DNA from: Pseudomonadota bacterium
Lineage (GTDB): Bacteria; Pseudomonadota; Alphaproteobacteria; Acetobacterales; Acetobacteraceae
DNA: 64,000 nt
Reading direction: 5' to 3'
NCBI GenBank assembly: GCA_021826225.1
Contig: JAKBAV010000001.1
Location: 40,064-104,063 of the forward strand
In this document: one piece after another, positions 1-64,000 of the stretch
How the letters are laid out: the number at the start of each line of letters is the position of its first letter
How positions within the stretch are numbered: position 1 is the first letter of the stretch
Translations under genes and position numbers: made by a program
Notes under the pieces: model-generated
What the model was told of the DNA's origin: nothing
Database searches by the model: none
The model's input: only the letters and a program-made list of their open reading frames with translations

Positions 1-181
1 GCTGGCCGGGGCTATCGGCGGCAAGATATTGGGGGCGGGCGGTGGCGGTTTCATGCTGTTCTTCGCCCGGCCGGAGGAGCACGGCCGGATCCGCGAGCGT
101 TTGAACGGGCTCGTTCATGTGCCATTTCAATTCGATGATACGGGCAGCCGCGTGGTCCTGTATCAGCCTAACGGATTATAG
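1..181 (+). CDS. hddA: D-glycero-alpha-D-manno-heptose 7-phosphate kinase, C-terminal fragment
   Basis: Only the last 59 residues are in the window, and the reading frame starts at base 2. The fragment contains the glycine-rich GHMP-kinase motif 3, GGKILGAGGGGFMLFF, in the form typical of HddA-type sugar kinases. HddA phosphorylates C1 of D-glycero-D-manno-heptose 7-phosphate to the 1,7-bisphosphate in the GDP-heptose pathway. The assignment is supported by hddC, gmhA and gmhB in the same cluster. A fucokinase or another GHMP sugar kinase is the alternative, because the substrate-binding part lies outside the window. The next gene starts 3 bases after the stop, so they are probably co-transcribed. 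Confidence 0.75.
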   Translation, partial: LAGAIGGKILGAGGGGFMLFFARPEEHGRIRERLNGLVHVPFQFDDTGSRVVLYQPNGL

Positions 182-184
182 CCC

Positions 185-1153
185 GTGGATAACAACGCAC
201 GTATCTATGTCGCGGGTCATACCGGGCTCATCGGCTCGGCCCTCATCCGCGGGCTGCAAAAGCGCGGCATAACGCTGCTGGTACGCCGCCGGGCCGAGCT
301 GGATTTGCTGGATGGCGCGATGGTCGAACGGTTTTTTAGCGCTGAGCGGCCGGATTATGTGGTTCTGGCTGCCGGCAAGGTCGGCGGCATTGTCGAGAAC
401 CGCGATTATCCGGCAGATTTCCTGCGAGAAAACCTCGCCATTCAGCTGAATGTGTTGCAGGCCGCGCACCGGGCGGGCGTTCGGAAGCTCATATTTTTCG
501 GTTCGTCCTGCATGTATCCAAGCGAATGTCCGCAGCCCATGGCGGAAACCGCGCTGCTCACAGGCCTGCCGGAGCCCACCAGCCTGGCCTATGCCGTCTC
601 CAAGCTGGCCGGATTGCAGATGTGCCTGGCCTATAATCAGCAATTTGGGGAACAGCGTTTCATTCCCGTTATTCCTAACAGCGTCTTCGGGCCAAACGAT
701 AATTTTGACCCTGCGCGCGGCCATGTGCTGTCCTCGCTGATCCGGCGCCTCCACGAAGCAAAAATGACAGCGGCTAGGAGGATAACATTATGGGGATCGG
801 GCGAGCCACGGCGTGAATTCGTCTATGCTGATGACGTGGCCGACGCCTGTATCGCGCTGCTGGAACAGGACACGGCTGCGCTACATCTGCCGCTCAATAT
901 CGGTACGGGCGTGGATGTTTCTATTCGCGAACTGGCAGCAAGCATTGCCGGGATTATAGGCTATGACGGGCTGATCGAATGGGATACGAGCATGCCAGAC
1001 GGCGCGCCACGCAAGTTACTGGATAGCAGCCGCATACGCAGTTCTGGCTGGGAACCGAAAACAAGTCTGCAGGCCGGACTGCACGAGACATATCAATGGT
1101 ATCTGCGGAGTGCATATGTAAACGGCGCGGCGCGGCAGGAGTGCCCGGTATGA
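185..1153 (+). CDS. GDP-4-keto-6-deoxy-sugar epimerase/reductase (Fcl/ColC-like SDR)
   Basis: This 322-residue extended SDR starts at GTG. The NAD(P)-binding motif is GHTGLIGSA at residues 11-19. The catalytic set known for GDP-L-fucose synthase is present at matching positions: Ser107/108 and Cys109 in GSSCMYP, Tyr136 and Lys140 in YAVSK, and His180 after GPNDNFDP. Family members epimerise and then reduce a GDP-4-keto-6-deoxy (or 3,6-dideoxy) sugar using NADPH. In ColC the partner is ColD, and a ColD-like gene lies downstream. The substrate here may be a heptose rather than a hexose. No GDP-sugar 4,6-dehydratase is visible in the window; it may lie upstream. The stop overlaps the next start (ATGA). 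Confidence 0.85.
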   Translation: MDNNARIYVAGHTGLIGSALIRGLQKRGITLLVRRRAELDLLDGAMVERFFSAERPDYVVLAAGKVGGIVENRDYPADFLRENLAIQLNVLQAAHRAGVRKLIFFGSSCMYPSECPQPMAETALLTGLPEPTSLAYAVSKLAGLQMCLAYNQQFGEQRFIPVIPNSVFGPNDNFDPARGHVLSSLIRRLHEAKMTAARRITLWGSGEPRREFVYADDVADACIALLEQDTAALHLPLNIGTGVDVSIRELAASIAGIIGYDGLIEWDTSMPDGAPRKLLDSSRIRSSGWEPKTSLQAGLHETYQWYLRSAYVNGAARQECPV

Positions 1154-1968
1154 ACCCCAGTGCCGAAATATTGCGGGCGAAGGCCGACTGGGTATGGCGC
1201 GAGACCCTGGCCATCCACCGGCGCGCACCGGAAACCAGGATTGCCTCATCGCTCTCGCCGATCGAGATTTTCGTGGCACTTTACTACGGCGGCGTGCTGC
1301 GCTTCGATCCCAGGGAGCCCCTGGCCGCGATGCGTGACCGGTGCATCATCAGCAAGGGGCACGGCTCCATCTGCATGTATCCCATCCTTGCCGATCTTGG
1401 GTTTTTTCCGAAGGAAGAATTGCTCCGTGTGTGCGAGAAGGGTAGCTTCCTGGGCGGCATACCGGACCCTGTCATCCCTGGCTATGAAACGCTGAACGGC
1501 TCGCTCGGACACGGTCTGGGGGTAGCGACCGGCATCGCGCTCGGTCTGAAGCGTCGTGGCAGCGCCCGCAGCGTATTCGTTATCACCGGCGATGGTGAGT
1601 TGCATGAGGGAGCGAATTGGGAAGCGATTATGTTCGCGGCGCATCATGGCCTGGATAACCTGCATGTGGTCGTCGATAACAACGAGATCAGCATGCTGGG
1701 GCATACTGCGGATATCGTTGCGCATGGCTCTTTGGTCCTGAAATTCGCCGCCTTCGGCTGGGACACAGAGGAGGTGGACGGGCACGATGTGGCGCTGGTG
1801 CAAAGCGCGCTGCTGGCGCAGAAGGAAGTGGCTGATGGGCGGCCGAAGCTGCTGGTGGCGCGTACCCTGAAAGGGCGCGGCGTGCCAGGCCTTGAGAACG
1901 CGCCGCTGGCGCATATCATGAACCCGAAACCCGCCTTGCTCGACATCCTGCTGGAGGCCCACACGTGA
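1150..1968 (+). CDS. Split transketolase, N-terminal (ThDP-binding) subunit
   Basis: The 272-residue protein has the transketolase N domain: SKGHGS, LGHGLGVATGIALG, and the thiamine diphosphate/metal motif GDGELHEGANWEA followed about 30 residues later by DNN. The ORF track begins at 1096, but the ATG at 1150 overlaps the previous stop and fits the family start. Together with the next gene it forms a two-subunit transketolase that moves a C2 ketol unit. Its place between nucleotide-sugar genes suggests a dedicated role. It could supply sedoheptulose 7-phosphate for GmhA, or attach a two-carbon branch to a keto sugar. Neither role can be decided from sequence. Confidence 0.85.
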   Translation: MNPSAEILRAKADWVWRETLAIHRRAPETRIASSLSPIEIFVALYYGGVLRFDPREPLAAMRDRCIISKGHGSICMYPILADLGFFPKEELLRVCEKGSFLGGIPDPVIPGYETLNGSLGHGLGVATGIALGLKRRGSARSVFVITGDGELHEGANWEAIMFAAHHGLDNLHVVVDNNEISMLGHTADIVAHGSLVLKFAAFGWDTEEVDGHDVALVQSALLAQKEVADGRPKLLVARTLKGRGVPGLENAPLAHIMNPKPALLDILLEAHT

Positions 1969-2963
1969 GCATGAAGCCCTTGGCCATGCGCGATGCGCTG
2001 CTTGAGCGCATCTGGCACGAAATGGCGACGAACCCGGACATTTTTTTCGCCAGCGCGGATTTCGGCTCTCCGGTATTGGATAAAATCCGGGCCGATTATC
2101 CCGCTCGTTTCGTGAATGTCGGTATTGCCGAACAAAATCTCATTAATATTTCAGCGGGTTTGTCGCTCGAAGGCTATACCGTATTCGCCTATGCCATCGC
2201 GCCATTCATCACTATGCGCTGCTATGAGCAGATCCGCGTCAATCTCGCTTTGCTGGCCGAGGCGCGGCAGCTCAATGTCAACCTTATTGGCGTGGGGGCG
2301 GGCTATAGCTATGTCGTCTCGGGGCCGACGCATCAATGCTATGAGGACATAACATTGATGCGCGTGCTGCCGAACATGCAGATTTTCTCGCCGGCCGACC
2401 ATGTCTGCGCGGCGGCGTTACTGGAGCGTTGTGTGGTTGAAACGGGGCCAAAATATATTCGGCTTGATGCCCAGCCTCTACCGGTGATCTATACTGGCGG
2501 CGCGCCGGACATGGAGCGCGGCTTTCATGTGCATCGCCACGGCGCCAGGGTGGTTTTCGTCGCTACAGGCTACATGCTGCATACGGGGATCGCAGTGGCC
2601 GAACAGCTGCGAGAGGCTGGCGAGGTTGTGGGTATTATAGACATGTTCGATCTCGCGCGCTTCAATGCGGATGCCTTGGCAGTCGCGCTATCCGGCTATG
2701 ACATAATTGTAACGATAGAAGAAGGTTTTTCTGGCCGGGGCGGGCTGGATGCGCTGCTCCGCACCTTCACGGTGCGGCACTGCCTCAAGGCCCGTATGCT
2801 GTGCATAGGCGTGGAGCCGGCCTACCGCTTCGACCTTGGCACAAGGCTTGACTTGCATGAGCTGGTCGGTATCGGGCCCGCTGCCGTGCTGCGGGCCGTA
2901 GTTGAGATGCTGGCGACGCTAGAGGCTTCGGCGGGGACCAAACGTGAAGTGGAGAGCCTATGA
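1965..2963 (+). CDS. Split transketolase, C-terminal (pyrimidine-binding) subunit
   Basis: The 332-residue protein has the pyrimidine-binding domain with the catalytic glutamate in NVGIAEQNL, the GPTHQ segment, and a C-terminal transketolase domain. GTG at 1965 overlaps the TGA of the N subunit; an ATG two codons on is possible. It pairs with the N subunit to make one active site. A T7 tract (2041-2047) lies near the 5' end. Split transketolases are common in polysaccharide and secondary-metabolite loci. The full-length housekeeping transketolase is expected elsewhere in the genome. Confidence 0.85.
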   Translation: MSMKPLAMRDALLERIWHEMATNPDIFFASADFGSPVLDKIRADYPARFVNVGIAEQNLINISAGLSLEGYTVFAYAIAPFITMRCYEQIRVNLALLAEARQLNVNLIGVGAGYSYVVSGPTHQCYEDITLMRVLPNMQIFSPADHVCAAALLERCVVETGPKYIRLDAQPLPVIYTGGAPDMERGFHVHRHGARVVFVATGYMLHTGIAVAEQLREAGEVVGIIDMFDLARFNADALAVALSGYDIIVTIEEGFSGRGGLDALLRTFTVRHCLKARMLCIGVEPAYRFDLGTRLDLHELVGIGPAAVLRAVVEMLATLEASAGTKREVESL

Positions 2964-4132
2964 AATTCCCTCTCATGCGCAACAACATCCTACGTCAGGA
3001 TCTTGACGCGGTGATCATGCATCTGCGGCAGGATGACCCAATTCTAACCAATGGCCCGGAAATCCGTGCCTTCGAGGCCGAATGGTCGGCCTGGCTCGGC
3101 GTCAAATACAGCGTGTTCGTGAATTCCGGTGCTTCGGCCAATCTTCTGAGCATGGCGGCGCTGAAGCTGTGCCACCCGGAAGGTGGCGAGGTGATCGTAC
3201 CAGCATTGACCTGGATTTCCGACATCGCCTCGGTGCTGCAACACGGCTTCACGCCGGTTTTCGTCGATATTGACCCGCGCACGCTATCGATGGATACGAC
3301 GCAGATTCTCGCAAAAATCACGACCCGCACGAGGTCGGTATTCCTTACTCATGTGCAAGGTTTTGATGGGCTGACCGATGAGCTACTCGCCGAACTGGAA
3401 CGGCGTGGTGTGAAGTTGATCGAGGATGTGTGCGAATCTCACGGCGCGACGCATGCCGGGCGCCGGCTCGGCAGTTTCAGCTGGATTTCAAATTTCTCTT
3501 TCTATTACGCGCATCATATGAGCACGATCGAGGGCGGCATGATCTGCACGGATGATCCCGCATTGTATCAGCAATTGCGGATGCTGCGCTCACACGGCAT
3601 GGTACGCGAGGCCAGCGATCATACGATACGCGAATCCTATGCCGCGCAATACCCCGACCTCAATTCTGATTTCATCTTCGCCTACGCAGCCTATAATGTC
3701 CGCAATACCGAGATTGGAGGCATTCTCGGCCGGAACCAGCTTAAGCGGCTGGACGAGAATGTGCTGCGCCGGACGGCGAACCTCGAACGCTTTCTCGGCC
3801 AGCTCGACTCGGCGAAGTACCGCACGGATTTCAAACTTGAGGGATCGAGCAATTATGCCTTCAACCTAATCCTGCGCGAACCGGATGAGAAACTCTTTGC
3901 GCGGCTTACGGCGGCGATGCGCGCATCCGGCATCGAGTTCCGGCGTGGCAGTGCCGGCGGCGGTAACCAGTTGCGCCAGCCCTATCTGCGCGGACTGGTG
4001 CCCGATGGCCATTATCGGGAATTTCCCCAAACCGAGCATATCCATTTCTACGGTTGCTATATCGGTAATTTCCCGGACCTGCGGGATGAGGAGATTGATG
4101 AGATATGCGCGATCCTGAATGCAGTCTCCTAG
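2960..4132 (+). CDS. PLP-dependent sugar 3-dehydratase (ColD/RfbH-like), His in place of Lys
   Basis: The 390-residue protein has the DegT/DnrJ/EryC1 (fold type I) layout, with the SGASANL segment near residue 56 and a DVCESHG segment near 156. At the position where sugar aminotransferases have the PLP-binding lysine, it reads SFYYAHHMSTIEGG, so His185 replaces the lysine. The same AHH arrangement is found in ColD (GDP-4-keto-6-deoxy-D-mannose 3-dehydratase) and RfbH/E1. These do not transaminate; they remove the C3 hydroxyl. I infer a GDP-4-keto-3,6-dideoxy intermediate. The start ATG overlaps the transketolase stop (ATGA). ColD also needs PLP and glutamate as amino donor. Confidence 0.8.
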   Translation: MKFPLMRNNILRQDLDAVIMHLRQDDPILTNGPEIRAFEAEWSAWLGVKYSVFVNSGASANLLSMAALKLCHPEGGEVIVPALTWISDIASVLQHGFTPVFVDIDPRTLSMDTTQILAKITTRTRSVFLTHVQGFDGLTDELLAELERRGVKLIEDVCESHGATHAGRRLGSFSWISNFSFYYAHHMSTIEGGMICTDDPALYQQLRMLRSHGMVREASDHTIRESYAAQYPDLNSDFIFAYAAYNVRNTEIGGILGRNQLKRLDENVLRRTANLERFLGQLDSAKYRTDFKLEGSSNYAFNLILREPDEKLFARLTAAMRASGIEFRRGSAGGGNQLRQPYLRGLVPDGHYREFPQTEHIHFYGCYIGNFPDLRDEEIDEICAILNAVS

Positions 4133-4135
4133 GCC

Positions 4136-4834
4136 ATGACCTGCGCCATTATCCTCGCTGGCGGGCTTGGCACGCGTTTGCGCGCGGTTGTGCCCGACCG
4201 GCCAAAGCCCATGGCGCTGGTCAATGGGCGGCCATTTCTGGTGCATCTCATGGATTATTGGCTGGCGCAGGGGGTAAAGCGCTTCGTGCTCTCGGTCGGG
4301 TACCAGCATGACATGATCCAGCAATTTTTTGGCGCGCATTATCAGGGTGTGAAGCTCGATTACGCGATTGAGGAGACCCCGCTCGGCACGGGCGGCGGGT
4401 TGTTGCATGCGATGCATGGCGCGGGAGATGCGGCCTGCCTGGTACTCAATGGCGATAGTTTTTTTGCCGTGGAAGCGCGAAGCCTGCTCGATGCCCATGC
4501 CGGACGGCACGCAGCGTGGACCATGTCACTATTCCGCGCCGGGGAGGCCAGCCGCTATATGGGCGTGAAGCTTGGCACGGATGGGCGGATTGACAATCTA
4601 GCGACTGGGCGCGGTGAAATCGGCGATCATGCTAATGGTGGTGTCTATGTGGTCGATCCCGCGGCAATACGTGGCTGCGGCTTCCCCGCGGGCGAAAAAT
4701 TATCCCTGGAAGATGAGATGCTGCCTTTGATGCACAAGCAAGGCCAGCCGCTTTACGGGCGTGAATGCGCCGGCATTTTCATCGATATCGGCGTTCCAGC
4801 CGATTACCGGCGCGCGCAGGAGATCTTGCCATGA
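4136..4834 (+). CDS. hddC: D-glycero-alpha-D-manno-heptose 1-phosphate guanylyltransferase
   Basis: The 232-residue nucleotidyltransferase starts with the signature AIILAGGLGTRLR, followed by RPKPMA with the catalytic lysine, and EETPLGTGGGL. Its size and motifs match HddC/WcbM-type enzymes, which join heptose 1-phosphate with GTP to give GDP-heptose. Adjacent gmhA, gmhB and the hddA fragment support the heptose rather than mannose or glucose substrate. It starts 3 bases after the previous stop and its own stop overlaps the gmhA start. Confidence 0.85.
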   Translation: MTCAIILAGGLGTRLRAVVPDRPKPMALVNGRPFLVHLMDYWLAQGVKRFVLSVGYQHDMIQQFFGAHYQGVKLDYAIEETPLGTGGGLLHAMHGAGDAACLVLNGDSFFAVEARSLLDAHAGRHAAWTMSLFRAGEASRYMGVKLGTDGRIDNLATGRGEIGDHANGGVYVVDPAAIRGCGFPAGEKLSLEDEMLPLMHKQGQPLYGRECAGIFIDIGVPADYRRAQEILP

Positions 4835-5478
4835 CGGCGCGTGCCTCTTCCCCCGCGGCTTCGGTGCTGCACGCGAATTTTGTACGGTCGGCCCAGGCGA
4901 TGCGGGCATTGAGCGTGGATCACGTTCAGCTTGCCAATTTCGAGGCAATGGCGGCTATGTTGATCGACTGCTTCCGCCGTGGCGGACGGGTTTATATTGC
5001 TGGTAATGGCGGGTCTGCCGCTGATGCGCAGCACATGGCGGGCGAGTTCGTTAGCCGCCTCGCCCGTGACCGGGCGCCGCTACCAGCCGAGGCGCTCAAT
5101 GTCGATGGCGCACTGCTGACAGCGATCGGAAATGATTATGGATTCGATCAGATTTTCGCGCGCCAGCTGCGTGGCAAGCTGACTGACCGGGACATGTTTC
5201 TCGGCTTCACCAGCTCGGGAAATTCGCCTAATATTCTCGAGGCGCTGCATGTCTGCCGCCAGCTCGGTGTACCGGGCCTGATGTTGGCCGGCCGCGGCGG
5301 TGGTGCGGCGGCCGGCCTGGCGAGCGTTTGCCTCACAGTCCCTGGCGAGACCACAAGTACGGTCCAGGAGTTGCATATGATCCTCGCGCATTCATTATGC
5401 GAGGTTGTGGAGCAAGCGCTCTTTCCGCGCCAGACGAGGCTGCTACCGCAGCAAGCAGTACCGGAATACGTGCGGTGA
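4831..5478 (+). CDS. gmhA: D-sedoheptulose 7-phosphate isomerase
   Basis: The 215-residue SIS-domain protein converts sedoheptulose 7-phosphate to D-glycero-D-manno-heptose 7-phosphate, the first step of heptose synthesis. It shows AGNGGSAADAQHMAGEF and FTSSGNSPNI, the sugar-phosphate-binding serine loops, and an HMILAH segment near the C-terminus with the catalytic histidine. ATG at 4831 overlaps the hddC stop, so the longer track ORF from 4765 is not used. The C-terminus has a short extra tail. Confidence 0.9.
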   Translation: MTARASSPAASVLHANFVRSAQAMRALSVDHVQLANFEAMAAMLIDCFRRGGRVYIAGNGGSAADAQHMAGEFVSRLARDRAPLPAEALNVDGALLTAIGNDYGFDQIFARQLRGKLTDRDMFLGFTSSGNSPNILEALHVCRQLGVPGLMLAGRGGGAAAGLASVCLTVPGETTSTVQELHMILAHSLCEVVEQALFPRQTRLLPQQAVPEYVR

Positions 5479-5529
5479 TGCGCGCCGGAATGACGGGTTA
5501 TGAGATTTGGCTAGAGGAATGATAGGTTG

Positions 5530-6468
5530 ATGTCGTATAATATACTCGTGACCGGCGGTGCCGGATATCTCGGCTCCATCATGGTTCCCGATCTTCTCGC
5601 GGCGGGACACAAGGTAACCGTGCTCGATAATTTTCTATTCAAACAGACAAGCCTCAATCATGTCTGCTACCACCCTAAATTCTCGGTCGTTAAAGGCGAT
5701 ATCCGCTCCGCCGAGACGATGGCGCCGCTGCTCAAGGCGAATGATGTCATCATTCCTCTGGCCGCGCTGGTCGGCGCACCAATGTGCAATATAGACCCAA
5801 TCGGGGCCGCAACAATCAATCACGACGCGATAACCATGATGCTGAAAATGCTGTCGCCGGCGCAGCGTGTGCTTATGCCGACGACGAACAGCGCCTATGG
5901 CTCGGGTGCTGAAGGAAACTTATGTTCAGAAACATCCCCACTCAACCCAATTTCAAAATATGCGATCGACAAGGTCGCGGTCGAAAAGGAGCTGATGGAA
6001 CATCCTAATGCAATCAGCTTCCGTCTAGCGACCGTCTTTGGCATGTCGCCACGTATGCGCATCGACCTTCTAGTCAATGATTTCACCTATCGCGCCGTGT
6101 ACGACCGCGCGGTCGTACTGTTTGAGAGCCATTTCAAGCGCAATTATATTCATGTTCGCGACGTCTCGCGCGTGTTTCAGCACGGGCTGAATAATTTCGA
6201 TACTTTGAAAAGCCAAATCTATAATGTTGGATTGTCAGACGCAAATGTTTCTAAATGGGAGCTTTGCGATCGGATCAGAATACAGGTCAGGGATTTCACC
6301 TTTATCGAGGCGCAGACTGGCCGCGACCCTGACCAGCGTAACTATATCGTGTCCAACAAAAAAATCGAGGAGACCGGCTACAAACCGCAATTTTCACTGG
6401 ATGCCGGGATTGCTGAATTGATCAAGGGCTTCACGATGATACGAAATTCCGTCCACGGCAATGTCTAA
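5530..6468 (+). CDS. NAD-dependent epimerase/dehydratase (extended SDR)
   Basis: The 312-residue protein has the N-terminal NAD motif TGGAGYLGS, an LAALVG segment, the TTNSAYGSG active-site strand, and YAIDK (Tyr/Lys pair). The strand lacks the Asp/Glu expected next to Thr in 4,6-dehydratases, so an epimerase or reductase is more likely. It may act on GDP-heptose or a keto derivative. I choose ATG 5530, with AGAGGAATGATAGG upstream, over the TTG one codon earlier. It overlaps gmhB by 8 bases. Confidence 0.75.
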   Translation: MSYNILVTGGAGYLGSIMVPDLLAAGHKVTVLDNFLFKQTSLNHVCYHPKFSVVKGDIRSAETMAPLLKANDVIIPLAALVGAPMCNIDPIGAATINHDAITMMLKMLSPAQRVLMPTTNSAYGSGAEGNLCSETSPLNPISKYAIDKVAVEKELMEHPNAISFRLATVFGMSPRMRIDLLVNDFTYRAVYDRAVVLFESHFKRNYIHVRDVSRVFQHGLNNFDTLKSQIYNVGLSDANVSKWELCDRIRIQVRDFTFIEAQTGRDPDQRNYIVSNKKIEETGYKPQFSLDAGIAELIKGFTMIRNSVHGNV

Positions 6469-7042
6469 CACAGCAGATCAGGAAGTGAACAATAAGAGAC
6501 CGGCATTATTTCTGGACCGCGATGGAACCTTGAATGTCGAAAAGAATCACCTGTATCGAAGCGCCGACTGGGAGTGGATCCCCGGCGCACCGGAGGCAAT
6601 CCGCCAGATCAACGCCATGGGTTGGCTGGCGATTGTCGTGACCAATCAGTCCGGCGTGGCGCGCGGCTATTACCGGGAGGCGGATGTCAACGCGCTGCAC
6701 CGCCATGTCGATGGTCTGCTGGCTGCGGCTAGCGCGAAAATTGACGCCTATTATATATGCCCGCATCATCCGGATGCTGGCGCCATGGGCGACTGCGATT
6801 GCCGCAAGCCGCAGCCGGGCATGCTGCTCCGCGCCGCGCGCGAGCACCAGATCGATCTCGCCAGTTCCTTCATGATCGGTGACAAGATGACCGACGTTGA
6901 AGCAGCAAGGCGTGCCGGTGTCAGGCCGGTTCTTGTGGCGACAGGATACGGCGCAGCTGAAGCTGAGGCTCTTTCACTCGGCATCGCGCGGGCTGAGAAT
7001 GTACTGGCGGCGGTTGATATGATCAGGAGGCAGTGGCATTGA
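6461..7042 (+). CDS. gmhB: D-glycero-D-manno-heptose 1,7-bisphosphate 7-phosphatase
   Basis: The 193-residue HAD-family phosphatase has FLDRDGTLN (nucleophile Asp and acid/base Asp), VTNQSGVARG (motif 2), the structural zinc site CPHHPDA followed by CDCRKPQPGM, and MIGDKMTDVEAA (motif 4). This is the GmhB layout, also shared with histidinol phosphatase; the cluster favours the heptose substrate. It removes the 7-phosphate before guanylylation by HddC. The start lies inside the preceding SDR gene. Confidence 0.9.
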   Translation: MSNTADQEVNNKRPALFLDRDGTLNVEKNHLYRSADWEWIPGAPEAIRQINAMGWLAIVVTNQSGVARGYYREADVNALHRHVDGLLAAASAKIDAYYICPHHPDAGAMGDCDCRKPQPGMLLRAAREHQIDLASSFMIGDKMTDVEAARRAGVRPVLVATGYGAAEAEALSLGIARAENVLAAVDMIRRQWH

Positions 7043-7965
7043 GTGGCCGGCGCCTGATCTCGCTACTGCTGCCGACGCGTAAACGTCCGGAATTGGCGCG
7101 CCGGTTTCTGCGCAGTGTTTTGACGACGGCGCAATATCCTGAATCCGTCGAGATCATACTCTATGCTGATGAGGACGATGCAGAAAGTCATGATCTAGAC
7201 TGCACCGGCCTCACTATCCTGCGGATCATCGGACCACGGCAGTCTATGGGTGGCTATAATACCGCCTGCCTGGCACAGGCCAGCGGAGATATCATAGCGC
7301 TGATGAATGACGACGTCGTGATTCGCACCACCGGTTGGGATGAAGCACTGCGGCAACTCGATGCCTTGGTTCCGGACAAAGTATATCTCATTTATGGCAA
7401 TGATATGTTCAAGGGGAAGACGCTTTGCACGTTTCCTATCCTATCTCGTCGGACATGCGAAATATTGCGTGAGCCTTATCATCACGCCTATCGTGGCGCG
7501 TTCATCGACTATCACCTTATGGATATTTTTAAGCGCCTCGAACATAGCGGTTATCGGCGCCTGTTCTATCTGCCGGACATCGCGTTTGAGCATCTGCATT
7601 ATCGCGCAGGCAAAGCGGATTTCGACGAGACATATGGGCAGCGTGGCCGGTTCGATGACGATATGATATTTGTCAGCCTGGCCCAGCTCCGCACCGCCTC
7701 TATGGCACTGCTTTCCAGCGCAATCGAGGGCACATATGACGAGAAAAATTCTGACGCATTGTCTGCATTGCCAGTCTTCACCCCCGTGCCACGGCCAACT
7801 TCACCCATCTACGCCCTATCGCTGTTCACGCGTGAATTTCTTCTCGACTGTGCACTGCCGGGGCGTTGGCGTTTTTTTTTATGGTGGTGGTTCAACGCAC
7901 GTTATCTGACAAATGGTTTGCAAAATGGCATACGTCTCAACTCAAAAACCATGGCGGGGGATTGA
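7039..7965 (+). CDS. Family 2 glycosyltransferase (GT-A)
   Basis: This roughly 308-residue protein has a GT2 fold start (SLLLPTRKRPELARRFL) and an MNDDV metal-binding motif near residue 95, typical of nucleotide-sugar-dependent transferases at the cytoplasmic face of the membrane. The strong RBS AGGAGG at 7025-7030 is only 2 bases from the GTG at 7033 but 8 bases from an in-frame TTG at 7039, so TTG is the better start. A T9 tract (7872-7880) lies in the last tenth of the gene. It probably transfers a residue onto the O-polysaccharide; donor and linkage are unknown. Confidence 0.8.
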   Translation: MSGRRLISLLLPTRKRPELARRFLRSVLTTAQYPESVEIILYADEDDAESHDLDCTGLTILRIIGPRQSMGGYNTACLAQASGDIIALMNDDVVIRTTGWDEALRQLDALVPDKVYLIYGNDMFKGKTLCTFPILSRRTCEILREPYHHAYRGAFIDYHLMDIFKRLEHSGYRRLFYLPDIAFEHLHYRAGKADFDETYGQRGRFDDDMIFVSLAQLRTASMALLSSAIEGTYDEKNSDALSALPVFTPVPRPTSPIYALSLFTREFLLDCALPGRWRFFLWWWFNARYLTNGLQNGIRLNSKTMAGD

Positions 7966-7972
7966 AAAGCAT

Positions 7973-8779
7973 ATGGAAAAGCCCAGTATTCTCCGCTTTG
8001 TATCTGATGTTATGAAGCACCGCGAAATGATAATTGCGCTTTCCACGCGCGATCTGCAGAGCCGCTATGCCGGCACGCTCGGCGGTATGGTCTGGGCATT
8101 CGTCCACCCTATCGCAGCAGTTTGTATTTTCTATTTCGTTTTCGCGGTGGGCTTCCGTGCGCATGGCCCGAATAATATTCCATTTATTCTGTGGTTCGTA
8201 TGCGGTCTCGCGCCGTGGTATTTCTTCAACGATACGCTGCAGATCATCACCAACGCGATAACGGCGAATGCCTATCTCGTAACAAAAACAGTATTTCCCA
8301 CAGAAATACTGCCACTTGTCTACATCATATCAGGTCTTTTTCCGCATTTCGTATTTCTTGTTCTTCTGGGCATAATGATGAGTGTGTTCCATGTGCCGTT
8401 CTCCGCGGATCGCGTAATGGTGCTGTATTATCTGGGCTGTATGATCACGCTCCTGCTCGGCCTCGGGTGGCTGCTTTCGGCATTACAGGTATTCTACCGC
8501 GACATCGGCCAGGCACTAACCATCTTCCTCAACATGTGGTTCTGGATGACGCCGATCGTATGGGTACAGAATATCGTGCCGCCCGCCTATCAGGGCATTC
8601 TAGCTTCTAATCCCATCTACTACATCGTGCAGGGTTATCGCGGCATGATGATCTATAAATCACCCATATGGCCGACGCTCCACGAGACTGTGATGTTCTG
8701 GAGCCTGACCATCGGCATATTGCTCATGGGCGCTTTCGTATTCCAGCGGCTTCGGCCGGAGTTTGCCGATGTCATTTAA
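7973..8779 (+). CDS. wzm: ABC-2 type polysaccharide exporter, permease
   Basis: The 268-residue membrane protein has about six hydrophobic segments and belongs to the ABC-2 family (KpsM/Wzm/RfbA-like). The conserved N-terminal part is LSTRDLQSRYAGTLGGMVWAF. It forms the channel that exports finished lipid-linked polysaccharide across the inner membrane with the adjacent Wzt. I choose ATG 7973, 7 bases after the GT2 stop; the longer track ORF would overlap that gene. The last codons overlap the wzt start. Confidence 0.9.
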   Translation: MEKPSILRFVSDVMKHREMIIALSTRDLQSRYAGTLGGMVWAFVHPIAAVCIFYFVFAVGFRAHGPNNIPFILWFVCGLAPWYFFNDTLQIITNAITANAYLVTKTVFPTEILPLVYIISGLFPHFVFLVLLGIMMSVFHVPFSADRVMVLYYLGCMITLLLGLGWLLSALQVFYRDIGQALTIFLNMWFWMTPIVWVQNIVPPAYQGILASNPIYYIVQGYRGMMIYKSPIWPTLHETVMFWSLTIGILLMGAFVFQRLRPEFADVI

Positions 8780-10169
8780 TCAGAACACAGATGCCGGTAT
8801 TGCCATTTCGGTTTCTGGCGTGTCTAAAAAGTTCAAACTATTTTCGTCAAACCAGGAGCGCGTCATTGAGGCGCTCCACCCGCTGCGCCGGCGTCTTCAT
8901 CGCGAATTCTGGGCGGTTAAAAACGTCTCAATCGACATTCATCGCGGCGAGATCGTAGGCATTCTGGGGAAAAACGGCTCCGGCAAATCCACGCTATTGC
9001 AGATGATCTGCGAGGTTATGAAGCCAACAGCTGGTACGATAAAATCTGCCGGCCGCATCTCCGCGCTGCTCGAACTCGGCGCAGGCTTCAACCCGGAATT
9101 TACCGGGCGAGAAAACGTCCTGCTCAATGGCGCCATAATGGGATTTTCCCGCCAGGAGATGGTACGCCGGCTACCGGCTATCGAGACCTTTGCCGATATT
9201 GGTGATTTTTTTTACCAGCCGGTCAAGACCTATTCATCAGGCATGTTCGTGCGTGTGGCTTTCGCCGCCGCCATCCATATAGACCCAGAGATATTGGTTG
9301 TCGACGAAGCACTGAGCGTCGGCGATACAAAGTTTCAGCACCGCTGCTTTCAGCGCATCCGGGAGTTTATGGAACAGGGAAAGACCATCCTCGTCGTCTC
9401 TCATAGTACCGATACGCTATTGCGTATCTGCAGCCGCGGTATCGTTATGAATAGCGGCGCGGTTGAATTTGCGGGCCCGATTGCAGAGGCCGTGAACTAC
9501 TACCAAAATCTTCTTTTCGGCGCGGTTGTTGAAAAAATCGACCAGTATGGGCCGCCTGCGGATAAGCCCGGCATAACCGATGCAGCGATTTCCGTAGAGA
9601 GTGGGGTATTGACGGGGGCATGGGATGGCCGAGATCATGTCCCGGATAAGCCGAATTATAACCCCCATGAGGTTCGTCTGGGCAACCGGGCCGCCTCTAT
9701 TGTGGGCTTCGATATAATTGCGAATGGGCAGGTCAATCCGGCAGAAATACCAATGCGCGCAGAGACTGATCTGGTCATCAACATCCGCTTTGATGTAGAT
9801 ATTCCCTGCGCGTCGATCGGCTTCGCGATCGTCACCGTCGATGGAACTTATATTTTCGGCACTAATCTGTTCATGCTACAGTTGCCACTGATAAACGCAA
9901 AGGCCGGGGAGTATTATGCCGTGCGCTTTCGCTTTGTCTCGACGGTCGCGGGTGGAGATTATTTTCTCAACATCGGATCGAATCAGATAATAAATGGAAC
10001 CGATCAATATCTGGATATCCGCCGGTCAGTAGCCCATATAAAATTTGCCTACACACCCGGAGTCACGGGATTCATCAACCTTGCACCTGAAACGCTTGTT
10101 ACCTGCATGTCGAGTGCGTCTGATGAGGCAGATCCGCTCATCTTTTCCGCTGAAATCCCGGTATACTGA
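8769..10169 (+). CDS. wzt: ABC polysaccharide exporter ATPase with C-terminal glycan-binding domain
   Basis: The 466-residue protein has Walker A GKNGSGKST (about 67-75), signature YSSGMFVRVAFA (about 155) and Walker B ILVVDEALS (about 175). The region after about residue 280 matches the extra beta-sandwich domain of Wzt proteins such as E. coli O9a. In those, the domain binds the modified non-reducing end of the O-polysaccharide and couples chain termination to export. ATG 8769 has GGAG 7 bases upstream. Shorter KpsT-type ATPases lack this domain, so a terminal modification of the glycan is expected. A T8 tract lies at 9206-9213. Confidence 0.9.
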   Translation: MSFNQNTDAGIAISVSGVSKKFKLFSSNQERVIEALHPLRRRLHREFWAVKNVSIDIHRGEIVGILGKNGSGKSTLLQMICEVMKPTAGTIKSAGRISALLELGAGFNPEFTGRENVLLNGAIMGFSRQEMVRRLPAIETFADIGDFFYQPVKTYSSGMFVRVAFAAAIHIDPEILVVDEALSVGDTKFQHRCFQRIREFMEQGKTILVVSHSTDTLLRICSRGIVMNSGAVEFAGPIAEAVNYYQNLLFGAVVEKIDQYGPPADKPGITDAAISVESGVLTGAWDGRDHVPDKPNYNPHEVRLGNRAASIVGFDIIANGQVNPAEIPMRAETDLVINIRFDVDIPCASIGFAIVTVDGTYIFGTNLFMLQLPLINAKAGEYYAVRFRFVSTVAGGDYFLNIGSNQIINGTDQYLDIRRSVAHIKFAYTPGVTGFINLAPETLVTCMSSASDEADPLIFSAEIPVY

Positions 10170-12310
10170 TGCGCGAAATATTCTTTGAACTCGCCTCGTT
10201 GGAGGATTTTCTGAGGAGACTTAACCCATTATGGATAAATAATGAGTTTTCCCCGCAAATTTTAGGAGACAACGAACTGGCTCGGGAAATTTCCAGGGTG
10301 GCAACACAAAACAACATCGCACTGCACAGTGATGATCTCTTGGTTGCAAGTGGTAAAACGCCTCTTATAATTCTGACCGAGGAAAACGGTGCGGCACTAC
10401 ACCTTGAGCTGATGTCCTATCTGTCGATTTCTGACGTGGTCATAGTTGCCCCCGTTACCGATTGGCATTTCAGCAAGCGGCCACTTTTTCTTCTTTCAAT
10501 CCCAAAATCCGGGACGCATCTTCTCTACGAGCTGGCCGGTGCTTTAGGCTTTAATCCCGGAGTCGATCTGCCGGAATTTCCGCAGGGGAAAACCTGGTAC
10601 TGCGTGGAATATGAAAATTCTCACACTGAAGCATCTGATTTCTTTATTGATACGGTACGTCGTTCACCATTCGGAAATCGGCATCACAGCTTCATGCGGT
10701 CACCGGCGATCTTCATATACCGTCATCCGCTCGACATACTTGTGTCCGAGGCACATTATTATCACCTTGACGGGAAGACGGCATTCGCAGGATGGTTTGA
10801 TGGGCTTGATTTTTCGTCCCGGGTTGATCGGTTATTGAATGATGGCAGAATTTTGCTTCCATTCCGAGATCGTATAAGAAAATTTCTGCCATGGCTTGAG
10901 TTTCCGAATGTCATAAATTTGTCTTTTGAAGAACTGGTCGGTGCAGCGGGAGGAGGAAGCGACACAGAGCAGCGGGATCTTATATGGTCTCTTCTGTTAA
11001 AACTACAGGTGCCGGGAAATCCGGATGATGTTTGTGCGAAACTGTTCAATTGTAATGCTGCGACCTTTCGCGCAGGGCAGATTGGGAGCTATCGAAAAGA
11101 ACTTTCTTCGGAAAACATTGAAAGCTTCGCCCGGCAGAACCATGATATCCTTGTTGAGCTTGGTTTCAATGTAAATGGAGAGGCAATGTTGCCTTCGCAT
11201 AGGCAGCGGCATAGAGCACAGCGGCTCTCCTATTCAAATCACGACTATCACGATAATCCGATTAAGCTAGAATCTGGATTTCTTGGATGCAACTTGGTCC
11301 GATATGCTGGAAGAATTTATGCTTTGCCAATCAATGCCGGCGCATTGCATATGGCGCAACTTTCACCAGAGTTTTTGGCGGCATTGCCCTCCGCGGCTAC
11401 CCTTTGCGAATTGAAGACGCTTCTTTTAATAGGTCTTGAAGGTCTCGACCAGCGGCTGAATGCCCTGCATAAATTGGGCGATGCCCTGTCTGGCAGGGAA
11501 GCGCTGGAGGGTTTCATTCCCTTCTGGAATCATGCAAATGCTCCTTGCCTTGTAGAAGAATATAAAGGTAACAATATAGTATTCTTCAACAATAGATTTT
11601 ACGGAATACGCCAGTCTTTGGGGGAGGTCGATCTCACAAAGAATCTCGATACTACATTGTCGTCCTATTCTATGGACGATGTCATGGTTGGCTATCATAT
11701 CTTGGAGATAAGAGATCAGATTGACCGGATTTCTTCGCACTCCAGGCTAAAGCAGTGGATTCTACGGACGAACGGCCAAAAAGATGTCAAATATTGTCAG
11801 GACAAAGATAGCTCAGCCCAGGCGCTACAATGGCTTAGTTTCCAAAATTCCAGGGCGGTTGAGCAACTCGGAGCGCTGGAGAGCGAATTGCGCGAAGCAA
11901 GAACCGCATTTGAGAATCGGTCCGTTGCCGTAGACATTAAAGTAGTGGACATTGATCGACAGCTTTTAGAAAAAATCAGTCTGACTGATGATACGCTAAT
12001 ACAGCTAAGAGTGGAGTCTGAACGGAATTTTTTGAGGTTAAGTCATATTGTGGATGATTCTGTCGTTTCAAACTCAGCAAGGTTAGAGGAGGTTCTGGCC
12101 GATCAGGCGAATCGGCAGGAATGCTTTATGGTGGAGCTGAGAAAATCTATCGATTCGGCACATGAGGAAATGCAGATCACCCTCCTGTCGGTTCTAGCAC
12201 AACAACAATCGGAGTTGGATCGTCAGGCTAAACTGATTGCAGCCATGAAAAATACCTGGCTGCTTCGTCTGGTGCATCATGTGCGGCACTTTATGGAACG
12301 AAAGAGATGA
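10169..12310 (+). CDS. Sulfotransferase with repeat module and coiled-coil tail
   Basis: The 713-residue protein has a PAPS-dependent sulfotransferase region: SIPKSGTHLLYEL (5'-phosphosulfate loop, residues about 110-122) and FIYRHPLDILVSEA (3'-phosphate site, about 182-195). Two copies of a 19-residue module follow, GCNLVRYAGRIYALPINAG (about 371) and GNNIVFFNNRFYGIRQSLG (about 466). The same module occurs in the next protein. The last 180 residues look like coiled coil, ending with a basic tail HHVRHFMERKR. It likely sulfates the exported glycan. It overlaps both neighbours (start shares the last base of wzt) and looks AT-richer than genes upstream. Confidence 0.75.
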   Translation: MREIFFELASLEDFLRRLNPLWINNEFSPQILGDNELAREISRVATQNNIALHSDDLLVASGKTPLIILTEENGAALHLELMSYLSISDVVIVAPVTDWHFSKRPLFLLSIPKSGTHLLYELAGALGFNPGVDLPEFPQGKTWYCVEYENSHTEASDFFIDTVRRSPFGNRHHSFMRSPAIFIYRHPLDILVSEAHYYHLDGKTAFAGWFDGLDFSSRVDRLLNDGRILLPFRDRIRKFLPWLEFPNVINLSFEELVGAAGGGSDTEQRDLIWSLLLKLQVPGNPDDVCAKLFNCNAATFRAGQIGSYRKELSSENIESFARQNHDILVELGFNVNGEAMLPSHRQRHRAQRLSYSNHDYHDNPIKLESGFLGCNLVRYAGRIYALPINAGALHMAQLSPEFLAALPSAATLCELKTLLLIGLEGLDQRLNALHKLGDALSGREALEGFIPFWNHANAPCLVEEYKGNNIVFFNNRFYGIRQSLGEVDLTKNLDTTLSSYSMDDVMVGYHILEIRDQIDRISSHSRLKQWILRTNGQKDVKYCQDKDSSAQALQWLSFQNSRAVEQLGALESELREARTAFENRSVAVDIKVVDIDRQLLEKISLTDDTLIQLRVESERNFLRLSHIVDDSVVSNSARLEEVLADQANRQECFMVELRKSIDSAHEEMQITLLSVLAQQQSELDRQAKLIAAMKNTWLLRLVHHVRHFMERKR

Positions 12311-14463
12311 CACAGAGACCCTTATCTGTTGCGGTTCCTTGGAGCTTAAGTCATTATATTCCCTTGAATGGTTTTCACCCACTCTATCAGTCATTATTCG
12401 ACCATCGGCCCGATAATATTACGATGAGCGCTTGGGATAACACCGAGTTGTCCAATGCATTGCGTGGTGATGGTCGTTTTCGTAAAGAATTGTTGGCACA
12501 TGTGATGCAGGAGCAAAATAGGTATAAATCTGAATTCGAGTCACTCCTGGCGCTAAAATATACGGATGCTTTTTTTGTACCAAACATCGCTCTGACATCT
12601 CTATTGCCTGGCGATATCGAATTTCATCATACCGCTCCGTTCCCGAGCATGATTCGTCCTTTTATATTTCATTGCGAATCATTTGCACCCATTTTTTTCC
12701 CCTTCATGCAGCAAGGTAGTGGAAATATCGATAATGTTGAGGCTTTGCGAGAACATTACGGAAAAATATTTTCAAATCCATTATGCCTGGGCATATTTTC
12801 ACACATACCACATACACTTGAGGAAATAAAAAAATTCTTCGGATCCCCCGACATCAATGCGAAGCTATATCCATCCCGCATCGGCCTCACCCCACGCGCA
12901 TCAAAACTGTCGGATGACGTAAAAGTAAGGCAGCTTCGAGCGCCGAGATTCTTGTTTATAAACTCGGCCAATCAAAACCCAGAAAATTTCATTCATCGCG
13001 GCGGTCATATAATTTTGCGGTTCTGGTTCAAATTCAATGCTCGATTTCCAGGTGCGAAGCTTTACCTGCGGTGTAGGCGTCCTACGGATGAAATTCTTTC
13101 CGAACTCGGCGTCGATCTCACTCATCTGCGCCGAGAAGAATCGCAGAGTATCATATGGATTCAGGATTTTATCGGAAGCAATGAGTTAGATCGCCTCATG
13201 TTCCATGTTCATTTCTTTCTCCTTCCCAGCGCGTCTCTGCATTCCGTATCAATAATGCAGGCGATGGCCAACGGCGCCGTACCAGTCGTTTCTGATACAG
13301 TCGGAACAAATCAGTATGTTACGCATGGGCACGATGGTATCGTATTGAATGGCGTTCACGCGAATAATTGGAAAGCTGATGCTGATACGAATATATTGAT
13401 AGATCGCTTTCACCGAAATCTGGATCTAGAAGATAGTCTAGTACAGCAAATTGAAGAAAATATAATTCGGCTGATTGATGTGCCGCAAGAATTCAACGCA
13501 ATCCGTTTGCGCGCAATGGTATCAGCCGGGACGAAATTTTCAGGTGAAGAATTCAGCCAAGACTTCTGGAACCAGGTGCGGTCTCTTTGGGATCGCTATG
13601 GATGTCAAAAATATCAATACGATAATGCCTATAAGTTGATCCCCCCTCTGGAGCATTGCCTGGTGGATACGGCGGACTGGCCGCGGATATTTGAGAGCGT
13701 ACCACAGCCAATGACCAGAATTTACACTGGGCGAGGGCGTGTCACGGAATTGGCCGGCGCCTTCGTGTACTCTGCGGGAAATGCAAAAGTCGGGCTGCAT
13801 GACTGGTGCGTTGCGGCTGAATACTATAAATCTGGTGCGCCCGCCCTCCGCTATGTCAATGACATAAGCGAACTGGGCGGAAAATACCTCACGGAGAGTC
13901 GGGTGCTGGCCTCCCACTCATTTGCCACGTATCTGTCTGTATTGCTGTTTCCGTACCCCCGCCTCCACCGTTTTGTAGCGCGGCTGCACAAGAAATTCCG
14001 AAAGTTTATGAACTCATATGGTATTCGGAATGAAGAAGGACATATAGACATTCAGCTTGTCGCGCAGAATATATCTGGAATGAATGTGGTCCGCGCTCAA
14101 GATCACTATTATGCGATCCCACAGGATGGCGGTGCATTTTCTGAGGAAAAAGCGAATAGCGGAGGATATCGCCTGTGTTTTAAAGCCAGTACGCTACGGC
14201 GTGTTCTAGGAAAAATCATGGAATACGAGGCGGCCCAGGGTCCTATCTCGCCACAATCCATTGTCGGAGAGGACGCGCCAATTCTGGTTGAGGAGGGGTT
14301 TTCAGGATTTAATATCATCAGATATGCGGATAAATTTTTTGCTGTTCCTCAAGGTGAAGGTACTTTCGAACATCAGCGGGCTCTTGCAGGTGGGTATAGC
14401 CATGTTCATGTCGGCATAACACTGGATGATACGAAACATGCAATTTCATCCTACGCAAGATGA
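12307..14463 (+). CDS. GT-B (family 4-like) glycosyltransferase with C-terminal repeat modules
   Basis: The 718-residue protein has a central segment LHSVSIMQAMANGAVPVVSD (about 312-331), the donor-binding E/Q-x7-P-like region of GT4 enzymes. The N-terminal half shows no confident motif. The C-terminal 130 residues carry two copies of the module shared with the sulfotransferase: GMNVVRAQDHYYAIPQDGG (about 589) and GFNIIRYADKFFAVPQGEG (about 666). Start overlaps the previous stop by 4 bases. Codon use looks AT-rich, as in its neighbours. The acceptor and donor are not known. Confidence 0.65.
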   Translation: MTQRPLSVAVPWSLSHYIPLNGFHPLYQSLFDHRPDNITMSAWDNTELSNALRGDGRFRKELLAHVMQEQNRYKSEFESLLALKYTDAFFVPNIALTSLLPGDIEFHHTAPFPSMIRPFIFHCESFAPIFFPFMQQGSGNIDNVEALREHYGKIFSNPLCLGIFSHIPHTLEEIKKFFGSPDINAKLYPSRIGLTPRASKLSDDVKVRQLRAPRFLFINSANQNPENFIHRGGHIILRFWFKFNARFPGAKLYLRCRRPTDEILSELGVDLTHLRREESQSIIWIQDFIGSNELDRLMFHVHFFLLPSASLHSVSIMQAMANGAVPVVSDTVGTNQYVTHGHDGIVLNGVHANNWKADADTNILIDRFHRNLDLEDSLVQQIEENIIRLIDVPQEFNAIRLRAMVSAGTKFSGEEFSQDFWNQVRSLWDRYGCQKYQYDNAYKLIPPLEHCLVDTADWPRIFESVPQPMTRIYTGRGRVTELAGAFVYSAGNAKVGLHDWCVAAEYYKSGAPALRYVNDISELGGKYLTESRVLASHSFATYLSVLLFPYPRLHRFVARLHKKFRKFMNSYGIRNEEGHIDIQLVAQNISGMNVVRAQDHYYAIPQDGGAFSEEKANSGGYRLCFKASTLRRVLGKIMEYEAAQGPISPQSIVGEDAPILVEEGFSGFNIIRYADKFFAVPQGEGTFEHQRALAGGYSHVHVGITLDDTKHAISSYAR

Positions 14464-15419
14464 CCGCTTACTTTCCCGCACGCCCGTCGGTTCATCTGTG
14501 GATTTACAATCATCCTCTGAGTGGAATCAGTGATCAGATCGATTTCTTTTGCGCCATCATGCAGCAATATGGTTACAAACCGTCAGTAGGGCGCAATCCG
14601 CGGCATGACGCTCTTAATGTTGTGATAGAGAATTTTTCAGATGCCACATCGGATATTTTGAGACAATATTGCCGCGAGAGTGGTAAGCGCGTATGTGTCA
14701 TAATGACCGAGCATATCGATTTTATTGACAATGAAATCTACATTCATGGTGACATGATGTGGAATCAGAATGACTATATGCATCCGGCAACACAGGTTTC
14801 CCGTATCCGGAGCCTGATGGATTGTGCACCCTATATCAGAGGTTTTTTTGTTCTGGGGGATCTTCCAGAACTTCTGAATATGGGTATGATGTTGCCCGGA
14901 ATTACTGTGAGAACGCTGCCATTCCCACAGCTACCCCCCCCGTCGGATCATGCGGAATGGGCGGAGCTACCAGCGGATCTTGTTTTTACCGGCGCTGTAA
15001 CACGCTTCCGCGTGGAAATTCTCGAAATCACGAGGACAAAGCTGACTGTACATAATCCGGACGGTTTTCTTTCGCGAAAGGCGCGAGATCGCTTCAGCCG
15101 CAGCGGCCGTCTGGTGTTAAATATTCCGCAGCGGACTGACTGGAAATGGCTCTCTTTGATGCGGGTGATGGCGGCGCTGCGATGTGGCCGGGCTACAGTC
15201 TCCCTGGGAACGAGGGACCGTTCCGAGATTGCGAAATGTTGCATACAGATAGATATAAAAAACCGTGATTTTCTGGCGGAATTGCAGGATATGGTGTCCC
15301 GGAGCGGGGAGTTGTTCAAAAAATCATTCGATAATTATCATGCCATGGCAGCTGATTTTCAGCTAACGCACATATTCCCTGATGATTTACTGGACTATTG
15401 GGCGATTACCGAATTGTGA
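14460..15419 (+). CDS. Hypothetical protein, glycosyltransferase-like, last gene of the glycan cluster
   Basis: I do not recognise a confident family for this 319-residue protein. It lacks a signal peptide and membrane segments. Scattered features such as GFFVLGDLPELL, LVLNIPQRTDWKWLSLMRVM and a late RCGRATVSL segment resemble the C-terminal half of GT-B transferases that act on surface glycans, but no catalytic motif is clear. ATG overlaps the previous stop (ATGA), so translation is coupled to the GT upstream. AT-rich like genes 10169-14463. A glycan-related job is inferred from position only. Confidence 0.5.
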   Translation: MTAYFPARPSVHLWIYNHPLSGISDQIDFFCAIMQQYGYKPSVGRNPRHDALNVVIENFSDATSDILRQYCRESGKRVCVIMTEHIDFIDNEIYIHGDMMWNQNDYMHPATQVSRIRSLMDCAPYIRGFFVLGDLPELLNMGMMLPGITVRTLPFPQLPPPSDHAEWAELPADLVFTGAVTRFRVEILEITRTKLTVHNPDGFLSRKARDRFSRSGRLVLNIPQRTDWKWLSLMRVMAALRCGRATVSLGTRDRSEIAKCCIQIDIKNRDFLAELQDMVSRSGELFKKSFDNYHAMAADFQLTHIFPDDLLDYWAITEL

Positions 15420-15691
15420 GACAGCGGTTATCGGTAACAGACCCGTATATGACCAAGGTGGGCGCAAACTTGCGGTAGATGGCTCAAAGGGGTGGCAATG
15501 GTGGTCGGTCACCATAAGCGTGGATTGAAGCGTCTACACTCGGAGTTGGCGTGGCAATCCCAGCCTGAATATGCGTAATCTGGGAACAGCCCAAGAACAT
15601 CTGCACGGATTTGGCTCCGATGACCTGTATGTTTTTGGGCTGATCTGGTCTACGGCAGGCCGATTTGCAACAGAGGGCAGGAGGCTATAAC
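15420..15691. other. Non-coding interval between glycan cluster and tRNA-Gly
   Basis: About 270 bases without a supported gene. I see no inverted repeats, integrase fragment or clear promoter. A short + frame around 15490-15580 has no family resemblance. It separates the AT-rich glycan genes from GC-rich core genes. Confidence 0.5.
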
Positions 15692-15714
15692 GAAAAAATC
15701 CCAGGAAACCTGGG
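15692..15714 (-). terminator. Rho-independent terminator of tRNA-Gly
   Basis: On the - strand, CCCAGG-TTT-CCTGGG forms a 6-bp stem with 3-base loop (15700-15714) and is followed by ATTTTTT (15693-15699). It lies 8 bases past the CCA end of the tRNA gene, as expected for its terminator. Confidence 0.85.
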
Positions 15715-15722
15715 CTTTCCAC

Positions 15723-15797
15723 TGGAGCGGGCGAAGGGATTCGAACCCTCGACCCCAACCTTGGCAAGGTTGTGCTCTACCCCTGAGCTACGCCCGC
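15723..15797 (-). tRNA. tRNA-Gly(GCC)
   Basis: The - strand reads GCGGGCG TAGCTCAGGGGTAGAGC, an anticodon arm with loop holding GCC, GGGTTCGAATCCC (T arm) and CGCCCGC, then T discriminator and an encoded CCA. The acceptor stem pairs fully (7 bp). The anticodon GCC reads glycine codons GGC and GGU. Its 3' end faces the glycan cluster, which is the usual side for island integration, although no integrase is seen. Confidence 0.95.
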
Positions 15798-15927
15798 TCA
15801 CGGCGCGGTGGAGGCTCTTTATACAGCGGCGCCATTTATTGCAAGCGTGGACGCCGACAAAAAACCGGACTGTGAGAGCGGCGCGGCGTACTATATATGG
15901 TTTGAAAACACATACGGATTGTCACGC

Positions 15928-16863
15928 ATGAGCACGCTCTTCAATACCACCGCCGAGGCCGTCCCCGCCGCCGACCCGGTCATGGACGTCACCCAGGCCA
16001 GCTTCATGGCCGAGGTCGTGGATGCCTCGGCCAAATTCCCGGTCCTGGTCGATTTCTGGGCAAGCTGGTGCGGCCCCTGCAAGACTCTGACCCCGATTCT
16101 TGAGAAAGTGGTACGCGCCCAAGGCGGGCGAGTCCGGCTGGCCAAGGTCGATGTCGATAAAAACCAGGAACTGGTCGCCCAGCTCGCCCGCATGGGCCTG
16201 CCGATGAAATCCGTGCCCACGGTCGTCGCCTTCTGGCAGGGGCAGATCGCCGCCGAGCCGTTTTCCGGCGCCCTGCCGGAGAGCGAGGTCAAACGTTTTG
16301 TCGAGTCGCTACTCAAGCTGGCCGGTTCCGCCCCGCCGGCGGCTGATTATATCGCCCAAGGCAAGGCGCTGATGGAAGCTGGCGAGTTTGAGCAGGCAGC
16401 CCAGTATTTCGCCGCCGCCCTGCAGGAAGACCCGGATAAGGCTGAAGGCTGGGCCGGCTTCATCCGCGCCTTGCTGGCCCTGGGCGATGAGGAGCAGGCG
16501 CTGCAGGTGCTGGGCCAGGTGCCCGCCAAGCTCGCCGAGCATGGCGAAATCTCGGGCGCCCGCGCGGCTCTCGCCCTCGCCGCCGAGGGGCGCCAGGCCC
16601 AGGGCGCGCTGGCCGGGCTGGAAACCCGCCTGGCCGCCAACCCAGATGACTTCGAGGCACGCTACGAGCTGGCCACGGCGCTGAACGCCTCCGGTGCCCG
16701 CGCCGAGGCCGCCGCCGCATTGCTGGAAATCATCCGCCGCGACCGCGCCTGGAACGAAGGCGCCGCCCGGCTGCAACTGCTGAAATTCTTTGAGGCATGG
16801 GGCATGGATGACCCCGCCACCATGGCGGCCCGGCGCAAGCTCTCGGCTTTGCTGTTCAGTTAG
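15928..16863 (+). CDS. cnoX: CnoX-type thioredoxin-TPR co-chaperone
   Basis: The 311-residue protein has an N-terminal thioredoxin domain with an active WCGPC site (about residues 49-53) and a C-terminal TPR-like helical region rich in Ala/Glu. This is the YbbN/CnoX layout, a holdase that protects substrates from oxidation and hands them to GroEL. The E. coli protein lacks the first active-site cysteine; the CGPC seen here is the redox-active form reported for Caulobacter. ATG 15928 is used because the track ORF start (15808) lies close to the tRNA. The next gene starts directly after the stop. Confidence 0.88.
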   Translation: MSTLFNTTAEAVPAADPVMDVTQASFMAEVVDASAKFPVLVDFWASWCGPCKTLTPILEKVVRAQGGRVRLAKVDVDKNQELVAQLARMGLPMKSVPTVVAFWQGQIAAEPFSGALPESEVKRFVESLLKLAGSAPPAADYIAQGKALMEAGEFEQAAQYFAAALQEDPDKAEGWAGFIRALLALGDEEQALQVLGQVPAKLAEHGEISGARAALALAAEGRQAQGALAGLETRLAANPDDFEARYELATALNASGARAEAAAALLEIIRRDRAWNEGAARLQLLKFFEAWGMDDPATMAARRKLSALLFS

Positions 16864-17523
16864 ATGAACGCCCCGCATTTCAAGCTCGACGATCTCCCGG
16901 AGCAATTTCCGGTCTTTCCCCTGGGCGGCGCCTTGCTGCTTCCCGGCGGCCATCTGCCGCTCAACATCTTCGAGCCGCGCTACCTCGCCATGGTCGATGA
17001 CGCGCTGGGGCAGGGGCGCTATTTCGGCATGGTGCAACCCGATAAGCGGCTGGCGCGCGGTGAGACCGGCCCCGGCCTGTACCGCATAGGCTGTCTCGGC
17101 CGCATCACCTCTTTCGCCGAGACCGATGACGGGCGCTATCTCATCACCCTCACTGGAATCATCCGCTTCACCATCGCCGAAGAGGTCGAGATGCAGCGCG
17201 GCTACCGTCGTGTCGCCGCCGGCCTGGCCGGTTTTGCCGCCGATCTGCGCTCCCCTGCCGGTATCCTGCCCTTCCCGCGCCAGATCCTGCTCGACAGCCT
17301 GCGCCGCTATTTCGCCACGGCCGGGGCGGAAGCCAATTGGGACGCCATTGCCGACATGGCGGATCCCGCTCTGGTCACCTCACTCTGCATGGCCTGCCCG
17401 TTCAGTACCGAGGAGAAACAGGCGCTGCTTGAAGCCCGCGATCTGACCGCCCGCGCTCAGGCGCTGCACGCGCTGCTGGAGATCGATTCGCTGGGTGATG
17501 ACTCGCCCGAGCCCCAGGCCTGA
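16864..17523 (+). CDS. LON N-terminal (substrate-binding) domain protein
   Basis: The 219-residue protein resembles the isolated N-terminal domain of Lon protease (PFF-like opening [20 protein letters not shown], then [10 protein letters not shown]). It has no ATPase or protease domain. Family members are common in alphaproteobacteria next to a thioredoxin/TPR gene; the exact role is unknown, with protein quality control a fair inference. The start ATG follows the cnoX stop with no gap. Confidence 0.85.
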
Positions 17524-17527
17524 AACC

Positions 17528-17713
17528 ATGGATAATACCCAGAAACCCGACCCCCGCCTCCTGGAGATGCTGGTCTGCCCGCTCACCCGCGCGCCGCTGG
17601 TCTACGACCACGCCCGCAACGAGCTAATCTCCGTCAAGGCCGGGCTGGCCTATCCGATTCGCGACGGCATCCCCATTATGCTGGTGGACGAGGCGCGGCC
17701 GCTCGAAACGTGA
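17528..17713 (+). CDS. Trm112 family protein (YcaR/UPF0434)
   Basis: The 61-residue protein has the family pattern [14 protein letters not shown] ... [12 protein letters not shown]. Bacterial Trm112-like proteins are small zinc-ribbon-type proteins; here only one of the usual cysteines is kept (VCPLT), as in many proteobacterial members. ATG 17528 lies 4 bases after the LON-domain stop; the track ORF from 17495 overlaps it needlessly. It ends in a GTGA overlap with the next gene. Function in bacteria is not established. Confidence 0.88.
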
Positions 17714-18042
17714 GCGCCCCGCTCGGTATCCGCGTGCGGCGGCTGACCCACAGGCTGGAACTCACCTATGAAGATGGCCGCGTCATTTCCCTGCCGGCCG
17801 AGTTGCTGCGTGTGTTTCCACCGGCGTCACCCGGCCAGAGCGGATTAATCGGCGGCAAGCGGCTCGTCAGCCTGGTCGCTGCTGCGCCGGTCGGCACCTA
17901 CGCGCTGCGCCTGCAATTTTCCGACGGTTTCGATAGCGGGATTTATTCCTGGGACCTCCTGGCGGAGCTGGGTCGCGAGCAAAACATAAGGTGGCGACGC
18001 TACCTGCGCCTGCTGGAGGAAGCTGGGCTGGGGCGGGATTGA
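17710..18042 (+). CDS. DUF971 / gamma-butyrobetaine hydroxylase-like N-terminal domain protein
   Basis: The 110-residue protein matches the DUF971 pattern: [21 protein letters not shown], then [21 protein letters not shown]. In some organisms the domain is linked to iron-sulfur cluster handling (it is found in ApbC/Mrp-type proteins and in trimethyllysine/gamma-butyrobetaine hydroxylases, where it binds metal). The GTG start overlaps the stop of the Trm112-like gene. Its own role is unknown. Confidence 0.85.
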
Positions 18043-18044
18043 GC

Positions 18045-19499
18045 ATGGCGGAGCATCAGACTGAAACCGCGCCTACCGAGGACACCGAGCCGGCATGGAG
18101 CAATGCGCGCATGCGGCTGACCGCCGTCATCGTCGCCTCGGCGCTGTTCATGCAGAGCCTCGACTCCACCATCATCGCCACCGCTCTGCCCGCCATGGCG
18201 CGCAGTTTTCATACCGTACCGCTGCATATGAGCGTGGCACTCACCTCCTATCTCATCGCGCTCGCCGTGTTCATCCCCGCCTCCGGCTGGGTGGCGGACC
18301 GCTTCGGCGCCCGCCAGGTGTTCCGTGCCGCCATCGTGGTGTTCACCATCGGCTCGGTATTATGCGGCATCGCCCCCAGCCTGCCCGTACTGGTGGGCTC
18401 GCGCGTGCTGCAGGGCATGGGCGGCGCCATGATGGTGCCGGTCGGCCGGCTGGTGCTCATGCGCTCCATCTCGCATTCCCAAATGGTCTCGGCCATGTCC
18501 TGGCTCACCGTGCCAGCGCTGCTCGGCCCTGTCATCGGGCCGCCGCTCGGCGGCTTCATCGTCTCCTTCGCGACCTGGCGCTGGGTGTTCGACATCAACG
18601 TACCCATCGGCATCATCGGCACTATCGCCGTCAGCCTGTACATCCAGGATGTACGCGAGGAAGGCCAGGGCGGCCGGCTGGATGCCTGGGGGCTGCTACT
18701 CTCGGGCTTCGCCATGGCCCTGCTGATGATGGCGTTCGAGACCACGGGGCGGGATCTGGTGCCTGTAAGCTGGACCGCCAGTGCCTACGCCGCCGGCTTC
18801 GCCGCCTGCGCGCTGTACTGGCGGCACGCGCGGCGCCACCCGCATCCGGTCATCGACCTCACCCTCTTCGCCATTACCAACTTCGCCATCCCGGCGTTGG
18901 CGGGCTCGCTGTTCCGCATCGCCGTGGGTGCGCTGCCGTTCCTGCTGCCGCTGATGCTACAGCTTGATTTCGGCTTCACCCCCCTGGCCAGCGGGCTCGT
19001 CACCTTCACCGCCGCGGCCGGGGCGATGTTGATGAAGCCGGCGGCCCCGCCGCTGCTCGCCCGCTTCGGCTTCCGCAACGTGCTGGTCTGGAACGGTGTT
19101 TTCGCCGCCTTGGCCATGAGCCTGTGTGCCGCCTTCGAAAAGACCTGGCCCTCGATTGTCATGAACCTCATCCTCTTCGCCGGCGGCTTCCTGCGCTCTT
19201 TGCAGTTCACCGCCTTTAACGTCATCGCCTATGGCGAAATTCCACGCGCCCGCATGTCGGCGGCCACCAGCCTGTACTCCACCATCCAGCAGCTCTCCCT
19301 CACCCTGGGCATCGTGGTCGGCGCCACCACGCTCGATATCGCTTCCCGGCTGCACCACCACACCCAGGCGACCAAGGCCGATTACGCCCTGGCCTTTATC
19401 GTGGTCAGCTTCATCGCCCTGCTGGCGAGCCCATTCTGCGCCCGGCTGGACCGCCATGCCGGCGAGAGCATGAGCGGCCATCACGCGGCGGAGCCATGA
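18045..19499 (+). CDS. MFS drug exporter, DHA2 (14-TM) family
   Basis: The 484-residue inner-membrane protein has about 14 hydrophobic segments. Motif A-like sequence (GWVADRFGARQVF) and the motif C region (GPVIGPPLGGFI) mark it as a proton-driven multidrug exporter of the EmrB/QacA type. The leading segment LDSTIIATALPAMARSF is typical for DHA2. ATG 18045 is just after the DUF971 stop. No EmrA-like fusion protein is adjacent, so it may act alone. Substrate unknown. Confidence 0.9.
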   Translation: MAEHQTETAPTEDTEPAWSNARMRLTAVIVASALFMQSLDSTIIATALPAMARSFHTVPLHMSVALTSYLIALAVFIPASGWVADRFGARQVFRAAIVVFTIGSVLCGIAPSLPVLVGSRVLQGMGGAMMVPVGRLVLMRSISHSQMVSAMSWLTVPALLGPVIGPPLGGFIVSFATWRWVFDINVPIGIIGTIAVSLYIQDVREEGQGGRLDAWGLLLSGFAMALLMMAFETTGRDLVPVSWTASAYAAGFAACALYWRHARRHPHPVIDLTLFAITNFAIPALAGSLFRIAVGALPFLLPLMLQLDFGFTPLASGLVTFTAAAGAMLMKPAAPPLLARFGFRNVLVWNGVFAALAMSLCAAFEKTWPSIVMNLILFAGGFLRSLQFTAFNVIAYGEIPRARMSAATSLYSTIQQLSLTLGIVVGATTLDIASRLHHHTQATKADYALAFIVVSFIALLASPFCARLDRHAGESMSGHHAAEP

Positions 19500-19614
19500 C
19501 AAATTGGCGGGGCCGCCGCGTTAGGCGAGTAGGCCGTTAGCTCCTATAATAGGTTTGTGAACGGCGCTGGGTGAGCCAGAGGCTGGCGATGCCGCCGAGC
19601 GGAGCAGTATAAAC

Positions 19615-21027
19615 TTGGATAGCAACACCCCCGCCCCGGCGCCGCCGCGTCCGAAAACATCCCGCGCGGCGCGCCTCGTCGAAGGGCCGATCACCCGCAC
19701 GCTCATCCTATTCTCACTGCCCATACTGGCGAGCAGTGTGCTGCAATCGTTGAATGCCTCCATCAACGCCGCCTGGATCGGCCATCTGCTCGGCGCCAAC
19801 GCGCTCACCGCCAGCGCTAACGCCAACTCGCTGCTGTTCTTCCTGCTCAGCGTCAGCTTCGGGCTCAGCATGGCCGCAACCATCCTCATCGGTCAGAGCT
19901 TCGGCGCGCGCGACATGGTCATGGCCAAGCGTGTCATGGGCACCTCCTTCATGTTCTTCGGCGTTTCCTCCGTCATCATCGCGGCGGTGGGTTTCGCGGT
20001 GGCGCCGCATATCCTCAGCGCCATGGACACGCCGGCCTCCGCCGCGCCGCTCGCCGCCGCCTATCTGCGCATCATCTTCACCGCCATACCCGCGATCTTC
20101 ATCTTCACCTTCCTCATGATGGCTTTGCGCGGCGCGGGGGATTCCCGCACCCCCTTCGTCTTCATGGCCATTGCGGCGGTGCTCGATGTCACCCTCAATC
20201 CGCTATTCATCCGTGGCTTCGGCCCGCTGCCCGGGCTCGGCATAGCGGGTTCGGCGCTGGCCACCACCATTGCGCAGTGGCTGGCACTGATCGCCCTGAT
20301 GGGCTGGCTGTATTCGCGCAAGCACGTGCTCTGCATCATGCCCGGCGAGCAGCGCTACCTGCGGTTCGACGGCGCCATTCTGCGCAGCCTGCTCACCAAG
20401 GGCATACCCATGGGCCTGCAGGTCATCGTGGTATCATCCTCGATGATCATGATGATCAGCCTGGTCAACCGCTACGGCTCACTCACCGTCGCGGCCTATG
20501 GCGCCTGCTTCCAGCTCTGGAACTACATCCAGATGCCCGCGCTCTCGATCGGCAGCGCCGTATCCTCGATGACGGCGCAGAATATCGGGGCAGGGCGGTG
20601 GGACCGCGTCGCCCGCATCGCGACCGCGGGCGTTCTCTACAACATCGTGCTTACCCTGGCGCTTATCGCCGCCGTCACCTTCTCAGATAACGCCGCCTTC
20701 GCGCTGTTTCTGGGCCACAACCCCGCCGCCATTGCCATCGCCAAGCACATGCACGCCATCGTGTCCTGGTCTTACATATTATTCGGGATCGCCTTCGTGC
20801 TGGCGAGTGTCATGCGCGCGACCGGCGCCGTTATCGCCCCGCTCCTGATCCTGGTAATCGCCATCTGGGGCATCCGCATCCCCCTTGCCACCCTCCTGTC
20901 CCATACGGGAGTGGATGGCATTCTCTGGGGCTTCCCGGCCGGTTCCTTCGCCTCGATGGTGATGACCTTCGCCTATTACCGCTACGGCCCGTGGCGCCGG
21001 GCGCATATGCTGGCCGCTGGGGCCTGA
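19615..21027 (+). CDS. MATE family efflux transporter
   Basis: The 470-residue protein has about 12 hydrophobic segments in two similar halves, opening with LVEGPITRTLILFSLPILASSVLQSLN, the family-typical N-terminus. MATE proteins expel cationic drugs or metabolites using Na+ or H+. The start is TTG 19615, with GGAG 10 bases upstream; an ATG start in frame is not available nearby. It converges with the molybdenum hydroxylase genes, leaving one base between the two stops. Confidence 0.88.
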   Translation: MDSNTPAPAPPRPKTSRAARLVEGPITRTLILFSLPILASSVLQSLNASINAAWIGHLLGANALTASANANSLLFFLLSVSFGLSMAATILIGQSFGARDMVMAKRVMGTSFMFFGVSSVIIAAVGFAVAPHILSAMDTPASAAPLAAAYLRIIFTAIPAIFIFTFLMMALRGAGDSRTPFVFMAIAAVLDVTLNPLFIRGFGPLPGLGIAGSALATTIAQWLALIALMGWLYSRKHVLCIMPGEQRYLRFDGAILRSLLTKGIPMGLQVIVVSSSMIMMISLVNRYGSLTVAAYGACFQLWNYIQMPALSIGSAVSSMTAQNIGAGRWDRVARIATAGVLYNIVLTLALIAAVTFSDNAAFALFLGHNPAAIAIAKHMHAIVSWSYILFGIAFVLASVMRATGAVIAPLLILVIAIWGIRIPLATLLSHTGVDGILWGFPAGSFASMVMTFAYYRYGPWRRAHMLAAGA

Positions 21028-21028
21028 T

Positions 21029-23734
21029 CTATTCCAGGCGCTCCCCGGTGAGCTTGGCGGTGCCGAACATGCCCATCTTCACCTTGCCGCTGATGCTGTC
21101 GCCCTCCACCACCAGATCATATTTCAGCGTCAGTGACACCGGCTTGGTCACCTTCATCTCCCATTTCAGCCGGTTGCCCTCGATGCTTCCGGCGAAATCC
21201 TGGTTACCCTGATCACTGAGCAGCGTGCCGGTCAGCGTCGTACCCTCGGTCGCCAAACGCCCTTTCATCTCCTGCCCGCCCATCGGGCTTGCCATCACCA
21301 TCTTCCACAGCCCATCCACGCGCGCGGGTGCGGCAGGCGGCGCCGGTGCAGCGACCGGCGCCGGCGCCACCTCGGTCACGACAGGTGCCACCGGCGCCGG
21401 CGCATGCGCGACAGATGTCATCGAGCGCCCCTCGATTACCTCCAGCAGCCGGGTCGGTGTCAGCGGCAATGTCAGCGGCACCTCGCCAAACGGGCTCAAC
21501 GCATCGGCAATCGCGTTGAACAAGGTCGGCGGCCCGATGATTGCCCCGCCTTCACCCACGCCGCGAAACCCGCCTTCGGATTGCGACGGCGTGCTGGCAT
21601 GGACATATTCGAAATCCGGCACATCCGAGATGGCCGGCAGCAGGTAATCCTTGAACGTCACGGCAATCGGATTGCCGCGCGCATCGTAGCCAGCCTCCTC
21701 CAGCAGCACCATGCCGATGGCCTGCGCCAACCCGCCCGCGATCTGCCCCTCGACCACCGCCGGGTTGATTACATTGCCGCAATCCTCGCTGGAAATCCAA
21801 CGCAGAATCTTCACGAACCCGGTCTCGATATCGACCTCGACGATGCAGCCATGCGCCGCGCTGGTAAAGGTCATCGGCGGCGGGGTGTAGCGATACTGCG
21901 CCTCCAGCCCGGCTTCAAAGCCTGGTGGCAGCCGCGCCGGCTCGCCATAGGCGATCTCGGCAATCTGCCGCAAGGAGCGCGTCATCTCCGGCGAACCAGC
22001 GACATGGATCACGCCGCCCTCCAGGCTGACATCCTCGACATTGGCATTCAGCAGATGTGCTGCCAGGGTTTTGACCTTTTGCTGCAGCAGCCCCGCCGCT
22101 TTCAGCGAGGCGCCGCCGCCGATCACCCCCTGGCGGCTACCGGCGGCACCAGGGCCGAAACCGCCATGCGCGCTGTCGCCCTCGAACACCGTCACATCCT
22201 CGTAAGGCACGCCCAGCCGGTCGGCGATGACCTGCGCCATCGTCGTCTGCGTGCCATGGCCCTGGCTATGCGTGCTCATCGTCGCCGTCACCTTGCCGGT
22301 CGGCTCCACGCGCAACTGTGCCAGCTCGCCGGTCATCACCGGCATGGAGCCGGCCGAGCCGGTGGGCTCGATATAGGTGGCGATGCCCAAGCCCAGATGC
22401 CGGCCCTCCTGCCGCGCCGCCGCCTGCTCCCGGCGGAAGGCATCGATATCCAGTACCGTCAGCAGCTTTTCCAGACATTCGGCGGGGGTGATGTCCTCCA
22501 GCGGAATGCCCATCGTCGTCGCGGTCGGCTGGTCCGCCAGCGTAACCAGGTTGCGCCGCCGGATCTCGACCGGATCGATACCGAGCTGCCGCGCCGCGAT
22601 ATCCAGCATCGCCTCGCGGATCAGCGATTCCAGCGCCCACGGGCCGCGATACGCCGCCAGCCCAACCGTGTTGGAATACCAGCCCTGGGTATAAAAACTG
22701 TAATAAGGAATTTTATAGGCCGCCCACATGAACATGTGCACCGCGACATTAGCGTCAGCCCCTTGCGGATAGGCGCCGTTATTGCTGCTGTATTCCCCCC
22801 GCGCGGCAAGCAGTTTGCCCTGTCCGTCAAAACCCACGCGCATGGTCATTTCCTGCTCGCGCGCCTGATTGGCGGAGATCAGGTTCTCCAGCCGGTCCTC
22901 GATCCATTTCAGCGGCCGCCCCAGCAGCAGCGCCGCCGCTATCACCGCCAACTCCTCTCGCCATGGCGTGTTCTTGAGCCCGAACGAGCCGCCGACATCC
23001 TTGGCCAGCACGCGGATGCTGTATTCGGGCATGCCCAGCGCTATGGTCAGGTAGCGCGCGATCATATGCGGGCTCTGGCAGGTGATATGCACCAGCAACT
23101 CCCCGGCACCCTGCTTGCTCACCACGATGCCGCGCGTCTCCATCGGCGATTGCGAGATGCGCTGGTGAATGACGGTTCGGTTGATCAGGTGCGCCGCTCC
23201 CGCCAGCAGCGCCTCGCCATCCTCATCCTCATCGAGCCCCATGGCGGCGGACACGTTGGATTCAGTGCCGGGATGCACGAGCGCGCCATTCCGCGCATCG
23301 GCCAGGCTGACGACCGGGTCTTCCTCCTCATAATCCACAGTCACCACGCTGGCGGCATCCTCGGCGAGATAACGGTCATCGGCGACGATCAGCACCACCG
23401 GATCGCCGGCATAGGCGACGTGATCGGTCGCCAGCAGCGGAACCTCGACCTCGCTCGGGGTGAGGAAGAAGCTCAGCGGCGTGACCTTGATCTTCGCCAG
23501 ATCGGCGGCGGTATAAACCGCATGCACCCCCGGCATGCCGCGCGCCACAGAGAGGTCGATGCCAGTAATTTTCCCGCGCGCGATGGGAGAGCGCACGAAG
23601 GCCACATGCAGCATGCCGGGGAACGAAATATCATCGACAAACGTGCCCCGCCCGGTCAGCAAACGCGGGTCTTCCTTGCGCGGCATACGCTGGCCGATGA
23701 AGCGTCCGGCGGCAATTGGCGTGGTCTCGTTCAT
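21029..23734 (-). CDS. Molybdenum hydroxylase large (Mo-binding) subunit with C-terminal fused domain
   Basis: The 901-residue protein belongs to the xanthine dehydrogenase/CoxL family: an N-terminal hammerhead domain (GRGTFVDDI), GGSFGLKN, the QGHGTQTT region and the catalytic Glu in RGVGEGGAI (about 720). The active-site loop reads AYRGPWALES near 360, not AYRCSFR of form I CO dehydrogenase nor AYRGAGR of form II, so CO oxidation is unlikely; an aldehyde or heterocycle hydroxylase is more probable. After an Ala/Pro linker (about 775-808) there is an added domain of about 90 residues starting DGLWKMVMASPMGG, predicted beta-rich. It overlaps the small subunit start by 4 bases. Confidence 0.88.
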   Translation of the reverse strand: MNETTPIAAGRFIGQRMPRKEDPRLLTGRGTFVDDISFPGMLHVAFVRSPIARGKITGIDLSVARGMPGVHAVYTAADLAKIKVTPLSFFLTPSEVEVPLLATDHVAYAGDPVVLIVADDRYLAEDAASVVTVDYEEEDPVVSLADARNGALVHPGTESNVSAAMGLDEDEDGEALLAGAAHLINRTVIHQRISQSPMETRGIVVSKQGAGELLVHITCQSPHMIARYLTIALGMPEYSIRVLAKDVGGSFGLKNTPWREELAVIAAALLLGRPLKWIEDRLENLISANQAREQEMTMRVGFDGQGKLLAARGEYSSNNGAYPQGADANVAVHMFMWAAYKIPYYSFYTQGWYSNTVGLAAYRGPWALESLIREAMLDIAARQLGIDPVEIRRRNLVTLADQPTATTMGIPLEDITPAECLEKLLTVLDIDAFRREQAAARQEGRHLGLGIATYIEPTGSAGSMPVMTGELAQLRVEPTGKVTATMSTHSQGHGTQTTMAQVIADRLGVPYEDVTVFEGDSAHGGFGPGAAGSRQGVIGGGASLKAAGLLQQKVKTLAAHLLNANVEDVSLEGGVIHVAGSPEMTRSLRQIAEIAYGEPARLPPGFEAGLEAQYRYTPPPMTFTSAAHGCIVEVDIETGFVKILRWISSEDCGNVINPAVVEGQIAGGLAQAIGMVLLEEAGYDARGNPIAVTFKDYLLPAISDVPDFEYVHASTPSQSEGGFRGVGEGGAIIGPPTLFNAIADALSPFGEVPLTLPLTPTRLLEVIEGRSMTSVAHAPAPVAPVVTEVAPAPVAAPAPPAAPARVDGLWKMVMASPMGGQEMKGRLATEGTTLTGTLLSDQGNQDFAGSIEGNRLKWEMKVTKPVSLTLKYDLVVEGDSISGKVKMGMFGTAKLTGERLE

Positions 23735-24216
23735 GCGCGCTCTCCCGTTGCTTCACCAGCCAGGCGACGGATCGCGCGGCGAATACCCTGATAGCCGGTG
23801 CAGCGGCAGATATGGCCGGACATGGCGGCCAGCAGCGCTGCCTCGCTGGGTTTCTCCGGCACATCGGTCAGCGTCGCCAACGTGATGACCACCCCCGGCG
23901 TGCAAAAGCCGCATTGTAGTGCGAACTCATCCTGCATGGCCTGCTGCACGGGGTGCAGCGTGCCATCGGCCGCCGCCAGACCCTCAACCGTCGTCACCGT
24001 GCAGCCGTCGGCCTGCACCGCCAGCATCAGGCAGGAACGCACCGCCTGGCCATCCACCCGTACGGTACAGGCGCCGCATACGCCATGCTCGCAGCCCACA
24101 TGCACGCCGGTGCAGCCGGCATCCTGGCGTAAATAGTCGCATAACGTCCGCCGCCCTTCCGCGGCCCCGCGATGGCTATGGCCGTTGAGAACCATTTCGA
24201 TTTTATGCTCGCTCAT
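23731..24216 (-). CDS. Molybdenum hydroxylase [2Fe-2S] small subunit
   Basis: The 161-residue protein has the plant-type [2Fe-2S] site CEHGVCGAC plus a distal Cys (VRSC) and the second cluster CGFCTPG ... CRCTGYQGI. It passes electrons from the molybdenum site to the FAD subunit. It lies between the M and L subunit genes and overlaps both by 4 bases, so the three form one translationally coupled unit. Confidence 0.93.
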   Translation of the reverse strand: MSEHKIEMVLNGHSHRGAAEGRRTLCDYLRQDAGCTGVHVGCEHGVCGACTVRVDGQAVRSCLMLAVQADGCTVTTVEGLAAADGTLHPVQQAMQDEFALQCGFCTPGVVITLATLTDVPEKPSEAALLAAMSGHICRCTGYQGIRRAIRRLAGEATGERA

Positions 24217-25082
24217 CCTGCCTGCCTCACGTTCAGGGCCTCGGTCAGGGTCCGGGCAAAAATGCGCCGCCCCACCGTCCGCCGGTATTCCGCACTCGCA
24301 TGGTGATCATCAAAGGGCGCCGTGTCCGCCACCGCCAGTTCGGCGAGGCCCCGGCCATCCAGCCGCGCGATATCCTGCCCGAGCAAAGCCGCCTCGGCCT
24401 GGCGTGCCCTGATAGGCGTCGGCCCCATGCCGAACCAGGCGAGTCCGGCGCGCGCTATGCGGCCATTTTCCACCACCACGGTGCCCACCAGCCCAACCAG
24501 GGCGAAATCCCCCGGCCGCTGCGCTATTTCCCGAAAGATCGTGATGCTGTCCACGGGCCAGGCGGGATAGGATATTTCCGTGAGCAGTTCATCGGGTTCC
24601 AGCACGGTGGCATAGGGGCCGAGATACATATCCTCGGCCTTGATGGTCCTGCTGCCGCGGACGGAACGCAGCGTCACCGACGCGCCCAACGCCACGGCCG
24701 CCGCCGGCATTTCGGCCGCCGGCTCACCGAGCGCGATAGAGCCGCCGATCGTGCCGCGATTGCGTGTCTGATGATGCCCGACATGGCGCGCGGCGGTTAC
24801 CAGCATGGGCAGCGCGCGGGCCAGCGCCGCATCGGCGATCACCTCATTCTGCCGCGTCATGGGGCCGATCCGCGTTCCCTCCGGACCCGTCACGATGCCT
24901 TTCAGCACGGCGATGCGGTTGATATCGACCATGATGAAAGGCTGACTCATGCGCAACGCCAGGAGCGGCATCAGCGTCTGCCCACCGGCCAGCACCTGCG
25001 CCCCGCCACCGGCTTCCGCCAGCACGGCGCAGGCCTCTTCGATGGTGTCCGGCCGCACGTAATCGAAAGGTGCCGGCTTCAT
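24213..25082 (-). CDS. Molybdenum hydroxylase FAD-binding medium subunit
   Basis: The 289-residue protein is of the CoxM/FAD-binding family: AGGQTLMPLLALR (FAD loop), HHQTRNRGTIGGSIALGEPAAEMP (second FAD motif). The track ORF extends to 25292 but the family start is ATG 25082 (MKPAPFDY), which overlaps the CoxG-like stop. It accepts electrons from the 2Fe-2S subunit and passes them to the respiratory chain or another acceptor. Confidence 0.92.
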   Translation of the reverse strand: MKPAPFDYVRPDTIEEACAVLAEAGGGAQVLAGGQTLMPLLALRMSQPFIMVDINRIAVLKGIVTGPEGTRIGPMTRQNEVIADAALARALPMLVTAARHVGHHQTRNRGTIGGSIALGEPAAEMPAAAVALGASVTLRSVRGSRTIKAEDMYLGPYATVLEPDELLTEISYPAWPVDSITIFREIAQRPGDFALVGLVGTVVVENGRIARAGLAWFGMGPTPIRARQAEAALLGQDIARLDGRGLAELAVADTAPFDDHHASAEYRRTVGRRIFARTLTEALNVRQAG

Positions 25083-25819
25083 TGCCCGGCTCCGGCCAGC
25101 AGCCGCGCCAGCAGCGCCGGGTCCAGCATCACCACGGGTGTGGCCGCGCGGCGGCCGAGTTCCAGCCCGGCATACCCCGTCACCAGCACCAGCAGGCCGA
25201 TGGCCAGCCCCATCCCGTCCGAACCAACCCCGCCAAACCCGCGCCCGGCCAAAAACCCGACAAAACCCGCCACCACCAGGGCCAGAATCCACGCTATCGG
25301 CACACCACTCGCGGGCGCCCGCGCAGGTGCCGCAGCCGTCGGCGGGCCTGCCGCCGCCTGTACCGGCGCGGCTACGGCCGCCCCGCTCACCACGCCGCCG
25401 AATTTGGTAAAAAACAGTCCAGCGAGCCGCTTCGCCGTGCTGTCGATGATCGGGCCGCCCAGCTGCGCCAGCCGCCCGCCGACCTGCGCCTCAACCTCAT
25501 AGCTCAGCCGCGTGCCGCCATTATCATCGGCCAGCCGCACCTTCGCCCCGCCTTTCGCGTGTCCTACCGTGCCGCCCTGGCCCTCGCCGGTAATGGTATA
25601 GCCATTCGGCGCATCGACATCGGAAAAGCTGACCACGCCGTTGAAGCGCGCCCCGATCGGCCCGATCTTCACCTCGACCGTGGCGCGCAGCCTTCCATCC
25701 GGCTCGCGCTCCAGCGCCTGGCATCCCGGAATACATTGCCGCAGCACGGCGGGGTCGTTGAGCGCCTGCCAGACTTTTGCCCGCGGCGCGGCAATCCGTT
25801 CTTCTCCGGTCATCTGCAT
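25079..25819 (-). CDS. CoxG-like SRPBCC protein with membrane tail
   Basis: The 246-residue protein has an N-terminal SRPBCC/CoxG domain (residues 1-150, with LNDPAVLRQCIPGC). An Ala/Pro linker follows, then two hydrophobic segments (IAWILALVVAGFVGFLAG, MGLAIGLLVLVTGYAG). CoxG anchors CO dehydrogenase-type enzymes to the membrane. Here it is the first gene of the four-gene - strand unit and shares an overlap with the M gene. A 64-base divergent gap separates it from the XdhC-like gene. Confidence 0.88.
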   Translation of the reverse strand: MQMTGEERIAAPRAKVWQALNDPAVLRQCIPGCQALEREPDGRLRATVEVKIGPIGARFNGVVSFSDVDAPNGYTITGEGQGGTVGHAKGGAKVRLADDNGGTRLSYEVEAQVGGRLAQLGGPIIDSTAKRLAGLFFTKFGGVVSGAAVAAPVQAAAGPPTAAAPARAPASGVPIAWILALVVAGFVGFLAGRGFGGVGSDGMGLAIGLLVLVTGYAGLELGRRAATPVVMLDPALLARLLAGAGQ

Positions 25820-25883
25820 GTGGCACGTCCCCTTACGTTATCTCTCTGGAGTTTTGCGCCACGGTATACCATAACCGCAACCG

Positions 25884-26231
25884 ATGGCGAATAATTCATC
25901 CCCCTCGCGATACGCTGCCCCACCGGATGCGCTCAGCCTCGCGGTGGAATGGCATGAGGCCGGGGAGGTGGTCGCCATCGCTACCGTTACCAGCACCTGG
26001 GGCAGCTCGCCATGCCCGCCCGGCAGCCGCATGGTGGTAACGAAATCCGGCCGCATCGCGGGCTCGGTCAGCGGCGGCTGCATTGAGGGCGCGGTGATCC
26101 ACGCCGCCCAGGAGGTCATCGCGTCGGGCCAGCCCGTGCTGCTGGCTTTCGGCGTCACCGATGAGATGGCCTGGGAGGTCGGCCTCGCCTGCGGCGGCAA
26201 GGTGCAAATCTTCGTCGAGCCGGTTTCATGA
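25884..26231 (+). CDS. XdhC/CoxI N-terminal domain protein
   Basis: The 115-residue protein carries the short XdhC_CoxI domain: TVTSTWGSSPCPPGSRMVV, then SGGCIEGAV and CGGKVQIFVEP. XdhC proteins bind molybdenum cofactor, protect it and help its sulfuration before insertion into the apoenzyme. Here the protein is split from the Rossmann part, encoded by the next gene, with an ATGA overlap. It is transcribed divergently from the hydroxylase genes, supporting a shared maturation role. Confidence 0.9.
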   Translation: MANNSSPSRYAAPPDALSLAVEWHEAGEVVAIATVTSTWGSSPCPPGSRMVVTKSGRIAGSVSGGCIEGAVIHAAQEVIASGQPVLLAFGVTDEMAWEVGLACGGKVQIFVEPVS

Positions 26232-26920
26232 GAATTTCCACCATCGCGGCCCTGGCCGAGGCAAAGCGGCAGCGCCACCCCGTCGCGTTGGCCAAAAACC
26301 TCATGGATGGCACGGAATTTCTGCTCCCCGCCCCGGCCGCGCCGCTGGCACTGCATGAAGCCGCCGCCGAGGCGCTGCGCCGCGACCACACCGTCACCCA
26401 TGAAATTGATGGCGTGCTCTGGTTCATCGAAGCCCATAACCCGGCACCGCGCCTCATCCTGGTCGGCGCCGTGCATATCGCCCAGCATCTCACCCCGTTC
26501 GCCATCGCCGCCGGCTATGAGGTCACCATCATCGACCCGCGCGGCGCCTTCGCCACGGCGGCGCGCTTCCCCGGTATCGCTATTCTGGCCGAGTGGCCCG
26601 GCCCGGCGCTGGCGGCGCTGCGGCCCGATGCGGCGACCGCCATCGTCACCCTCACCCACGACCCCAAGCTCGACGACCCGGCGCTGGATGCCGCCTTGCA
26701 CTCGGCGGCGTTCTATATCGGCGCCCTCGGCTCGCGCAAAACCCATGCCGCCCGGTTGCAGCGCCTGGCTGAACGCGGCCACGGCGCGGCGGCGCTGCAC
26801 CGCATCCACGCCCCTGTCGGCCTCGCCATAGGTGCCTCGGGCCAGGCCGAAATAGCGCTTTCCATCATCGCCGAAATCATCGCCACCCGGCGCGGCAGCC
26901 CGCTCGCCACCCGCTCATGA
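26228..26920 (+). CDS. XdhC Rossmann-domain protein
   Basis: The 230-residue protein matches the C-terminal NAD-type domain of XdhC: RLILVGAVHIAQHLTPFA, YEVTIIDPRGAFAT, and the closing segment IHAPVGLAIGASGQAEIALSI. It works with the upstream XdhC N-domain protein in molybdenum cofactor delivery. Overlaps both neighbours by 4 bases. Confidence 0.9.
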   Translation: MRISTIAALAEAKRQRHPVALAKNLMDGTEFLLPAPAAPLALHEAAAEALRRDHTVTHEIDGVLWFIEAHNPAPRLILVGAVHIAQHLTPFAIAAGYEVTIIDPRGAFATAARFPGIAILAEWPGPALAALRPDAATAIVTLTHDPKLDDPALDAALHSAAFYIGALGSRKTHAARLQRLAERGHGAAALHRIHAPVGLAIGASGQAEIALSIIAEIIATRRGSPLATRS

Positions 26921-28533
26921 AATTCGGCCGCCTGCCGCTGGCCCAGGCCCTGGGCGGCATCCTCGCCCACAGCCTCAGATCCGGCGGCAAAATGCTGCGC
27001 AAGGGCGCCCTCATCGACGCCGCCGCGACCCGGCTCATCGCCGCCGCCGGCCATGGCGAAATCACGGTCGCCCAGCTCGAACCGGGCGATGTGCCTGAGG
27101 GGGAAGCCGCCATCCGGCTCGGCGCCCTGTTGCTCGGCCCGCATCTGCGCCGTTCCGCCGCTATCAATGGCCGCGTGAATATATTCAGCCAGGTCGGTGG
27201 TCTGTTGCGTCTCGCCCCTGGCGTCATTGAGCGCCTCAATCGGGCAAATGAATCGGTCACCCTGGCGACCCTGCCGGATCGTGCCATGGTAGCCGAGGGC
27301 GACATGGTGGCAACGCTGAAAATCATCCCCTTCGCGGTCAGCGCCGCCGCCATGGATACCGCGCAACGCATTCTGCGTGCGCCGGCCTTCCGCCTCGAAC
27401 CCTTCCAGGCCCTTACGGTGGGACTCGTGCTGACCGAATTGCCGCATGTGAAGGAGGCCACGCTGCAGGGCACCATCGCCGCCACGCAATCCCGCATCGC
27501 GGCGCGCGGCGGCACCATGCTTCCGGCCCTGCGCACGCCGCATCAGGAGGCACCGCTGACCGCGGCTATACGCCAGCTTCTGGCAGACGGTGCCGGGCTC
27601 ATCCTTATCGCCGGCGCCTCGGCGGTGACCGACCGCCAGGATGTCGCGCCCCGCGCCGTCGTGGCTTCCGGCGGCACGATCACTCGTTTCGGTATGCCGG
27701 TCGACCCGGGCAATCTCATCTGTTTCGGCGAAATCGCCGGCCTGCCCGCCATCATCCTGCCCGGCTGTGCCCGCAGCCCAGCCGCCAACGGCATAGACTG
27801 GGTGCTCGACCGTATTTTTGTGGGCGAAACCATCACATCGGCTGACATCGCCGCGATGGGCGTGGGCGGCCTGCTCAAAGAAACCGATAGCCGTCCAATG
27901 CCGCGGGCCAGGGCCCGGATCACGGGCATCGGCGCGGCGCCGAGAACCCGCCCGCAAATCGCCGCCCTCGTCATGGCCGCCGGCCTGTCGCGCCGTATGG
28001 CGCCGGCCAACAAACTCCTGCTCCCCATGCCGGACGGCCGCCTGATGATCGCCCAGACCGTGGACCACGCGCTGGCCTCCGGTGCCAATCCGGTCATCGT
28101 CGTCACCGGCCATCAGGATGCCGAAATCAAAGCCGCTCTCGCCGGCAGACAGGTGCAGTTCACCCATGCCGCGGACTACGCCGCGGGCATGTCGGCATCG
28201 TTGCGCGCCGGCATCGCCGCGTTACCCGCGACAGCGAGCGCCGTCCTTGTCTGCCTGGGCGACATGCCTCTGGTGGCGCCCGAAACGCTGAACCGCATCA
28301 TCACCGCCTTCGACCCCGCGGAGGGCCGCGAAATCATCATCCCTGTCCATGCTGGCAAACGCGGCAACCCTGTTCTCTGGGCCCGCCGCTTCTTTCCGGA
28401 TCTGCAACAGCTCACAGGTGATTCTGGCGCCCGCCAGATCATGCATGGGCACACGAAACAAATCGCCGAATTCCCGGCCCCAGCCACCATCCTGTACGAC
28501 TTCGACACTCCGGCCGGTCAGGTCCGCTCCTGA
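26917..28533 (+). CDS. MoCF-domain / MocA-like nucleotidyltransferase fusion (Mo cofactor cytidylylation)
   Basis: The 538-residue protein has a MoeA/MoCF-like molybdopterin-binding N-terminal region (residues 1-340) and a C-terminal NTP_transf_3 domain starting ALVMAAGLSRRMAPANKLLLP, which has the loop of MobA/MocA. MocA adds CMP to molybdenum cofactor, giving the dinucleotide form used by xanthine dehydrogenase-family enzymes. This fits its neighbours exactly. It ends 4 bases before the palindromic element. Confidence 0.88.
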   Translation: MKFGRLPLAQALGGILAHSLRSGGKMLRKGALIDAAATRLIAAAGHGEITVAQLEPGDVPEGEAAIRLGALLLGPHLRRSAAINGRVNIFSQVGGLLRLAPGVIERLNRANESVTLATLPDRAMVAEGDMVATLKIIPFAVSAAAMDTAQRILRAPAFRLEPFQALTVGLVLTELPHVKEATLQGTIAATQSRIAARGGTMLPALRTPHQEAPLTAAIRQLLADGAGLILIAGASAVTDRQDVAPRAVVASGGTITRFGMPVDPGNLICFGEIAGLPAIILPGCARSPAANGIDWVLDRIFVGETITSADIAAMGVGGLLKETDSRPMPRARARITGIGAAPRTRPQIAALVMAAGLSRRMAPANKLLLPMPDGRLMIAQTVDHALASGANPVIVVTGHQDAEIKAALAGRQVQFTHAADYAAGMSASLRAGIAALPATASAVLVCLGDMPLVAPETLNRIITAFDPAEGREIIIPVHAGKRGNPVLWARRFFPDLQQLTGDSGARQIMHGHTKQIAEFPAPATILYDFDTPAGQVRS

Positions 28534-28537
28534 ACCA

Positions 28538-28650
28538 AGAGACTGTTTCATAAGTCTGCTCCGGAGGCCGTCAAGCGGCGATTTTGTGCGCTCCGGTGCT
28601 CGAAAATCACCACTTGACGACTCACCAGAGCGACTTCTGAAACAGTCTCT
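28538..28650. repeat. 113-bp near-palindromic MITE-like element
   Basis: The ends read AGAGACTGTTTCATAAGTC and, in reverse complement, AGAGACTGTTTCAGAAGTC. The similarity continues inward (GTCAAGCGGCGATTTT against GTCAAGTGGTGATTTT), so most of the element is an imperfect inverted repeat that could fold into one long hairpin. It has no ORF. The terminal sequence resembles IS5-family inverted repeats, suggesting a non-autonomous element. No target duplication is clear. Its right end supplies two bases of the stop codon of the SDR gene. Confidence 0.75.
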
Positions 28651-29497
28651 AAGCGCCGGCTTTCTTGCCGCCGCTCATGGCCGAGGAGTTTATGGCACCG
28701 GTGAACAGACCGCTGACAAAACCCTGGTCGGTATAAAGCAGGGCGCCGGTGACGACAGCGTTCAGCGGGCTGTTGAGCAAAATCAGTGGCCAGGCCTGTT
28801 CCTCGGCGGTGGCCATGCGGTGCAGCACCGGATAGGGAAAATTATCAAGGAAGTCCTGGCCAAGCACGTCCACGGAGGCTTCCATGAAGGCGGTCTTGGT
28901 CGGGCAGGGGGCGGTGGCGTTGAGGCGGATACGCCGTTTCATGCCAAGCTCGATGGAGAATTTCTGCACCCACACCGCAAGCATTTCCTTGGATGTGGTA
29001 TAGCCATCGCGCAGCTTGTCCGGGTTGGCCTCGCACCATTTACGGGCCTCACGCGGGTCGCCTATGGCCAGGAGTTCGAGGTTCTGGGCGAGGTTCTTCT
29101 GCCATGAGAGACATGCATCTGACGAGATCAGCGCGATGCCGCCGCCATCCTTCACGGCCGGCAGAACCTCCTCGATGAATTGCCGTGCGCCGACATAATT
29201 GATGAGCATGCATTTTAGCGCGCCGACGGCATGCGGCGGCACGCCCGCGCAGGGAAACAGGAAGTCGATCGGGCCGATGCCGCGTAGCGCTTGGGCCGTG
29301 GCGCTTACCTGGTCCGGGTCGGACAGATCGGCTTTATGGAAGCCGGCACAGGGGATTTTCGGATCGACGATATCAACGATATGCACGCTGGCGCCCAGCT
29401 CGCCGAGAATCCGCGCCACGGCCTCGCCCATGCCGGACGATCCGCCAGTGACGATGGCGGTCGTGCCGCGGTAGCCGAGCCCATCAAGATTGCCCAT
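28649..29497 (-). CDS. Short-chain dehydrogenase/reductase
   Basis: The 282-residue classical SDR has TGGSSGMGEAVA (cofactor motif), ISSD (catalytic Ser region) and the YTTSK Tyr/Lys pair near 175. The family resembles coniferyl-alcohol or 3-alpha-hydroxysteroid dehydrogenase-like SDRs, but the substrate is unknown. ATG 29497 is preferred to 29512 because AAGGAGG sits 5 bases upstream. The stop TAG is formed by one host base plus AG from the palindromic element, so the true C-terminus may have been changed by its insertion. Confidence 0.85.
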   Translation of the reverse strand: MGNLDGLGYRGTTAIVTGGSSGMGEAVARILGELGASVHIVDIVDPKIPCAGFHKADLSDPDQVSATAQALRGIGPIDFLFPCAGVPPHAVGALKCMLINYVGARQFIEEVLPAVKDGGGIALISSDACLSWQKNLAQNLELLAIGDPREARKWCEANPDKLRDGYTTSKEMLAVWVQKFSIELGMKRRIRLNATAPCPTKTAFMEASVDVLGQDFLDNFPYPVLHRMATAEEQAWPLILLNSPLNAVVTGALLYTDQGFVSGLFTGAINSSAMSGGKKAGA

Positions 29498-29567
29498 TTT
29501 TGCCTCCTTCACCCCAAGGATAGCGTGGACTATCTTTGGCGATGTTTCAACCCGTCCGTCCTTCGGG

Positions 29568-30308
29568 CTACACGTCGAAGGAGAGATCCTGCGGCCAGTT
29601 CTTCTCGGTCATGGCGCGCGGCATATGGATGCCGCATTCGGTCTTCTCCTGGCCGGCCCAGCGCCCCGAGCGCTTATCCTGCCCCGGTAGCGGCTTGGCC
29701 GTGCAGGTGGCGCAGCCGATCGAGGTATAGCCCTGCGCCTGGAGCGGATGGCGCGGCAGATCATGGGCGAGGAAATACGCGTCGATCTGTTCATCATCCC
29801 AATAAGCCAGCGGGTTGACGGTGATGCGGCCATCAGCCCCGGTTTCCACCGGCCGCAAATCCGCCCGTGTGCCGGACTGGCTGCGCTTGCGCCCCGTTAT
29901 CCAAGCCTCGAAGCCGGTCAGCGCCTCATCCAGCGGGTTGGTCTTGCGGATGGCGCAGCACAGGTCGGTATCCTTCTCCCATAGCCGGCCATTCGGGTCG
30001 TAAGCGGCAAGCTGCGCTCCGGAAGGGCGGATGGAGCGGATATCGGTGAGCCTCAGCCGGGCGGCGAGTGCATCGCGATAGATCAGCGTCTCCGGGAACA
30101 GCTTGCCGGTTTCGAGGAAGATCACCGGCAGGCCGGGGTCGATCTGCGCCACCATATGGAGCAAAATCACGGATTCGGTGCCGAATGACGAAACCAGCGC
30201 GATCCGTCCGGCGAAATTGCGGCTTATGGCATCGGTCAGAATGGTCTGGGCATCGGGCGGGGTGACATTATCGAGCATTGGCTTGTCCTGAGGCGAATTT
30301 TTATCCAT
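29568..30308 (-). CDS. cysH: Assimilatory adenylyl-sulfate (APS/PAPS) reductase
   Basis: The 246-residue protein has the PP-loop motif LVSSFGTESVILLHM, the KTNPLDEAL region, and the C-terminal ECGIH catalytic cysteine. Two cysteine pairs, DLCCAIRK and GCATCT, form the [4Fe-4S] ligand set of APS-type enzymes; E. coli PAPS reductase lacks it. It therefore probably reduces APS to sulfite using thioredoxin. ATG 30308 is used; ATG 30278 with AGGA upstream is possible. It lies 5 bases after the siroheme-type gene, which fits sulfite reduction. Confidence 0.9.
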   Translation of the reverse strand: MDKNSPQDKPMLDNVTPPDAQTILTDAISRNFAGRIALVSSFGTESVILLHMVAQIDPGLPVIFLETGKLFPETLIYRDALAARLRLTDIRSIRPSGAQLAAYDPNGRLWEKDTDLCCAIRKTNPLDEALTGFEAWITGRKRSQSGTRADLRPVETGADGRITVNPLAYWDDEQIDAYFLAHDLPRHPLQAQGYTSIGCATCTAKPLPGQDKRSGRWAGQEKTECGIHMPRAMTEKNWPQDLSFDV

Positions 30309-30313
30309 GGCGG

Positions 30314-30874
30314 CTAGTCGGCTTTCGGCGCTGGCAGCCAACAGCGCGCAACGGCATGATCGGCAATGCGCCGCGCCGCCTCGGCCATGGGAATCCGCTC
30401 CGCGCGCCACCCCTCCCGCAGCGCCGCGACCTCGGCCACCCGCTCCGCCCAGACCGGGGGAAACAGGTTTTCCAGCGCCCGGCGTATTACGCCAGCCAGC
30501 CCAGGTGCTGCCCCACCGGTGGAAACGGTGAGCAGCAGATCCCCCCGCCGGATTTCCGCGACGGCGTGAAAATCGCAAAATTCCGGCACATCCTCGACAT
30601 TCACCAACACGCCCGCCGCCCGTGCCGCCTGTACCAAAGGCACATGCTGCGCCGCCTCCAGCCCGGCAACATAGAGCATGTGCAGGGCCGCCAGCGCCGT
30701 TTCATCCGGCGGAAAGCTCTGCGCCCCGGCCTGCGCGCCCAGTGCCGCATCCGCCGCAAAGAGCACGGGCGCGACTCCGGCCGCGCGCAGGGCGTTCAGC
30801 CGCCGCAAAGCAGGCGCACCGGCACCGGCCAGGCCGATTCGCACGGCAGAGGGGTTGAGAGCAATGGGAAGCAT
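30314..30874 (-). CDS. Siroheme synthase N-terminal domain-like (precorrin-2 dehydrogenase/ferrochelatase)
   Basis: The 186-residue protein resembles Met8/CysG-N: LAGAGAPALRRLNAL (modified Rossmann start), NVEDVPEFCDFH and LLTVSTGGAAPGLAGVIRRALE. The enzyme oxidises precorrin-2 and inserts iron to make siroheme, the cofactor of sulfite reductase. ATG 30874 has GGAGG 4 bases upstream, so the longer track ORF is not used. The usual VAxRK after the glycine loop is altered. Next to cysH, so sulfur assimilation is the likely setting. Confidence 0.8.
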   Translation of the reverse strand: MLPIALNPSAVRIGLAGAGAPALRRLNALRAAGVAPVLFAADAALGAQAGAQSFPPDETALAALHMLYVAGLEAAQHVPLVQAARAAGVLVNVEDVPEFCDFHAVAEIRRGDLLLTVSTGGAAPGLAGVIRRALENLFPPVWAERVAEVAALREGWRAERIPMAEAARRIADHAVARCWLPAPKAD

Positions 30875-31057
30875 GATCCTCCAAGAAAGGATTTTTTCCA
30901 CGGATGCAATGCAGAGGAAGAAATAAAGATTTTCTGCTTTGTTTGCCATAAGCCGCGCAATTATTTTGCGGCGTCGGGCGTTTCCCCGCCAAACCTGCCC
31001 CCTCTTATCCCTATTAAAATACTGTGGTTATTGCCCCGAACCGGCGTGACGCCGCCT

Positions 31058-32479
31058 TCATGTGTCGGAGACGGCAAGATCCATGCAGAACACCGTGCCG
31101 CGCGGCCCGGTAGTCTCCAGAAGCAGATCCCCGCCATGGGCGCGGATGAGATCGCGCGCGATGGCGAGGCCCAGCCCCGTGCCGCCATAGCGCCCGGAGC
31201 TGGTGAAGGGCTTGAACAGATTATCCTGCACCCGCAGCGGCAGGCCCGGCCCGTCATCGCTCACACGCAACTGCGTGAGCACACCCTCGCGCTCGGTCGC
31301 CAGCCGGATGGTTTTCGCCCCGGCCTCGGCGGCGTTCTTCATCAGGTTCACCAGCACGCGGTAAATCTGCGCCCGGTCCAGCGCCAGGACCAGATCCGTG
31401 GGCACCTCGTTGATGAAGCGTACATCCGGCGAGAGCGGCCGCACCATCGAGATCGCCTCATCGGCCAGCTCGTTCAGCTCCACCGCGCTACGGGTGATCG
31501 GTGGCGGCCCCTCGCGGGCGAAATCCACCGTGCGGGTCACGAGCTGGGAGGCGCGCTCCACGGCGGGGATCAAGGTACGGGTGGCGCGCTGCACGGTCGG
31601 GTCGTCCACGCTTTGCAGCCGGTCGGCGACGAGCAGCGCGGTTGCGAGAATGTTGCGCAGGTCATGGCTGATCTTGGCCACGGAGGTGCCCACGGCGGCG
31701 AGGCGCGCATTACGCCACAAGGCGGCGCGCATCTCATCCTGCATGATCTTGAGTTCGCGCGCGGCGGTGGAAATATCGTCATCCGGCCGCGCCGCCAACC
31801 AGGCGAGGTCCGAGGCCTCGTCCTGTTCCGGGTCTTCGCGGAAATTGATGATGCTGGTGGTGATGACGCGCATCGGCCGCACCAGGAGCCGGTCGAGCAT
31901 GGCAAATACCAGCAGCCCGGTGATCAGCGCCACGATCACCGTGACCATGAAGACATGCGCGGCATCGTTGCGTAGTTCCAGGGTCAGCGGGCCGGCATCG
32001 GCGATCACCTCCACCATGGCGCCGGGCTCCAGGGGTGAGGGCGCCTGGATATCCAGAATTGGACGGCCGAACCCGGCAACCCGCAGCACGGCATGCCAGG
32101 TGCCGTAGCCGACATTCTGCGTGGCCATCTCGGCGCGGATGCGCGGTGGCAGTCGTTGCATATCCGCGCTTTGCAACACCACGGGGGCGCGGCCTGGCAA
32201 CTCCAGGCTAATGCTCATCGCGCCGGCATAATCGAGCATGTTATGCTGAATATCCGGCGTTACCGGCATGCCGCTCTGCGCCACCGCATAGAGCACGAGT
32301 TGGGCGTGGTTGACGCGCTCCCATATCCAGTTGTTACGCAACTGGCCAAGGCCGGGCAGCAATACGATCAGCTCGATGCCGAGAATAACCGCCACGGTAA
32401 GCCAGAGGACACGCCCGGAGAGCGAATCGCCGAACAGCTCGAAACGCTGACGGCCAGGGCGGCGGCCAACCGGGCTCAT
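31058..32479 (-). CDS. Sensor histidine kinase
   Basis: The 473-residue protein has an N-terminal membrane segment (about 23-44), an extracytoplasmic sensor region, a second segment (about 178-200) and a HAMP-like link. The kinase core shows H box KISHDLRN, N box NLMKNAAEAG, G1 DDGPGLP and G2 GGTGLGLAIA. No response regulator is adjacent, so its partner is unknown. It overlaps the patatin gene by 4 bases. Signal unknown. Confidence 0.9.
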   Translation of the reverse strand: MSPVGRRPGRQRFELFGDSLSGRVLWLTVAVILGIELIVLLPGLGQLRNNWIWERVNHAQLVLYAVAQSGMPVTPDIQHNMLDYAGAMSISLELPGRAPVVLQSADMQRLPPRIRAEMATQNVGYGTWHAVLRVAGFGRPILDIQAPSPLEPGAMVEVIADAGPLTLELRNDAAHVFMVTVIVALITGLLVFAMLDRLLVRPMRVITTSIINFREDPEQDEASDLAWLAARPDDDISTAARELKIMQDEMRAALWRNARLAAVGTSVAKISHDLRNILATALLVADRLQSVDDPTVQRATRTLIPAVERASQLVTRTVDFAREGPPPITRSAVELNELADEAISMVRPLSPDVRFINEVPTDLVLALDRAQIYRVLVNLMKNAAEAGAKTIRLATEREGVLTQLRVSDDGPGLPLRVQDNLFKPFTSSGRYGGTGLGLAIARDLIRAHGGDLLLETTGPRGTVFCMDLAVSDT

Positions 32480-33447
32480 GTCTCGCGTAAGGCAGTATCC
32501 GCCGCGGCCCGCCCGGCGGCGAACAGATCGTCGAGAAAGCCCTTCTCGGTGTTCATCTTGGAGGTGAGGGGGTGGTGCGCGAGGGCCGCATCGGCGGGGA
32601 TATCCAGCAGGCTGGTATGCGGCGGCAGGAGCGAGAGCTCGGCCTCCAGCGGGGCCTGGAAGGCGATTTCATGCAGGCGGTGCACGATATCGGCGGTGGA
32701 GCTTGGCACGCCGGGCCGGCGGCGCGGCTGGGCGCGGATGAGGATGAGCCGGTCCGGAAGGGGGCTCAGCACCGGGGTGAGCGGCGGGTTGCAGCTATAG
32801 CCGCCATCCCAGTAATGCCGCCCGGCGATTTCCACGGCGGGAAACATCATCGGAATACAGGCCGAGGCGAGCAGATGCCGCACCCCGACCTCCTTGTTCG
32901 TGAACACTTTGGTCTCGCCGCTCTCTACATCGGTGGCCCCGACAAAGAGCTTGATAGCGTTGGGGTCGTTCAGCGCCGCCGGGTCGAGCAGCCCGCGCAG
33001 CACCGGCTCCAGCGGGTTGATGTCCATCGGGTTGAGCTGGCTCGGGCTGAACATGCGCAAGGCATTGGTAAAGCCGGTCATGGCCAGCTCATTGCCGAAT
33101 TCCATGCCCTTGCCCCACATCCAGTCGAGCGGCGAGGCCGGCATGCCGTTGCTGAAGATATGCGCTGAGGCGACGCGCTCCCACAGCAGCGCGACAGCCG
33201 CGCGCGCCCCCGCATTGCCGCCACGCACATGGCCCTGCACCGCCATGGCGGCGATCATCGCGCCTGACGAGACGCCGGTGATGGCGGAAAATTCGAGTCC
33301 CGATTCGAGCAGCCGGTCCAGCGCCCCCCAGGTGAAGGCGCCATGCGCGCCGCCGCCCTGCAGGGCCAGGACGATCCGTGGAGGGGTTGATTTACGGGAA
33401 ACCACTTTGGCCGGGGATGTTTTGGGAGAAGTTACGCGTAAAACCAT
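32476..33447 (-). CDS. Patatin-like phospholipase
   Basis: The 323-residue protein has the patatin catalytic layout: oxyanion loop LQGGGAHGAF, nucleophile motif GVSSG, and the Asp of the dyad in WDGGY. It hydrolyses fatty-acid ester bonds in lipids; the physiological substrate is unknown. ATG 33447 avoids overlap with the next gene upstream. No signal peptide, so a cytoplasmic role or type-independent membrane contact is likely. Overlaps the histidine kinase start, so they may be co-transcribed. Confidence 0.85.
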   Translation of the reverse strand: MVLRVTSPKTSPAKVVSRKSTPPRIVLALQGGGAHGAFTWGALDRLLESGLEFSAITGVSSGAMIAAMAVQGHVRGGNAGARAAVALLWERVASAHIFSNGMPASPLDWMWGKGMEFGNELAMTGFTNALRMFSPSQLNPMDINPLEPVLRGLLDPAALNDPNAIKLFVGATDVESGETKVFTNKEVGVRHLLASACIPMMFPAVEIAGRHYWDGGYSCNPPLTPVLSPLPDRLILIRAQPRRRPGVPSSTADIVHRLHEIAFQAPLEAELSLLPPHTSLLDIPADAALAHHPLTSKMNTEKGFLDDLFAAGRAAADTALRET

Positions 33448-33487
33448 AATCCCACGCTGCGCCTTGTTGCGCTGCGGGGCAAGCTTG

Positions 33488-33925
33488 TCAGGCCCGTGGC
33501 GGAAAATGTAGCGCCGCCGCAATACGGTTCCAGGCATTGATGGCGGCGATGGCAATGGTGAGCTGTTCGATCTCGGAGGCGGAAAATTCCGCGCCGGCCA
33601 CCAGGCGGTCGGCCGTACCGAGATGCGCCCCGCCCAGCAAGGTCAGGCGTTCGCCATAGTTCAGGGCCGCCCGTTCGCGCGCATCGAACGCCTCCGCGTC
33701 GCGCCATGCCGCCAGCAGATCCAGCTTGCGCTCCGCCACGTGCAGTTGCCGGGCCAGGCCCAGGTGAAATTGCAGGCAGAAGGCGCAGCCATTGAGCTGG
33801 CTGATGCGGATTTTAACCAGTTCCACGAGCCCATGCTCTAGCCCATGCGCCGTCGCGGCGCCGCTCAACTGACGCAACGCTGCCACGGCATCTGGCTGGT
33901 GGTTGGCAAAATCATCGAACGACAT
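33488..33925 (-). CDS. Carboxymuconolactone decarboxylase/AhpD-like protein
   Basis: The 145-residue protein carries the CxxC site of AhpD-like members: [12 protein letters not shown], with the nearby histidine. Such proteins are thiol-based peroxidase helpers or gamma-carboxymuconolactone decarboxylases; the CxxC and His favour the alkylhydroperoxidase type. ATG 33925 is the family-type start; the track ORF extends further upstream across the rpmH promoter region. Confidence 0.85.
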
Positions 33926-34125
33926 TGTTTGACTCCGGCATTGTGGTCGCGCCATCTCACCATGGCACGGGCGTGTGGCCAAGCCTTCCAGGGCGGTCAT
34001 CCTGGGTGTTTCATGCATTGACGCCGTGGCCATCCCCCGCCTATACCGCGCCAGCGTGCCCGGCCGGCGACGGCCCGGGCCAAAGTCTTTTGTCGTGTTA
34101 TTCGTTTATTTGTGGAGTGACTGCC

Positions 34126-34260
34126 GTGAAACGGACCTATCAACCTTCCAAACTCGTCCGCAAGCGCCGGCATGGTTTTCGCGCCCGCATGGCAACTGTT
34201 GGCGGCCGCAAGGTGCTCGCCAACCGCCGCGCCAAGGGCCGCGCCAAACTCTCCGCCTAA
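34126..34260 (+). CDS. rpmH: 50S ribosomal protein L34
   Basis: The 44-residue protein [20 protein letters not shown]... is unmistakable L34. It starts at GTG 34126, with GGAG about 9 bases upstream. The usual order rpmH-rnpA-yidD-yidC follows. Confidence 0.97.
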
Positions 34261-34289
34261 TTTTACACGCCCAAAGCGGGGGGCGCGCC

Positions 34290-34655
34290 ATGCCAAGGCA
34301 GACTCTGCCCAAGCGATTCAAGCGGCGGGCCGACTTTCTCCGCCTCGCGGCGCAGGGGCGCAAGCTCGTTAAACCGGGTTTTGTCCTCCAGGCGCTGCGC
34401 CAGATGGCGGAAGCTGAAGCGCCATCCATTGCGCCCGCCCCTGTTCTGGGGTTCACCGCGACCAAAAAAATTGGCAACGCGGTCATCCGCAACCGCGCCA
34501 AGCGCCGCCTGCGTGAGGCATCGCGCCTGGTTCTGGCCGGGCGCAATGCCGCCGGCCTCGAACTCGTGTTGGTGGCGCGGCGCGAAACCGGAACCATGCC
34601 GTTCGCCACATTATGCCGCAATCTGGCGCAGGCCGTGGATGAGTTCACCGCATGA
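34290..34655 (+). CDS. rnpA: Ribonuclease P protein component
   Basis: The 121-residue basic protein has the conserved RNR-type motif [13 protein letters not shown], needed for binding the RNA subunit in tRNA 5' processing. ATG 34290 is 29 bases after rpmH. The stop overlaps the yidD start (ATGA). Confidence 0.95.
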
Positions 34656-34906
34656 GCCCCGCCGCCTACATGCTGTCCGGTGCGGTGCGGGTGTACCAGC
34701 TCACCTTGCGGCCGCTCATCGGCGCCAATTGCCGGTTCGAACCCTCCTGCAGCGCCTATGCGCGCGAAGCGCTCCACACCCATGGCGCCACGCGCGGCAG
34801 CCTGCTGGCCGCCCGGCGCATCCTGCGCTGCCATCCTTTCAACCCGGGCGGCTACGACCCGGTTCCCGCTCACTCAGCCCCCGCTCACTCAGCTAAGGAT
34901 TCCTGA
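34652..34906 (+). CDS. yidD: Membrane protein insertion efficiency factor
   Basis: The 84-residue protein has the YidD pattern: [20 protein letters not shown] and [17 protein letters not shown]. It helps YidC-dependent membrane protein insertion. A small direct repeat (cccgctcactcag twice) lies in the 3' end and changes only the C-terminal tail. Confidence 0.95.
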
Positions 34907-34911
34907 ATTTC

Positions 34912-36666
34912 ATGGACCAGAAGCGCCTGCTCCTCGCCCTCCTCTTTTCCTTCGCTGTTCTGGGGGCGTTCGATTATATCGACACGCATTTCCTGCCGCA
35001 CCAGCCCGCCGTGACCAGTACGGCGGCGAGCGGCCCGGCGGGTAAAACGGCGCAGGAGGAGGCCACCACCCAGCCTCTCGCCCCGACAGGCATAACGGCC
35101 GGCACGAGCCCCGCCGCCGCGAGCCCCGGCCCGCGTCTCGCCATCGCAGCCCCGTTGATGCAGGGCAGCATCGGCCTCACCGGCGCGGTGTTCGACGATA
35201 TCACCTTACCCGCCTATCATGAGACCATCGACCCGAATTCCCCGCTGGTGCAGATCATGGGCCGCCGCGGCGGCCCCACCCCGACCTATGCTCAATTCGG
35301 CTGGAGCGGCCCGGCGGGTGTGAAGGTGCCCACCGACAGCACATTGTGGACCGCCTCGGGCGCCACGCTGACCCCGGCATCACCTGTCACTTTGTCCTGG
35401 GATAACGGCCAGGGCCTGACCTTCCAGCTTCTGCTCTCGGTCGATGACAAATACATGTTCACCGTCAACCAGAACGTGATCAACCACGGTACGGCGCCGG
35501 TTTCGCTGTTCCCCTGGTCCCGGGTGGTGCGCGACTACAAGCCTGTGGAGCAGACAAGCTGGGTGCTGTTCGATGGCCCGCTCGGCGTATTCGACGGCAC
35601 GCTGCAGCAGGAATCCTACAAGGCACTCAAGAACGACAAAGTCTGGCCGTCAGACGGCACCACCGCGACCAAGGGGCAAGGTGGCTGGGCCGGGATCACC
35701 ACTAAATACTGGCTGGCCGCCGTGGCGCCCGATTCCGGTGCCGCCATGAATGCCAGCATGAGCTACGGCACGGTTAAGGATGGCGATGGCGGTGCCTATC
35801 AGACCAGTTTCATCACCAGCAATGCCATCATCGCGCCGCCCGGCGGCCAGGCCGGCTTCACCAGCCATCTGTTCACCGGCGCCAAGGTGGTGCGCATTCT
35901 GGATGCTTACCAGTCCGAATACCACATCACCAACCTCTACAAGGCAGTGGATTTCGGCCATCTCTATATCCTCACCAAGCCGATCTTCTTCGCGCTCGAC
36001 TACCTGAACGGGCTGACCGGCAATTTCGGCCTGGCCATCCTTATCTTCACGGTCGGCGTCAAACTGCTGTTCTTCCCGCTGGCCAGCTATTCCTACCGTT
36101 CGATGGCGCGTATGAAGAACGTGCAGCCGAAGATCAAGGCGCTGAAGGACCAGTACAAGGACGACCAGACCGGACTGCAGCAGGCCACCATGGCGCTGTA
36201 CAAAGCGGAAAAGATCAATCCCGCCTCCGGCTGCCTGCCGATGCTGGTGCAGATTCCTGTGTTTTTCTCGCTCTACAAGGTCATCTTCATCACCATCGAG
36301 ATGCGCCAGGCGCCGTTCTATGGCTGGATCCATGATCTTTCCGCGCCGGACCCGACCAATTTGTTCACTTTGTTCGGCCTTGTGCCCTGGGACCCGGCCA
36401 CCATCAACCCGCTCCTGCATGTCGGGCTGTTGCCGATCATCATGGGCGCCACCATGTTCCTGCAGCAGCGCCTCAACCCGCCGGCGGCCGATCCGGCCCA
36501 GGCGCGCATGTTCCAGTTCATGCCGCTGCTCTTCACCTTCATGCTGGCGCGCTCGCCTGCCGGGCTGGTATTGTACTGGGCCTGGAACAACCTTTTATCC
36601 GTGGGGCAACAATGGCTGATCATGCGCCGGGCGATGCCGAAGAAGACGCTTCCGGCCAAGGCCTGA
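34912..36666 (+). CDS. yidC: Membrane protein insertase YidC
   Basis: The 584-residue protein has an N-terminal membrane segment (LLLALLFSFAVLGAFDYI), a large periplasmic P1 domain, and the C-terminal five-segment insertase core (KLLFFPLASYSYRSMARMKN and GCLPMLVQIPVFFSLY). It inserts inner-membrane proteins with or without SecYEG. It starts 5 bases after yidD. Its last 55 bases overlap engB. Confidence 0.96.
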   Translation: MDQKRLLLALLFSFAVLGAFDYIDTHFLPHQPAVTSTAASGPAGKTAQEEATTQPLAPTGITAGTSPAAASPGPRLAIAAPLMQGSIGLTGAVFDDITLPAYHETIDPNSPLVQIMGRRGGPTPTYAQFGWSGPAGVKVPTDSTLWTASGATLTPASPVTLSWDNGQGLTFQLLLSVDDKYMFTVNQNVINHGTAPVSLFPWSRVVRDYKPVEQTSWVLFDGPLGVFDGTLQQESYKALKNDKVWPSDGTTATKGQGGWAGITTKYWLAAVAPDSGAAMNASMSYGTVKDGDGGAYQTSFITSNAIIAPPGGQAGFTSHLFTGAKVVRILDAYQSEYHITNLYKAVDFGHLYILTKPIFFALDYLNGLTGNFGLAILIFTVGVKLLFFPLASYSYRSMARMKNVQPKIKALKDQYKDDQTGLQQATMALYKAEKINPASGCLPMLVQIPVFFSLYKVIFITIEMRQAPFYGWIHDLSAPDPTNLFTLFGLVPWDPATINPLLHVGLLPIIMGATMFLQQRLNPPAADPAQARMFQFMPLLFTFMLARSPAGLVLYWAWNNLLSVGQQWLIMRRAMPKKTLPAKA

Positions 36667-37307
36667 ATTTCCGGCCCGAAGGTCCAACGCCGGAGGCGCT
36701 GGAGGCGGGACGGAAACTCTTCGCCGGCGCTTGCGAATTTTTCTACGCCGCGCAGACCCTGGAAGGCCTCCCGGAGCCGCGCGGCGCCGAGATCGCCTTT
36801 GCCGGGCGTTCCAATGTCGGCAAATCCTCGCTGTTGAACGCGCTTACCGGGCGCCGCGCGCTGGCGCGCGTCTCGCACCAGCCTGGCCGCACGCGGCAAC
36901 TCAACTTCTTCCAATGTGAGGCGGCCCCTCTGGTGTTGGTGGACATGCCCGGCTACGGCTATGCCGAGGCGCCGCAATCCATCAAGCGCGACTGGCAGGG
37001 GCTGATGCTGGATTATCTGCGCGGCCGGCCGAATCTGCGCCGCGTATTCCTGCTGCTCGATGCCAGGGTGGAGATTAAAACCTCCGACGAGACGGTGATG
37101 GAGCTGCTCGACCAGTCCGCTGTCACTTACCAGCTCGTCCTTACCAAGGCCGATGACGTGAAGCCCGCCGCCTTGCAGCGCAAATACGAGAGCGTTCTGG
37201 CTTTGACCGCCAAACACCCGGCGGCATTTCCCGAGGTGATCACGACCTCCAGCCAGAAGGGGACTGGCGTTGAGATGCTGCGCGCGACGATTTCCGGATT
37301 GATCTAG
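36612..37307 (+). CDS. engB: Ribosome biogenesis GTPase YsxC/EngB
   Basis: The 231-residue GTPase has G1 GRSNVGKSS, G3 DMPGYGYAE and G4 TKADD. It assists 50S subunit assembly. ATG 36612 has GGGG 5 bases upstream and lies 55 bases inside yidC; a later in-frame start is possible but the N-terminal GATCEFF-like region would be shortened. A 28-base hairpin (37318-37345) follows the stop. Confidence 0.93.
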   Translation: MADHAPGDAEEDASGQGLNFRPEGPTPEALEAGRKLFAGACEFFYAAQTLEGLPEPRGAEIAFAGRSNVGKSSLLNALTGRRALARVSHQPGRTRQLNFFQCEAAPLVLVDMPGYGYAEAPQSIKRDWQGLMLDYLRGRPNLRRVFLLLDARVEIKTSDETVMELLDQSAVTYQLVLTKADDVKPAALQRKYESVLALTAKHPAAFPEVITTSSQKGTGVEMLRATISGLI

Positions 37308-37365
37308 GGCTGCCCCCGTGCCGGGGACGGTTCACTTCCCGGCACTTTCATGGCAATGACCGGCC

Positions 37366-38259
37366 ATGAGCACCGATACCCATAAATCCGCCGCGCATGA
37401 GGCGCATATCGTCGCCAAGGCGCTTCCGTTTCTGCGCCGCTATGCCGGGGCCACCATCGTGGTCAAATATGGCGGGCACGCCATGGGTGGTGCCCTGGCC
37501 AACGAGTTCGGCCGCGACATCGCCCTGCTGAAACAGGTCGGTATCAACCCCGTCATCGTGCATGGCGGTGGCCCGCAGATTAACGCTATGCTGAAACGGC
37601 TTGATATTAAAAGCAAATTTGTCGATGGCCTGCGCGTGACCGATGATGCCATGGTCGAGGTCGTGGAAATGGTCCTGGCCGGGTCTGTCAACAAGCAGGT
37701 GGCCGGGTTGATCAACAAGGCTGGCGCCTTAGCCGTTGGTATTTCAGGAAAAGATGGCGGGCTGATCCGCGCCCGCAAGCTCCGCCGCCTGGTGAAGGAC
37801 CCGGGTTCCAATATCGAGCATGTACTCGATCTTGGCCATGTCGGTGAGCCCGCCTTTATCGACACGCGGGTCATCCACGCCCTCACTGGCGCCGGGCTGA
37901 TCCCGGTTATCGCCCCGGTCGGGACTGGCGAGGAGGGTGAGACCTATAATATAAATGCCGATACTGCGGCCGGTGCCATAGCCGGCGCACTCAACGCCCA
38001 GCGCCTGCTGATGCTGACCGACGTGCCGGGCGTGCTGAATAAAAACAAGCAGCTCCTCCCGGATCTTTCCATGGCCCAGGTGCACGAGTTGATCGCCGAT
38101 GGCACCATATCTGGCGGCATGATCCCCAAAGTGGAAACCTGCATGGAGGCCGTGACGCTCGGCGTGCGTGGCGCCACCATTCTCGATGGCACCGTACCGC
38201 ATGCTTTGTTGCTGGAGCTGTTCACCGAAGGCGGCATCGGCACCATGATTCACAAGTAA
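37366..38259 (+). CDS. argB: Acetylglutamate kinase
   Basis: The 297-residue amino-acid kinase phosphorylates N-acetylglutamate in arginine synthesis. Motifs: [18 protein letters not shown], and [10 protein letters not shown] near the C-terminus. The last lies in the arginine-sensitive type (ends [16 protein letters not shown]). It follows engB after a 58-base gap holding a hairpin. Confidence 0.95.
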
Positions 38260-38285
38260 CTGACTATCCAGCAATTGCGAGAACG

Positions 38286-38633
38286 ATGCCGATGGCCGAA
38301 GTGATAATCTATTTCAACCCCAAATGCGGCACGGCACGCAACACGCTGGCTCTCATCCGGGATGCCGGTATCGAGCCGCAAATCATTGATTATATGAAAA
38401 ACCCGCTGAGTCGTGGGCAGCTTGCGGCACTTGCCAAAAGAGCCGGCGGGGCGGCCGCGCTGCTGCGCGAGAAGGAGCCGCTGGCCGCCGAGATGGGATT
38501 GAAAGGTGCTGCCGAGGAGGTCATTCTCGATGCCATCGCGACGCATCCCATCCTGTTCAACCGCCCCGTGGTGGTGACGCCCAAGGGCGTCAAAGCCTGC
38601 CGTCCGGCGGAGCTGGTCAAAGAGCTGCTGTAG
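38286..38633 (+). CDS. arsC: Arsenate reductase (ArsC, glutaredoxin type)
   Basis: The 115-residue protein has the active-site segment NPKCGTARNTLALIRDAG and the PVVVTPKGVKACRP segment with one of the substrate-binding arginines. It reduces arsenate to arsenite with glutaredoxin. ATG 38286 is listed; a second ATG at 38292 is possible. No arsB or arsR is near, so the gene may have a general role; ArsC-like Spx/YffB proteins are the alternative. Confidence 0.8.
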   Translation: MPMAEVIIYFNPKCGTARNTLALIRDAGIEPQIIDYMKNPLSRGQLAALAKRAGGAAALLREKEPLAAEMGLKGAAEEVILDAIATHPILFNRPVVVTPKGVKACRPAELVKELL

Positions 38634-38648
38634 TCTTTCCGGCGCGGA

Positions 38649-38855
38649 TCACGCAGCCATGGCGCGGTGCAGCGCGGCGCTGGTCCAGGCAACCGGCACG
38701 GCGCGGGCGGGTTGAGGCATGTCCCATGCCTGCCCGATGGCGCCGGTTTGGCGAGCAGTGGTGAACAAGACCGCCACCTGCGCCGCGCAGACGAAAAACA
38801 AGCACAGGCAGCCGAACATCGAAGCCAGGCCGGTTATAAGCGTGATATCAGACAT
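38649..38855 (-). CDS. Small membrane protein, hypothetical
   Basis: The 68-residue ORF starts ATGTCTGATATC behind a strong RBS (GAAAGGAG, 5 bases upstream). Residues 4-31 (ITLITGLASMFGCLCLFFVCAAQVAVLF) form one membrane segment. It lies between two real genes in a gap that otherwise has no gene. No family is recognised. The C-terminal 30 residues are soluble and unremarkable. Confidence 0.55.
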   Translation of the reverse strand: MSDITLITGLASMFGCLCLFFVCAAQVAVLFTTARQTGAIGQAWDMPQPARAVPVAWTSAALHRAMAA

Positions 38856-38889
38856 GTTTTGCTCCTTTCGGGGGCGTTTTCTGTGTGGA

Positions 38890-40005
38890 CTAGAACAGAC
38901 TCATCTGCACCGTGGCGGCCTGGGTGCGGGGGATGGTGAACTGGCTGAAATCGAGCATGCCGGCACCGCCCGTGAGGCCGAATTGCTTCACCGCGCGGTC
39001 GAAGCGCTTCTGCAGCATGTCCGCATAGGGGCCGGCGCCGCTCATGCGGCCGTGAAAATCCGGATCGTTGAGGCGCCCGCCGCGGCTTTGCCGGATCAGG
39101 CTGAGCACGTGGGAGGCACGCTCGGGCATATGCTTCTGCAGCCAGTCGGAAAACAGTGCGCCCAGCTCATGCGGCAGGCGGAGCAGCACGGTATGCGCGC
39201 TTTGCGCTCCGGCCTGGGCGGCTGATTCCAGGATGTTTTCCAGTTCGGCATCGTTCACGCCGGGGATCATCGGGGAGGCCATAACCCCAACCGGGATGCC
39301 GGCCTCTCGCAGTTCACGCATCGCAGCTAGGCGGCGGGCAGGGGAAGCAGCGCGGGGTTCCATGGCGCGCGCGAGAACGGGGTCGAGCGTGGTGATGGAA
39401 ATATGCACTTTCGCCAGGTTCTTAGCCGCCATACGGTGCAGGATATCGGCATCGCGCAGCACACCGGCGGATTTGGTGATGATGCCGACCGGGTTGCCGA
39501 AGCGCTCCAGCACCTCGAGCACGGCGCGGGTGATGGACAGGGTACGCTCGACCGGCTGATACGGGTCTGTATTGCTGCCGAGCACGATCACGTCGGGCTT
39601 GTAGCTGGATTTCGACAGCTCTTTTTCCAGTAGTTTCGCGGCTTCCGGCTTGAAGATGAGCTTGGTTTCGAAATCGAGCCCGGCGGAAAAGCCCAGATAG
39701 GCATGGCTGGGACGGGCGAAGCAATAGATGCAGCCATGCTCGCATCCCCGGTAAGGGTTCACGCTTTGTGCAAAAGAGATGTCCGGGCTATCATTACGGG
39801 TAATAATCGTGCGAGTCGCATCGCGGATCAGCGTGGTCTGCGGGGGGCGCGCCTTATCCTCGGGAAAATCCCAGCCATCATCAAAGGCTTCCAACCTTTC
39901 CGCCGCGAAGCGATGGGGTGGATTGGCGGCCGTGCCGCGCCCTTTAATGGCACCGGGGGGGACACCACTCTTGACTTTCAGCCGTGTTGAGATGTTCATG
40001 TTCAT
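38890..40005 (-). CDS. PA0069/Rv2578c-type radical SAM protein
   Basis: The 371-residue protein has the radical SAM cluster motif CEHGCIYC (about 90-97) and the family features YRGCEHGC, FETKLIFKPEAA and GSNTDPYQPVERTLSITR. Family members resemble spore photoproduct lyase but their reaction is unknown. A predicted LexA box and promoter lie just upstream, so DNA-damage control is inferred. Start is ATG 40005. Confidence 0.85.
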   Translation of the reverse strand: MNMNISTRLKVKSGVPPGAIKGRGTAANPPHRFAAERLEAFDDGWDFPEDKARPPQTTLIRDATRTIITRNDSPDISFAQSVNPYRGCEHGCIYCFARPSHAYLGFSAGLDFETKLIFKPEAAKLLEKELSKSSYKPDVIVLGSNTDPYQPVERTLSITRAVLEVLERFGNPVGIITKSAGVLRDADILHRMAAKNLAKVHISITTLDPVLARAMEPRAASPARRLAAMRELREAGIPVGVMASPMIPGVNDAELENILESAAQAGAQSAHTVLLRLPHELGALFSDWLQKHMPERASHVLSLIRQSRGGRLNDPDFHGRMSGAGPYADMLQKRFDRAVKQFGLTGGAGMLDFSQFTIPRTQAATVQMSLF

Positions 40006-40022
40006 GTTCCGTTCTGACCTTG

Positions 40023-40066
40023 ATTAAGGTCATTCCGGGTTCTTATGTCAAGAACAAAATAAGAAC
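40023..40066 (-). promoter_or_regulatory. Predicted LexA box and sigma70 promoter for the radical SAM gene
   Basis: On the - strand the sequence GTTC-TTATTTT-GTTC (40066-40052) matches the alphaproteobacterial LexA operator GTTC-N7-GTTC exactly. Directly after it lies TTGACA (40051-40046), 17 bases, then CTTAAT (40028-40023), a good sigma70-type promoter. The start codon is about 17 bases downstream. A GTTCTT-N5-AAGAAC palindrome overlaps the box. Inference: SOS control of the radical SAM gene. Confidence 0.65.
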
Positions 40067-40121
40067 AAATAAAACTTTCTGGTGGCTTTTGGCGGCCGCA
40101 CGGTTTTTATTTTGCGTGGCT

Positions 40122-40667
40122 TTATTTAAGGTGTTCGTTCAACCGCGGCATCAGCTCGACGAGGTTGCACGGCTTATGCCGCGAATCGAGCTGGAATTTG
40201 AGAATTTCGTCCCAGCCATCTTTCACTGCACCAGTCGAGCCCGGCAGCGCGAACAGGTACGTGCCGCCGGCCACGCCGCCCAGCGCGCGGGACTGCATGG
40301 TTGAGGTGCCGATCTTGTTGTAGGAGATAGCGCGGAACAGCTCCCCGAACCCCTCGATTTCCTTATCGATCACGCGCTTGAAGGCTTCCGGGGTGACATC
40401 CCGGCCGGTGACGCCGGTGCCGCCGGTGGTGATGATCACGTCGATATCATGAGCCGAAATCCAGGCATCCAGATGCGCCACGATGTCGCTGACCTCATCG
40501 AGCAGGACGGCGCGGGCGACCAGAACATGCCCCGCTTCGGTAACGCGGGCGGCCAGCGTGTCGCCTGATATGTCATCGGCAAGCTGGCGGGTGTCGGAGA
40601 TTGTGGCGATGGCAATGCGGACAGGGATGAAGCGGACGGATTCGTCGATCTGATCGGTGCTGGACAT
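40122..40667 (-). CDS. moaB: Molybdenum cofactor biosynthesis protein B
   Basis: The 181-residue protein has the MoCF motif TTGGTGVTGRDVTPEAF and the LPGSTGAVKDGW segment. MoaB/MogA proteins adenylate molybdopterin before molybdate insertion. It is the only such gene visible near the molybdenum hydroxylase group 14 kb away. It starts 9 bases downstream of the transglycosylase stop on the same strand. Confidence 0.92.
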   Translation of the reverse strand: MSSTDQIDESVRFIPVRIAIATISDTRQLADDISGDTLAARVTEAGHVLVARAVLLDEVSDIVAHLDAWISAHDIDVIITTGGTGVTGRDVTPEAFKRVIDKEIEGFGELFRAISYNKIGTSTMQSRALGGVAGGTYLFALPGSTGAVKDGWDEILKFQLDSRHKPCNLVELMPRLNEHLK

Positions 40668-40676
40668 CCGCCCTAC

Positions 40677-42341
40677 TTAATTCGCGCTGGCGACAGTATC
40701 AATGGTGCCCAGCGTGGGGAAATTGCCTTGCGCCAACTGGTCGAGGCTGGCGGGCTGCATGCCGATCTCCTCAGAATAGAGCCAGCTATCGGCCATCACC
40801 TGGCGGACGAACCGGCGCGTTTCGGCATTGGGAATGGTCTCAATGAAGAGCAGGGGGTCGGAACTGTCCTGTAGCTGCGCGATCCAGCCGGCAGCGGCGT
40901 TGGGGCCGGCATTATAACTGGCGAGCACGGCGAGCAGATTGTTGTCGATGCCCGGTTGCCGGGCGAGGTAGGTGAGATAGGCCTGACCGTAAGCGAGATT
41001 GGCCGAAGGGTCGGAAAGCGGGCCCGAGATGCCGGCATGGCGGTGCATCACCTCTGCCGTGCTCGGCATCAGCTGCATCAGCCCGCGCGCGCCGCAGCGC
41101 GACACCGCATTGGCGTTGAAACCCGATTCGGTGCGGGCCAGCGCATAGATGAGGGCGGGATCGACGGTGAAGCCGCCGGTGGGGTGCATGGCGGGCAAAG
41201 GCAGCCGCGCCCCGGCAATCTCGTCGACCGGCGAGGGCAGGGTGTTGGCCAGAGCGATGGCGACATCGGCGAGGCCCGCCTGGGCGGCGACGGCCAGCAC
41301 GGCATGAGCAAGGTCGGGGCTGGCCTGCATCTGCGGCCACAGGGCGCGCAGATTATCGGCGGCATCGCCGGTCAGGCCGATCTGCATCTGCTCGAAGGCG
41401 AGATGGCCCTGCGGCGTGGCGTCGACGGCGGTGATATCGGCTTCCGTCAGCGGCCCGGCGAGGCCGCTATCGCCAAAGCCCTGGCCGAGCAGGCGCCCAG
41501 CCAGCATGCCGTAGAACGTCTCCGGCTGGGCAGCGGCCTGTTGCAGCCATTGCAGATATTGCGTGGGCTGCTGCGAGCGCAGGGCGGCGCGGGCAGTCCA
41601 GAACTGGCTGGCGGCGCGGTCATCAGCGGAAATACCGGCAAGCTTGGTGGAAAAGGCGAAATCCTGGCCGGCCGTGACGATATCGCCTTGCTCCCAGGCG
41701 GCGAGGCCGGCTGCGAACTGACGGTGCCAGGCGGCGCCGTCAGGCGCGGAGACGGGATGGGCGGCGGCGCTGGGCACCAGGGTCTGTTCAGGCAGCAATG
41801 CCACATGCGGGGCGGGCGGAAGCTCATCGCGGGCCAGCTTGTGCTGCATCAGCTGATAGATCGCCGGGGCTTCGGGCTCGGCGGCATAATGCGCCCACCA
41901 GGCGGTCAGCTCGGCTGGCTTCGTGATGTAACTGGGGCTCAGATAAAGCCTCGCCAGGATAGCACCCATGGCGGAAGGGTCGCTCAAACGCGTGGCCATG
42001 CTGGCGGCCTGGGTATACGCGCCCTGAGCCTGCAGTTCCATTATGCGCTGGTAGATGGCGACATCAGACGGCGAGAGCGGCTGCGGCAGCATGATTTCGA
42101 CATTGCCGGCCGGTGCGTTGCGCGGCACGGCATAGGCCACACTATCCCCGTTCAAGGCGCTAAGCGGCGCTGTTGGGGGGGTAGCCGTTCCCTGCCCTTG
42201 TCCCAGATCCGGGGACTTCGCGAATGCGCTGGTGGGAACCACCAGGGCGCAAGCGAAAATGGACATCGTGGCGATCATGGTGGTGATCATTGCCGTACGA
42301 TTCACATTCAGGCGGGAGAGCGTTTGAGAGGCTCCTCGCAT
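40677..42341 (-). CDS. Soluble lytic murein transglycosylase
   Basis: The 554-residue protein starts with a signal peptide (hydrophobic MITTMIATMSIFACALVVPTSAFA, cut after A). It has a long helical region and a C-terminal Slt domain with the catalytic Glu in ALARTESGFN and GLMQLMPSTA. It cleaves peptidoglycan in the periplasm and leaves 1,6-anhydro ends. The track ORF begins at a TTG two codons earlier; I use ATG 42341, and an ATG at 42290 would still keep the signal peptide. Confidence 0.88.
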   Translation of the reverse strand: MRGASQTLSRLNVNRTAMITTMIATMSIFACALVVPTSAFAKSPDLGQGQGTATPPTAPLSALNGDSVAYAVPRNAPAGNVEIMLPQPLSPSDVAIYQRIMELQAQGAYTQAASMATRLSDPSAMGAILARLYLSPSYITKPAELTAWWAHYAAEPEAPAIYQLMQHKLARDELPPAPHVALLPEQTLVPSAAAHPVSAPDGAAWHRQFAAGLAAWEQGDIVTAGQDFAFSTKLAGISADDRAASQFWTARAALRSQQPTQYLQWLQQAAAQPETFYGMLAGRLLGQGFGDSGLAGPLTEADITAVDATPQGHLAFEQMQIGLTGDAADNLRALWPQMQASPDLAHAVLAVAAQAGLADVAIALANTLPSPVDEIAGARLPLPAMHPTGGFTVDPALIYALARTESGFNANAVSRCGARGLMQLMPSTAEVMHRHAGISGPLSDPSANLAYGQAYLTYLARQPGIDNNLLAVLASYNAGPNAAAGWIAQLQDSSDPLLFIETIPNAETRRFVRQVMADSWLYSEEIGMQPASLDQLAQGNFPTLGTIDTVASAN

Positions 42342-42448
42342 GGGCAAACCCGTACAACAGCATCTGGGTGAGATGCAAGAGCTGTGGGTGAGATGATTCT
42401 CTCTTATTGAGACGATTTGAGCCTATTCAGGGTGTTAAGGCCCGGTTC

Positions 42449-43246
42449 TCATATCACGTTTTCGTGATAATCGCCGGACTCAAGCCATTCCCGCAGCAGC
42501 AGAAGGTCCTGCCAAGACTCTGGCTTTGCTGTGGGGGTGCGCAATAAATACGCGGGGTGGTAGCTCGGCAGGCAGAATAATGGCGAGTCGAGATCCTGGA
42601 TCGTGGCCGGGCGCCAGGCGCCGCGCAGCCGCCTTATGCCCTGGTTTCCAGCCTCCGGGAGCAGCGCCCTGGTGGCGATGGCGCCAAGCGTGACCAGCCG
42701 TTGTGGGCGGATGAGAGCGATATGGCGGTGCAGGAAGGGCAGGCAGAGGGCGATTTCTGACTCGGACGGGGCGCGGTTGCCCGGCGGACGCCAGGGTACG
42801 GTATTGATGATGCGAACCCGGCGCCGGTCCAGCCCGATACTGCCCAGCATGCGGTCGAGCAACTGCCCGGCGGCGCCGATAAAGGGCCGGCCGGCGCGGT
42901 CCTCCTCCGCCCCCGGAGCCTCGCCGATAATGACGAGCCGGGCATCCTCGGGACCTTCGGCGAAGACGAGCTGTGTCGCGGTGTCGCGCAGGGCGCAGCC
43001 GGTAAAGCCGTCCAGCGCGGCTTTCAGTTCGTCCAGGCTGTGGCAGGCGGCGGCGGCGCGCGCGGCTTCTGCTGGGCCGCCGGGGAGTGCGGCTGGTCTC
43101 GGCGACGGGCGGGCAGGTGGCGTTGCGGGGGAGAGGGTTGCCGGGGGAATGGCGGGTGTGGCGCCACGACGGTCCTGTGGCGCGTCGAGCAGCGCCTCGT
43201 CGGCCCCCCATTCATATTGTAGGCGCAAAGCCGCCAAAACATCCAT
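42449..43246 (-). CDS. Uracil-DNA glycosylase, family 4-like
   Basis: The 265-residue protein has GEAPGAEEDRAGRPFIGAAG (family 4 motif), TVPWRPPGNRAPSE and PSYHPAYLLR. The alphaproteobacterial form is recognisable by GCALRDTA and the WRPPGNR segment. It removes uracil from DNA; [4Fe-4S] binding is typical, although the first Cys pair here shows a single Cys (GCAL). The track ORF is far longer (42449..43720), but ATG 43246 is the family start. Confidence 0.88.
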   Translation of the reverse strand: MDVLAALRLQYEWGADEALLDAPQDRRGATPAIPPATLSPATPPARPSPRPAALPGGPAEAARAAAACHSLDELKAALDGFTGCALRDTATQLVFAEGPEDARLVIIGEAPGAEEDRAGRPFIGAAGQLLDRMLGSIGLDRRRVRIINTVPWRPPGNRAPSESEIALCLPFLHRHIALIRPQRLVTLGAIATRALLPEAGNQGIRRLRGAWRPATIQDLDSPLFCLPSYHPAYLLRTPTAKPESWQDLLLLREWLESGDYHENVI

Positions 43247-43418
43247 GCCGTCTCTATAACGCCTCCTCTGGCCGGACCAAAATCGGCCAATGCCGGAGGC
43301 CGTTGAGACTTCCGCGAAAGGCAACGCAGCGGCGCGGCGCCGCGCCCAGTACCGGCTGGTATTCCCCCCAGGCAAGATATTGAATAAAGCAGGGTGGCAA
43401 TTCAGAAGGGAGCCTTGA

Positions 43419-45068
43419 ATGTCAGAGGAACTGTCGCCGCGCGAGACGCCGCGCGAAGCCATGGAATTCGATGTGCTGGTGATCGGCGCCGGGCCTGCCG
43501 GGCTGTCGGCCGCCATCAAGCTCAAACAGGTCAACCCGGACCTTTCTGTCTGCGTCGTGGAAAAAGGCTCCGAGGTCGGCGCCCACACGCTGTCGGGCGC
43601 GGTGATCGAGACGCGGGCGCTGAAAGAGCTGTTCCCCGAGATCGATGTCGGGATGATCCCGCTCGCCACGCCGGTGACCGAGGACAAATTCATGTTCCTC
43701 ACGGAAACCAGGGCCTTCACCTCGCCGATCTGCCCGCCGACGATGAATAATCACGGCAACTACATCGTCTCGCTTGGCAATGTAGTGCGCTGGCTCGGCC
43801 AGCAGGCCGAGGAGCTGGGGGTGGAAATCTATCCCGGATTCGCCGCCGCGGAACTACTGATCGAGGAGGGGCGCGTGGTCGGCGTTGCCACCGGCGATAT
43901 GGGTATCGGCAAGGATGGCGAGCCCACGGATAATTACCAGCGCGGCATGGAATTGCGTGCCACTTATACAGTGTTCGCGGAAGGCTGCCGCGGCTCGCTC
44001 TCGAAACAACTCGAAAAACAGTATGACTTGCGCAAGGACGTCGATCCGCAAACCTACGCCATCGGCATTAAGGAATTATGGGAGGTCAGGCCAGAACAGT
44101 TCAAAAAGGGGTTGGCGGTGCATAGCATCGGGTGGCCGCTGAAGAGCGACACCTATGGGGGCGCGGCGATCTATCATTTCGGTGAGAATCTGGTCGCCTT
44201 TATATTCGCAGTCGGGCTTGATTACACCAATCCCTATCTGTCTCCTTTCCAGGAGATGCAGCGCTACAAGACGCATCCGGCCATCGCGCCGATGTTCGAG
44301 GGGGGGAAGCGGATATCCTACGGCGCCCGCGCACTGAACGAGGGGGGCTACCAATCCCTGCCGAAACTGACCTTCCCGGGCGGCGTGCTTATCGGTTGCG
44401 CGGCCGGAACGCTCAACGTGGCGAAAATTAAAGGTACGCATACCGCGATGAAATCCGCCATGGTCGCGGCCGAGGCCATTGCCGAGGCGTTGGCCGGCGA
44501 GAAGCCCGCCGAGGTGACCGCCTATTCCGAAAAGCTTAAAGCCAGCTGGGTCTATCCGGAGCTGCATGAAGTCCGCAACGTCCGTCCGGGCTTCGCCAAA
44601 TGGGGTTTCTGGGGTGGGTCAATAAATGCCGGTATCGAAATGATACTGCGCGGCAAGACGCCCTGGACGCTACACAACCACCATGCCGATAATGCCATGC
44701 TCAAGAAGGCCAAGGACTCTACCGCCATCACTTATCCCAAGCCCGATGGCAAACTCACCTTCGATCGCCTTTCCTCGGTCTTCCTCTCCAACACCAACCA
44801 TGAGGACAACCAGCCGCCGCACCTCACGCTCCTCAACCCGGCCGTGGCGATCAACGTGAACTATAACGAATATGCCAGCCCCGAGACGCGCTATTGTCCG
44901 GCCGGAGTGTACGAAATTGTCGGCGAGGAGGCCGGTACGCCGCGCCTGCAGATCAACGCGCAGAACTGCGTCCATTGCAAAACCTGCGACATCAAGGACC
45001 CTACCCAGAACATCAACTGGGTGGTGCCGGAAGGCGCGGGCGGCCCGAACTATCCGGGTGGCATGTGA
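43419..45068 (+). CDS. Electron transfer flavoprotein-ubiquinone oxidoreductase
   Basis: The 549-residue protein has an N-terminal FAD motif [15 protein letters not shown], a central FGGN-type quinone region and a C-terminal [4Fe-4S] domain (CPAGVYEI ... [13 protein letters not shown]). It passes electrons from ETF to ubiquinone and so links fatty-acid and amino-acid oxidation to respiration. RBS AGAAGGGAG is 7 bases before the ATG. The stop overlaps dapB (GTGA). Confidence 0.95.
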
Positions 45069-45829
45069 CCATACGCATCGGCATAGCCGGGATTACCGGC
45101 CGTATGGGGATTTACCTGGCCGAGGAGGCCGCCGCCGCGGCCACCCTGGCCGGGGGTACCAGCCGGTCGCGCCCTGCAATGGCGGGCCACGCGCCGCATT
45201 TCGCCGATATCACGGCCCTGGCTCGCGAATCGGATGTGGTGATCGACTTTACCCATGCCAGCACTGTTACCGCCCATGCCGAGGCCCTGGCGGCGACGGA
45301 AACCCCATGGGTGCTAGGCACCACCGGCTATGGCGCCGAGGAAGAGGCCGCCATCGCGGCGGCGGCGAAAATCATCCCCATCATTTCCTCGCCGAATTTC
45401 TGCACCGGGATCAACCTGCTGCTGCTGCTGGCGGAAAAGCTCGGCGCGGCGCTGGATGGTACGCAATACGATGCCGAGATATTGGAAATGCACCATCGCC
45501 AGAAACTTGATGCTCCCTCGGGCACGGCTTTGGCGTTGGGCCGCGCCGTGGCCGCCGGGCGGGGGGTCGCACTTGCGGATGTGATCGTCTCGGGCCGTGA
45601 TGGCCATACCGAACCGCGCCGCGACGGCGATATCGGTTTCGCCGCCTTGCGCGGCGGGCAGATCGTCGGTGAGCATGAGGTGCGCTTCACGGCGGGGGAC
45701 GAGCAGATCATCATCGCGCACCGCGCCTTTGACCGCCGGGTGTTCGCCTCCGGTGCCGTGCGCGCGGCACTCTGGCTGCATCCGCAGCCCGCCGGGCTTT
45801 ATACCATGCGGGATTTTCTTCACCTGTAA
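45065..45829 (+). CDS. dapB: 4-hydroxy-tetrahydrodipicolinate reductase
   Basis: The 254-residue protein has [10 protein letters not shown] (NAD(P)H motif), [13 protein letters not shown] and the catalytic [13 protein letters not shown] segment. It makes a lysine/diaminopimelate precursor. It starts at GTG 45065, coupled to ETF-QO; the 311-residue track ORF is too long at the N-terminus. Confidence 0.95.
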
Positions 45830-45919
45830 TTTCACCTTTAATTCCCTGGGTTTTTCCAGGCTATTGACCGGCGCCCAAGGATACGCCATCCGGGCCGCCG
45901 GAACTTTTGGGGTTTTGCC

Positions 45920-47107
45920 ATGCGCGATCGCGGAGAATTTCTGTTCACGTCGGAATCGGTCTCGGAGGGACATCCGGACAAGGTGGCCGACCGTATCTCG
46001 GATACGGTCGTCGATGCCTATCTGGCCGCCGACCCGTATGCGCGCGTCGCCTGTGAAACCCTGGTGACGACCAACCGCATCATCCTGGCCGGTGAGGTCC
46101 GTGGTCCGGAGACCATAACGGCCGAATATCTCGCGCATCTCGCGCGCCTGGCGGTGCATGATATCGGCTACGACCAGGAGGGTTTCTCCTGGCGCAATGC
46201 CGAGGTTTCGGTGCATCTGCACGCGCAATCGGCGCATATCGCGGTGGGCGTGGATGCAGCCGGCAACAAGGACGAAGGTGCCGGCGACCAGGGCATCATG
46301 TTCGGCTATGCCTGTACCGAGACCGAGGCGCTGATGCCGGCGCCGATTTATTACGCGCACCTGATCCTGCGCCGCATTTCCGAACTGCGGCGCGCCGGCA
46401 ATGAAATGGTGAAGGGCCTGCTGCCGGATGCCAAAAGCCAGGTGACGCTGAAATATGTCGACGGCAAGCCGGTAGGGGCGACCTCCGTGGTCGTGTCCAT
46501 CCAGCACATGGCCGGAATGACACCGATGATGGTGAAGACGCTGCTGCGCCCGATCGTCAAAGCTGCTCTGCCGGAGGGCTGGATGCCGCCGGATGATGAA
46601 TTCTACGTCAATCCGACCGGAATTTTTGAAATCGGCGGGCCGGATGGCGATTGCGGGCTTACCGGCCGCAAGATCATCGTGGACACCTACGGCGGCGCCG
46701 CCCCGCATGGCGGCGGCGCCTTCTCCGGCAAAGATCCGACCAAGGTGGATCGCTCAGCCGCTTATGTGTGCCGCTACCTCGCCAAGAACGTGGTCGCCGC
46801 CGGACTGGCCGAGCGCTGCACCTTGCAGCTCTCTTATGCCATCGGCGTGTCGCAGCCGCTCTCGCTCTATGTAGATCTGCACGGGACCGGCCGGGATGTC
46901 GAGGAAGGCAAGCTGGAGCGTACCCTGCGCGAGCTGGTCAATCTCACGCCGCGCGGGATTCGTGAGCATCTTCAGCTCAACCGGCCTATTTATGTGCCAA
47001 CCTCGGCCTTCGGCCATTTCGGGCGGACACCGGATGCCGAGCATGGCACGTTCACCTGGGAAAAAACCGATCTGGTGCCGTCGCTGAAGAGCGCGTTCAG
47101 CAGGTAG
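45920..47107 (+). CDS. metK: S-adenosylmethionine synthetase
   Basis: The 395-residue protein has [24 protein letters not shown] and the P-loop-like [16 protein letters not shown]. It makes SAM from methionine and ATP. The 90-base leader (45830-45919) holds two short hairpins but no SAM-riboswitch class that I recognise. A stem-loop lies after the stop. Confidence 0.97.
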
Positions 47108-47134
47108 AAAAAGCGGTTTAGTCTTGTTGTAACC

Positions 47135-47179
47135 GGGGCATGGGGTGCGGCTGGGCTGCTGCCCATGCCCTTTAAGTTT
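47135..47179 (+). terminator. Stem-loop after metK
   Basis: GGGCATGGG (47136-47144) pairs with CCCATGCCC (47162-47170), a perfect 9-bp stem with a 17-base loop, followed by TTTAAGTTT. It probably ends metK transcription. Because it sits 20 bases before the trmB start, a role in trmB expression is the alternative. Confidence 0.45.
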
Positions 47180-47189
47180 GAGGCCTTGC

Positions 47190-47858
47190 ATGAGTGTCAA
47201 GCCGCCGCCGGACCGGCTTTATGGCCGCCAGAAGGGCAAAGCCCTGCGGCCGCGGCAGGAATTTCTGCTCGCGGAATTTCTGCCGCTTGTGTCATGGCCG
47301 GCGCAGAAATTCGGCATCACGCCGCGTGAAATCTGGCTCGAGGTTGGCTTCGGCGGCGGCGAACATGCGTATCAATTGGCGGCGGAGAACCCGGATGTGG
47401 GCTATATCGCCGCGGAAGTATTCGAGACGGGCATATGCTCGCTGCTCTCGCGCATCGCCCCGGACCATTTTGAAACCCCCGAGCCGCCAGCTAATCTGCG
47501 GCTGTTCACCGATGATGCGCGGCCCTTGCTGCGCGCGATGGGCGATGCGACGCTCTCGAAGCTCTTCCTGATGTTCCCCGATCCCTGGCCCAAGGCACGC
47601 CACGCCAAGCGCCGCTTCGTGCACCCGGAACTGGTGGCCGAGGTGGCGCGGGCGCTACGGCCCGGCGGGGAGTGGCGCATTGCCTCGGATGATCCAACTT
47701 ATCAGGCCTGGACCGATGAGGTACTGGCGGGACAGCGGGTTTTTGCCGTAACGCGCGTAACGGAGCGGCCCGCAGGATGGCCACCCACGCGCTATGAGGC
47801 CAAGGCTATCCTGGCCGGGCGGCAACCGGTATACTGGTCACTCATCCGCAAAGCTTGA
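47190..47858 (+). CDS. trmB: tRNA (guanine-N7-)-methyltransferase
   Basis: The 222-residue protein has the SAM motif LEVGFGGGEH, the PDPWPKARHAKRRFVHP signature and the late TRYEAKAI segment. It methylates G46 of tRNA. ATG 47190 has GAGG 6 bases upstream; the longer track start has no support. Confidence 0.95.
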   Translation: MSVKPPPDRLYGRQKGKALRPRQEFLLAEFLPLVSWPAQKFGITPREIWLEVGFGGGEHAYQLAAENPDVGYIAAEVFETGICSLLSRIAPDHFETPEPPANLRLFTDDARPLLRAMGDATLSKLFLMFPDPWPKARHAKRRFVHPELVAEVARALRPGGEWRIASDDPTYQAWTDEVLAGQRVFAVTRVTERPAGWPPTRYEAKAILAGRQPVYWSLIRKA

Positions 47859-47959
47859 CTGTGTATATGATTGTAGTTACATCAAAACGACTTCGCGTGC
47901 TGATGGAATGGCTCAAGGTTAATCGGCTATTTACGGAAAAAAAGAACAAAATCTCAGTC

Positions 47960-48368
47960 ATGTCCTATGTCTATTCCGCCGTTGATTCGCTGCTCACGAC
48001 GCCCTCCCAGGAAAAATTTAGGCACAGGTGAATGTGTTGCTCTGATAGAGGCCTATACCAATGTGCCTCGTCCTGCCGGCGCATACTGGAAACAAGGTGG
48101 ATCGGTGCGGGGCAATATGACGCTGCCAAAAGATGCGGCGATCGCCACATTCGTGGACGGAAAATATCCAAGTCACCCGAGTGGCAATCACGCAGCCTTT
48201 TATATCAGCCAAGATGCTGGTGGTATCTGGGTGGCTGATCAATATATGACTCCGAGCGGCCAGCCAAGCGGCATCACAAAACGTTATTTGAAATTTAAAG
48301 GCAAGCTGCATTCGGGAAAATATATAGATCCTAGCAATAACGGTGACGCATTTTCGGTGATCGAATGA
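47960..48368 (+). pseudogene. BPSL0067-type (NlpC/P60-like) peptidoglycan amidase, frameshifted
   Basis: The 133-residue ORF (47967-48368) holds the family core: GECVALIEAY (catalytic Cys), GNHAAFYI (His), GIWVADQY and the end PSNNGDAFSVIE. The true family N-terminus, MSYVYSAVDSLL, is encoded from ATG 47960 in another frame. Removing one A from the A5 run at 48012-48016 joins the two parts as SQENLGTGECVAL. So the gene carries a one-base insertion (real mutation, slippage or sequence error). BPSL0067 proteins are linked to T6SS-type amidase effectors. It ends in an ATGA overlap with its partner. Confidence 0.7.
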
Positions 48369-48772
48369 TGCGCCGCGCTGCCGCTCTTGTCCTTGTCCTT
48401 GTCCTGCTGGGGCAGGCAGCACAGGCGACGGTCTATCCTTGTCCTCCAACAGTCACCGCACCATACATTATTCATCCACCCGCGGGCTTTATGGCCTACG
48501 AAGACGGTAATCCTTCCACGAAGACAAATAAATTCATCACGACGCTGAAACTGAGTGGTGCCAAATTTTCAGAAGGTTCTCCTGAACAAATGACCTGGCT
48601 GATGCCTGATGCTGGCGGCGCGGGAACCGGCATCTGGAATTTCAGCGAGATGCACGACGAAAATATCTGGGTTTCCTGCCAGTATCAGGGAAGCTGGCTG
48701 CTTTTATCCAAAGCTTTACCGCGAGGCGTGACGCAATGCCGCGAGACCGGCCATGCTGTGAGGTGCCAATAG
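48365..48772 (+). CDS. Secreted STY0301-like protein, possible immunity partner
   Basis: The 135-residue protein has a signal peptide (RRAAALVLVLVLLGQAAQA). The mature part has four cysteines (CPPTV, VSCQY, TQCRE, VRCQ), suggesting disulfides in the periplasm. Layout and context resemble STY0301-family proteins found next to BPSL0067 genes. Immunity against the upstream amidase is an inference from pairing and location, not shown by sequence. Start overlaps the amidase stop. Confidence 0.6.
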   Translation: MMRRAAALVLVLVLLGQAAQATVYPCPPTVTAPYIIHPPAGFMAYEDGNPSTKTNKFITTLKLSGAKFSEGSPEQMTWLMPDAGGAGTGIWNFSEMHDENIWVSCQYQGSWLLLSKALPRGVTQCRETGHAVRCQ

Positions 48773-48773
48773 C

Positions 48774-50090
48774 CTACCCCTCTTCTTCCTCGTCCTCTTC
48801 CTCCAGCCCAAACTGCTGGGCTTCTTCGTCATATTCGAAGATTTCGGCATAGCGGCCCCAGGAGATTACGGCGCGCAGCGTCTCGGTAGCGTATTCGGGG
48901 GACATATGGTCCTCCAGCTCATCGAGAAACCGCAAGGACGAGGCACGATGGTTGCCGCGTTGGTCGATGACGGCGCGGATGGCATTGATGAGCGGCACAT
49001 GCGCGCGCAGCGCATCGCCGAAAATTTTCTTGCGGTCCTCGGTCTCGGCATCGGCGAATTTGCGGCCCATATCGGTGAGGATGAGGTCGCCTTCCTCGAG
49101 CAGGGCAAAGCCGAGGAGCTGCAGGGTTTCACCCAGGGGCAGGAGCTCGTCGACCTCGAATTGCAGGGCGGCGGCCAGCGCTGGCAGGTCGGCGCGGCCA
49201 TCATAAGGTGGGGCGGAGAGGGTCTCCAGCAGGCCGGACATCAGGTTGGTGCTGACCGGGTGCAGCGGTGTGGCGAAGCCGGTGGGCGGCGTCGCGGCGG
49301 GAGCCTGCACCGCAGCGGCGGCGCGGCGGGTCATGATGCCGTATATGTCGTCGACCTTTTTGCGGAAGGCGGGATCGAAGCGGTTGCGCGGGTGCGGGAA
49401 GGGGATTTTCAGCTCATGCGCGACGCGGCCGGGATTGGAGGAGAATACCAGGATGCGGTCGGCCAGCAGCACCGCTTCCTCGATGTTATGAGTAACGATG
49501 AGGATGGATTTGACCGGCAGCTTGCCCTCCATCCACAAATCGATGAGGTCGGTGCGCAGGGTCTCGGCCGTCAGCACGTCGAGCGCGGAAAACGGCTCGT
49601 CCATCAGCAGCAGGTCGGGGTGCACGACGAGCGCGCGCGCCAGGCCGACGCGCTGGCGCATGCCGCCGGAAAGCTCCTTGGGGTAGGCGGTATCGTAGCC
49701 GCCTAGGCCGATGAGGTCGATGGCCTCCTCCGAGCGCTCCTCGCGGTCATCGCGGCCCACCCCCAGCGCCTCCAGCCCGATCTGCACGTTTTCCTGCACG
49801 GTCAGCCAGGGGAACAGGGCAAAGCTCTGGAACACCATGGCGACACCCTCAGCCGGACCTTTAAGGTCCTTGCCGCGCCATTTCACCTCGCCCGATGTGG
49901 GTTTGAGCAGCCCCGCGACGATGCGCAGCAATGTGGACTTGCCCGAGCCGGAGCGGCCGAGCAGCGCAACGATCTCGCCTTCATTGAGGGTCAGATCGAC
50001 ATCGTCGAGCACCACGAGATCGGCGCTGGCCTCCTTATGGTAGGCCTGGCGGCAGTTGCGGATGGTAACGAGCGGCTGGGAGCTGTCCAT
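48774..50090 (-). CDS. ABC transporter ATPase (NrtD/SsuB-like) with C-terminal extension
   Basis: The 438-residue protein has Walker A GRSGSGKST, Q-loop, signature LSGGMRQRV and Walker B LLLMDEPFSALD. After about residue 265 there is an added AAA-associated domain, ending in an acidic tail EEEDEEEEG. It powers the fused permease encoded next to it. The NrtD-like core suggests anions, sulfonates or related solutes, but no binding protein is present. Confidence 0.88.
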   Translation of the reverse strand: MDSSQPLVTIRNCRQAYHKEASADLVVLDDVDLTLNEGEIVALLGRSGSGKSTLLRIVAGLLKPTSGEVKWRGKDLKGPAEGVAMVFQSFALFPWLTVQENVQIGLEALGVGRDDREERSEEAIDLIGLGGYDTAYPKELSGGMRQRVGLARALVVHPDLLLMDEPFSALDVLTAETLRTDLIDLWMEGKLPVKSILIVTHNIEEAVLLADRILVFSSNPGRVAHELKIPFPHPRNRFDPAFRKKVDDIYGIMTRRAAAAVQAPAATPPTGFATPLHPVSTNLMSGLLETLSAPPYDGRADLPALAAALQFEVDELLPLGETLQLLGFALLEEGDLILTDMGRKFADAETEDRKKIFGDALRAHVPLINAIRAVIDQRGNHRASSLRFLDELEDHMSPEYATETLRAVISWGRYAEIFEYDEEAQQFGLEEEDEEEEG

Positions 50091-50096
50091 GATGCG

Positions 50097-51824
50097 TTAC
50101 CCTAACGTGGTGCGGCGCGTGGCGTAGGCGAAGAGCGGGCGCCATAATACGCGGTTGATGATGATGACGTAGCCGGACATAACCACCACCCCGAGCACCA
50201 CGCGCGGCGTGCTGCCAGCGGCGGTGGCCTCAGCGATATAGGCGCCGAGCCCGTGCGCGGTGAGTTGATGTGTCCCCCAGCTTGCCACCTCGGCGACGAT
50301 GGAGGCGTTCCACGCGCCACCCGAGGCGGTGAGCGCGCCGGTGATGAAATAGGGCAATATGCCGGGGATCATCACCTTGCGCCACCAGAGCAGGCCGCGA
50401 ATGTGAAAATTCGCCACCGCCTCCTTCATGTCACCGGGGAAGGCTGCTGCGCCGGCGATGACGTTGAACATCACATACCATTGTGTGCCGATCAGCATCA
50501 GCGGGGTCAGCCAGATATCCGGGTTGAGATTGAAATGCACGATCAACAGCACGACCGGGGGAAACAGCAGATTGGCCGGGAAGGCGGCGAGGAATTGGGC
50601 GATGGGCTGGGCAATGCGCGTTGCTTTGGGGTGCAGGCCGATCCATACGCCGACCGGCACCCAGATGGCGGCGGCGATGAACATGAGTATGATGACGCGC
50701 AGCAGCGTGTAGGCGCCCATAAGCAGGGCGGTGCCGAGATCGCTCCAATGCAGGCTGGCGGAAATGAAGCCGAGGATCTTCCAGCCGGCAAAGGCTGAGG
50801 TAAGCGCGATGAGGGTATACCAGATGCCGTCCACCAGTTTCGACGGCGCCGCGTTCTCGTCCACCTGATGCCGCGCCGGTAAGGCGAGGCGCAGGCGGGT
50901 CAGGCTGCGGGTCCATTCGCTCAGGACATCGCCGATATCCTGGAAGAGAGCGGTGCGGCGCAGCAGTTTCAGCATCCAGGGCTCGGGGGGAGAAATGGCG
51001 GCCGTGGTCTCGAAGCGAAATTTGCCGGACCAGGCGACGAGCGGGCGGAAAAGGAGCTGGTCATAGAGCAGAATGACCACGAGCATGGCGATGATGGCAT
51101 AGACGATCGCGCGCAGATCCTCGCGCTGCAGAGCCACGGCCACGTAGGAGCCGATGCCGGGGAGGGTGAAGTTGGTATTGCCGACGGTCACGGCTTCCGA
51201 GGCCACGACGAAGAACCACCCGCCGGACATCGAGAGCATGGTGTTCCACACCAGCCCGGGCATGGCGAAGGGCACGTCGAGCCGCCAGAATTTCTGCCAC
51301 GGGCTGAGCCGGAAGCTGCGCGAGGCTTCCTGCAGGTCTTCAGGCAGGGTGGTGAGCGATTGGTAAAAGCTGAAGGCCATGTTCCAGGCCTGGCTGGTGA
51401 AGATCACGAAGACCGAGGCAAGCTCGGCACCCATCACGCGGCCGGGGAACAGCCCGAGGAAGAACACCGTGGTGAAGGTGAGAAAGCCCAGAATGGGCAC
51501 GGATTGCAGTATGTCGAGTATGGGGATGAGCACCATGCCGGCGCGGCGGGATTTGGCGGCGAGCGTGGCGTATGTGAAGGTGAAGAGCAGCGAGAAGGCA
51601 AGGGCCGCGAACATGCGCGCGGTGGAGCGTAGTGCGTAATACGGGAGCCAGGCGGGGCTGAGATGGATGGTAGTGTTCTGGATGCTGGCGATGGGGGTGG
51701 CGATGGTGCCGCGCCCGACATCGACGAGCGCCACCAGCAGGCCCATGACCAGCAGCAAGGCAGCGCCATCCCAGCGGTTCGGCAAGCGGCGCCCGGCCAG
51801 GGCGGTGGGGGTATAATTGTTCAT
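50097..51824 (-). CDS. ABC transporter permease, two fused BPD-type domains
   Basis: The 575-residue protein contains two copies of the BPD_transp_1 domain: residues about 70-270 (EASRSFRLSPWQKFWRLDVP loop) and about 350-560 (MKEAVANFHIRGLLWWRKVMIPG loop). Each has the EAA-like loop that docks the ATPase. It likely forms the whole channel. It lies upstream of the ATPase gene on the same strand. Confidence 0.88.
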   Translation of the reverse strand: MNNYTPTALAGRRLPNRWDGAALLLVMGLLVALVDVGRGTIATPIASIQNTTIHLSPAWLPYYALRSTARMFAALAFSLLFTFTYATLAAKSRRAGMVLIPILDILQSVPILGFLTFTTVFFLGLFPGRVMGAELASVFVIFTSQAWNMAFSFYQSLTTLPEDLQEASRSFRLSPWQKFWRLDVPFAMPGLVWNTMLSMSGGWFFVVASEAVTVGNTNFTLPGIGSYVAVALQREDLRAIVYAIIAMLVVILLYDQLLFRPLVAWSGKFRFETTAAISPPEPWMLKLLRRTALFQDIGDVLSEWTRSLTRLRLALPARHQVDENAAPSKLVDGIWYTLIALTSAFAGWKILGFISASLHWSDLGTALLMGAYTLLRVIILMFIAAAIWVPVGVWIGLHPKATRIAQPIAQFLAAFPANLLFPPVVLLIVHFNLNPDIWLTPLMLIGTQWYVMFNVIAGAAAFPGDMKEAVANFHIRGLLWWRKVMIPGILPYFITGALTASGGAWNASIVAEVASWGTHQLTAHGLGAYIAEATAAGSTPRVVLGVVVMSGYVIIINRVLWRPLFAYATRRTTLG

Positions 51825-51908
51825 CGCACCGCCTGGCTGTCGGATTTCTGCCTCTCCGCTCCTTAGCCATGGTGGGGTGGTTTGTCACCCCATTGGCGGA
51901 TTGCGGTT

Positions 51909-52691
51909 TCATGACAGGGCGGCGGGGTCACCTTCCGGGATCGGATGCCAGTCGAGCGCGATGACCGGGCGGAGCGTGAGCGCGTTGCCCACTAAAATGG
52001 CCTCGGCATGCCGTAACTGGATGGGCGCCAGCGGGGCTTCCCGCACCCGGCTGGCTTCCAACAACTTGGCGCGGCGGATGCCCGGCAGGGCGCCATCCTC
52101 CACCGGTGGGGTGAACCATAGCCCGCCGAGCCGCACGAAGATGTTGGCACCGCTGGTCTCTGCCACGAAGCCCTGGCGGTTGAGCAGCAGCGCGTCATCG
52201 GCGCCCTGCTCGGCGGCCTCGATGCGCGCGAGGATGCCGGGCAGGTAGTTCAGGGTTTTCACGGCGCTCAAGGGCGAGGTTTCGTCGCGCCGGATTCTGG
52301 CGGTGATGAGCCGCAGCTTGCCGCCCGGCGGCAGCGGTGCGGTGGTGATGAGCAACGTGTTGTTCGCTTGCGCTGGCGGCAGCAGGCCGCGCGGAGCTGG
52401 ACCGCGGGTAAGGGTGAGGCGCAACGCGGCGTTGGGCGTGGCGTTAGCGGCAAGCAGATCGCGGCAGGCGGCCTCCAGCGCGTCCAGGGTGAGCGGCACG
52501 TGCAGGCGCAGCAGCACGGCACCGGCGGTAAGGCGGGCGAAATGCCGGGCCAGCTCGGGCACCGTGCCGTTTTGCGCCGCCATGGTCTCGAACAGCCCGT
52601 CCCCCAGCGTGAAGCCACGGTCGGCGGGGTCGATACGGGCGGTATGTGCCGGAAGCAGCGCGCCGTTGAGCCAGAGCAGCGGTTCAGACAT
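51909..52691 (-). CDS. pabC: Aminodeoxychorismate lyase (class IV aminotransferase)
   Basis: The 260-residue protein has the class IV fold start DRGFTLGDGLFETM, the PLP lysine in VKTLNYL, and the FVAETSGANIF segment. PabC releases pyruvate from aminodeoxychorismate to give 4-aminobenzoate for folate. ATG 52691 is preferred over the TTG at 52712. It lies 7 bases after pabB. Branched-chain or D-amino-acid aminotransferases are less likely given pabB. Confidence 0.88.
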   Translation of the reverse strand: MSEPLLWLNGALLPAHTARIDPADRGFTLGDGLFETMAAQNGTVPELARHFARLTAGAVLLRLHVPLTLDALEAACRDLLAANATPNAALRLTLTRGPAPRGLLPPAQANNTLLITTAPLPPGGKLRLITARIRRDETSPLSAVKTLNYLPGILARIEAAEQGADDALLLNRQGFVAETSGANIFVRLGGLWFTPPVEDGALPGIRRAKLLEASRVREAPLAPIQLRHAEAILVGNALTLRPVIALDWHPIPEGDPAALS

Positions 52692-52698
52692 GAGCGGT

Positions 52699-53994
52699 TC
52701 AGACCTGGCCAAGAGCCAGAAGCGGGGCGATCTTCAACATGGCTTCCTCATATTCGTCGGGCGCGGAACTGTCCCAGGTGATGCCGCCGCCGGCCTGGGC
52801 ATAAAGCCTGTCCGGCGTGGCGGTGATGGTGCGGATGATGATGGAGCTGTCCATGGCGCCATCAAAGCCGATCCAGGCGATAATGCCGCAATAGGCGCCA
52901 CGCGGGCCGAGCTCAAGCTCATCGATGATCTGCATGGCGCGGTATTTTGGCGCGCCGGTGATGGAGCCGCCGGGCATGGTCGCTGCCAGCAGGTCGAACA
53001 CGTCCAGCCCGGGGCGCAGCCTGCCGGTGACGGCGGAGACCAGATGATGCGCCTGGGCGTAGCTCTCCACGGCGCATAATTCAGGCACGGCAATGGAGCC
53101 GGTGGCACAGACCTGACCGAGATCGTGCCGGAGCAGATCGGTGATCATGAGGTTTTCGGCGCGCTCCTTGGGGTTGATGGCAAGGGCACACGCCGCCGCT
53201 TGATCGTGCTCGGGGTCCGCAGCGCGGGCCGCCGTGCCTTTGATGGGCCGGGTCTCCACGCGGCCGTCGCCATCCAGGCGGATGAAGCGCTCCGGCGAGG
53301 CGCTGATCAGGCCGCAGCCTCCGGCATCGATGCAGGCAGCGAATGGGGCCGGGCTGGCGGCGCGCAAGGCTAAGTGCAGCGCTGGCAGCGTGGCGCCGGG
53401 CGGGCGGGCAGCGGTGTGGCGGAGCGTGAAATTGGCCTGATAGACATCGCCCGCCGCGATATAGCGGCGCAGGCGCTCGTGCCGGCCGAGATGATCTGGC
53501 GCCGTCATCTCCGCGGTCCAGGATAAAGGTGGCAACGGGAGGGGCGCGCGCGGCCGGCCGAGCCGCGTGGCGATATCCGCCAGACGAGGTTGTGGCCCCA
53601 GATAAAACAGCCGCCGTGCCGCGAGGTCGAAGCCGAGCAAGGTGGTGTACAGTCCGAACCAGGCGCCTGGCAGGCCGGGCAGCGGCGCGAAACGGCTTTT
53701 TATGCCGGCGGCCTGACGCGCGATGTCGTAGCCAAGCCAGCCGACGGCGCCGCCTTTGAAGGCGAACGGCCATGCAGGAGGGATTCGCGCCTGGGGATGC
53801 GCCGCCATCCACTTGCGCAAAGCGGTATAAGGCGCGTCATTCAGCGCAAGAACCTCTTCCGGGGCGAGGCAGATATAGCTGACCGCGCCACGGGCATCCC
53901 GCGCCGCGCTGTCGAGAAACGCGGTACCCGGCCCGGCGAGCGCGCGGAATGCCGCGTCCGGAGCGGTCCAGGGCAGTTCGGCCGAGATGCTCAT
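52699..53994 (-). CDS. pabB: Aminodeoxychorismate synthase component I
   Basis: The 431-residue protein has the chorismate-binding core: SPERFIRLDGDGRVETRPIKGTA, NPKERAENLMI, PGGSITGAPKYRAM and CGIIAWIG. It forms 4-amino-4-deoxychorismate from chorismate. ATG 53994 gives the usual length; the 516-residue track ORF starts inside dut. The segment PIKGT in place of the anthranilate-synthase form supports the PabB rather than TrpE call. Confidence 0.9.
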   Translation of the reverse strand: MSISAELPWTAPDAAFRALAGPGTAFLDSAARDARGAVSYICLAPEEVLALNDAPYTALRKWMAAHPQARIPPAWPFAFKGGAVGWLGYDIARQAAGIKSRFAPLPGLPGAWFGLYTTLLGFDLAARRLFYLGPQPRLADIATRLGRPRAPLPLPPLSWTAEMTAPDHLGRHERLRRYIAAGDVYQANFTLRHTAARPPGATLPALHLALRAASPAPFAACIDAGGCGLISASPERFIRLDGDGRVETRPIKGTAARAADPEHDQAAACALAINPKERAENLMITDLLRHDLGQVCATGSIAVPELCAVESYAQAHHLVSAVTGRLRPGLDVFDLLAATMPGGSITGAPKYRAMQIIDELELGPRGAYCGIIAWIGFDGAMDSSIIIRTITATPDRLYAQAGGGITWDSSAPDEYEEAMLKIAPLLALGQV

Positions 53995-54043
53995 ATGGGT
54001 TGAACAGCCGGCGGAATGGGCGCGCGGAAGCAGCCGGGGCGGC

Positions 54044-54490
54044 TCAGTGGCCGGTGCTGCCGAAGCCGCCTTCGCCGCGTCCGGTGGTGTCGAGCTCATC
54101 CACCTCCTGCCATACGGCGCGCACCACCGGCGCCAGCACGGCTTGGGCGATGCGCATGCCGCGTGTGATGTAAACATTCTCCTCCGAGGCGTTGAGGATG
54201 ATAATGCCGACCTCGCCGCGATAATCCTCGTCGATGGTGCCGGGCGCATTCGGCACGACGATGCCGTACTTTAAAGCGAGGCCGGAGCGCGGGCGGATTT
54301 GCAGCTCGTAGCCGGGCGGTAGCGCCACGGAGAACCCGGTAGGGATGAGCGCGCGGCGGCCGGGAGCCAGGGTGATGGGCTTTTCCACGGCGGCCAGCAC
54401 ATCCATGCCCGCGGCGCCTGGCGTGGTGTAGGCAGGCAGTTCGAGCCCCGCGCCATTGGCCAGGCGTTTGATCTTCACGGGCACATTCAT
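54044..54490 (-). CDS. dut: dUTP diphosphatase
   Basis: The 148-residue trimeric dUTPase has the five motifs, including [12 protein letters not shown] (2), [13 protein letters not shown] (3), [12 protein letters not shown] (4) and [11 protein letters not shown] (5). It removes dUTP and supplies dUMP. Start overlaps the coaBC stop (ATGA). Confidence 0.97.
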
Positions 54491-55668
54491 GCGAAAAATT
54501 CCTTAATTTTATCTGCCAGTTTTTGCGCGAGCCGGGTTTTGCCCATGCGCGGCCAGCTTTCAGTGCCGGCGCCGGTGATGAGCAGGACCTCGTTCTCGTC
54601 GCCGCCCATGATGCCGGTGCCGCTGACATCATTGGCCACGATCCAGTCGCAATGCTTGCGCGCACGCTTATCCGTGGCATGCGCCGCGAGATTTTCCGTC
54701 TCCGCCGCGAAGCCGATGACCAGAGCCGGGCGCCGCGTGCCGGGTTTAGAAATTTCCGCGAGAATATCAGGATTTTCCGAGAGGGCGAGGGTGGGGGGCG
54801 TGGCGCTGCCATGCTTTTTGAGTTTCTGTGCGGCGGGGGCCACATGCCAATCCGCCACGGCGGCGGCGCAGACGGCGATATCGGCGGGCAGGGCATTGCG
54901 CACTGCCGCGTGCATCTCCCGCGCGGTCTCGACCTTGACCACCACCATGCCGAACGGGTCAGGCAGGCTCACCGGGCCGCTGATGAGGGTGACGCGCGCA
55001 CCCAGAGCCGCCAGCGCCGCCGCGATGGCATGGCCCTGCTTGCCGGAGGAGCGGTTGGCAAGGTAGCGCACCGGGTCGATGGGCTCATGCGTGGGTCCGC
55101 TGGTGACGATAGCGTGCTTGCCTTTCAGCGGGCCATCATTGAGTGCCGCCTCGATGGCGGCGAGGATGGCCGGCGGCTCAGCCAGCCGGCCGGGGCCGAA
55201 TTCGCCGCAGGCCATGGCGCCTTCATCGGGCGGAACCACGAGCACGCCGCGCTGCTGCAAAACCGCCATGTTGGCCCGCGTAGCGGCATGCTCCCACATG
55301 CGGACATTCATGGCGGGTGCCACCAGCACGGGCTTGTCGGTGGCCAGAGCCAGGGTGCTGGCAAGGTCATCCGCCAGCCCCGCCACAAGCTTAGCTAATA
55401 TGTTGGCCGTAGCCGGGGCGATGACCACGAGATCGGCGGCGCGGGACAGCTCGATATGGCCCATTTCGCTCTCATCGGTAAGGGAGAACAGGTCCTGGTA
55501 CACTTTCCCTCCGGTCAGTGCCTGGAGCGAGAGCGGGGTGACGAACTTCTCTCCCGCCGCCGTGAGCACGGCGGTAACGCCGATGCCGGCTTTGGTGGCC
55601 AGACGCACCAGCTCCAGCGCCTTATAGGCGGCGATGCCGCCCGAGACGATGAGCAGGATACGCTTCAC
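54487..55668 (-). CDS. coaBC: Phosphopantothenoylcysteine decarboxylase / phosphopantothenate-cysteine ligase
   Basis: The 393-residue bifunctional protein has an FMN-binding CoaC part ([22 protein letters not shown]) and a CoaB part ([24 protein letters not shown]). It makes 4'-phosphopantetheine for coenzyme A. It overlaps both neighbours by 4 bases. Confidence 0.95.
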
Positions 55669-56441
55669 AGGCGCCAGCCGGCATGGATGGCGGCGATGCC
55701 GCCCGAGAGGTTGCGATAGGTGACGCGCTCGAACCCCGCCTCCTCGAACATGGTTTTCAGCGTCTCCTGGTTGGGGAACATGCGGATGCTCTCGGCCAGA
55801 TACTGGTAGCTCTGTGCATCCTTGGCGATGAGCTGACCGAGCCGGGGCAGGGCCTTGAACGACCAGGCATCGTAGAGTTTTTCCAGCGCCGCGATCTGCA
55901 ACTGGGAGAATTCCAGCACGAAAAACCGGCCGCCGGGTTTGAGCAGCCGGTAGGCCTGCGCGATCACGCGGTCCTTGCTGGTACAGTTCCGCAGGCCGAA
56001 GGCCATGGAAATGCGATCGAAACTCTGCGCGGGTAGTGGCAGGTTCTCGGCGTCCGCCACGAGGAATTCGATATCGGCAAGACGGGCTTTGGCGGTGGCG
56101 CGTTCCTCGCCGACGCCCAGCATCGTGGCGTTGATATCAGACATCACCACGGGTCCGCCGCCGCGCTTCAGCCAGGCGAAGGTGATGTCCCCGGTGCCGG
56201 CCGCGAGATCGAGCAGCCGGTAATGCGGCCTTGGGTCCATGGCGGACAGAAGTTCGTGCTTCCAGAAGCGGTGGATGCCGAGCGACATCAGATCGTTCAT
56301 GATGTCGTATTTTGGCGCGACGCTGTCGAACACCTCGCGCACCAGACTGGCCTTTACCTCGCGCGGGACGGCGCGGAAGCCGAAATCAGCGGTCTGATCA
56401 GCGCTCTGATCGGTGGACGGGGTGGAATTGTTTTGCTCCAT
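55665..56441 (-). CDS. ubiE: Demethylmenaquinol/ubiquinone methyltransferase UbiE
   Basis: The 258-residue SAM methyltransferase has LLDLAAGTGDITF (motif I), MAFGLRN and LKPGGRFFVLEFSQ. It methylates the quinone ring in ubiquinone synthesis. ATG 56441 starts the conserved form; the track adds 9 residues across the mutM promoter. Divergent from mutM, with 26 bases between start codons. Confidence 0.94.
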   Translation of the reverse strand: MEQNNSTPSTDQSADQTADFGFRAVPREVKASLVREVFDSVAPKYDIMNDLMSLGIHRFWKHELLSAMDPRPHYRLLDLAAGTGDITFAWLKRGGGPVVMSDINATMLGVGEERATAKARLADIEFLVADAENLPLPAQSFDRISMAFGLRNCTSKDRVIAQAYRLLKPGGRFFVLEFSQLQIAALEKLYDAWSFKALPRLGQLIAKDAQSYQYLAESIRMFPNQETLKTMFEEAGFERVTYRNLSGGIAAIHAGWRL

Positions 56442-56467
56442 GGACCCTATTATAGCCTTGTTTTGCA

Positions 56468-57295
56468 ATGCCGGAACTCCCCGAGGTCGAAACTGTGATG
56501 CGCGGGCTGGACGGCCATCTGACCGGCCGGCGGATTGTGTCCGCGCGGCTGAACCGCCCCGATATCCGGTTCGTGGTGCCGCCTGAGCTGCCGGCGGTGC
56601 TGACCGGGGCGAAGGTGCTGGGGTTCCGCCGGCGCGGCAAGTTCATGCTGATGCGGGTGGATAACGGGTTTTCCGTGCTGATCCATCTCGGCATGTCCGG
56701 GCGCATGCTGCTTGATGGCATGCCGGCGCTGCATGAGCATTTCGTGCTGGAGACGGATGATGGCGGCCGGGTCGGCTTTGTCGACCCGCGCCGCTTCGGC
56801 GTGCTGGACCTGCTGCGCACCGCCGATGAGGATCGCCACAAGCTGCTCGCCGCCATGGGGCCGGAGCCGCTGGGCAATGCGTTTTCAGCACCAGTTCTGG
56901 CGGCGGCGCTGAAAGGCAAGGCCACACCGATAAAGGCGGCCCTGCTCGACCAGCGCGTGGTGGCCGGCATCGGCAATATTTACGCCTCCGAGGCGCTGTT
57001 CCGCGCGGGCATCGACCCGCGCCGCCTGGCCGGCAAAATCTCGCGGCCGCGCATCGAGCTGCTGGTGCGTGAAATCCGCGCCACCCTGCTGGAGGCTATC
57101 GCGGCGGGCGGATCATCGCTGCGGGATTACGTGCAGCCGAGCGGCGAGCTGGGGTATTTTCAGCACGCCTGGAAGGTGTATGGCCGGGCGGGAGAGGCAT
57201 GCGAGCGTTGTCCGGGGCTGCCGGGCTGTGCCGGGATAAAATCCATCACCCAAGCGGGGCGCAGTACATTTTACTGTGCGCGAACCCAGCGCTGA
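56468..57295 (+). CDS. mutM: Formamidopyrimidine-DNA glycosylase
   Basis: The 275-residue protein begins [10 protein letters not shown], with the catalytic Pro2 and Glu3, and has a C-terminal zinc finger region. It removes 8-oxoguanine and Fapy lesions. The finger reads [12 protein letters not shown] ... FYCART: the usual last Cys is Thr, and an extra Cys sits earlier, so the metal site differs from the standard C-x2-C...C-x2-C form. Confidence 0.94.
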
Positions 57296-57303
57296 AGCGC
57301 TGG
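57286..57303. terminator. Stem-loop between convergent mutM and histidine kinase genes
   Basis: CCAGCGC-TGAA-GCGCTGG is a perfect 7-bp stem with a tetraloop, containing the mutM stop codon. T-rich sequence follows about 10 bases later on the + strand. It may serve as a terminator for mutM; the T-run is not ideally placed. Confidence 0.4.
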
Positions 57304-57310
57304 CCACGCT

Positions 57311-58417
57311 TTAATCGGCTTTTTCCGGCGCCGCCGCAGCCCTGGTAAACGCGATGGTGACGCGCATGCCCTTTCCCGGTTCGGACACCACATCCAGCTT
57401 CGCCTGGGCATTCGAGCGCAATGACTCGACGATAAGCGCGCTGAGCTTACCGCGTTTGGGCCAGATACTGTCCGGCGACAGGCCCACGCCATCATCCGCG
57501 ACGATAATCCGGCAGCCCGCGCCATCGGAGAGGCTGTGCACCATGATCGTGCCGCCCGGACGGCCCACGAAAGCGTGCTTCAGCGCATTGGTGAGCAGCT
57601 CGTTTATGACCAGCCCGGTCGGCATGGCGACATTCACGGAGACCGGATAGCTATCCACCTTGAGGTCGAGTCTGATCCCTTCGCTGGCATGCGCGCGCAG
57701 CACGGAAGTGGTGATTTCACTGATATAAAGACCGAGATCAACCTCTCCGGCCGGGCCGTGTTCAATCAAGGTTGAGTAAAGCAATTGTATGGCTTCGATG
57801 CGCCCCGCCAGCCGGCTGAACGGCGCCTGGTCTATCCGGCCGTGCGCATTCCTAGCCTCGATACGGATGAGCGCGGTGATCATCTGCAGGTTGTTTTTGA
57901 CGCGATGCTGAATCTCGAGCAGCGAGGTTTCCTTCTCGCGGAGTTTTTTATCCAGCTCCTCCTTCTCGGTTTCATGAGCGGTCACATCCACCATGGCGAC
58001 CAGCCGGTAGCAGGGCTTGGCGCTGTCATCCTCGATGATGTTTGAATAGACATCGACCAGGGAGGGCTCGGATTTTTCCCGGCCAACCTTGAACGTGCCG
58101 ATAAAGTCGCTCATCTGGACGATGGCTTCACCCATGCCCTGGGCAGTGTCGGCGCGCTCCGCCTGGCCATCTAGCTTGTTCCACGGCATCCCTTCGATCA
58201 TGGCGGATTCAAATCCGGCGATCCGTTCGAATTCAGGATTTGCATAAATTATATATTCGGGGCCGCCGATCTCGGATACCGCGATGGCAATGGGAACCTG
58301 ATCCAGAAACCGGCGGAATTGCGGGCTTTCCAGGGCGTCGGCCAAATCCGGAGTCGACAGGATTGCCTCGACCGGTGCTGCCTGCTCCTGGCTCTTGGGG
58401 GTTTCGTCATTCGTCAT
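57311..58417 (-). CDS. PAS domain sensor histidine kinase, HisKA_2/HWE type
   Basis: The 368-residue soluble protein has an N-terminal PAS domain (FRRFLDQVPIAIAVSE ... YANPEFERIAGFE), then HRVKNNLQMI, the HisKA_2 box, and an HATPase domain with NELLTNALKHAF and DDGVGL. Such kinases are frequent in alphaproteobacterial light and stress signalling. The start ATG overlaps the stop of a short upstream ORF (TAATG). A response regulator is encoded divergently nearby. Confidence 0.88.
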   Translation of the reverse strand: MTNDETPKSQEQAAPVEAILSTPDLADALESPQFRRFLDQVPIAIAVSEIGGPEYIIYANPEFERIAGFESAMIEGMPWNKLDGQAERADTAQGMGEAIVQMSDFIGTFKVGREKSEPSLVDVYSNIIEDDSAKPCYRLVAMVDVTAHETEKEELDKKLREKETSLLEIQHRVKNNLQMITALIRIEARNAHGRIDQAPFSRLAGRIEAIQLLYSTLIEHGPAGEVDLGLYISEITTSVLRAHASEGIRLDLKVDSYPVSVNVAMPTGLVINELLTNALKHAFVGRPGGTIMVHSLSDGAGCRIIVADDGVGLSPDSIWPKRGKLSALIVESLRSNAQAKLDVVSEPGKGMRVTIAFTRAAAAPEKAD

Positions 58418-58590
58418 TAAGATGATCCTTGAAGGGCATAGGCAAGTGCGGTGTCGGCTGGATTTGTCAGTGCCGGGGAGATGCGGCACAGGAACATATC
58501 GCGATTTTCGCATATCCCCCGCGTCAGGTCCATTGCGGGCGGGATGGCGAGGCGCGCCACATTGTGGCCCTCCAGCTTGTGACGCTCCAT
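58417..58590 (-). CDS. Short upstream ORF, possibly coupled to the kinase gene
   Basis: A 57-residue reading frame (MERHKLEGHN...ALAYALQGSS) ends in TAATG, sharing its last base with the kinase start, and carries AAGGA before that start. The track version is longer but would run antisense through the response regulator. No RBS for the proposed ATG is visible and no family is recognised. It may be a leader peptide or the tail of a broken gene. Confidence 0.3.
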   Translation of the reverse strand: MERHKLEGHNVARLAIPPAMDLTRGICENRDMFLCRISPALTNPADTALAYALQGSS

Positions 58591-58698
58591 GCCGCAGCGC
58601 CATTCAAGATTACGAGAGCTTAACTTGTGCCGGCTCCGCCGTCGACCCAACTCTGAGTGACGCGCCCGTATGATCGCGGACCAGATAGGAATTTCGGA

Positions 58699-59085
58699 AT
58701 GGCTACTGCTGAATTTCCAATTGAAAAATGCGTTCTCGTTGTAGAGGATGAACCGCTTATCCGTATGCTGGCCAAGGAGATTGTCGAGGATGCCGGCTAT
58801 GTCGCGATAGAGGCGGCAAACGCGGATGAGGCGGTGAGCATCCTCGAAAACCGTGACGATATCTGGGTGGTATTCGCCGATATCGACATGCCAGGCACGT
58901 TGGACGGTATGGGGCTGGCAAACTCCATCCGCAATCGTTGGCCGCCGATTGAGATTATTGTCACATCGGGACAAATGCGATTTCAGATCGCGGAATTACC
59001 CGCCCGGACGGTTTTTATACCCAAGCCTTATCAGTTTTCAAAAGTCGCCCAGACCTTGAAGGATTTTTCAAGGCCTCCTCACTGA
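58699..59085 (+). CDS. Single-domain response regulator
   Basis: The 128-residue REC domain has VLVVEDEPLIR, the phospho-acceptor Asp in FADIDMPG, and the FIPKPY lysine. It has no output domain, as in Sma0114/FixJ-like REC-only partners of HWE kinases. ATG 58699 is used rather than 58657 to fit the family start. It is divergent from the kinase, so it may be its target. Confidence 0.88.
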   Translation: MATAEFPIEKCVLVVEDEPLIRMLAKEIVEDAGYVAIEAANADEAVSILENRDDIWVVFADIDMPGTLDGMGLANSIRNRWPPIEIIVTSGQMRFQIAELPARTVFIPKPYQFSKVAQTLKDFSRPPH

Positions 59086-59283
59086 TGTCATTCGGCTCTC
59101 TGCCCTCGTCGCAACCAGATTCAACCCGGACTTCAAAACCAAATATCAGGTCATGATTGCCGCCGGAAAACCACCCAAAGACGCCATCATCGCGATCATC
59201 CGAAAGCTCGTTATCCTCGCCATAGCCCGCTCAAAGCGGAACGAAACAGATGGCCTAAACTCACTTGACTACAACGGATATTC
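59084..59283 (+). mobile_element. IS110-family transposase remnant
   Basis: The + frame from 59084 reads SALVATRFNPDFKTKYQVM, AAGKPPKDAIIAIIRKLVIL and SLDYNGYS, clearly the C-terminal end of IS110-type transposases. There is no start codon, no catalytic N-terminal DEDD domain and no matching left part, so it is a fragment. It lies between the response regulator and the GGDEF gene and may mark a past insertion that trimmed one of them. Confidence 0.8.
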
Positions 59284-60401
59284 TAGGGTGTCGCCGAGCC
59301 GGCGGGTGAGGTGTCATTGAGCTTGCCGACGACCACCTTGTTTCGCCCGGCGGCTTTGGCGCGGTACAGTCCGTTATCGGCGGCCTGGACCAGGGCGCGA
59401 GCGCCGGCCTCGACATCCAGCCGCGCGATGCCGATCGAGATGGTGAATTTGCGGTGCGGGAATTCGGAACCCGCGACCAGTGTGCGTACGCGCTCGGCCA
59501 CCACGATGGCATCGGTAAGGTCGGTGGAGGGCAGGATGATGACGAATTCCTCGCCGCCATAGCGTGCCAGGAAGTCGTATGGCCGCAGGCTCGACATCAG
59601 CACCCGCGCCACGGATTGCAGCGCGGTATCGCCGGCGGGGTGTCCGAAATTATCGTTATATTCCTTGAAATTATCGATATCGATAAGCAGCATGGACAGC
59701 GGCGCGCCGGTGCGCTTGGCGCGAGAATATTCCTCGGTCAATTTCTGGTCATAGGCGCGGCGGTTGGGCACGCCGGTCAGCGCATCGGTGATGTTCTGCT
59801 GACCGAGCCGGGCATTGGCGTCCGACAGGCCGATCAGCGTGCGCCGCATTTCCAGTAATTCCTGGATCTGGCGGGAGAGTGTTTCCAGCGCCAGGCAGTG
59901 CTCGGGGGCCAGGGCCCGGGCCCGGCGGTCCGCCACGGTCAGCGCGCCGAGAATTTCGCCGGAAGGGGAGTAGATCGGCATGGCCGCGTAGAAGCGCAGC
60001 TTGGCGCCACCATGGAGCAGGAGCGCGCCGGCAAAACCCTCATCCTGCGTTAAATCGGTGATCTGCAGCACCTTGCCCGGTTGCTGCGCCATGCGATCGC
60101 TCAGCATGGCGCCAGGAGGCAGATGCAGCGGCTTATCCGCGAAATTTCCGGTCGCGAAATGCGATTTCACCCATTGCTGCTCGCGGCCGAAAAATGTGAT
60201 CAGTGCCACTGGTGTGGCGCACACATAGGCTGTGAGCCGGGCAATATCATCGTAGGATTTCTCTGGCGCGCTATCGACGATTTCATAGCTGTCCAGGGTC
60301 AGCAGCCGGATGGCCTCCTCCTCTTCCCGGATGATCTGGTTGGCGAGTTTGGCGGCCGGTCCGCCGTGCCGGACTTCAAGAATCTCGTTCACGTCAATCA
60401 C
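59283..60401 (-). CDS. GAF-GGDEF diguanylate cyclase
   Basis: The 372-residue protein has an N-terminal GAF-type sensor region (about 30-190) and a GGDEF domain with the active site YGGEEFVIIL. An RxxD inhibitory site (RPYD) lies 5 residues before GGEEF, so product inhibition by c-di-GMP is likely. It makes cyclic di-GMP. No partner EAL protein is adjacent. The stop codon abuts the IS110 remnant. Confidence 0.92.
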   Translation of the reverse strand: MIDVNEILEVRHGGPAAKLANQIIREEEEAIRLLTLDSYEIVDSAPEKSYDDIARLTAYVCATPVALITFFGREQQWVKSHFATGNFADKPLHLPPGAMLSDRMAQQPGKVLQITDLTQDEGFAGALLLHGGAKLRFYAAMPIYSPSGEILGALTVADRRARALAPEHCLALETLSRQIQELLEMRRTLIGLSDANARLGQQNITDALTGVPNRRAYDQKLTEEYSRAKRTGAPLSMLLIDIDNFKEYNDNFGHPAGDTALQSVARVLMSSLRPYDFLARYGGEEFVIILPSTDLTDAIVVAERVRTLVAGSEFPHRKFTISIGIARLDVEAGARALVQAADNGLYRAKAAGRNKVVVGKLNDTSPAGSATP

Positions 60402-60567
60402 CTTTCCTAATGCTGCTTCATTTTACGCATGGAAAGGTTAATTATGCGTAAAATACAGTGCGCCATCGCACCGATTACAAAAAAAAGACAACCAGCAAGG
60501 CGTCCGCGTTAATGATTGGTGGCGGCAGAGCATGCTGTTGCGCGTGTCCCGCCATGCAGTTGCGCGG

Positions 60568-61032
60568 TCATAGGGCCTGAATTGCCTGCAGAACCTCCTC
60601 GGCGTGGCCGGTAACCTTCACTTTCGGCCAGAGCTTCGCGATTTTGCCCTGGGAGTCGACCAGCACTGTGGAGCGTTCGATGCCCATATACTGCCGGCCG
60701 TACAGGCTCTTTTCCTGCCATGCGCCATAGGCTTCGATGACCTTTGCATCGGGGTCCGAAGCGAGCGGGAAGGCCAGGCTGTATTTTTCGGCGAATTTTT
60801 CCAGCGCTTTCATGCTGTCCTTGGAAACACCGATGATAGTGGCATCCAGCTTGGCGAAATCCGGCAGGCCGGTCTGGAACGCGCAGGCTTCCTTGGTACA
60901 GCCTGGCGTGTCGGCGCGCGGATAAAAATACAGCACGAAGGGTTTGCCCTTCAGCGAGTCGCGGGACACGGTGCGGCCGCCCGTGGCGGACAGCGAAAAA
61001 TCGGGCGCGGGGGCCCCAATGGTCAGGCTCAT
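60568..61032 (-). CDS. bcp: Thioredoxin-dependent peroxiredoxin (Bcp/PrxQ)
   Basis: The 154-residue peroxiredoxin has the peroxidatic Cys in DTPGCTKEAC with a second Cys 5 residues on, the PrxQ arrangement. It reduces peroxides with thioredoxin. The start overlaps the glnE stop (ATGA). Confidence 0.95.
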   Translation of the reverse strand: MSLTIGAPAPDFSLSATGGRTVSRDSLKGKPFVLYFYPRADTPGCTKEACAFQTGLPDFAKLDATIIGVSKDSMKALEKFAEKYSLAFPLASDPDAKVIEAYGAWQEKSLYGRQYMGIERSTVLVDSQGKIAKLWPKVKVTGHAEEVLQAIQAL

Positions 61033-63884
61033 GATTCTGTTCCTCCTCCTTCTCGGATAATGCGGTTGAAAATTTCCTGCACGCCTTGCGCGGTTTCATC
61101 CATGGCGGCGCGCAGATGGGAAAAATCGATGTTGTCCGTAGCGCGCAGCAAAGGGGCCAGCATGGCGGGCGGCGGCTCTCCGGCGTGGTCGGGCAGGCCG
61201 GTGATGCGGTTGATACCCTGGATGCTTCGCCAGAACATGTCGGCGCTGGTGAGCAAGGCGGCATCGTCGGTGCGCAGCAAGCCGGCCTCGCCCAGCGCCT
61301 GCAAGGCGGCCTTGGTGTTGGGCTGGAACAATGCCGGCCGCGCCGGGCCGTGAATGAGTTGTAGGGCCTGGGCGATGAAACTCACCTCCATCATGCCACC
61401 AGACAGGGCTTTTACATCCCATATGCCGCGCGGCGGCAGTTCCGCGCCAAGCCGGTCGCGCATGGCGGCGGTGTCGGCGAGGATCTTGCGCGCCGGATCG
61501 GGGCGGCACAGCGCCTCGCCAATGGCCGCGCGCACCACCGGGGCAAAGCCTGGTGTCGCCGCCAGCACGCGGGCGCGGGTAAGGGCGAGGCGCTCCCAGG
61601 TCCAGGCTTCATGCGCCTGGTAACGCCGGAAGGCGGCCAGGGATACGGCGACAGGGCCCTGATTGCCGGAGGGGCGCAGCCGCATGTCGACATGGTAGAG
61701 CTGGCCCTCCTTGCCACGCGTTGTCAGCGCTCCGGTGAAGGCATGCGAGAGCCGCACGAACCAGGGGGTCGGGGCGATGGCGGCGGGGGCGTGGTCATAC
61801 AGCATCATCAGGTCGAGGTCGGAGCCCGCCAGCATCTCCCCGGCGCCCGCCTTGCCCATGGCGACCACGGCGAACCGCGCCCCGCGTATTGTGCCGTGGC
61901 GCTGTCTATGCGCCGCCAGCACAAGCGGCAGCAGCAGCGAGAGCGCCGACTCCGCGAGCGCGCTGCGCAGTTTTCCCGCCGCATCGGCATCCATGCGGCC
62001 TTCAAGCGTGGCGACAGAGAGGTGAAACTCCTCGCGCCGGACGAAGAGCCGGGTGATGGCGGTGGCCTGTTCCAGATCCCGCGCCTCGGCCAGTTGGCGG
62101 CGCAATACCGGCCTGGGGGCGGCGAAGCGCGCGGTCGGGCTGAGCAGGGCTTCCAGCGCCTGGGCATCCTGCGCCAGATGCTCGGCCAAAGCCGGCGCGG
62201 CGCCGAGCACGGCGGCCAGGCGGCGCAACAATGCCGGGTTGCGCCGGAACAGCGAGAGCAACTGTACCCCGGCGCGCTGCTGGCCGAGCAGTGTGTCGAA
62301 ATGCGAGAAGGCCTTGTCCGGGTCAGGCTGCGCCGCCAGCGCATCAAGCAGATGCGGCACCAGCCCGTCGAGGATTTCACGCGCCAGCGGTGTGCGCAAC
62401 GCCGGCATCCTGCCGCTGGCCCAGTCGCGCAGCCGCTCGGCGATGTGCCGGTCATCGCGGAAGCCGAGGCGATGCAGATGCGCGGTGAATGCCGCGGGCG
62501 GTGGACCCTCCGTACCCGGATCGATCACTGGTTGCAGTTCTTCGCCGGGGGCGAAAAAAGCATGGAAATGCCGGTGGACACGGCCAAGCAGGGCCGGAAA
62601 TGTCGTGCGGAAATGCGGCGCGTGCAGAAACACCGCGAAGGCGTCGAGCCCGGCCTCGGTTGCCGGCAGTGCGTGGGTCTGGCGGTCAGCGACCATTTGC
62701 AGCCGGTGCTCCACCCGGCGCAGCTCGCGGTAATCCGCCGCCAGCGCGCGGGCCACCTTATCGTTTATATGCCTGGCGCGGACCAGGGCGGCGAGGCCGG
62801 TCAGCGTTGCCGGAATACGCAGAGCAGGCTCCTGGCCGCCCCAGACGAGCTCCAGCGTCTGCACGATGAACTCGATCTCGCGTATTCCGCCAGCGCCGCG
62901 CTTCACATCCGCGCCGAGCAGCCCCCGGCCGCCATTTTGCGCGTCGATCTGCCGCTTCATGTCGTGAATATCGTGAATCGCCGCGAAATCGAGATATTTG
63001 CGCCAGATAAAGGGGCGTATGGTGGCGAGAAAATGCCTGCCGAGTGCGATATCCCCCGCCACCGGCCGCGCCTTGGAAAATGCCGCGCGTTCCCAGGTGC
63101 GGCCCTGGCTTTCATAATAGGTCAACGCCGTTGGCAGGGCGACTACCGGCGGTGTGGCCGAGGGGTCGGGGCGCAGGCGCAGGTCGACGCGGAACACGTA
63201 GCCATCCTCGTCCCGCGCCGAGAGCAGGGTGGTGAGATCGCGGGCGAGCCGGGCCATCTGGCCCGAGGCCTCCGGGCCATAAACGGGGTTATCGGGGTCG
63301 TAGAGCAGGACGAGGTCGATATCCGAGGAATAATTCAGCTCGAACGCACCGAGCTTGCCAAGGCCCAGCGCGACGAAACCGCTGCCGCGTTCCGGGTCCC
63401 GTGGGTCTGGTAAAACGATCTGGCCGGCCTCGTGCAGTTGCAGCAGCAAATGCCGCACCACGGCGCGGAGCGCCAGTTCCGCCAGGGCCGAGAGCGCGCC
63501 GGTGATGCGCTCCAGCGGCCACAGCCCACCTATGTCGGCAATGGCGAGGGCCAGGGCGACCTGCCTTTTGGCTTGGCGCAAAGCGGCGGCCAAAGTGGCG
63601 CGCGGCGTGGTGGCGGGCAGTCTGCCCAGACCATCCAGCAAGGAGGCGATATGCACCTCCGGGCCGCTTGCCATGCAGGTCAGCAGCGCTCCCGAGTCGC
63701 GCAGAGCGAGATCGCTCAGATAGGGCGCGTTGCCGCCCAGGGCGGCGAGCAGCGCGCGACCCGCTACCGAACCCGCGAATTGCCGTTCCGCATCGCCGAT
63801 GCTGGAAAAATCGGAAATGAGCCGCGCCGCCGCCGCGGTATCGGCGGGTTGGGGGTAGTCCGGCTTGTCGGTAGGGCTCTGCAT
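61029..63884 (-). CDS. glnE: Glutamine synthetase adenylyltransferase/adenylyl-removing enzyme
   Basis: The 951-residue bifunctional protein carries two nucleotidyltransferase sites: YSSDIDLVLLYDP (N-terminal deadenylylating half) and GSDLDLMMLYDH (C-terminal adenylylating half). It controls glutamine synthetase in response to PII/glutamine. It overlaps bcp by 4 bases. Confidence 0.95.
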   Translation of the reverse strand: MQSPTDKPDYPQPADTAAAARLISDFSSIGDAERQFAGSVAGRALLAALGGNAPYLSDLALRDSGALLTCMASGPEVHIASLLDGLGRLPATTPRATLAAALRQAKRQVALALAIADIGGLWPLERITGALSALAELALRAVVRHLLLQLHEAGQIVLPDPRDPERGSGFVALGLGKLGAFELNYSSDIDLVLLYDPDNPVYGPEASGQMARLARDLTTLLSARDEDGYVFRVDLRLRPDPSATPPVVALPTALTYYESQGRTWERAAFSKARPVAGDIALGRHFLATIRPFIWRKYLDFAAIHDIHDMKRQIDAQNGGRGLLGADVKRGAGGIREIEFIVQTLELVWGGQEPALRIPATLTGLAALVRARHINDKVARALAADYRELRRVEHRLQMVADRQTHALPATEAGLDAFAVFLHAPHFRTTFPALLGRVHRHFHAFFAPGEELQPVIDPGTEGPPPAAFTAHLHRLGFRDDRHIAERLRDWASGRMPALRTPLAREILDGLVPHLLDALAAQPDPDKAFSHFDTLLGQQRAGVQLLSLFRRNPALLRRLAAVLGAAPALAEHLAQDAQALEALLSPTARFAAPRPVLRRQLAEARDLEQATAITRLFVRREEFHLSVATLEGRMDADAAGKLRSALAESALSLLLPLVLAAHRQRHGTIRGARFAVVAMGKAGAGEMLAGSDLDLMMLYDHAPAAIAPTPWFVRLSHAFTGALTTRGKEGQLYHVDMRLRPSGNQGPVAVSLAAFRRYQAHEAWTWERLALTRARVLAATPGFAPVVRAAIGEALCRPDPARKILADTAAMRDRLGAELPPRGIWDVKALSGGMMEVSFIAQALQLIHGPARPALFQPNTKAALQALGEAGLLRTDDAALLTSADMFWRSIQGINRITGLPDHAGEPPPAMLAPLLRATDNIDFSHLRAAMDETAQGVQEIFNRIIREGGGTES

Positions 63885-63901
63885 CTGGCAAGCAGCACAG
63901 G

Positions 63902-64000
63902 ATGAAGCTGCGCAAGGGTCAAGCCCACCGGATTATTTTTGAGGCTGTGCTCCAGCTCGGGCGCATCGTGCTGTGGCTTTGCCTGCTGGCTCTGGCGCTG
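63902..64000 (+). CDS. N-terminal fragment of an unidentified membrane-anchored protein
   Basis: 33 codons from ATG 63902 to the window edge, reading MKLRKGQAHRIIFEAVLQLG and then a hydrophobic segment (IVLWLCLLALAL), a signal anchor. Divergent from glnE with 17 bases between starts. AsmA/DUF3971-type proteins occur beside glnE in related bacteria, but the fragment is too short to decide. Confidence 0.5.
   Translation, partial: MKLRKGQAHRIIFEAVLQLGRIVLWLCLLALAL

Follow-up and report, generated by a model that had tools for sequence, protein, structure and literature searches.

The window analysed here, a 64,000-nucleotide stretch of DNA from a member of the Acetobacteraceae, contains a radical SAM gene for which a first-pass annotation had claimed an exact LexA box adjoining a promoter, and the locus thus raises two questions: whether the gene belongs to the SOS regulon and what its product might do. 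Both of the claimed elements are present, with GTTC-N7-GTTC at 40052-40066 on the minus strand and TTGACA-N17-CTTAAT on the strand of the radical SAM gene. Reading along the minus strand, the box GTTCTTATTTTGTTC (O1) is followed directly by TTGACA, 17 nt, CTTAAT and the radical SAM ORF (Table 1). A strict sigma-70 scan missed this promoter because of its CTTAAT -10 hexamer.

Table 1. Features of the radical SAM locus, numbered along the window
Feature	Position	Strand	Description
O1, LexA box	40052-40066	-	GTTCTTATTTTGTTC; GTTC-N7-GTTC
-35 hexamer	40046-40051	-	TTGACA; no gap after O1
-10 hexamer	40023-40028	-	CTTAAT; 17-nt spacer; weak by consensus
O2, inverted LexA box	40000-40014	-	GAACGGAACATGAAC; GAAC-N7-GAAC; overlaps Shine-Dalgarno; 52 bp start-to-start from O1
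PA0069-family radical SAM gene	38890-40005	-	NF033668, 499.2 bits (cut-off 360); ORF of 371 aa
moaB	40122-40667	-	Upstream neighbour; TIGR02667, 237.5 bits; O1 lies between moaB and the radical SAM gene

The encoded protein matches NF033668 (NCBIfam, PA0069 family radical SAM protein) over model positions 1-348 of 348. Among 80 named loci, moaB lies no further than 3 kb from the radical SAM gene in 37, a gene for a lytic transglycosylase in 10 and a counterpart of the window's uracil-DNA-glycosylase-like ORF in 6. The window also features a loose gene cluster at 40122-43720 on the minus strand, with counterparts in loci L142-L221.

Conservation of the LexA box upstream of PA0069-family genes

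Counts of the box pattern were considered as stand-alone evidence and rejected as being near background, both in the window (four occurrences of GTTC-N7-GTTC against 1.0 expected, a number reached by 2 of 100 shuffles) and genome-wide (28 occurrences against 23 for a reversed control pattern). Two further matches in the window, at 15584-15598 (minus strand) and 34957-34971 (plus strand, within the ORF at 34912-36666), have GC-rich spacers and probably arose by chance.

The first-pass annotation had suggested looking for the box upstream of orthologues. Among 240 evenly drawn alphaproteobacterial genomes, 118 encode a protein over the NF033668 cut-off, and 111 of the corresponding promoters were examined. 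GTTC-N7-GTTC occurs on the strand of the gene in 94 of these, compared with 0-3 of the 111 for any other spacing from N3 to N12 and 0-2 for the reversed word at N7. The class consensus of the box is atGTTCTTGATTTGTTCt with a TAnnnT -10 at a distance that puts the usual -35 (TTGATT) inside the box. The layout in the window's genus is unlike that of the class, as TTGAC directly follows the box. Across 29 genus loci, the box (29/29), TTGAC (28-29 of 29), a T-rich -10 and a second block, GAAC-N7-GAAC, are all kept, while the spacers between them are scrambled. The box is also present in 79 of 88 loci sampled across the Acetobacteraceae (mostly one per genus), with TTGA next to it in 74 of the 79. 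A TTGA- or TTGC-type -35 right after the box, without the second block, was additionally seen in scattered loci outside this family (L037, L039, L106 and L116). Although the bare pattern barely exceeds its genomic background, a chance match is excluded for practical purposes by this conservation in class orthologues and family loci, and by genus mates that retain the box, TTGAC and a T-rich -10 around a scrambled spacer.

In three Pseudomonas loci, which constitute the gammaproteobacterial evidence, and in one locus from a betaproteobacterial MAG, the same position is occupied by CTGT-N8-ACAG, the LexA motif of gamma- and betaproteobacteria. LexA control that persists while the LexA motif itself changes is strongly indicative of function, and Sanchez-Alberola et al. 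(PMC3323433) argued in the same way for 'splB' in alpha- and betaproteobacteria. Taken with the class-wide conservation, this motif switch lends strong comparative support to the proposal that the radical SAM gene is under SOS control.

Other SOS genes of the window genome, recA and uvrA/ssb, carry boxes as well. LexA was identified over its cut-off in all 12 genus mates searched, and lexA has the same box upstream in those that were fetched. A canonical lexA was not found in the window's own assembly, which fits its 87% completeness. The assembly does contain a weak LexA-family match, which was rejected as canonical LexA and proved to be an XRE-type S24 regulator. The window genome also has a gene for an XRE-type S24-peptidase regulator distinct from LexA (contig C65; L010, about 1489-2264, and L021), which could possibly be a second SOS-controlled regulator: a conserved GAACAWAACAAGAAC box precedes it by approximately 120-130 bp in five of the six genus loci compared, which include mates L270, L271, L274 and L275.

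An inverted second box beyond the promoter

The conserved second block corresponds to an inverted box (O2) that was absent from the first-pass annotation. In the window, O2 contains the first ATG of the ORF; translation probably starts at Met3 (ATG at 39999-39997) instead, because genus mates start translation after O2. Within the genus, O2 is found in 28 of 29 loci at a start-to-start distance of 51-52 bp from O1. Across the family, 57 of the 79 promoters with O1 also have O2 and it is missing from the other 22, while the O1-O2 distance in the 57 is confined to 48-52 bp (51 bp in 29 loci and 50 bp in 22). In the class-wide set, the only one of 94 boxed promoters to feature O2 is that of the window itself.

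The overlap between O2 and the Shine-Dalgarno sequence in the window led us to suspect an artefact of the ribosome-binding site, with O1 as the sole LexA operator and GAAC-N7-GAAC as a translation-initiation feature made up of that site and its conserved flanks. In accordance with this, the Shine-Dalgarno GGAG falls within the N7 of O2 in the window's genus, and the class motif fits O2 less well than O1 (12.1 and 21.8 bits, respectively, where the best of 23 other boxes in the genome scores 14.0 bits). The family-wide comparison answers this concern: in named relatives that include Neoroseomonas and Roseomonas, O2 is GAACGAAATGGGAAC or GAACACAAGGTGAAC, whose spacers are not Shine-Dalgarno sequences and which lie upstream of the ribosome-binding site. 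Furthermore, the two half-sites of O2 are held at exactly N7 in 57 family loci, against 0-6 loci for other spacings. We therefore consider a purely translational role for O2 to be improbable.

A whole-genome search with the composite pattern GTTC-N7-GTTC-N31..39-GAAC-N7-GAAC returned exactly one site per genome in 49 of 100 family genomes, while a reversed control of the composite returned none in the same 100. Comparison of coordinates by eye placed 48 of these 49 sites directly upstream of a PA0069-family gene; for the 49th, the contig stops 108 bases past the site and the gene would fall beyond its end. One Acetobacteraceae genome (G312) has two copies of the gene, where the copy on contig C96 is preceded by the O1-O2 pair (62681-62745) and the copy on contig C107 (L330) by a single class-type box with no O2.

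Among the family loci (L281-L368), O1 scores 14.2 bits against the class motif where O2 is present and 22.6 bits where it is absent (Mann-Whitney p = 4e-8). The weaker O1 resembles compensation, but we do not claim correlated evolution, as only one independent pair was available on well supported branches of the tree and an effect of relatedness is not separable. Overall, the conserved arrangement makes it very probable that LexA controls the radical SAM gene through two opposed sites flanking its promoter, and this arrangement is conserved in the Acetobacteraceae.

A predicted spore photoproduct lyase-like fold outside the lyase family

The first-pass annotation had likened the protein to spore photoproduct lyase, which holds for its fold and fails for its sequence family and its hydrogen donor. 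A predicted structure of the window protein (mean pLDDT 80) was searched against the PDB, and the six best matches were all spore photoproduct lyase (E 5e-10 to 1.3e-8, TM about 0.5, 16-18% identity), while sequence searches of the PDB provided no close homologue. The lyase family models TIGR04070 and TIGR03886 have cut-offs of 400 and 437.55 bits, but the protein reaches only 14.4 and 12.8 bits, respectively, a level that unrelated radical SAM families also attain. When profiles were compared with those of lyase-like proteins from other alphaproteobacteria, the match had a probability of 64%, and its register around the hydrogen-donor position was too unreliable to support claims on individual residues. 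The nearest sister by sequence is the Rv2578c family (NF038135), where a score of 205.5 bits is below the cut-off of 430 and the protein is not a member.

Spore photoproduct lyase relies on a cysteine as hydrogen donor, C140 in the enzyme of known structure. The only three cysteines of the window protein, C88, C92 and C95, are the ligands of a Cx3Cx2C cluster motif that is invariant in 111 homologues, and no additional conserved cysteine was found among these homologues. With every cysteine of the protein being a cluster ligand, the hydrogen-donor cysteine is missing. The enzyme is thus predicted to share the lyase fold without this cysteine, and it is not a member of the spore photoproduct lyase family.

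A role in DNA repair, as the first-pass annotation had suggested, is plausible, and regulation and predicted fold together make a nucleic acid our best guess for the substrate. It is also possible, if less favoured, that the enzyme is SOS-induced and has RNA, a peptide or a small molecule as its substrate instead of DNA lesions. The similarly weak sequence matches to the protein include peptide and cofactor radical SAM families, and its frequent neighbour moaB is a cofactor gene, but class-wide LexA control and the lyase-like fold both point to nucleic acid. A true spore photoproduct lyase that repairs UV lesions would agree with the best fold matches and with the 'splB' annotation discussed below, but is very unlikely given scores that are so far below the family cut-offs and cysteines that are cluster ligands only.

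A model for LexA control and its relation to known systems

We favour a model, to which we assign a probability of roughly 0.78, in which the radical SAM gene belongs to the LexA (SOS) regulon, has a dual operator and encodes a lyase-fold enzyme whose most likely target is damaged nucleic acid. Our data establish the two operators as conserved sequences, the promoter and the protein family, from which LexA occupancy, cooperation between the operators and the function of the enzyme are inferred. LexA would bind two oppositely oriented operators, one (O1) adjoining the -35 on its upstream side and the other (O2) covering the ribosome-binding site and the presumed start of the transcript. As the distance of approximately 51 bp is near five helical turns, two LexA dimers would be expected on the same face of the helix in mirror orientation. 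With both operators occupied, perhaps cooperatively, we infer that polymerase would be occluded and the promoter shut from both sides. DNA damage would then trigger RecA-driven self-cleavage of LexA, which would free the promoter and allow the enzyme to be made. The product would be a radical SAM enzyme with a spore photoproduct lyase-like fold, most likely active on damaged nucleic acid, whose chemistry would differ from the cysteine hydrogen-donor route of the lyase. A more ambitious version is tentative and, in our view, rather doubtful as a whole: that the Acetobacteraceae have a two-operator LexA switch at this one gene only, in which the promoter is clamped, possibly through a small DNA loop or cooperative binding, so that an enzyme with a lyase-like fold and a non-lyase active site stays tightly repressed until DNA is damaged. 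This would imply an undescribed chemistry that acts on nucleic acid by direct reversal or modification.

The E. coli lexA and colicin gene promoters likewise have two LexA sites, which there are closely spaced palindromes. Unlike these, the promoter described here is flanked by two opposed direct-repeat boxes that are approximately 51 bp apart. The two LexA operators of the E. coli lexA promoter are documented in PMC9210283.

In 2012, Sanchez-Alberola et al. (PMC3323433) predicted that 'splB' is LexA-controlled in alpha- and betaproteobacteria; they named the gene product a photolyase and did not report a second operator. Their alphaproteobacterial splB is very probably the PA0069 family, an assignment that is supported by the lack of any spore photoproduct lyase over cut-off in the 240 alphaproteobacterial genomes. 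The regulation is of the same class, with LexA boxes upstream of an alphaproteobacterial radical SAM gene; our analysis differs in that the PA0069 family is resolved, the lyase assignment is not borne out and gammaproteobacterial orthologues from Pseudomonas are shown to be boxed too. As at this locus, LexA-controlled radical SAM genes of the COG1533 type have also been described for Gram-positives, Balneolaeota and Bacteroidetes (PMC7739468, PMC8565304), whose LexA motifs differ. A literature search for PA0069 together with LexA found no reports among the papers covered. LexA control of a SplB-like gene in alphaproteobacteria was therefore already predicted. What is new is the assignment to the PA0069 family, the evidence that speaks against a photolyase, and the paired, opposed LexA operators specific to the Acetobacteraceae.

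A radical SAM gene recurs in the SOS regulons of many phyla, where its product is usually named a photolyase. That standing label is probably wrong for the proteobacterial version, because the proteobacterial family is distinct and is without the lyase hydrogen donor. The dual operator suggests unusually tight control, of the kind that would be appropriate for an enzyme with harmful effects in undamaged cells, and the O1/O2 promoter provides a compact test case for cooperative binding by alphaproteobacterial LexA.
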